Part shown: positions 1-24,939 of the stretch, in pieces
How the letters are laid out: each line of letters starts with the position of its first letter
Position numbering within the stretch: position 1 is the first letter of the stretch
DNA from: a virus
Length of the DNA: 24,939 nucleotides
Virus record (IMG/VR): IMGVR_UViG_3300020446_000076
Coordinates: 1 to 24,939 of that record
Reading direction: 5' to 3' (one strand)
Notes under the pieces: generated by a model
What the model was told of the DNA's origin: nothing
Seen by the model: only the letters and a program-made list of their open reading frames with translations
The model's database searches: none
Position numbers and translations under genes: made by a program

Positions 1-63
1 TCCTTCTATGTAGTTAAAGTGACCACAAACAGGTCTGTTGAATCGTGCCGTATGAGTAATTAA
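1..63 (+). CDS. C-terminal fragment of an upstream gene (unidentified)
   Basis: Frame 1 is open from the first base and ends in TAA at 61-63, giving about 20 residues ending in CRMSN. The other two forward frames stop within the first 20 bases. A late promoter lies just downstream, as expected of a gene boundary, so this is probably the end of a preceding late gene. Twenty residues are too few to name it, and an open frame this short could be chance. Confidence 0.4.
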   Translation, partial: SFYVVKVTTNRSVESCRMSN

Positions 64-100
64 GTGCGCCTAAAATTATGCCTATAAATATAGTTAAAGT
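11..100 (+). repeat. Direct repeat TAGTTAAAGT, copies at 11-20 and 91-100
   Basis: The ten bases TAGTTAAAGT occur at 11-20 and again at 91-100. Allowing one mismatch, the match extends to 13 bases (8-20 and 88-100). The copies start exactly 80 bases apart. The second abuts the late promoter box at 83-90 and would cover its predicted transcription start. It may be a regulatory site or a chance AT-rich match. Confidence 0.4.
83..90 (+). promoter_or_regulatory. T4-type late promoter box TATAAATA upstream of gp48
   Basis: This is an exact TATAAATA, the box recognised by the T4 late sigma factor gp55 with the sliding clamp gp45. It lies in the 70-base gap before the gp48 start at 134. With T4 spacing, transcription would begin near 96 and give a leader of about 38 bases. 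A purine-rich AAGGA at 115-119 lies 14 bases before the ATG, rather far for a ribosome binding site. This promoter probably drives the 134-6569 operon. Confidence 0.8.
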
Positions 101-133
101 ATACGAAATTTTTAAAGGAAACACAACCAGAAA

Positions 134-976
134 ATGCCACTAAAAAACTTATTGGGAGGTGCTATTGGAGAAGCAGGCCGTATTGTTAAAAACGTTGCGG
201 GCGGAGCCATAAGCAACACACTTCGACGTCTAGTAGGAGCGGGCATAGTAGGCGATTCACGTCTTACGATGGCCAGAGCCAAGTGGAGTGGCAGAGCAGG
301 TAAAAAAGACTGGCGCGTGAGATTACAGGTGCCACAAGGGTCACCATTACTGACTTTCTTTTTTGACAACAATCCATTATTGGCACCTTTGAGGGAAAGC
401 CGTGGCGTGTTTTGGCCGTTGACACCATCAATGGTAATACAGCATTCAGCAAATTACAATCCAATGGATCTGCAACACAGCAACTATCCTGCGCAGGCCT
501 ATAACAATTCACAAGTGGACCAAATGAACATTGTGGGAGAATTTCCTGTGCAAAATTCAGAAGACGCCAAACACTGGGTGGCCACAATCAATTTTTTAAG
601 AACAGCAACAAAAATGTTTTTTGGTAGTGATCAAGGATTAGGTGGATTGAAAGGTTCTCCTCCACCGATCATGCATCTTTCAGGATACGGTGATCATATG
701 TTCAATAAAGTGCCTGTTGTCATAAACACATTCAACGTGGAATTGAGATCAGGTATTGACTACATTTCAACAAAACAGTCTGAAGTTTATAGACAGACAT
801 TCACTGATTTTGATTTGGAAAGCAGTAATGCTCAAACCTGGGCACCCACACTGTCATTGATATCGGTGTTGATCACTCCAATCTACTCTAGAGATAGTGT
901 CAAAGATTTCTCAATGAGTAAATTTGTGAGAGGTGAACTTAACGGTAAAGGACGTAACGAGATAGGATTTATTTAA
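134..976 (+). CDS. 48: Baseplate tail tube cap protein, gp48-like
   Basis: The 280-residue product resembles the T4 gp48 family, which caps the baseplate and starts tail tube polymerisation. T4 gp48 is longer (about 364 residues). Recognisable parts are a Gly/Ala-rich N terminus, a middle part with the motif RGVFWPLTPSMV (residues 91-102), and a C-terminal part with TWAPTLSLISVLITPIYSR, typical of tube-like beta-barrel proteins in this family. No signal peptide or membrane segment is seen. It is the first gene after a late promoter and overlaps the gp53 gene by one base (TAATG at 974-978), which suggests translational coupling. T4 also has the related gp54; only one member of the pair is present here, so a gp54 identity is the main alternative. 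Confidence 0.82.
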   Translation: MPLKNLLGGAIGEAGRIVKNVAGGAISNTLRRLVGAGIVGDSRLTMARAKWSGRAGKKDWRVRLQVPQGSPLLTFFFDNNPLLAPLRESRGVFWPLTPSMVIQHSANYNPMDLQHSNYPAQAYNNSQVDQMNIVGEFPVQNSEDAKHWVATINFLRTATKMFFGSDQGLGGLKGSPPPIMHLSGYGDHMFNKVPVVINTFNVELRSGIDYISTKQSEVYRQTFTDFDLESSNAQTWAPTLSLISVLITPIYSRDSVKDFSMSKFVRGELNGKGRNEIGFI

Positions 977-1275
977 TGGCCAAATATTCACAGACATCAC
1001 CTTACTTTGAAACAGAACAAATCAACGATTCGCTGGACATATTGAATCCTAGAACTATCACGGCAGAAGGTGATGATCAAGATTATACCATAGAGAGAAC
1101 TTATGCTTACAGACCAGACCTATTGGCCTATGACCTTTATGGCACTCCGAGATTGTGGTGGGTGTTCGCTCAAAGAAATCCTAACGAAATAGAAGATCCC
1201 ATATACGATTTCAAACCTGGAGTCACAATCAAATTGCCTAAAAAGGACAATGTGCTCAAAGACGTAGGAGTGTAG
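976..1275 (+). CDS. 53: Baseplate wedge protein gp53-like
   Basis: The 99-residue protein matches the gp53 wedge family, which in T4 helps close six wedges round the hub. The signature is YRPDLLAYDLYGTPRLWWVF (residues about 46-65), followed by FAQRNPNEIEDP and a C-terminal KPGVTIKLP that resembles the end of a LysM-like fold. T4 gp53 is about 196 residues, so this is a compact form that keeps the conserved core. AGGA at 964-967 lies 8 bases before the ATG, and the start overlaps the gp48 stop codon. Confidence 0.85.
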   Translation: MAKYSQTSPYFETEQINDSLDILNPRTITAEGDDQDYTIERTYAYRPDLLAYDLYGTPRLWWVFAQRNPNEIEDPIYDFKPGVTIKLPKKDNVLKDVGV

Positions 1276-1276
1276 T

Positions 1277-3556
1277 GTGCCTGATTTCAAAAATATATTC
1301 AAACAGTTCAAAGACGACCTTATCGCAGATACTAAACGTACGATCTCTCAAGAAGCAAGTCGCGTGTATGCAGATGCCAAAAGCGCATTATTCAATAAAG
1401 CGACTGGCGGAAAAACAAGCAGTGTGTACGGGCAGGCCCAGTACAACAGAAAAGCCAGCATAAATCAATTTACACAACCAGAACCAAATGTGTTACACAA
1501 ATTTGCCACTTATAACACAGTGTTCACACTGTCAGCATTGAGCGAAGAGGAGTTACAAAATCCCAAAACATTTTTTCAAAGCAAACCACACGACGTCATT
1601 GCTCAGAGTTCAGGCATAGATGCCACTAAAAATTACAGGCAAGGTCCTCCTGGCCAAAGTGGCAGAACTGGAATTGACAAGCGAATTTTAGAGGACAACA
1701 CCAATTTAAGAAATAAATTGTACGATGCACAGATGGAGTTTCAAAAAAACAACGACATATATTTTAGAAGTGTGGAGATTTTGTCTGTACCAGGTTACAA
1801 TGAAAAAAGACGTCTGACCAGTGCCACAAAAGTAGATATTGTGATGGTCGAGCCATATGGTTTGACACTGTTGGAAAAAATCAAGGCGGCCGCGGCCAAC
1901 AACGGATATTTGGATCATTTGGATGCGGCGTATATGTTGACCATAGAATTCAAAGGTTTTGACGAAAATGGTCGCTCTGTGGACGTTGATCAGGCCACAA
2001 CCAAACGAGTTATTCCAGTCAAACTGGTCACAATGGACATAGATGTCAACAACAGCGGCACAGTGTATAATATTCAAGCAATTCCCTATAACGAATTCGC
2101 CTTCACAAATCTTTATATGTATCCAAGAACTAGCGCATCGTTGGTCAGTGGTACGAAAAAATTATCTGACATTGTGAATGAGTTGCAGAACGTATTGAAT
2201 GAGCAGAACAAACAAGAACAAAAAGGATCTTACAATCAATATCCAGACGAATATCAAATCACAATAGATGAACGATTAAATCCAGGTAAAGATTTAGACT
2301 TTTCTTTGATCACTGAAAGATCAATGATAAAAAAAATTACCGCACAAGACACAGGAGAGGATGCTTTTGTTTACGAAAGAATCAGAATAACGCCAGGCAC
2401 GAGTATATTGAAAACTCTTGAAGAATTGATGAAAGGGCATCCAGATTTCGGCGAAAAAAAATGGACCGAATGGACTGATGCAGTTTTGAGTGGCGCGGGA
2501 GATTCTTTCTTTCAATACTTTAAAATTAGAGCCTCCATCGTGCCAACAAAAGAATTTGATAATATCAGACAAACCAATAGGAAAAAAATACAAATTGTTG
2601 TGGAACCTTACTACATCAGTGCTATGAATATTGTCACAGCCGGTGTTCACAACGGAAATAGAAGCAAATCTTATGTAGCAAAAAAATACAACTACATTTT
2701 TACAGGTGCAAACGTTGATGTGTTAAACCTTGATATCAATTACAAAGTTGCATACTTTCAATCACGATTGAAAGATATAGAAGCCTCAGACAGCAATGCA
2801 GGAAAAGTTGGCCAAAAACAGAATGATGAAGGGGATCCAATTAAACCAGCATCACCGGTGCCACCTACAGCGGGAGATTATTTAAATTTGAAAAATGACG
2901 TTGGTATGGCCAATTCATCGAACGCAGGTAGCACTGGTAAAAGTTCAAAAGGTTCTGATCAATTTTTTGATGCGATCACAAATCCAACAGCAGATATGGT
3001 TATCCTTAGAATGGAAATAATTGGTGATCCTGCGTGGTTGGGCCAGAGTCAATTTGTTCCGCCAGCACCACGATTGACATCACCAGGCATCAGTACCGAT
3101 AAGAATCGAGGATACTTCACAGGCGGCGAAACAGAAGCGATATGGAATCCAACGTTAAAATGTTACAACGCTGAAGTGGCTGAACCCATCGTGGATTTGC
3201 AATTTGTTGTGCCAGATGATGTGGATGACAAACGTGGCATATACGATATCAGTAAATCTCAACGTGCTGTGTTTTCAGGTCTGTACAAAGTGTATCAAGT
3301 GAGGCATTTTATGTCCGATGGACAATTTAGACAAGAACTTACTATGGTAAGATACAACAATCAAGACAGAGATGTTACTCCTATGAAAAATAAATCAATC
3401 AACAAGTCAAAAGGGGTGGTAACTAGTGCTGTGTACAACAAAGCCGCAAACGCCAGAAAAGACAGCATTAATGCCCGTTCAAAACCCGGTGTGTATGACA
3501 CTGCTTCAAGAAGTAGAAGAGCAGTAGATATCACCGACACAGAAGGATCGTTTTAA
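1277..3556 (+). CDS. Large baseplate hub-like structural protein (gp27 position)
   Basis: The 759-residue protein starts at GTG 1277, one base after the gp53 stop. GGAG at 1267-1270 lies 6 bases upstream, and no early in-frame ATG exists. An N-terminal helical stretch (about 1-60) is followed by beta-rich blocks. One contains VDIVMVEPYGLTLLEKI (about 188-204); a C-terminal block contains FSGLYKVYQVRHFMSDG (about 659-675) followed by a QELTMVRY strand, a pattern seen in gp27/gpD-type hub domains. Its place directly before spike gp5 also suggests that it is the hub ring holding the spike. T4 gp27 is only about 391 residues, so this would be a much enlarged hub. I do not recognise clear sequence identity to T4 gp27, so the hub role is inferred from position and fold-like motifs. 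Confidence 0.6.
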   Translation: MPDFKNIFKQFKDDLIADTKRTISQEASRVYADAKSALFNKATGGKTSSVYGQAQYNRKASINQFTQPEPNVLHKFATYNTVFTLSALSEEELQNPKTFFQSKPHDVIAQSSGIDATKNYRQGPPGQSGRTGIDKRILEDNTNLRNKLYDAQMEFQKNNDIYFRSVEILSVPGYNEKRRLTSATKVDIVMVEPYGLTLLEKIKAAAANNGYLDHLDAAYMLTIEFKGFDENGRSVDVDQATTKRVIPVKLVTMDIDVNNSGTVYNIQAIPYNEFAFTNLYMYPRTSASLVSGTKKLSDIVNELQNVLNEQNKQEQKGSYNQYPDEYQITIDERLNPGKDLDFSLITERSMIKKITAQDTGEDAFVYERIRITPGTSILKTLEELMKGHPDFGEKKWTEWTDAVLSGAGDSFFQYFKIRASIVPTKEFDNIRQTNRKKIQIVVEPYYISAMNIVTAGVHNGNRSKSYVAKKYNYIFTGANVDVLNLDINYKVAYFQSRLKDIEASDSNAGKVGQKQNDEGDPIKPASPVPPTAGDYLNLKNDVGMANSSNAGSTGKSSKGSDQFFDAITNPTADMVILRMEIIGDPAWLGQSQFVPPAPRLTSPGISTDKNRGYFTGGETEAIWNPTLKCYNAEVAEPIVDLQFVVPDDVDDKRGIYDISKSQRAVFSGLYKVYQVRHFMSDGQFRQELTMVRYNNQDRDVTPMKNKSINKSKGVVTSAVYNKAANARKDSINARSKPGVYDTASRSRRAVDITDTEGSF

Positions 3557-6156
3557 TGAGTGTCAAAGATTATTTACGGGGACACACATCAACACCCAAA
3601 GCACCACACACAGACACTTCGTGGGCCGCGGAAAACCCAGGTCCATATATTGGTATTGTAAAAGACAATGTGGATCCGTTGAAAATGGGCAGACTGTCAG
3701 TTAATATTCCTGCTTTGTCAAAGACCACAGAACCAACAGCGACAAATTTGATCACATGTGACTATCTTGCTCCTTTTTACGGAGCCAAAGATGCAAACTT
3801 TAATCAACCAGGTTCCACCAAATACACAGGCAGTCAGCACAGTTATGGCTTTTGGGCAGTGCCACCTGACATAGGCACACGAGTATTGGTGATATTTGCG
3901 GAAGGCAAATTGAATCAAGCATTTTGGATTGGATGTGTACAGGAACCAGTCACCAATCACATGATTCCAGGTATTGCGGCCAGTGAAAGAACCTGGGATA
4001 AAAGTTCTGGAGGACCTGCTGGCAAGTATAGTTCTTCCGTAGACAAACAAAAAACATACGGCACTCTCAATGTGCCATCAGGCGAACTCAACAGGGCCAC
4101 TCCAGAATCATCGCCATTAGGAGACTATGACTCATTCCTGAAACCCATACACCCGTTGGCAGACATTTTGGCCACACAAGGTTTGATTGGTGATGATGTG
4201 CGAGGAACCACAACAAGTTCGGCACGTAGAGAATCGCCCAGCCAAGTATTTGGAATGAGCACACCTGGTGCCAAAGACCTATCCAGCACCAAGCAGTTGG
4301 TAGGAACCAAAGACGCTTTAAAAGAAGACTATGTAGCCAGAGGTCCAGGTCATACTTTTGTGATGGATGACGGAGACGAGCAGGGTGAGAACCAACTGAC
4401 AAGGTTACGAACAGCATCAGGACACCAGTTGTTAATGCACGACACAGAGGGTGTGGTTTACATTGCCAACGGATCAGGAAAAAGTTGGTTGGAAATGAGT
4501 CCAGAAGGAAAAATTTACATCTACGCACAAGACGGATTTAATTTGAGAGGTGACGGAAACTTTGATCTACACTCAGGTGCTGACATAAATTTCCATGCCA
4601 AAAATGACATCAAGTTCACAGCAGAAGGCAGTGTGGTCAACAACGCAGAAGGCTATGTGATGAGCATAGGCAAACAGGGTATATTCAGTAACACCACAGA
4701 AGGCAGTATCAGATTCAATGCTCGCGACGGAATATCGTCATACACAGAGGGCACACAATTATGGGGAGCCAAGGGGCAGATTCATCTTGCCGGCACACAG
4801 GTACACTTGAATTCCACAATACCTCAACCCACCTGGGGACCCAGTTGGTTGACACCAGAACAGATTGGCATAATCACAGATGAATCACAGAACGATGTGA
4901 ACATCACAGTGGGTCCTGGAGAAATATTAGAAGCCAACACAAGAAAAACCAAAACCACAATCAGCAACATGGTAACACATGAACCATTCACCAGAGCACC
5001 ATCTGGCGTGGTTGAAACCGTGACACAGTTTGAGGATCCTGTTGAATGGAAACGTTTGAGTCAAACTCCTGGCACGGTGGAGTACATGGCACAGAAAAAC
5101 AGAGAAAGCAAAAATGCCCACGTGAGAGAACTGCAATATTTTACTGATCTTGAAAGGTACACAATGAATCAAAGCAAACCAGCCAGTCTGAAAAACGTTC
5201 CTGTGTCTATAGGAAAATTTGCTTCGTTTGCCAAAACCAATGTCAAAGTCAAGAAAAAATTAAAATTAAACAAATCTGATATCAAAACTTTACAAGATGC
5301 TGGCGTGTATGATGCCAGAGAGGTCTATAGAACAGGACAGACGCCTGAACAATATGTACAAGCCAACAGCAAAGTGATACAGAGCAAAATGACACGGACG
5401 TTGAATGACATGAAAGACGCATTTCCTGGCATCAACAAGGCCATAGATGGAATCAAAGAAGGTGACTTGATTAAACTTGATACCAGTGCCATCAGCAAGG
5501 ATCTGATCAACACACTGAAAAACGGTGGAGGTTTCAAACTTGACACATTTGCAAAAAACTTAGACGTGGGCAGAGTCAAAGAAATAGCAGGACAATTTGC
5601 TGGACAGTACAATGAAATATACAATGTGGTAACATCAATTCCAAACATGTCCAAAGATCAAATAAGCGGCATAATGATCAGCAAAGTCACAGGTGGACAC
5701 TTGACCAGTTTGAGCAAAGAAGCAATTTTCAACGCAGGTTCAAAATACCTAATGACCAACGCTGGCAAATTTTTCAGCAGAGGGTCTGCCAACAACATTC
5801 CACCAAGTTTGAGAGGTACAGCCAAAGGCAGACTCATGCAGGGTGCCACATCTATCAAAGATCATATTGGCAGTTTGGCCAGCAAATTCAAAACAGGTGG
5901 TTTGAGTGGCGGATTTGCCGCAATTGGACAAGGACTTAAAAAGTTTTTCAGTGATCAAAGACTCAAAGAAAACATTGAAAAAATTGGAGTTTCACCTAAG
6001 GGAATCAACATCTATCAGTTTAAATACAAACACAGTGATGGCACATATCAAGGTGTGATGGCGCAGGAGGTGCCTTGGGCCAGTGAAATTACTGATACAG
6101 GCTACTATGCTGTTGATTACAGCAAAGTTGATGTGGAATTTAGGAGATTGCATTAA
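3556..6156 (+). CDS. 5: Baseplate spike gp5-like: OB-fold, beta-helix, C-terminal S74 chaperone
   Basis: The 866-residue protein is the central spike under the hub. Residues 30-150 form the gp5/VgrG OB-fold; YIGIVKDNVDPLKMGRLSV lines up with the start of T4 gp5 (FVGVVEDRMDPLKLGRVRV). Residues about 262-420 are short repeated beta-strands (SGADINFHAKNDIKFTAEG and similar), fitting a trimeric beta-helix needle. Residues about 430-795 look mixed or helical and are unassigned. Residues 799-866 match the peptidase S74 intramolecular chaperone domain: SDQRLKENI, then IYQFKY, GVMAQEV and AVDYSKV. Family knowledge predicts self-cleavage just before Ser799, with Lys804 as partner. The T4 lysozyme domain between OB-fold and needle is absent. 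The start overlaps the preceding stop (TAATG), and GAAGGA at 3542-3547 is the ribosome binding site. Confidence 0.88.
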   Translation: MSVKDYLRGHTSTPKAPHTDTSWAAENPGPYIGIVKDNVDPLKMGRLSVNIPALSKTTEPTATNLITCDYLAPFYGAKDANFNQPGSTKYTGSQHSYGFWAVPPDIGTRVLVIFAEGKLNQAFWIGCVQEPVTNHMIPGIAASERTWDKSSGGPAGKYSSSVDKQKTYGTLNVPSGELNRATPESSPLGDYDSFLKPIHPLADILATQGLIGDDVRGTTTSSARRESPSQVFGMSTPGAKDLSSTKQLVGTKDALKEDYVARGPGHTFVMDDGDEQGENQLTRLRTASGHQLLMHDTEGVVYIANGSGKSWLEMSPEGKIYIYAQDGFNLRGDGNFDLHSGADINFHAKNDIKFTAEGSVVNNAEGYVMSIGKQGIFSNTTEGSIRFNARDGISSYTEGTQLWGAKGQIHLAGTQVHLNSTIPQPTWGPSWLTPEQIGIITDESQNDVNITVGPGEILEANTRKTKTTISNMVTHEPFTRAPSGVVETVTQFEDPVEWKRLSQTPGTVEYMAQKNRESKNAHVRELQYFTDLERYTMNQSKPASLKNVPVSIGKFASFAKTNVKVKKKLKLNKSDIKTLQDAGVYDAREVYRTGQTPEQYVQANSKVIQSKMTRTLNDMKDAFPGINKAIDGIKEGDLIKLDTSAISKDLINTLKNGGGFKLDTFAKNLDVGRVKEIAGQFAGQYNEIYNVVTSIPNMSKDQISGIMISKVTGGHLTSLSKEAIFNAGSKYLMTNAGKFFSRGSANNIPPSLRGTAKGRLMQGATSIKDHIGSLASKFKTGGLSGGFAAIGQGLKKFFSDQRLKENIEKIGVSPKGINIYQFKYKHSDGTYQGVMAQEVPWASEITDTGYYAVDYSKVDVEFRRLH
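5950..6153 (+). other. S74 (endosialidase-type) intramolecular chaperone domain of gp5
   Basis: This is the C-terminal 68 codons of the spike gene. It begins at AGT 5950 (Ser799) in SDQRLK, the conserved Ser-Asp-x-Arg-x-Lys start of the domain, with Ser and Lys five residues apart as in the reported catalytic pair. Such domains help trimeric beta-helices fold and then cut themselves off. The domain follows a Gly-rich segment (GGLSGGFAAIGQGLKKFF). Confidence 0.82.
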
Positions 6157-6569
6157 TGGCATACGGAGATAACACAAATAATTCAAATGACGCACAAGGC
6201 GTTACTTTTAAAGGGTTTTCATCAAGGGCCGACAGGCAGAACTTTAAGGTCTATGATTTTGAATGTGCTAAACAGGATCTCATAAATCGTTTGTCGGTAC
6301 GCAAGGGCGAAAGAGTCGAGAACCCTGAGTTTGGTACGATCATATATGATGCACTGTTTGAACCATTCACAGAAGATCTCAGAGATGCTATTCTTGATGA
6401 TGTCACAGAGAATTTGAACGCAGATCCACGCATAGCCACAGAAGATATTGTGGTCACAGAAGCAGACAAAGGCATAGCCATACAGGCCACTATACGGTTT
6501 GTGCCCTTGGATATCACCGAAAAATTACAGTTCTCTTTTGACGAAAACAGCCTATTGCGTCTATCTTAA
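6156..6569 (+). CDS. 25: Baseplate wedge protein gp25
   Basis: The 137-residue protein belongs to the GPW/gp25 family, which links the inner baseplate wedge to the first sheath ring and is shared by contractile tails, pyocins and T6SS (TssE). The diagnostic stretch is RKGERVENPEFGTIIYDALF (residues about 49-68), followed by DPRIATEDIVV and a C-terminal beta-strand region. Length matches the family (T4 gp25 is 132 residues). The start is fixed by TAGGAG at 6141-6146 and overlaps the gp5 stop (TAATG). It is the last gene of the first packed operon; a 42-base gap with a late promoter follows. Confidence 0.92.
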   Translation: MAYGDNTNNSNDAQGVTFKGFSSRADRQNFKVYDFECAKQDLINRLSVRKGERVENPEFGTIIYDALFEPFTEDLRDAILDDVTENLNADPRIATEDIVVTEADKGIAIQATIRFVPLDITEKLQFSFDENSLLRLS

Positions 6570-6589
6570 TATACGCCGTTAATTTAATA

Positions 6590-6597
6590 TATAAATA
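6590..6597 (+). promoter_or_regulatory. T4-type late promoter box TATAAATA upstream of gp6
   Basis: An exact TATAAATA lies in the 42-base gap between the gp25 and gp6 genes. With T4 geometry, transcription would start near 6603, only about 9 bases before the gp6 ATG at 6612. The bases between (CCATACAAACAGT) contain no Shine-Dalgarno-like sequence. The gap shows no hairpin plus T-run, so readthrough from the upstream operon is also likely. Confidence 0.8.
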
Positions 6598-6611
6598 TCC
6601 ATACAAACAGT

Positions 6612-9600
6612 ATGGCCACAACAGATAGACAAAACAGATTATTAGTAGCCGAGGATTGGCGTAAGATTTATCAGGCATTCCAACAGGCAGATTTCAAAAG
6701 TTACGATTTTGAGACCCTGCGCAGAACAATGGTGGCATATCTACGTGAAAATTATCCAGACGATTTCAATGACTTTGTAGAGAGTTCAGAGTATGTGGCT
6801 CTTATAGATTTAATAGCCTACATTTCTCAAGCACTTTCTTTCAGAGTAGATTTGAATGCCAGAGAAAACTTTTTAGAAACAGCAGAAAGACGTAACTCAA
6901 TTTTGCGATTGGCAAGATTGATCAGTTACAATGCCAAAAGAAATCAACCTGCCACGGGACTTTTGAAAGTGGATTCAATTTCAACTACACAAGATGTTTT
7001 TGATTCAACAGGTACAAACCTTTCCAATACCACTGTGATTTGGAACGATTCAGCCAACAACAATTACGGAGAACAGTTTACTGCCATATTGAATGCGGCC
7101 AACCAAACAGGACAATTAATTGGCAAACCAAGAGAATCAGACACCATTGGTGGAGTAGCAACAGAAGTTTATACATTAAGTTCAAATCAAAATGATTTGC
7201 CAATTTTTACATTCAGTGCAAACATTGGCGGTAGTAATAGAAATTTTGAAGTGGTGCCTAGCACTATCACAGATTCAGAATCCATTTATGAATCTGCTCC
7301 TGTAAATGGTACAGGTTTGACATACACATACAGATCAGATGGATCTGGTGACAGTTCCAACAACACAGGTTACTTCTTCTTGTTTAAACAAGGCACCATG
7401 ACATATGAAGATTTTTCAGTAGACACAGCAATCACAAACTATGTGAAAAGTTTTAATAAAACAAATGTCAACAATTCAGATGTGTTTTTATATAAATTTG
7501 ACGAGTTTGGTCAAATATTGGAACAATGGAAACAGGTGCCTGCGCTATCAGGCAACAATGCTATCTACAACAGTTTGGCAAACTCAGAAAGAAATATTTA
7601 CAATGTAGTCACAAAGGTGGGAGACACAATTGATCTAGTGTTTGGAGATGGAAACTTTTCCAACTTGCCAATTGGTACTTTTAGACTGTACACCAGAAGC
7701 AGTGACAATGCCAGATATGCAATCCAACCTGCTGACATGACCAACATACAGATTGTAGTACCTTATGTGGACAGAAACGGTGCTCAACAAAATTTAACAG
7801 TGGCAATGAGCCTTCAGGCATCTGTGTACAATGCGGCCGCCACAGAATCAAACGATTCAATTAAAGAAAAAGCCGCACAGGTGTACTACACACAAAACAG
7901 AATGATCACAGCAGAGGATTACCAGATTGCTCCTTTGAGTGCTTCACAGGAAATTATTAAAGTGAGAAGTGTCAACAGATCAGCATCAGGTATTTCGAGA
8001 GCCAAAGAAGTATTGGACCCTACGGGTGCTTATTCAAATGTCAATGTGTTTGCGGAAGATGGCATACTTTACAGAGAAGAAAGCACACAACAGTTTACAT
8101 TTCAGTTCACAAACGACAACACCATCAGCGCGACAATTGATAATGATGTAGAGACGAAAATTAAACAAGCATACTCAAGACATTTTTATTACTTGAAATA
8201 CGGCACTAAAGACTTGAGCAGTTTGAATGCCACGTGGAATTCCACAACCACCAGCACAAATACCAACACAGGATATTTCACATCAGGTGGTGCCTTGGTG
8301 GTAGGTGATTCTGCCACATCCAATTTCAAATACGCAAAACAAGGTGCTTTGATCAAATTCACATCACCTGACTCTAGAGAATTTTTAAACAACACACTGG
8401 TCACAGCAGGCACAGACAATGCTGAGGATAGGGCGTGGGCCAAAATAGGAGCAGTGGAAGGTGATGGCGCCAACGCAGGTGTTGGAAATTTAGAATCAGG
8501 CTTGGGTCCTGTGACTTTGGCACAAATCATACCAAACGGTGCTATCGTTGACAGTGTGATTCCCAATTTGACCACAACATTTAGTGATGCTTTGAAAGTA
8601 GATTTGATTGATCGTATTGGAGCATATGAAAACTTTGGGTTGAGATACGACATAGATTCAGAGAGTTGGAAAGTTATTACAAGCACAAATTTGAGCGCCA
8701 GCAGTGTGTTCAGTCTGGGCAACACAGGTGATGTCACAGATGCCAATTTAGATGCTAGTTGGTGGTTTAAATTCACCAATGATGGAAGCACATACACTGT
8801 GACATATAGAAGTTTAGACTATATTTTTGAATCAGAAGGACAAAACAAGTTTCATTATGATTCACAAGAAAAAATTTATGATTACAAAACAGGTGCCACT
8901 GTGTATGACACGGTAAAAATTTTAAAGACAAATTCCATTGTGAGCACAGGTAACGGAATAGGTTACCCATTGATTTGGGCAGTCACAGATACAGTCACAG
9001 AAGCAGATGGATTTCAAGACAATAGAAAAATTAAGGTGGGATTCTATGACAGCGATGATGACGGAGTAGTTGATAATCCTGAACTGTTTGATATCTATGT
9101 TGAACCAAACACCAGCACAGCCACAAAATTTGTATTTTTTGAAAAATATTTAAGTTACAACAACATTGAACGATTTAGACCTTACGCGGCCACAAACTTT
9201 ATTGTGACACAAAACGAATCAGATATTAATCTAAACACCTCAGCGTACACAGACGGCCAACTGTTTTACTTTTACGACGAATCAGAAGATGTGATCAAAA
9301 GTTACAGTTCAACCACTAACACACTTTCAACATCAACAGATTACATTGCGAGACGTGGTAGATCAGGTATTGACTTTCAGTACAAACACCACGCAGGGCA
9401 GGAAACACGTATTGATCCTGCTGTGTCAAACATCATTGATCTGTATGTGTTAGAAAGATCTTATGACAACTTGTACAGAATTTGGTTACAGGACGGTGGA
9501 CCAAAACCAACTGCTAGTACAAGTGACCAGTTGAGAATAAGTTATTCTTCATCATTGAATGCAATAAAAAGTTTATCAGATCAAATCATTTATCATCCTG

Positions 9601-10094
9601 TAAAATACAAAATACTGTTTGGCATAAATGCAGATGAAAATCTACAGGCCACATTCAAAATTGTTAAAAATCCAAGCACTAAGATTTCTGATGCCGTGAT
9701 CAAGACTAGAGTGATAGCGGCAATAAATGAATTTTTTGCTTTAGATAATTGGGATTTTGGAGACAGTTTTTATTTTACAGAACTAGCGGCGTATGTACAC
9801 CAGCAGTTGGCACCCGATTTGCTTACACTGTTGATAGTACCAAATCAATCTGGACAAGGTTTTGGGTCTTTGTTCCAAATAGATTCAGCCGCAGACGAGA
9901 TTTTTATCAGTGGGGCCACCGTTGATGATGTTTCAATTATTTCTGCTGTAGGTGCCAACCAATTGGTTGCATCAGGTACAGTGGTGACATCAACATCTTC
10001 AACCACGTCAATGACAACATCAGGTTCATCAGTGTCAGGTTCCACTACCGCAGGATCCGGTTCTAGCACCGGCAGTAGTGGGGCAGGATACTAA
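6612..10094 (+). CDS. 6: Baseplate wedge protein gp6 (baseplate J-like), enlarged
   Basis: The 1160-residue protein is the gp6 wedge subunit, which joins neighbouring wedges into the inner ring. The N terminus has the family pattern FVESSEYVALIDLIAYISQA (about 56-75) and VDLNARENFLETAERR. Residues about 417-440 (IKEKAAQVYYTQNRMITAEDY) carry the Ala...Tyr-Thr-x-Asn-Arg-Met-Ile-Thr-x-Glu-Asp-Tyr pattern typical of baseplate J proteins. The C-terminal arm (about 999-1100) has ILFGINADENLQ and FGDSFYFTELAAYVHQQLAP. T4 gp6 is 660 residues; much of the extra length seems to lie between about 490 and 960. Residues 1122-1160 are a Ser/Thr/Gly-rich tail ending in GAGY, and its last codons hold the ribosome binding site of the next gene. 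No Shine-Dalgarno site precedes its own start; ATG 6612 was chosen because it follows the promoter and gives the family N terminus. Confidence 0.88.
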   Translation: MATTDRQNRLLVAEDWRKIYQAFQQADFKSYDFETLRRTMVAYLRENYPDDFNDFVESSEYVALIDLIAYISQALSFRVDLNARENFLETAERRNSILRLARLISYNAKRNQPATGLLKVDSISTTQDVFDSTGTNLSNTTVIWNDSANNNYGEQFTAILNAANQTGQLIGKPRESDTIGGVATEVYTLSSNQNDLPIFTFSANIGGSNRNFEVVPSTITDSESIYESAPVNGTGLTYTYRSDGSGDSSNNTGYFFLFKQGTMTYEDFSVDTAITNYVKSFNKTNVNNSDVFLYKFDEFGQILEQWKQVPALSGNNAIYNSLANSERNIYNVVTKVGDTIDLVFGDGNFSNLPIGTFRLYTRSSDNARYAIQPADMTNIQIVVPYVDRNGAQQNLTVAMSLQASVYNAAATESNDSIKEKAAQVYYTQNRMITAEDYQIAPLSASQEIIKVRSVNRSASGISRAKEVLDPTGAYSNVNVFAEDGILYREESTQQFTFQFTNDNTISATIDNDVETKIKQAYSRHFYYLKYGTKDLSSLNATWNSTTTSTNTNTGYFTSGGALVVGDSATSNFKYAKQGALIKFTSPDSREFLNNTLVTAGTDNAEDRAWAKIGAVEGDGANAGVGNLESGLGPVTLAQIIPNGAIVDSVIPNLTTTFSDALKVDLIDRIGAYENFGLRYDIDSESWKVITSTNLSASSVFSLGNTGDVTDANLDASWWFKFTNDGSTYTVTYRSLDYIFESEGQNKFHYDSQEKIYDYKTGATVYDTVKILKTNSIVSTGNGIGYPLIWAVTDTVTEADGFQDNRKIKVGFYDSDDDGVVDNPELFDIYVEPNTSTATKFVFFEKYLSYNNIERFRPYAATNFIVTQNESDINLNTSAYTDGQLFYFYDESEDVIKSYSSTTNTLSTSTDYIARRGRSGIDFQYKHHAGQETRIDPAVSNIIDLYVLERSYDNLYRIWLQDGGPKPTASTSDQLRISYSSSLNAIKSLSDQIIYHPVKYKILFGINADENLQATFKIVKNPSTKISDAVIKTRVIAAINEFFALDNWDFGDSFYFTELAAYVHQQLAPDLLTLLIVPNQSGQGFGSLFQIDSAADEIFISGATVDDVSIISAVGANQLVASGTVVTSTSSTTSMTTSGSSVSGSTTAGSGSSTGSSGAGY

Positions 10095-10095
10095 T
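10084..10095 (+). promoter_or_regulatory. Ribosome binding site embedded in the end of gp6 (CAGGATACTAAT)
   Basis: CAGGATACTAAT contains AGGA (10085-10088), the last gp6 codons GGA TAC TAA, and the start of the next ATG (10094). AGGA lies 5 bases before that ATG. The same 12 bases recur at 23692-23703, at the end of the 241-residue protein gene. Confidence 0.7.
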
Positions 10096-13000
10096 GGTTG
10101 ATCAACCCACAAATCCACTAACAAATCAAGAAGTAGTCCAACAGGGCACAGCAGAACTACGTAGAACTGTTCAGCACTTGCCTGCTTTTTACAGAACAGA
10201 CAACAACCAAAGATTTTTGTCCAGCACAATGGATGCTTTGGTACAAAAAGGCAGTCTAGAAAGATTAGACGGTTATGTGGGAAGAAAGGATGCCTACACT
10301 AGAAAATCCAGTGATAGATATCTCACAGCAACCAGCAGGGATAGGTCTGCTTATCAACTAGAACCTGCTGTCACATACACCAACAGAGACACCACATCTG
10401 TAAATCCTGAAGACCAAGTTAAATTCACAGGCACATACGATGACTACATAAATCAGATCAAATATTTTGGTGGAAAAGTAGACAATCACGATAGACTTAA
10501 TAAAGAAAAAATTTACAGTTGGAATCCCGCTGTCGATTATGACAAACTAATCAATTATAGAGAGTACTATTGGTTGCCTGAAGGGCCTAATGCATTAGAA
10601 ATTGATGTGGTCGGTCCAGGAGCAGTGGTCGAATATAAAGTCACCAATGTGGTGAAAGGTGCTTACAATTTTAGCATACAAGATGGAACAAACAACCCAA
10701 TACTGAAACTTTACAGAGGTAACACATACAAGTTTAATATAGATGCAAAAGGTCATCCTTTCTATATAATGACAGAACCCTACAAAGATCAGTTATCAGC
10801 AGACGGATCAACATCTACGCTTTATACCACAGGTGTCACAAACAACGGAACAGATTCAGGCATAGTTACATTCACAGTGCCCACATCAGGTCCTAGCACA
10901 CTTTACTATCAGTGTGGCAATCACGATAATATGAATGGTGTGTTACAGATTGAAGACATCCAAACCACATCTAAAATTGATCCAGACAAAGATATCATTG
11001 GTGCTAAAAATTACAGTTTGAGGACATTAGATCTATCAAACGGAATGAAAATAAAATTTACTACTACCAAAGTTGATACCGCTTGGCAAAACAAACAATA
11101 CTATGTGGAAGGCGTTGGCGACTCGATCACTTTGACAGATGCCAGTGAATTGATTGCACCGGGCAGTTACAGTGAAGAATTCACAGTGGGATATGACACA
11201 TTTGTTTACGATTCGCAACCTTATGCCAAAGCACTTCACAGAGCAGAAGCATTAGACTACATCACTATCAAAAGAGATTCTAGAGATCGCAATTCATGGT
11301 CAAGATACAATAGATGGTTTCACAGAAGTGTGATAGAGGAAACTGCCAGAGTTGGCGGTTACACACCTGACCTAGATGAATCAGACAGGGCCAAAAGACC
11401 CATCATTGAATTCGATTCAGGCCTGGCACTTTATAATCACGGCACAGTGGCCAAAGATCATATCACTGTGATTGACACAGTGACCACGGATGCATTCAGT
11501 GACGTGGTAGGAAAAACAGGATTTAATGTGGACAGCATTTCTTTAGAAGATGGCATGAGAGTGATATTCACAGCAGACACAGATTCATTGGTCGCCAACA
11601 ACATTTATACAGTTAAGTTTATCACAGCCACTGACAGTTCGCAAGTGATATCTTTGACCAAAGCCGCTGATGGAACACCTGCTGACGGCGACAGTATTTT
11701 CGTTGAAAAAGGCACAAACAATCAAGGCAAAACATTCCACTATGAAAGTGCAACAAAAAGTTGGAAAACATCGCAGGCAAAAACAGGCCTAAATCAGCAA
11801 CCGTTGTTTGGAATGTGGGATAACGATCACGTCAGTTTTGACGACGCAATCAAATATCCCAACAGCACATTCACAGGAGCAAAAGTTTTTGAATACGCAA
11901 CCAGCGACAGTGCCACAACAGATACAGTGTTGGGCATCAAAGTCAAATACAAAACAATTAACAATGTAGGTGACATAGTTTTTGACAGTGATCACACCAA
12001 CGGGACATTCACATATAAAAATGAAAAACAGACTGTTTCAAAAAATCTAGCAGAAGGACATTTACACTACACCACAGGTAGAACCACGCACAATTCACGA
12101 AGTGCTTGGATTGAAAGATTAAACGAAAGCAAACAACGAGTAATAAGAACTTATCAAGCAGATGACGTGGAAAAAAAACTGTTTGCCATAGACTTTTACA
12201 AGGACAGTGTATCATTAACGGATTTAGAAATTGCAGTGCGTGTGAATGGTGTGAACAAAAGTCAAGGCATAGATTACACACTAGTAGATGGCACAGTTAA
12301 CAAGTATGTGCAGTTCACAGAAGAATTATCAGTGGGTGACCAAGTGCGAATTAAAGGTTACAGTGCCGCCGACAAAGTGGCAGACAAAGGCATATACGAA
12401 GTGCCTGAAAACATTGAGACCAACGCGGAGAACAGTCAGATAGGTACATTTACATTGGGTCAAATCACAAAACACGTGCAAGACATACAGGACAAAAATA
12501 CAGATGTCACAGGTGCCATTCCAGGTGTCAGCAATCTACGTGACAAACCCGATGCAAGATTGAAAGGTGGAACAATACATCAACATCAAGGGTCTTTATT
12601 GCCCGCGGTGTTTGGTTTGATTGATCAACAGGCCAATGTGATAAGATCTATTGAGTATGTGAACAAGGCCTATGAACAATGGTACAACAGTTTTTTAACC
12701 AATGCATTGGGTACAGTGTATGAAGGTGTGGCTCGTGACAGAGTAGACGAAATCATACTGTCAATAGTGGAAGGCAAAAACAGCAAGTCACCATTTTACT
12801 ACGAAGATATGGTTGGATATGGAGAAAACGTATCCACTAGGAGTTACACGGTAAAAGATGATTTAGAAACTGATTATGCCATAGATAGCCAACACAGTAT
12901 GACTGCTCTAGGAAATCGTGCAGTGTACGTGTATCTAAATGACGTGCAATTGATCCAAGGCACAGATTACACATTCAGCACAACAGACGATAGTGTTAGC

Positions 13001-16000
13001 ATTTTAACAACTCTGGCAGACGGCGACAAGATCCTAATCAAAGATTATGCCGACACAACTGGAAGTTTTATTCCTCCAACTCCTACAAAGTTGGGAATGT
13101 ATCCAAAATTTAAACCTGAATTAATTTCAGATGACACATATAGGACCACAACTAATGTGATTAGAAAGCACGATGGTTCTTTTATCAAAGCATACGGTGA
13201 TGAAAGAGATGATCTAATCTTGGAACTAGAAAAAAGGATATACAACAACTGTAAAACTGCCTATGATGCCTCACTGTTGGATATCAATGATGTTGTGCCA
13301 AGTGCATTCACATCAACAGAATACACGTTGCTCGAAGTAGACGATGTTATGAGCACAGACTTTTTTGTGTGGGCAGGTAGGAACAATGTACAATACATCA
13401 ACAACACTGCATTCACAGAAGGATCGCCTTTCACCTACAATTATTCATCATCCACAGATAGAATTGCCGGAGAAAAACTACCAGGGTATTGGAGAGCCAT
13501 ATACAAATATTTCTATGACACAGACGCACCACATCTAAGGCCATGGGAGATGCTGGGTCACAGTGAAAAACCAAGTGATTGGGAAACCACATATGGTCCC
13601 GCACCATATACAGCAGGCAATGATGTGCTGTGGACAGCGATAGCCACGCACACAGGTAGATATGCCAAACCTCAAATCAAAAGTTATCTACCAGTGGATG
13701 CATCTGGAAATCTTTTGGATCCCATAGCGGCAGGCTTGATTGGCAATCATGATGTGCCTGGACGTACACAGAGTTGGAAGTTTGGTGATCAAGCACCAGC
13801 AGAAACTGCCTGGCGTAGATCCAGTGCTTATCCGTACACGGTAATTAAAACTTTGGCCTTAACAAAACCTGCTAAATTTTTCTCAATATTTTTTGACAAC
13901 AGCAGATTGAGTACAAACACTGCTGGCAACTACATCGACACAGACACCGGCATAAGACAGACACTGGCCAAAGGCAAATATCATTTGGAAACTGAAACCA
14001 ACGCAACCACAGGAGTTACAACAAGATATGCCACTGCTGGTTATCAACCTTTGGTGGTGAACTATTTGATATCACAGAATTTGGATGCTAAAACTTTCTG
14101 GTATGACAAAATGAAAGGACTGACCGTACAACTGGCATACAAGTTGGGTGGGTTTACGGACAAAGACAATATTAAAATTCTCACAGATTCCGTCAGTCCA
14201 GGATCAACATCAGGTAGTAAATTTGTGCCAGACGAAAACTATAAGATATTATTTAGAACATCAAACCCTGTGGAAACTTTTGACTATTCAGGGGTGTTGA
14301 TCGAGAAGAACACAGATGTTTCACAAGATGGATCAACACTGTTAGGTGGTTACAAAGTTTTAGGTTACTCAACAACCAAGCCGTATTTCAAATTCAATTA
14401 CCCAATCAAATCTGTACGAGGCAACAAAGTGCGTGTGATCAATTCAGAAGTGGCCACATACAAGAACTATCAAGAAGCAGTACAGACTATTCCGTACGGA
14501 TATGTGTTTGACACCAAACAGGAAGTGGCAGACTTTCTGTCAGGTTACGGACATTGGTTGGAAGATCAAGGTTTTCGTTTCAACAAATATTCTAAGGAAC
14601 TCAAAGAAACACTGAACTGGTCGAATGCTATAAAAGAATTCCTATACTGGACAGAACAAAACTGGGCACCAGGGTCAGCAGTCACAGTTTCTCCTGCCGC
14701 AGACGGATTTGAACTAGACACGAACAATAGTATTGTGGGCAAATTGAAAAGCATTGCTGGCGACTACTCAATGCTGGACGCAGGCGGTAGAAAACTTAGC
14801 ATAAGAGAAATCAGTACAAAACGCATAGGAAAAACTTTTGATATCTCAATCAAGAGTTTGGATGTGGGACTTTTTAATATATCATTGAACACAGTCCAAA
14901 AAGAACACATAATATTATTTGACAATAAAACTGTTTTCAGTGACATAATATATGACGCTTACACAGGTTTTAGACAAGAACGTATGAAAGTTGTGGGTTG
15001 GAAAACAGCAAACTGGAACGGCGATTACTATGCTCCTGGTTTTGTGTTTGACAGTGCTGAGGTCAATTATTGGTCACGAAATACAGATTACAAAATTGGT
15101 GACACAGTTGAATATCAAGGCAAATTTTATGTGGCCAAGGCAAATCATACAACCAATGATAAATTTGAATCTGCCAATTGGACTCTGAAAACAGAGAAAC
15201 CCCAACCACAGTTGATACCAAACTTTGACTACAAAATCAGTCAATTTAACGATTTCTACAACTTAGAAACCAACAACTTTGATGAGTCACAAGAGCAACT
15301 GGCACAGAGATTGATAGGTTATCAAAACAGAGACTATTTAGAAAACCTGTTTGTTAGTGATGTGTCACAATACAAATTTTATCAAGGTTACATCAGAGAA
15401 AAAGGCACACAGAACGCAATAGATAAAATTTTAAAAGCCAAATACGAAGGTTCTGATATCACTTTAAATTTATATCCTGAATGGATGATAAGAACAGGTA
15501 GATTTGGAAACGTAGATGCCAGAGAAAACATCCAAATACAATTAAAGGAAAATGAAATACTAGCAAATCCTCAGAGTTTAGAATTTTATGAAACTTCAAA
15601 CTTTACAAAAAATTACGCAAGAAGTTTAGCCATAGCCAAACCAGACTTCTATTATGATCCTGTGGATTACGACACAGCCACAACTTTTGCCAAATATGAT
15701 TACAGCCAAGCAGGATATGACAGAGACTCTGTGATGCCATTCAAAACAGCAGGTTATGTACAGCCAAGTCAGGTACAACACACAGTATTTGATCTTGAGG
15801 AATTATTGGATCTAGATGTGCAATCTTTTGAAAGAAATGATTTAATCTGGGTGGCCAACAAACAAAATCTAGATTGGGACGTGTACAGATTGACCAATAC
15901 TGGTAGACAGATTGCCACATTGAGAGCAGTGAATGGTAGCACTCAAATGGAAATTGAGTTCAGCAGTTCTCATAACCTTAACGCTCAATCAAATAGAACC

Positions 16001-19000
16001 AGTGCTGACTATCTTGCTATTAGAAATGCTGAAGTTGAAGACCTGAATCGTGTGTTTGAAGTCAAAAGGGTTGTAGATCATAAAACTATTCTCGTGGATT
16101 TCGCAGGTGCCACAGGCGGATTGCCTAATGCTGAGGATGAATCCACAATTGGCAGTTATGGTAGTCTCTATATCTTTAGATCTGTTAGATTCAATTCGAT
16201 GAATAATGTTAATGATGTTATTAGTTACGATACGTATCAAGACAAAGATGAATCAAGGCAGATTCCTGGAGACAAAGTTTTCACCGATGCAGACGCTTCA
16301 GGCTTATGGCGTGTGTACGAAAAATGTGATCCATACACTGTGAAAAGACAACTGTCACCAAATTCCGAAGTGGCAGATCAAGATTTTGGTTGGAGAATTG
16401 TGGCCAGAAACGACGGCAGAACATTGATTGCATCAGCACCTACCAAAGGTCAAGGTGAGATACATTTCATGTTCAGAACTTCTGCGTCACCAGGAACCGG
16501 TTATGAGAGCCAAGCCGCTGTCACAATGACAGACGGTGATGACAACACAGGACGTTTAGGTTATTCTCTGTCGATCAGCACAGATGAAAACTTTGTGATA
16601 GCAGGAGCACCTTTCACTAACACAGTTGGATTGGATGGCAGTAGTAGATACAGTGATCAAGGTTTGATTAAAATTTTTGTTTGGAATCCCAGCACTTTCA
16701 CATATGGCATACTGAACACAATTAATCCACCAACAGATCAGGCTGGCCAGAACTTTGGTTGGAGTCATGCAATAGCAGAACCAGGCGCAAGTTCAGGCAG
16801 AGACACACCAGCAAAATATCTTTTTGTGGGTGCCCCAGGTTTGGATGATGGTTCTTCAACCAGCGGTGGACGTGTGTACATGTACGAATGGGGTGTTGGT
16901 TCAGACGGATCAACATATGACACCTGGACACAGAATTTAACAATCAGCAGTAATGAAGTAGGATCAGGCAAACGTTTTGGTAACGCCATTGCTGTGAATG
17001 ACAACGGTGATATCTTAGCAGTGAGTTCAACTGCGCCAGGCAAAGCGGGTATGGTTGAAATATTTAGAAGAACTTCGCAGAGCAATGACGACAGTGTGGA
17101 GCACAGTTTTACGCATGTACAGACACTGTCAGGTGTTGCCAGTGACGGATCCAGTTTAAACACACAATTTGGTGACAGTATTGCGATGAGCAAAGACGGA
17201 ACAACTTTGGTTATTACGGCACCAGGCGCGGATAAAACAGATCAGGCAGACGCAGGTGCAGTGTATTATTACAAATGGGACGCAGACGGCGACAGCACAT
17301 TGGCTTATACATTACAGCAGACAATAAATGCACCAGACACAGCCTCTAATATGCGTTTTGGTAGCACAATAGATATCGACAACAGCGGTACTAGATTAGT
17401 AATAGGTGCTGAAAATTTCGGAAATTCAAGAACAATGGCATTCGATTCAGGGGCCACCACGTTTGATTTACAAGATACAGAGTTCAGTGATTTCAACACA
17501 GGTTCAGGTGCGGCGTACACAGCCACTAGATACAATACAGAATTTTTGATTGATGATAGATTGGTCACAACCAGTGTTACAGCAAATGATGATTTTGGAC
17601 GTGGTGTTTGTGTCACAGATAACACAGTGTTTGTGGGAGCACCGGACGACGAAGGCAACATTGACATCTCAGATGGCAGTTCATACATTCAAAACGATGG
17701 TACGGTGACAGTGTTTGATTTGACCAAATCGGGAGAATATGCTTGGAAAAATATTGTGACTGAAACTCCGCTTATGGACGTATCAAAACGGGGACAGGTT
17801 TTTGATTTTGATACCAGAAGCAACGAAATCAGAGATTATTATGAACTTTATGATCCTGTGAAAGGACATTTTCCAGGTGTCGCAGATAGAGAAATCAATT
17901 ACAAAACAGTTTGGGATCCAGCAGTATACAACAACGGTGATGGTGCCAATTTTAAAACCACTTGGGCAGAAAAACACGTGGGCGAAGTATGGTGGGATCT
18001 ATCCCGTGTGAAATGGTTGTGGTACGAACAAGGAACTTTAGAATACAAAACAAATCATTGGGGAAAAACTTTTCCTGGATCAGAGATACACATTTACGAA
18101 TGGATAGAATCTACATCTTTGCCAAGTGAATTTATAGGCGGTACACCTTTACATCCAGATGATACCAACTACACAATTAAACAGAGATACAGCACACAGT
18201 TGGATGCCTTTGTTGATTACTATTACTACTGGGTCAGAAACACCACAGTGTTACCAGCCAACAGTGTTGTTAGACGTGACAGCACCACAGCGTCAGTGGC
18301 TAATTTACTTTCAAATCCACAAGGACTGGGACACAAATGGTATGCACCAACAGACACTCAAAGTATGTTGATTGCCAATGTGAGAAATCTTGCCAACTCA
18401 CACATAGTTTTAAATGTTGACATTAGAACAAACAATTTTGATGCCACGGCACACTCGGTATGGAAACTGGCCAGAGAAAGTGACCCTGCTTACCGTCCAG
18501 GAACTCAAATCGAACAACGTTGGTGGGACAGTTTGGTAGGTAAAAACATCGCTGGTGATCTTGTACCAGATATCGCTTTGCCTGTGAATGAAAGATACGG
18601 TAACAATATTAGACCAAGACAGAGTTGGTATGTGGATAGATATGATGCCTTAAAAGAAGTAATTGACTATGCCAACACAGTGTTGAAGAAAAAACAACTG
18701 TCAGGCACAATCAGTCTGGACAATCTTAACAAAGCAGATCCAGAACCAACAGCGGCCAGCCTAGAATGGGATGCCACAGTTGACACATACGCAGAATTAA
18801 CCTACATCAACACAGCAGATCTGTCAGGCACAGTGAAATATTTGGTCAAAGCAGACGAAAACGCAGACGGTTTTTGGTCAATACACACATGGGATGGCAC
18901 AGAATGGACTAGAACTAAATTACAAGGTTACAACACAGGAGCATATTGGAGTTACGTAGACTGGTATGGTACTGATCCAGAGGTACACGAGATGATACAT

Positions 19001-22000
19001 GATGAGAATACTCCTATTGATGCACAGGTAACGTATGAATATGAGTTAGATTCACTTGACCTAGCAGTTGGTAAGCACGTGAAAGTTACACAGGCAGATA
19101 CAGGTGGTTGGAAACTGTTTATGAAGACTGCTTCAGGTTACACCAACGTAGGAACAGAGAATGGGACTATTAGATTAAGCACAAAATTATACGACTACAC
19201 ACAAGATGCCACAGGGTTTGCGGGTGGTGACACATTTGATGACAATTTCTTTGACCAGGAACCTACAATCGAAACTAGAAATGTATTGACAGCACTGAGA
19301 GATGACCTATTCATTAACGAGTTAGCAGTTGAATACAACAATTTGTTCTTTATTGGTTTGAGAAAAGTGTTGGCTGAACAAACTTATGTGGACTGGCTGT
19401 TCAAAACCGCATTTGTAAATGTGACGAACACAGTGAGAAAATTGGATCAACGTAAAAATTACACATCAGGCACAGACAGTTGGGTGGAAGAATACATTAA
19501 CGAAGTCAAACCTTTCCATACAAAAATCAGAGAATACAAATTGGGGTATGAAGGCACAGACACCGAAGATGGTATATTCACAGATTTTGATAATCCTCCG
19601 TTCTACGACACAGAGCAGAGCAAAATAAGAACATTGAACGTCAACAGCGACAGTGACAAACTTACAGAATATCCATATCAGATGTGGTATGACTATCATA
19701 AAAAATATGTGAGTTCAATAACAGTAAGTTATGGTGGCACAGGTTATGAGACAGCACCCACAGTCGCAGTGATTGGTGGCACAGAAGCATCAACAGGTCC
19801 GTTCCAAATACAAGGAACCAGCAACAGAGGCGCAACCTCCGGCACTTACGGATACTACTATCCGTTGTTCACCAGTGAGCAACGTGCCAAAACTTGGGAT
19901 ACTCAAAACAACAGCGGTTCAGGCACTGCAACAGAGTTTAGTTTTGACGAATACTCAGGAACGTTCTGGATGCCAGATGGAACAACCAACACAGGACAAA
20001 GCACACGTTCAACTGTGTACAAATTATATGACACGCCTGACACGTCAGCGGCCACTGCCACTGCCACAGTTGTGAATGGATCTGTCACAAAAATCACACT
20101 CACAGGACAAGGCAGGAATTATACCACAACACCTACAGTGGTACTCACAGGTGGAAAGACAGATGGTACGACACCAACAGATACAGCCAGAGCATATGTC
20201 AATTTGAGCAATGATCTAGTCCGAGATTTCAACACCACAATTAAATTTGACAGAATCCAATCAACACATTCTGTGGTAGATTGGACAGCCAACACAGCAT
20301 ATGCATACGGACAATTGATTAGATACAACAACGAATTGTACAAGGCCACAGATCCATTCACATCCAGCACAAAATTCTCAGACAACAAAGGAAAAGTGTA
20401 CAAGGTGTATGGTGACGAAACAGATTTAACTGCGGCTGACAGAACAGCAGGTATGTATGCTCCAACATCAGCAATGCCAGGCAATGAACTGTCACAGTTG
20501 ATGTCAGGCATCGATTACGGTGGCACTATGGTCACAGGATTACTGTTCACACAAGATCAAGGTTGGGACAGATCGGGATGGTATGATTATGGTTGGGATC
20601 ATTTTGGAGCATCAAACATAGTGGCATTCAGAGGTGATGGATCAACCACAACATTTACTTTTGATTCTGCTCCTGCCTCAACAAAAGTTTATCAAGTTTA
20701 CACAACTATTAATCACGTGAAAACTAAAACTGCTGACTCATTCAGAGGTGACGGTTCTACTACCACATTCACTTTAAGTTCAGCACCAGCAGACGGCACT
20801 TTGGTTGAATTTATACCATTTGACGATGACGGTGTGTTGACTCCCACAGATGACAGAACACTGGACACGTTATTATCAGGCGGATTGTTTAACACTGCGT
20901 TGGGAACTGCGGCCAGTGATGTTATCACAGACGGTGACGGATTCGTTACAACAGAAACCAGTTACGCACCTGAAGAAGCAGTGCCAGGACAGATATTTGA
21001 CACTTTAGACATCAAAGTTTATACATCACCAGAATCAGGTGTGCCATTTATCACAGAAAAATTATATCACGGTGATGCCACAACCACTGTGTACAGCACT
21101 GGAGAATATCCAGGCACATTGGCATCAGTGACAGTTTCGGTTGATGGCTTAGTGAAAAGATTGACCACAGACTTCACGGTTAATGTGGCCAACAAGACAG
21201 TCACATTTGTCAGTGCGCCAGGACTTGGGGCAGTGATATCTATTAGAACATTTGCTATATCGGGAGAAAATTACAGAGTGTTGGATCAATACACAGGTGA
21301 CGGGTCAACAGTGACATTTACCACGTCAACTAGAGGTGAATTCAATCTAGATTCCACTTCCAGTGATATGTACATCACAATAGATGGTGTGCCTACCACA
21401 GCATTCTCGACCACAACAACTGCCAACACAATCACAGTTACATTTAATTCTGCTCCAGCGGCAAGTTCATTTATACAGATTGCTGGATTCAACAAATCCA
21501 CAACCAGCACAAGAAGTTTCGCCAGTATCAGAAATGAGTTGATACCTTTTGGCGGAGGAGCCACAAGATACACTATGGCATTTCCGCCGGGAGAAGATCC
21601 TGGCTCAAGTATACCACTGACATTTCCGCCAGGCTCAATTGGTCCTTTCTCAGGCTTGACAATGATTGAGGTCAACGGCAAAATGTTACGTGGTCCAGAC
21701 ATCACTTACTATATTGGTGACGGAAGCACTTACACTTACGGAGTGGCGGTAGGATTGGGTGACGATTCAACAGTGGATCCAGCCAAAACAATCACAGCAG
21801 AATCACAAGTGAATGTGTTTGTGAATGGCTCTGAGAAAAATTTAAACACACACTACACTGTGGACATTGCAAATAACAATGTGGTATTCACTGCCGCTCA
21901 CGTGCCAACTGCCACAGATGTTATTGCCATAGAAACTCTAGTTAACAATCATTACAGAGTGGAAGGCACAGACTTTATTTTGAATACTAGTCAAATTGCC

Positions 22001-22966
22001 ACAGATGGATATTCATTATCTAATGGAGATGAATTGAATGTGACCACTTTCAACAATGCTTTGGGAATGAAATTGACTAGAGAAGTGTTAGAAGGCAGAG
22101 TGACAAACATATTCAAGTTAAGATTCAACACATTAAACAGCACTTACACTTTTGCTTGGTTCAACGGAGAACAATTGACACCAGGTATAGACTTCACGGT
22201 GTCAGGCAACACATTGACAGTGATTGGCAAAACAATCACAGCCAGTGACAGATTGGATGTGATGTACTTTGCTGTGGACTCGGCCATAGGCGCAACAGGA
22301 TTTAGGATTTTCAAAGATATGTTGAACAGAACATTCTACAAACGTATCAACAAAAATGCCACAACAGAAATAGCAGAAGACGTTGTGGAAGGATCACAAA
22401 CAATACAGGTCAAAGACGGCACGGTGTTACCCGCTCCAAATGCCGCCAACAACATACCTGGTGTGATCTTTGTTGACAAAGAAAGAATTGAATATTTTAC
22501 CAAGTCAGGCGACACGTTGGGACAACTGAGACGTGGAACACTTGGAACAGGAATTAAGGCACATAGTTCAGGCACAGCAGTGGTAGATGCGTCTGGCACT
22601 CAAACTATACCTTATGCAGACACAGTATACACCAACACATTCACGGGTGATGGTAGTACCACAGTGTTTGCTCTATCACAAACACCGTCAAACGCTGGTG
22701 AGTTAGACATATTCATTGGTGGCCAACGATTGTTGCTCACCAGCGAAGACGGATCAACTATCAACTACTCTGTGGACGGAAGCACAACATCAGTTACTTT
22801 TAGCACTGCACCAGCGGCTGACACACAGATAAAAATATTACATAAGAGAGGACAGGTTTGGTACACAGCGGCAGATGGTAATCCGGCAAATGGTAAAGGG
22901 TTACAAGCGTCTACCACAATACAGGCTCGTTTCATAGCAGAACAGCCTACAAATGCACCTGAATAA
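10094..22966 (+). CDS. Giant modular baseplate/virion structural protein (4290 residues), gp7-like position
   Basis: One intact 12.9-kb frame starts at the TAATG overlap with gp6. The place after gp6 is that of T4 gp7 (1032 residues). A possible gp7-like match is RDYLENLFVSDVSQYKFYQG, followed by an REKG motif (about 1745-1768), resembling the T4 gp7 pattern of Phe...Phe-Tyr...Lys-Gly; most of the scaffold I know only as conserved blocks of large marine T4-like phage virion proteins (for example LPGYWRAIYKYFYDTDAPH and VGEVWWDLSRVKWLWYEQG at 2629). Modules in order: N-terminal wedge-like part with HLPAFYR (28-34); cupredoxin (about 185-288); conserved scaffold; short carbohydrate-binding-like module (1659-1696); gp7-like block; FG-GAP propeller (about 2085-2550); scaffold to about 3200; GGxGY repeats with an inserted domain (3212-3355); second carbohydrate-binding-like module (from 3397); GDGST beta-modules (3510-4290) with a RIEYF...LRRGTLGTG block near 4130. 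No membrane segment or signal peptide is evident. The gp7 assignment is inference; a structural role is well supported. Confidence 0.8.
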   Translation: MVDQPTNPLTNQEVVQQGTAELRRTVQHLPAFYRTDNNQRFLSSTMDALVQKGSLERLDGYVGRKDAYTRKSSDRYLTATSRDRSAYQLEPAVTYTNRDTTSVNPEDQVKFTGTYDDYINQIKYFGGKVDNHDRLNKEKIYSWNPAVDYDKLINYREYYWLPEGPNALEIDVVGPGAVVEYKVTNVVKGAYNFSIQDGTNNPILKLYRGNTYKFNIDAKGHPFYIMTEPYKDQLSADGSTSTLYTTGVTNNGTDSGIVTFTVPTSGPSTLYYQCGNHDNMNGVLQIEDIQTTSKIDPDKDIIGAKNYSLRTLDLSNGMKIKFTTTKVDTAWQNKQYYVEGVGDSITLTDASELIAPGSYSEEFTVGYDTFVYDSQPYAKALHRAEALDYITIKRDSRDRNSWSRYNRWFHRSVIEETARVGGYTPDLDESDRAKRPIIEFDSGLALYNHGTVAKDHITVIDTVTTDAFSDVVGKTGFNVDSISLEDGMRVIFTADTDSLVANNIYTVKFITATDSSQVISLTKAADGTPADGDSIFVEKGTNNQGKTFHYESATKSWKTSQAKTGLNQQPLFGMWDNDHVSFDDAIKYPNSTFTGAKVFEYATSDSATTDTVLGIKVKYKTINNVGDIVFDSDHTNGTFTYKNEKQTVSKNLAEGHLHYTTGRTTHNSRSAWIERLNESKQRVIRTYQADDVEKKLFAIDFYKDSVSLTDLEIAVRVNGVNKSQGIDYTLVDGTVNKYVQFTEELSVGDQVRIKGYSAADKVADKGIYEVPENIETNAENSQIGTFTLGQITKHVQDIQDKNTDVTGAIPGVSNLRDKPDARLKGGTIHQHQGSLLPAVFGLIDQQANVIRSIEYVNKAYEQWYNSFLTNALGTVYEGVARDRVDEIILSIVEGKNSKSPFYYEDMVGYGENVSTRSYTVKDDLETDYAIDSQHSMTALGNRAVYVYLNDVQLIQGTDYTFSTTDDSVSILTTLADGDKILIKDYADTTGSFIPPTPTKLGMYPKFKPELISDDTYRTTTNVIRKHDGSFIKAYGDERDDLILELEKRIYNNCKTAYDASLLDINDVVPSAFTSTEYTLLEVDDVMSTDFFVWAGRNNVQYINNTAFTEGSPFTYNYSSSTDRIAGEKLPGYWRAIYKYFYDTDAPHLRPWEMLGHSEKPSDWETTYGPAPYTAGNDVLWTAIATHTGRYAKPQIKSYLPVDASGNLLDPIAAGLIGNHDVPGRTQSWKFGDQAPAETAWRRSSAYPYTVIKTLALTKPAKFFSIFFDNSRLSTNTAGNYIDTDTGIRQTLAKGKYHLETETNATTGVTTRYATAGYQPLVVNYLISQNLDAKTFWYDKMKGLTVQLAYKLGGFTDKDNIKILTDSVSPGSTSGSKFVPDENYKILFRTSNPVETFDYSGVLIEKNTDVSQDGSTLLGGYKVLGYSTTKPYFKFNYPIKSVRGNKVRVINSEVATYKNYQEAVQTIPYGYVFDTKQEVADFLSGYGHWLEDQGFRFNKYSKELKETLNWSNAIKEFLYWTEQNWAPGSAVTVSPAADGFELDTNNSIVGKLKSIAGDYSMLDAGGRKLSIREISTKRIGKTFDISIKSLDVGLFNISLNTVQKEHIILFDNKTVFSDIIYDAYTGFRQERMKVVGWKTANWNGDYYAPGFVFDSAEVNYWSRNTDYKIGDTVEYQGKFYVAKANHTTNDKFESANWTLKTEKPQPQLIPNFDYKISQFNDFYNLETNNFDESQEQLAQRLIGYQNRDYLENLFVSDVSQYKFYQGYIREKGTQNAIDKILKAKYEGSDITLNLYPEWMIRTGRFGNVDARENIQIQLKENEILANPQSLEFYETSNFTKNYARSLAIAKPDFYYDPVDYDTATTFAKYDYSQAGYDRDSVMPFKTAGYVQPSQVQHTVFDLEELLDLDVQSFERNDLIWVANKQNLDWDVYRLTNTGRQIATLRAVNGSTQMEIEFSSSHNLNAQSNRTSADYLAIRNAEVEDLNRVFEVKRVVDHKTILVDFAGATGGLPNAEDESTIGSYGSLYIFRSVRFNSMNNVNDVISYDTYQDKDESRQIPGDKVFTDADASGLWRVYEKCDPYTVKRQLSPNSEVADQDFGWRIVARNDGRTLIASAPTKGQGEIHFMFRTSASPGTGYESQAAVTMTDGDDNTGRLGYSLSISTDENFVIAGAPFTNTVGLDGSSRYSDQGLIKIFVWNPSTFTYGILNTINPPTDQAGQNFGWSHAIAEPGASSGRDTPAKYLFVGAPGLDDGSSTSGGRVYMYEWGVGSDGSTYDTWTQNLTISSNEVGSGKRFGNAIAVNDNGDILAVSSTAPGKAGMVEIFRRTSQSNDDSVEHSFTHVQTLSGVASDGSSLNTQFGDSIAMSKDGTTLVITAPGADKTDQADAGAVYYYKWDADGDSTLAYTLQQTINAPDTASNMRFGSTIDIDNSGTRLVIGAENFGNSRTMAFDSGATTFDLQDTEFSDFNTGSGAAYTATRYNTEFLIDDRLVTTSVTANDDFGRGVCVTDNTVFVGAPDDEGNIDISDGSSYIQNDGTVTVFDLTKSGEYAWKNIVTETPLMDVSKRGQVFDFDTRSNEIRDYYELYDPVKGHFPGVADREINYKTVWDPAVYNNGDGANFKTTWAEKHVGEVWWDLSRVKWLWYEQGTLEYKTNHWGKTFPGSEIHIYEWIESTSLPSEFIGGTPLHPDDTNYTIKQRYSTQLDAFVDYYYYWVRNTTVLPANSVVRRDSTTASVANLLSNPQGLGHKWYAPTDTQSMLIANVRNLANSHIVLNVDIRTNNFDATAHSVWKLARESDPAYRPGTQIEQRWWDSLVGKNIAGDLVPDIALPVNERYGNNIRPRQSWYVDRYDALKEVIDYANTVLKKKQLSGTISLDNLNKADPEPTAASLEWDATVDTYAELTYINTADLSGTVKYLVKADENADGFWSIHTWDGTEWTRTKLQGYNTGAYWSYVDWYGTDPEVHEMIHDENTPIDAQVTYEYELDSLDLAVGKHVKVTQADTGGWKLFMKTASGYTNVGTENGTIRLSTKLYDYTQDATGFAGGDTFDDNFFDQEPTIETRNVLTALRDDLFINELAVEYNNLFFIGLRKVLAEQTYVDWLFKTAFVNVTNTVRKLDQRKNYTSGTDSWVEEYINEVKPFHTKIREYKLGYEGTDTEDGIFTDFDNPPFYDTEQSKIRTLNVNSDSDKLTEYPYQMWYDYHKKYVSSITVSYGGTGYETAPTVAVIGGTEASTGPFQIQGTSNRGATSGTYGYYYPLFTSEQRAKTWDTQNNSGSGTATEFSFDEYSGTFWMPDGTTNTGQSTRSTVYKLYDTPDTSAATATATVVNGSVTKITLTGQGRNYTTTPTVVLTGGKTDGTTPTDTARAYVNLSNDLVRDFNTTIKFDRIQSTHSVVDWTANTAYAYGQLIRYNNELYKATDPFTSSTKFSDNKGKVYKVYGDETDLTAADRTAGMYAPTSAMPGNELSQLMSGIDYGGTMVTGLLFTQDQGWDRSGWYDYGWDHFGASNIVAFRGDGSTTTFTFDSAPASTKVYQVYTTINHVKTKTADSFRGDGSTTTFTLSSAPADGTLVEFIPFDDDGVLTPTDDRTLDTLLSGGLFNTALGTAASDVITDGDGFVTTETSYAPEEAVPGQIFDTLDIKVYTSPESGVPFITEKLYHGDATTTVYSTGEYPGTLASVTVSVDGLVKRLTTDFTVNVANKTVTFVSAPGLGAVISIRTFAISGENYRVLDQYTGDGSTVTFTTSTRGEFNLDSTSSDMYITIDGVPTTAFSTTTTANTITVTFNSAPAASSFIQIAGFNKSTTSTRSFASIRNELIPFGGGATRYTMAFPPGEDPGSSIPLTFPPGSIGPFSGLTMIEVNGKMLRGPDITYYIGDGSTYTYGVAVGLGDDSTVDPAKTITAESQVNVFVNGSEKNLNTHYTVDIANNNVVFTAAHVPTATDVIAIETLVNNHYRVEGTDFILNTSQIATDGYSLSNGDELNVTTFNNALGMKLTREVLEGRVTNIFKLRFNTLNSTYTFAWFNGEQLTPGIDFTVSGNTLTVIGKTITASDRLDVMYFAVDSAIGATGFRIFKDMLNRTFYKRINKNATTEIAEDVVEGSQTIQVKDGTVLPAPNAANNIPGVIFVDKERIEYFTKSGDTLGQLRRGTLGTGIKAHSSGTAVVDASGTQTIPYADTVYTNTFTGDGSTTVFALSQTPSNAGELDIFIGGQRLLLTSEDGSTINYSVDGSTTSVTFSTAPAADTQIKILHKRGQVWYTAADGNPANGKGLQASTTIQARFIAEQPTNAPE
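10646..10957 (+). other. Cupredoxin-like domain in the giant protein
   Basis: Residues about 185-288 read as a small beta-barrel. KLYRGNTYKFNI leads to KGHPFYI (His221), and a strand VTFTVPTSGP leads to TLYYQCGNHDNMNGVLQI with Cys274, His277 and Met280. His, then Cys-x2-His-x2-Met, is a complete type 1 copper ligand set; the C-terminal spacing equals that of amicyanin (Cys92, His95, Met98). The fold assignment rests on this motif and the strand pattern. Copper binding is predicted, not shown. Confidence 0.72.
15068..15181 (+). other. Short carbohydrate-binding-like module (CBM5/12-type pattern)
   Basis: Residues 1659-1696 read YWSRNTDYKIGDTVEYQG, then KFYVAKANHTTND and ESANW. The pattern Trp...Tyr-x2-Gly-Asp-x-Val-x-Tyr-x-Gly-Lys-x-Tyr-x-Ala, ending in a Trp, is typical of chitin-binding-type CBM5/12 modules. 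These also occur in phage tail proteins. Sugar binding is inferred from pattern only. Confidence 0.55.
16346..17743 (+). repeat. Seven FG-GAP repeats forming a predicted beta-propeller
   Basis: Seven repeats are visible in residues about 2085-2550 of the giant protein, each with Phe/Leu-Gly, a strand, a turn such as NDNGD or SKDGT, and a GAP-like end. Starts: FGWRIVARNDGRTLIASAP (F2098), LGYSLSISTDENFVIAGAP (L2155), FGWSHAI...LFVGAPG (F2221), FGNAIAVNDNGDILAV (F2295), FGDSIAMSKDGTTLVITAPG (F2359), FGSTIDIDNSGTRLVIGAE (F2422), FGRGVCVTDNTVFVGAPDD (F2501). Spacing is 57-79 residues. Seven such repeats make a closed integrin-alpha-type propeller. Confidence 0.82.
19727..20158 (+). repeat. Paired GGxGY repeats split by an inserted domain
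   Basis: Residues from 3212 read SYGGTGYETAPTVAVIGG; from about 3336 the partner reads LTGQGRNYTTTPTVVLTGG. Both fit a Gly-x-Gly-x-Tyr...Pro-Thr-Val-x-Val...Gly-Gly unit. The usual linker between such units (TSAATATATVVNGSVTKI) is present, but only after about 86 extra residues (nt 19784-20041). The insert contains GYYYPLFTSEQRAKTW and SGTFWMPDGTTNTG. Confidence 0.6.
20282..20388 (+). other. Second short carbohydrate-binding-like module
   Basis: From Trp3397 the sequence reads WTANTAYAYGQLIRYNNELY, followed by KATDPFTSSTKF. This follows the same Trp...Tyr-x2-Gly-x-x-x-x-Tyr-x-x-x-x-Tyr-Lys-Ala pattern as the module at 15068-15181, though the closing Trp is not obvious. Confidence 0.45.
20627..22966 (+). 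repeat. C-terminal series of GDGST-type beta-modules
   Basis: The last 780 residues of the giant protein contain six units starting with a GDGST-like turn: FRGDGSTTTFTFDSAP (F3512), FRGDGSTTTFTLSSAP (F3550), YHGDATTTVYS (G3660), YTGDGSTVTFTTS (G3735), YIGDGSTYTYGV (G3875) and FTGDGSTTVFALSQTP (G4185). Fuller units continue with a V-V-V-x-G hairpin, a DYTV-like strand and a VxFxxAP strand, as in SVDGLVKRLTTDFTV and KTVTFVSAP. The first two copies are also similar in DNA. These look like beta-sandwich spacer or exposure domains. Confidence 0.7.
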
Positions 22967-22969
22967 ATA
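22962..22969 (+). promoter_or_regulatory. Possible late promoter box AATAAATA
   Basis: AATAAATA differs from the T4 late box by its first base, a position I recall as being relaxed in marine T4-like phages. It overlaps the stop codon of the giant gene and ends 7 bases before ATG 22977. The predicted start near 22975 would give an almost leaderless message for that ATG. The match is weaker than the two exact boxes. Confidence 0.35.
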
Positions 22970-22976
22970 CACTAGG

Positions 22977-23702
22977 ATGACAGAAGAAAACAAACACACA
23001 GAATCAAAAGAAGACAACAAAAAGCCTAATGATCAATCAGGTGTGATGATGCAGGGACACATCAAAATTTTTGACCCTGAGACAGGCGAAGTATTAGTGG
23101 ACAAAAGAAACGCAATCCACTACGAAAATATGTCACAGGCTTTGGCCAAAAGTTTGGCAAACAAAACAACAGGTTTCATACACGAGATGGCATTTGGAAA
23201 TGGTGGTACCAGTGTTGACCCTACAGGAATCATCACTTACCTCACACCTAATTCTACAGGAACCAATGCTACTTTGTACAATCAAACATATTACAAAGTG
23301 ATAGATGACAATTCATCTACTAACAAAGATACCACACGTAACAAAATGGAAGTGCGTCACACCGCAGGTAACAAGTACACAGACATAGTTTGTACTTGTA
23401 CACTAGACTACGGTGAACCCACAGGACAAGATGCATTTGACAACACAACTAATTTCAATGGCGACTTTGTTTTTGATGAATTGGGTTTAAAAAGTTGGGA
23501 AGGCACAGAAAACGGTGATTCAAACAAATTGTTGACTCACGTGGTATTTCACCCTGTGCAAAAATCACTGAACAGATTGATACAGATTGATTACACTTTA
23601 AGAATACAAAGTTTAACAACATTTACTGAAACAAGTTCAACAGCACTGACAACATCAAACACAGTAAGCGGAACCACTTCAGGCAGTAACACAGGATACT
23701 AA
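22977..23702 (+). CDS. Virion structural protein, marine T4-like phage family
   Basis: The product is 241 residues from ATG 22977. A charged, Lys/Glu/Asn-rich N terminus (about 1-25) leads to GHIKIFDPETGEVLVDKRNA, IHYENMSQALAKSLAN and FIHEMAFGNGGTSVD, blocks I associate with a structural protein encoded near the baseplate genes of marine T4-like phages. A beta-rich middle follows (FVFDELGLKSW, LTHVVFHPVQKSLNR), and a Ser/Thr-rich tail ends in SGSNTGY. An in-frame ATG at 22953 would add 8 residues and overlap the giant gene by 14 bases; neither start has a good Shine-Dalgarno site, so the start is uncertain. The exact place in the virion is unknown; a baseplate or fibre-attachment role is inferred from its neighbours. 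It ends 3 bases before the fibre gene. Confidence 0.72.
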   Translation: MTEENKHTESKEDNKKPNDQSGVMMQGHIKIFDPETGEVLVDKRNAIHYENMSQALAKSLANKTTGFIHEMAFGNGGTSVDPTGIITYLTPNSTGTNATLYNQTYYKVIDDNSSTNKDTTRNKMEVRHTAGNKYTDIVCTCTLDYGEPTGQDAFDNTTNFNGDFVFDELGLKSWEGTENGDSNKLLTHVVFHPVQKSLNRLIQIDYTLRIQSLTTFTETSSTALTTSNTVSGTTSGSNTGY

Positions 23703-23703
23703 T
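23692..23703 (+). promoter_or_regulatory. Ribosome binding site embedded in the end of the 241-residue gene (CAGGATACTAAT)
   Basis: This is the same 12 bases as at 10084-10095. They encode the final Gly-Tyr-stop (GGA TAC TAA), and AGGA at 23693-23696 lies 9 bases before the next ATG at 23706. Confidence 0.65.
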
Positions 23704-23705
23704 AA

Positions 23706-24939
23706 ATGGCATACACTGTAAACAAAACAAATAGTTCAGCGTCACCTAATCAGTACACTGTTCAAGATGGCGTGGTAAATGCCCAAACTGATTTGAGTTT
23801 GATCGGAAAAGGTTATGCTGGATATGGTGAACTGATAGCAGAAAACTTTTTACATCTTTTAGAAAACTTTTCAAATGCATCAGCACCTTCAAAACCAATC
23901 ACCGGACAACTTTGGTGGGATTCAGGCACGGCAAAATTAAAAGTTTGGAACGGCACAAGTTTTCAAACAGCAGGTGGTAGTGCCCCTTATCAATCCTCTG
24001 CACCGAGTGCCATGTCAGCAGGTGATATATGGATAGATTCAGACACAGGGCAGATGTATTTTTACAACGGCACCACATCTGTTTTGGTAGGTCCTCCTGG
24101 CACAACAGGAACCACAAACGGTTTTACTTTTGACAGTATTTTAGATTCATCAGATGTCACACAAAACATCACCAATATATACAATGACGGAAACAGAATT
24201 GCCATTATCAGTGAAGACGCTTTCACACCAAAACTTTCTATTTCAGGCTTTGCCACAATAGGCGCAGGTATAACATTAAACACAGCCATCACAGACAACA
24301 AATTAAATGGCACAGCAACAGACTCAGACAAACTGGGTGGTGTGTTAGCCGCAAACTACTTGAGATCCAATGCCAATGACACAACTTCAGGCACTTTCAC
24401 AGTGGCCAACGATGGTGGAGTCATAATTGGAACGGATCAAGATTTTACATTGTCGGTGGATGCTGGTGGTTGTATCATATCTAATTCAACACAGGACACA
24501 GACATTTCATTTAAAATCAATGATGGTGGAGTGACAACAACTGTGATGACAGTGGATGGCACAAATTCAAGAGTGGGAATTGGCACAGCATCTCCAAGCA
24601 CAAAATTAGAAGTTTCAGGCACAGTTACAGCCACAGCATTCACAGGTCCATTAACAGGCTCTGTAACCGGTAACTTGACCAGCACAGGTGCCAACACAAT
24701 GGGCACACTAGTTTTAGGTGATCAATTGACTACACAAGAAATTGTACCAGATTTGGATGGCGCCTACGACATAGGTACCAGCAGTTTAAAATACAACACA
24801 GTATTTGCCAAAGCCACATCGGCACAATACGCTGACTTGGCAGAGGTTTACGAATCTGATGCTCAATACGAGCCTGGCACAGTGGTTGTGTTTGGTGGTG
24901 ACAAAGAAATCACAATATCAACATCAGGAAATGACACGG
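23706..24939 (+). CDS. Tail fibre-like protein, N-terminal part (cut by window end)
   Basis: The frame is open from ATG 23706 to the window end (411 codons, no stop). The N terminus has IAENFLHLLENFSN, then two similar units: GQLWWDSGTAKLKVWNGTSF (from residue 67) and GDIWIDSDTGQMYFYNGTTS. Such units are common at the start of marine phage fibre proteins. A short GPPGTTGTT stretch follows, then fibre-shaft motifs DSDKLGGVLAANYLRSNAND and VGIGTASPSTKLEVSG. At about residue 376, YADLAEVYESDAQYEPGTVV resembles the start of a G2-type autoproteolytic domain, which in other appendages acts as a cleavable chaperone near the C terminus. The gene probably ends not far past the window. It follows the 241-residue gene by 3 bases. 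A receptor-binding or fibre role is likely; the exact T4 counterpart is unknown. Confidence 0.75.
   Translation, partial: MAYTVNKTNSSASPNQYTVQDGVVNAQTDLSLIGKGYAGYGELIAENFLHLLENFSNASAPSKPITGQLWWDSGTAKLKVWNGTSFQTAGGSAPYQSSAPSAMSAGDIWIDSDTGQMYFYNGTTSVLVGPPGTTGTTNGFTFDSILDSSDVTQNITNIYNDGNRIAIISEDAFTPKLSISGFATIGAGITLNTAITDNKLNGTATDSDKLGGVLAANYLRSNANDTTSGTFTVANDGGVIIGTDQDFTLSVDAGGCIISNSTQDTDISFKINDGGVTTTVMTVDGTNSRVGIGTASPSTKLEVSGTVTATAFTGPLTGSVTGNLTSTGANTMGTLVLGDQLTTQEIVPDLDGAYDIGTSSLKYNTVFAKATSAQYADLAEVYESDAQYEPGTVVVFGGDKEITISTSGNDT

Follow-up and report, generated by a model that had tools for sequence, protein, structure and literature searches.

The presence of metal in phage tails is under active discussion, and iron has been proposed in the tail fibres of marine phages (PMC11705849). 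Among the blue copper proteins, rusticyanin from Acidithiobacillus ferrooxidans (1cur/1rcy) is a free periplasmic electron carrier, and amicyanin is known from Paracoccus (1aac); the residue that follows the first histidine ligand, Ser86 in rusticyanin and Asn54 in amicyanin, tunes the potential of these proteins (PMC12723479). No description of a cupredoxin module in virions was found in the open-licence literature, although absence there is not proof. We investigated a domain of this type in IMG/VR virus record IMGVR_UViG_3300020446_000076, positions 1 to 24,939, studied as one strand; this whole stretch of 24,939 nucleotides is termed the window. We think it reasonably likely that the domain is a metal-binding cupredoxin, the predicted metal probably being copper, which serves as a tail surface module for contact and not as an enzyme.

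Tail genes and the giant structural protein

We identified part of a T4-like tail module in the window, with genes assigned by ORF calls and by Pfam and PHROG matches (Table 1). The first base of the giant gene is also the final base of the gp6-like gene, and two more genes lie 3' of the giant gene. The gp25- and gp6-like genes are immediately upstream, reproducing the gene order 25-6-7 with the giant gene in the T4 gene 7 position. It is from this order that the giant protein takes its label of baseplate protein, and from which we infer, on good grounds, that it is a baseplate component; no match to the gp7 family was obtained for it in Pfam or PHROGs. Its own family, phrog_10938, is annotated just as "virion structural protein", and homologues were identified in the cultured jumbo phages PA5oct, MIJ3, RaK2, CBB and SCTP-2.

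Table 1. Features of the window, with positions counted from its first nucleotide.
Feature	Position	Strand	Evidence or remark
gp53-like wedge gene	976-1275
Structural gene	1277-3556
gp5/VgrG-like hub gene	3556-6156
gp25-like baseplate wedge protein	6156..6569	+	PF04965 above its cut-off
gp6-like baseplate wedge protein	6612..10094	+	phrog_10646, E 6e-287; jumbo phage homologues
Giant virion structural protein, 4290 aa	10094..22966	+	ORF; phrog_10938 matches along the protein
Inserted segment, about residues 172-299, ~125 aa	10607..10990	+	Absent from jumbo-phage homologues
Cupredoxin domain (predicted), residues 179-289	10628..10960	+	AlphaFold, PDB structure matches, profile matches
His221, predicted N-terminal metal ligand, GHPF motif	10754..10756 (CAT)	+	Aligned with rusticyanin H85
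Pro222, conserved second-sphere residue	10757..10759	+	Replaces Asn/Ser of amicyanin and rusticyanin
Cys274, predicted metal ligand	10913..10915 (TGT)	+	Aligned with rusticyanin C138, amicyanin C92
His277, predicted metal ligand	10922..10924 (CAC)	+	Aligned with rusticyanin H143, amicyanin H95
Met280, predicted axial metal ligand	10931..10933 (ATG)	+	Aligned with rusticyanin M148, amicyanin M98

Several further domain matches were noted in this region. At 5950-6072, the C-terminus of the gp5/VgrG-like hub, instead of a fibre, matches peptidase S74 (endosialidase chaperone). The giant protein has two matches to the CBM_5_12 carbohydrate-binding module (15071-15160 and 20282-20371), one above and one below the Pfam cut-off, and its PA5oct-type homologue is labelled chitin-binding type-3 in one record. 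FG-GAP_2 repeats in three stretches of the giant protein (16391-18190, E 1.6e-19, best repeat about 17135-17266) suggest that this phage tail protein contains a beta-propeller of integrin-like type, and PF03906, the T7-type tail fibre N-terminal domain, is matched above its cut-off at 21119-21256, close to the C-terminus.

Sequence relatives and predicted fold of the inserted domain

Judged by sequence comparison, the domain is a clean insertion in the N-terminal part of the giant protein, as blastp matches flanking it nearly abut in MIJ3, SCTP-2, CBB and RaK2. The sequence-only reading had reported a type 1 copper ligand set of His221, Cys274, His277 and Met280, with amicyanin-like spacing, and all four residues were confirmed in the 4290-aa ORF, in which positions 10646-10957 encode residues 185-288 in frame. 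The residues occur in the cupredoxin order of His, Cys, His and Met, with the last three within one loop, and their C-x2-H-x2-M spacing is that of C92, H95 and M98 in amicyanin. The likeness to amicyanin holds for this loop; the closest sequence match for all four ligands is instead rusticyanin. With 4 Cys, 57 His and 43 Met in the 4290 residues, the composition of the giant protein predicts 0.0005 CxxHxxM motifs against the one observed, ruling out a chance motif. Cys274 is the sole cysteine within the first 1000 residues, and no C-x(2-6)-H-x(2-5)-M motif was found in the remaining proteins of the window.

Searching PDB sequences with the single domain sequence returned just a chance globin match, and a profile was therefore needed. 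A broad profile (A2), built from 70 phage and bacterial domain members, matched blue copper proteins nearly exclusively, with nitrite reductase (3e-4), plastocyanin (0.004) and amicyanin (0.005) followed by rusticyanin, pseudoazurin and azurin. This was the only informative profile comparison; the narrow profile A1 against the PDB, and hhalign of A1 with rusticyanin and of A2 with azurin, gave ambiguous outcomes. The NCBIfam models for amicyanin, halocyanin, plastocyanin, rusticyanin and pseudoazurin each match several A2 members (18 of the 70 for amicyanin), and the window domain itself matches no NCBIfam model, including amicyanin TIGR02657, up to E 0.1. Its score against the Pfam At5g54830-like domain, PF25489, is 27.2-27.3 bits as a fragment and 23.5 bits in a 400-aa piece, for a cut-off of 27.

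Using reference sequences verified at full length against their PDB entries, we aligned rusticyanin and amicyanin to the domain through the A2 profile. All four rusticyanin ligands and the last three of amicyanin fall on the predicted ligands (Table 1). Amicyanin His53 is displaced by two residues because the aligner pairs two prolines, and the assignment of the first histidine therefore rests on the rusticyanin alignment together with the fold. The domain does not correspond fully to either protein: relative to rusticyanin (TIGR03095), the ligands are in register and the loop is C-x2-H-x2-M, not C-x4-H-x4-M, and the asparagine that follows the first histidine in amicyanin is Pro222 here.

AlphaFold, supplied with an alignment of 32 sequences, modelled the domain as a Greek-key beta-sandwich of cupredoxin type with a mean pLDDT of 88.1 and a pTM of 0.82, and the solved structures that match it best are blue copper proteins, in line with the sequence-only reading. 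Among the Foldseek matches listed were rusticyanin, copper nitrite reductase, auracyanin, AcoP, plastocyanin and pseudoazurin, alongside laccases and other multicopper oxidases. VIA comparisons with blue copper proteins gave Z scores of 9-10.5, with rmsd values of 1.9-2.7 A over 90-96 of the 111 residues, headed by the N-terminal domain of copper nitrite reductase (Z 10.5), auracyanin A (Z 10.0; 2.3 A, 94 residues) and rusticyanin (Z 9.8), and including an azurin carrying the amicyanin loop (Z 9.3). In the model, the secondary structure is as expected, with the first histidine just ahead of a strand, the cysteine at the end of the next-to-last strand and the methionine just ahead of the last strand. 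Taken with the rusticyanin alignment, this fold would bring the four side chains together on one metal. A model of residues 1-420 of the giant protein (pLDDT 40) was too poor to place the domain and was set aside. The domain model additionally matches the BFVD entries A0A481Z6J5, A0A481YVH3 and A0A481Z7Q7 (E 1e-9 to 3e-7), which are "Beta-sandwich" proteins from Pithovirus and Marseillevirus assemblies.

The identity of such a metal has to be weighed against zinc or another cytosolic metal, held as a purely structural staple in a site of which copper is no natural part. Free copper is generally known to be scarce in the cytosol, the compartment in which virion proteins fold; the ligand set accepts other metals, a Zn-substituted azurin (1xb8) being among the structural matches; and the proline after the first histidine is atypical. 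A His2-Cys-Met set with a loop of this kind is, however, typical of type-1 copper proteins (PMC4059628), and the aligned relatives whose metal is known are all copper proteins. We regard a site dedicated to zinc or another cytosolic metal, without a natural role for copper, as rather unlikely.

Distribution of the module and conservation of its ligands

We identified the module (tblastn, E 1e-3) in 344 phage records, nearly all of them from phages of marine Synechococcus and Prochlorococcus and a few from pelagiphages and other phages; weaker matches were found in Methylophilales phages. It is often the C-terminus of gp9, the "baseplate wedge tail fiber connector" (phrog_677, matched by the window domain at E 5.5e-23 over profile positions 304-410 of 412). 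Other carriers are annotated as proximal long tail fibre or subtilisin-like protease, have collagen-like repeats next to the module, or are lectin-like, and the short-tailed phage P-GSP1 has the module as well. The sequence-only reading had mentioned cupredoxin-like folds in other marine phage structural proteins; the feature is not peculiar to the giant protein, and is common to hundreds of marine phage records and to predicted bacterial lipoproteins. A second, highly diverged cupredoxin-like domain, retaining all four ligands, was noted in the gene after gp9 (a wedge subunit or fibre) in L350 (S-ShM2, 3315-3653), L351 (S-SM1), L355 (syn9) and L359 (Syn33).

In bacterial genomes, the module occurs in larger proteins that look secreted and in small ones whose signals, on inspection by eye, are lipoprotein-like. 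Some of the small proteins consist of this same cupredoxin domain (L165 2854-3300, L171 2896-3315 and L179 2788-3234, from Bdellovibrionales and Bacteroidetes assemblies), and such proteins may have given rise to the phage module or be its counterpart. Recent capture of a host plastocyanin was rejected: a GHPF motif is particular to the family, plastocyanin is no nearer to it than other cupredoxins are, and its bacterial relatives resemble lipoproteins.

The four ligands are under strong selection. Across 273 distinct sequences, His221 is conserved as H in 266, Cys274 as C in 262, His277 as H in 260 and Met280 as M in 265. The complete set was found in 80/81 members of a first sample of viral loci, for which some search seeds contained ligands, and conservation was likewise observed with a ligand-free seed (residues 224-272; 48/52 distinct sequences complete) and with a domain-free seed from the flank (residues 300-420), which retrieved 80 contigs, all 80 containing the domain and 70 of their 72 distinct sequences having complete ligands. 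A seed bias toward ligand-bearing relatives was thus rejected. All 20 domains detected by tblastn in isolated phages were complete, some scoring just 10-30 bits, as were 88 of 93 family clusters at 70% identity. The homologues thus bear out the sequence-only reading, in which the ligands were not expected to vary freely.

The proline after the first histidine is conserved to a similar degree, in 269/273 distinct sequences and in all 25 bacterial ones, and the family would therefore form its own branch of blue copper proteins. On this sequence evidence, the His-Pro family is a distinct subfamily, in which, given the replacement of Asn or Ser by Pro, a standard blue spectrum is not to be presumed.

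Where ligands are lost, they tend to be lost jointly. At least three are missing from 4 of the 93 clusters, a frequency matched by none of 100,000 shuffles, which ignore relatedness. Joint losses of three or four ligands in a domain that is still recognisable include the sets DSTM, DSTK, SSYM, YSFM, YATM and HASI (found in L023 3001-3402, L193, L259, L305, L326 and L312), and single or double changes such as MCHM and RCYM occur too. A metal-free beta-sandwich, comparable to the Ig-like decorations of phage tails and retaining its ligand residues for packing or by descent, would account for these natural ligand-less members and for the recurrence of the domain across many unrelated tail proteins. 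In contrast, packing alone does not predict that ligands are lost together, whereas all-or-none loss fits a shared metal site. The ligands are, moreover, among the most conserved residues at about 30-50% identity, with the histidine and cysteine codons of the flank-seeded set varying synonymously while the residues are kept. We thus consider a domain that never holds metal distinctly unlikely. Members that keep the domain without ligands nonetheless imply that it can do something without metal, and its main task may be metal-independent.

Nature of the site and comparison with known systems

The cupredoxin model, the homology to blue copper proteins, the conservation of the ligands and their concerted loss together underlie our reading of a metal site, and the clean insertion, the gp9 C-terminus, the fibre, protease-like and lectin-like carriers and the bacterial lipoprotein relatives underlie that of a tail module. 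Against this reading, the proline after the first histidine departs from amicyanin and rusticyanin, some members keep the domain without ligands, and the window domain has no NCBIfam copper model match and lies at the edge of PF25489. In the proposed scheme, the cupredoxin domain inserted in the N-terminal part of a giant T4-type baseplate protein would form a type-1-like mononuclear metal site from the four residues. Inside the cell, this site would be apo or hold another metal, with copper taken up after lysis, and the site of the released virion would most probably be occupied by copper. The domain would then be a compact, metal-stabilised and presumably surface-exposed tail module, which from its location may contact the host envelope or neighbouring tail parts, with no enzymatic role.

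Bound copper might alternatively act as bait for a host protein, either one that acquires copper or a copper protein of the envelope, in the manner of the Ferrojan/Trojan Horse iron model. The module is on host-touching tail parts in many marine phages, and there is an iron precedent proposed for marine phage tail fibres (PMC11705849). No host receptor is known, however, and buried type-1 sites are generally known to give up copper poorly, so we judge this very unlikely. That the domain senses redox state or transfers electrons at the tail tip is barely credible: nothing supports it beyond the type-1 ligands, with their rusticyanin/auracyanin-like fold, and against it no redox partner is encoded within the window, the potential-tuning position of amicyanin and rusticyanin is a proline, and the insertion is missing from jumbo-phage relatives that have the same baseplate genes.

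For a metal-binding contact module, the distribution suggests that the infection machinery of many marine phages bears a metal, which is probably copper. That baseplates and fibres across many lineages of marine tailed phages bear cupredoxins truly loaded with copper, and that this copper is needed for adsorption or triggering at the host envelope, is a tentative extension that we hold to be possible, if rather improbable; were it true, there would be a copper-dependent step in phage infection. Should the site hold metal, this module, which is very common in marine phage tails and mostly belongs to proteins labelled "connector", "tail fiber" or "hypothetical", would become a testable metalloprotein, with the natural ligand-less variants as ready-made metal-free controls. 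It would constitute a second metal chemistry in phage tails, alongside the proposed iron sites, and would tie phage infection to the ocean supply of trace metals.

The proposed iron sites, HxH motifs in T4 gp37 and as suggested for Alteromonas phage R22Y (PMC11705849), similarly involve metal held by histidines in phage tails, but have octahedral iron in trimeric fibres, whereas here a single folded domain has a His2-Cys-Met set. PF25489 matches weakly across most of the window domain and is matched by 25 of 32 close members; it is named after a plant protein, and the window domain is just at its cut-off. Amicyanin has the same C-x2-H-x2-M ligand loop, but has Asn54 after His53, and the window domain neither matches its model nor has a methylamine dehydrogenase partner, and is located in a virion protein. 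Rusticyanin shares the cupredoxin fold, the NPTL...G...GHxF stretch and the four ligands in register, and differs in its existence as a free carrier, its longer C-x4-H-x4-M loop, and Ser86 where the phage family has proline. The C-terminal domain of cyanophage gp9 is the same domain with the same four ligands, although the remainder of gp9 is absent from the giant protein, in which the copy is inserted near the N-terminus. The cupredoxin fold and its ligands are not new in themselves, but no account of their use as a virion module of wide occurrence, marked by a second-sphere residue of its own, was found in the open-licence literature; with metal in the site, the His-Pro subfamily would bring blue copper proteins into virion structure.
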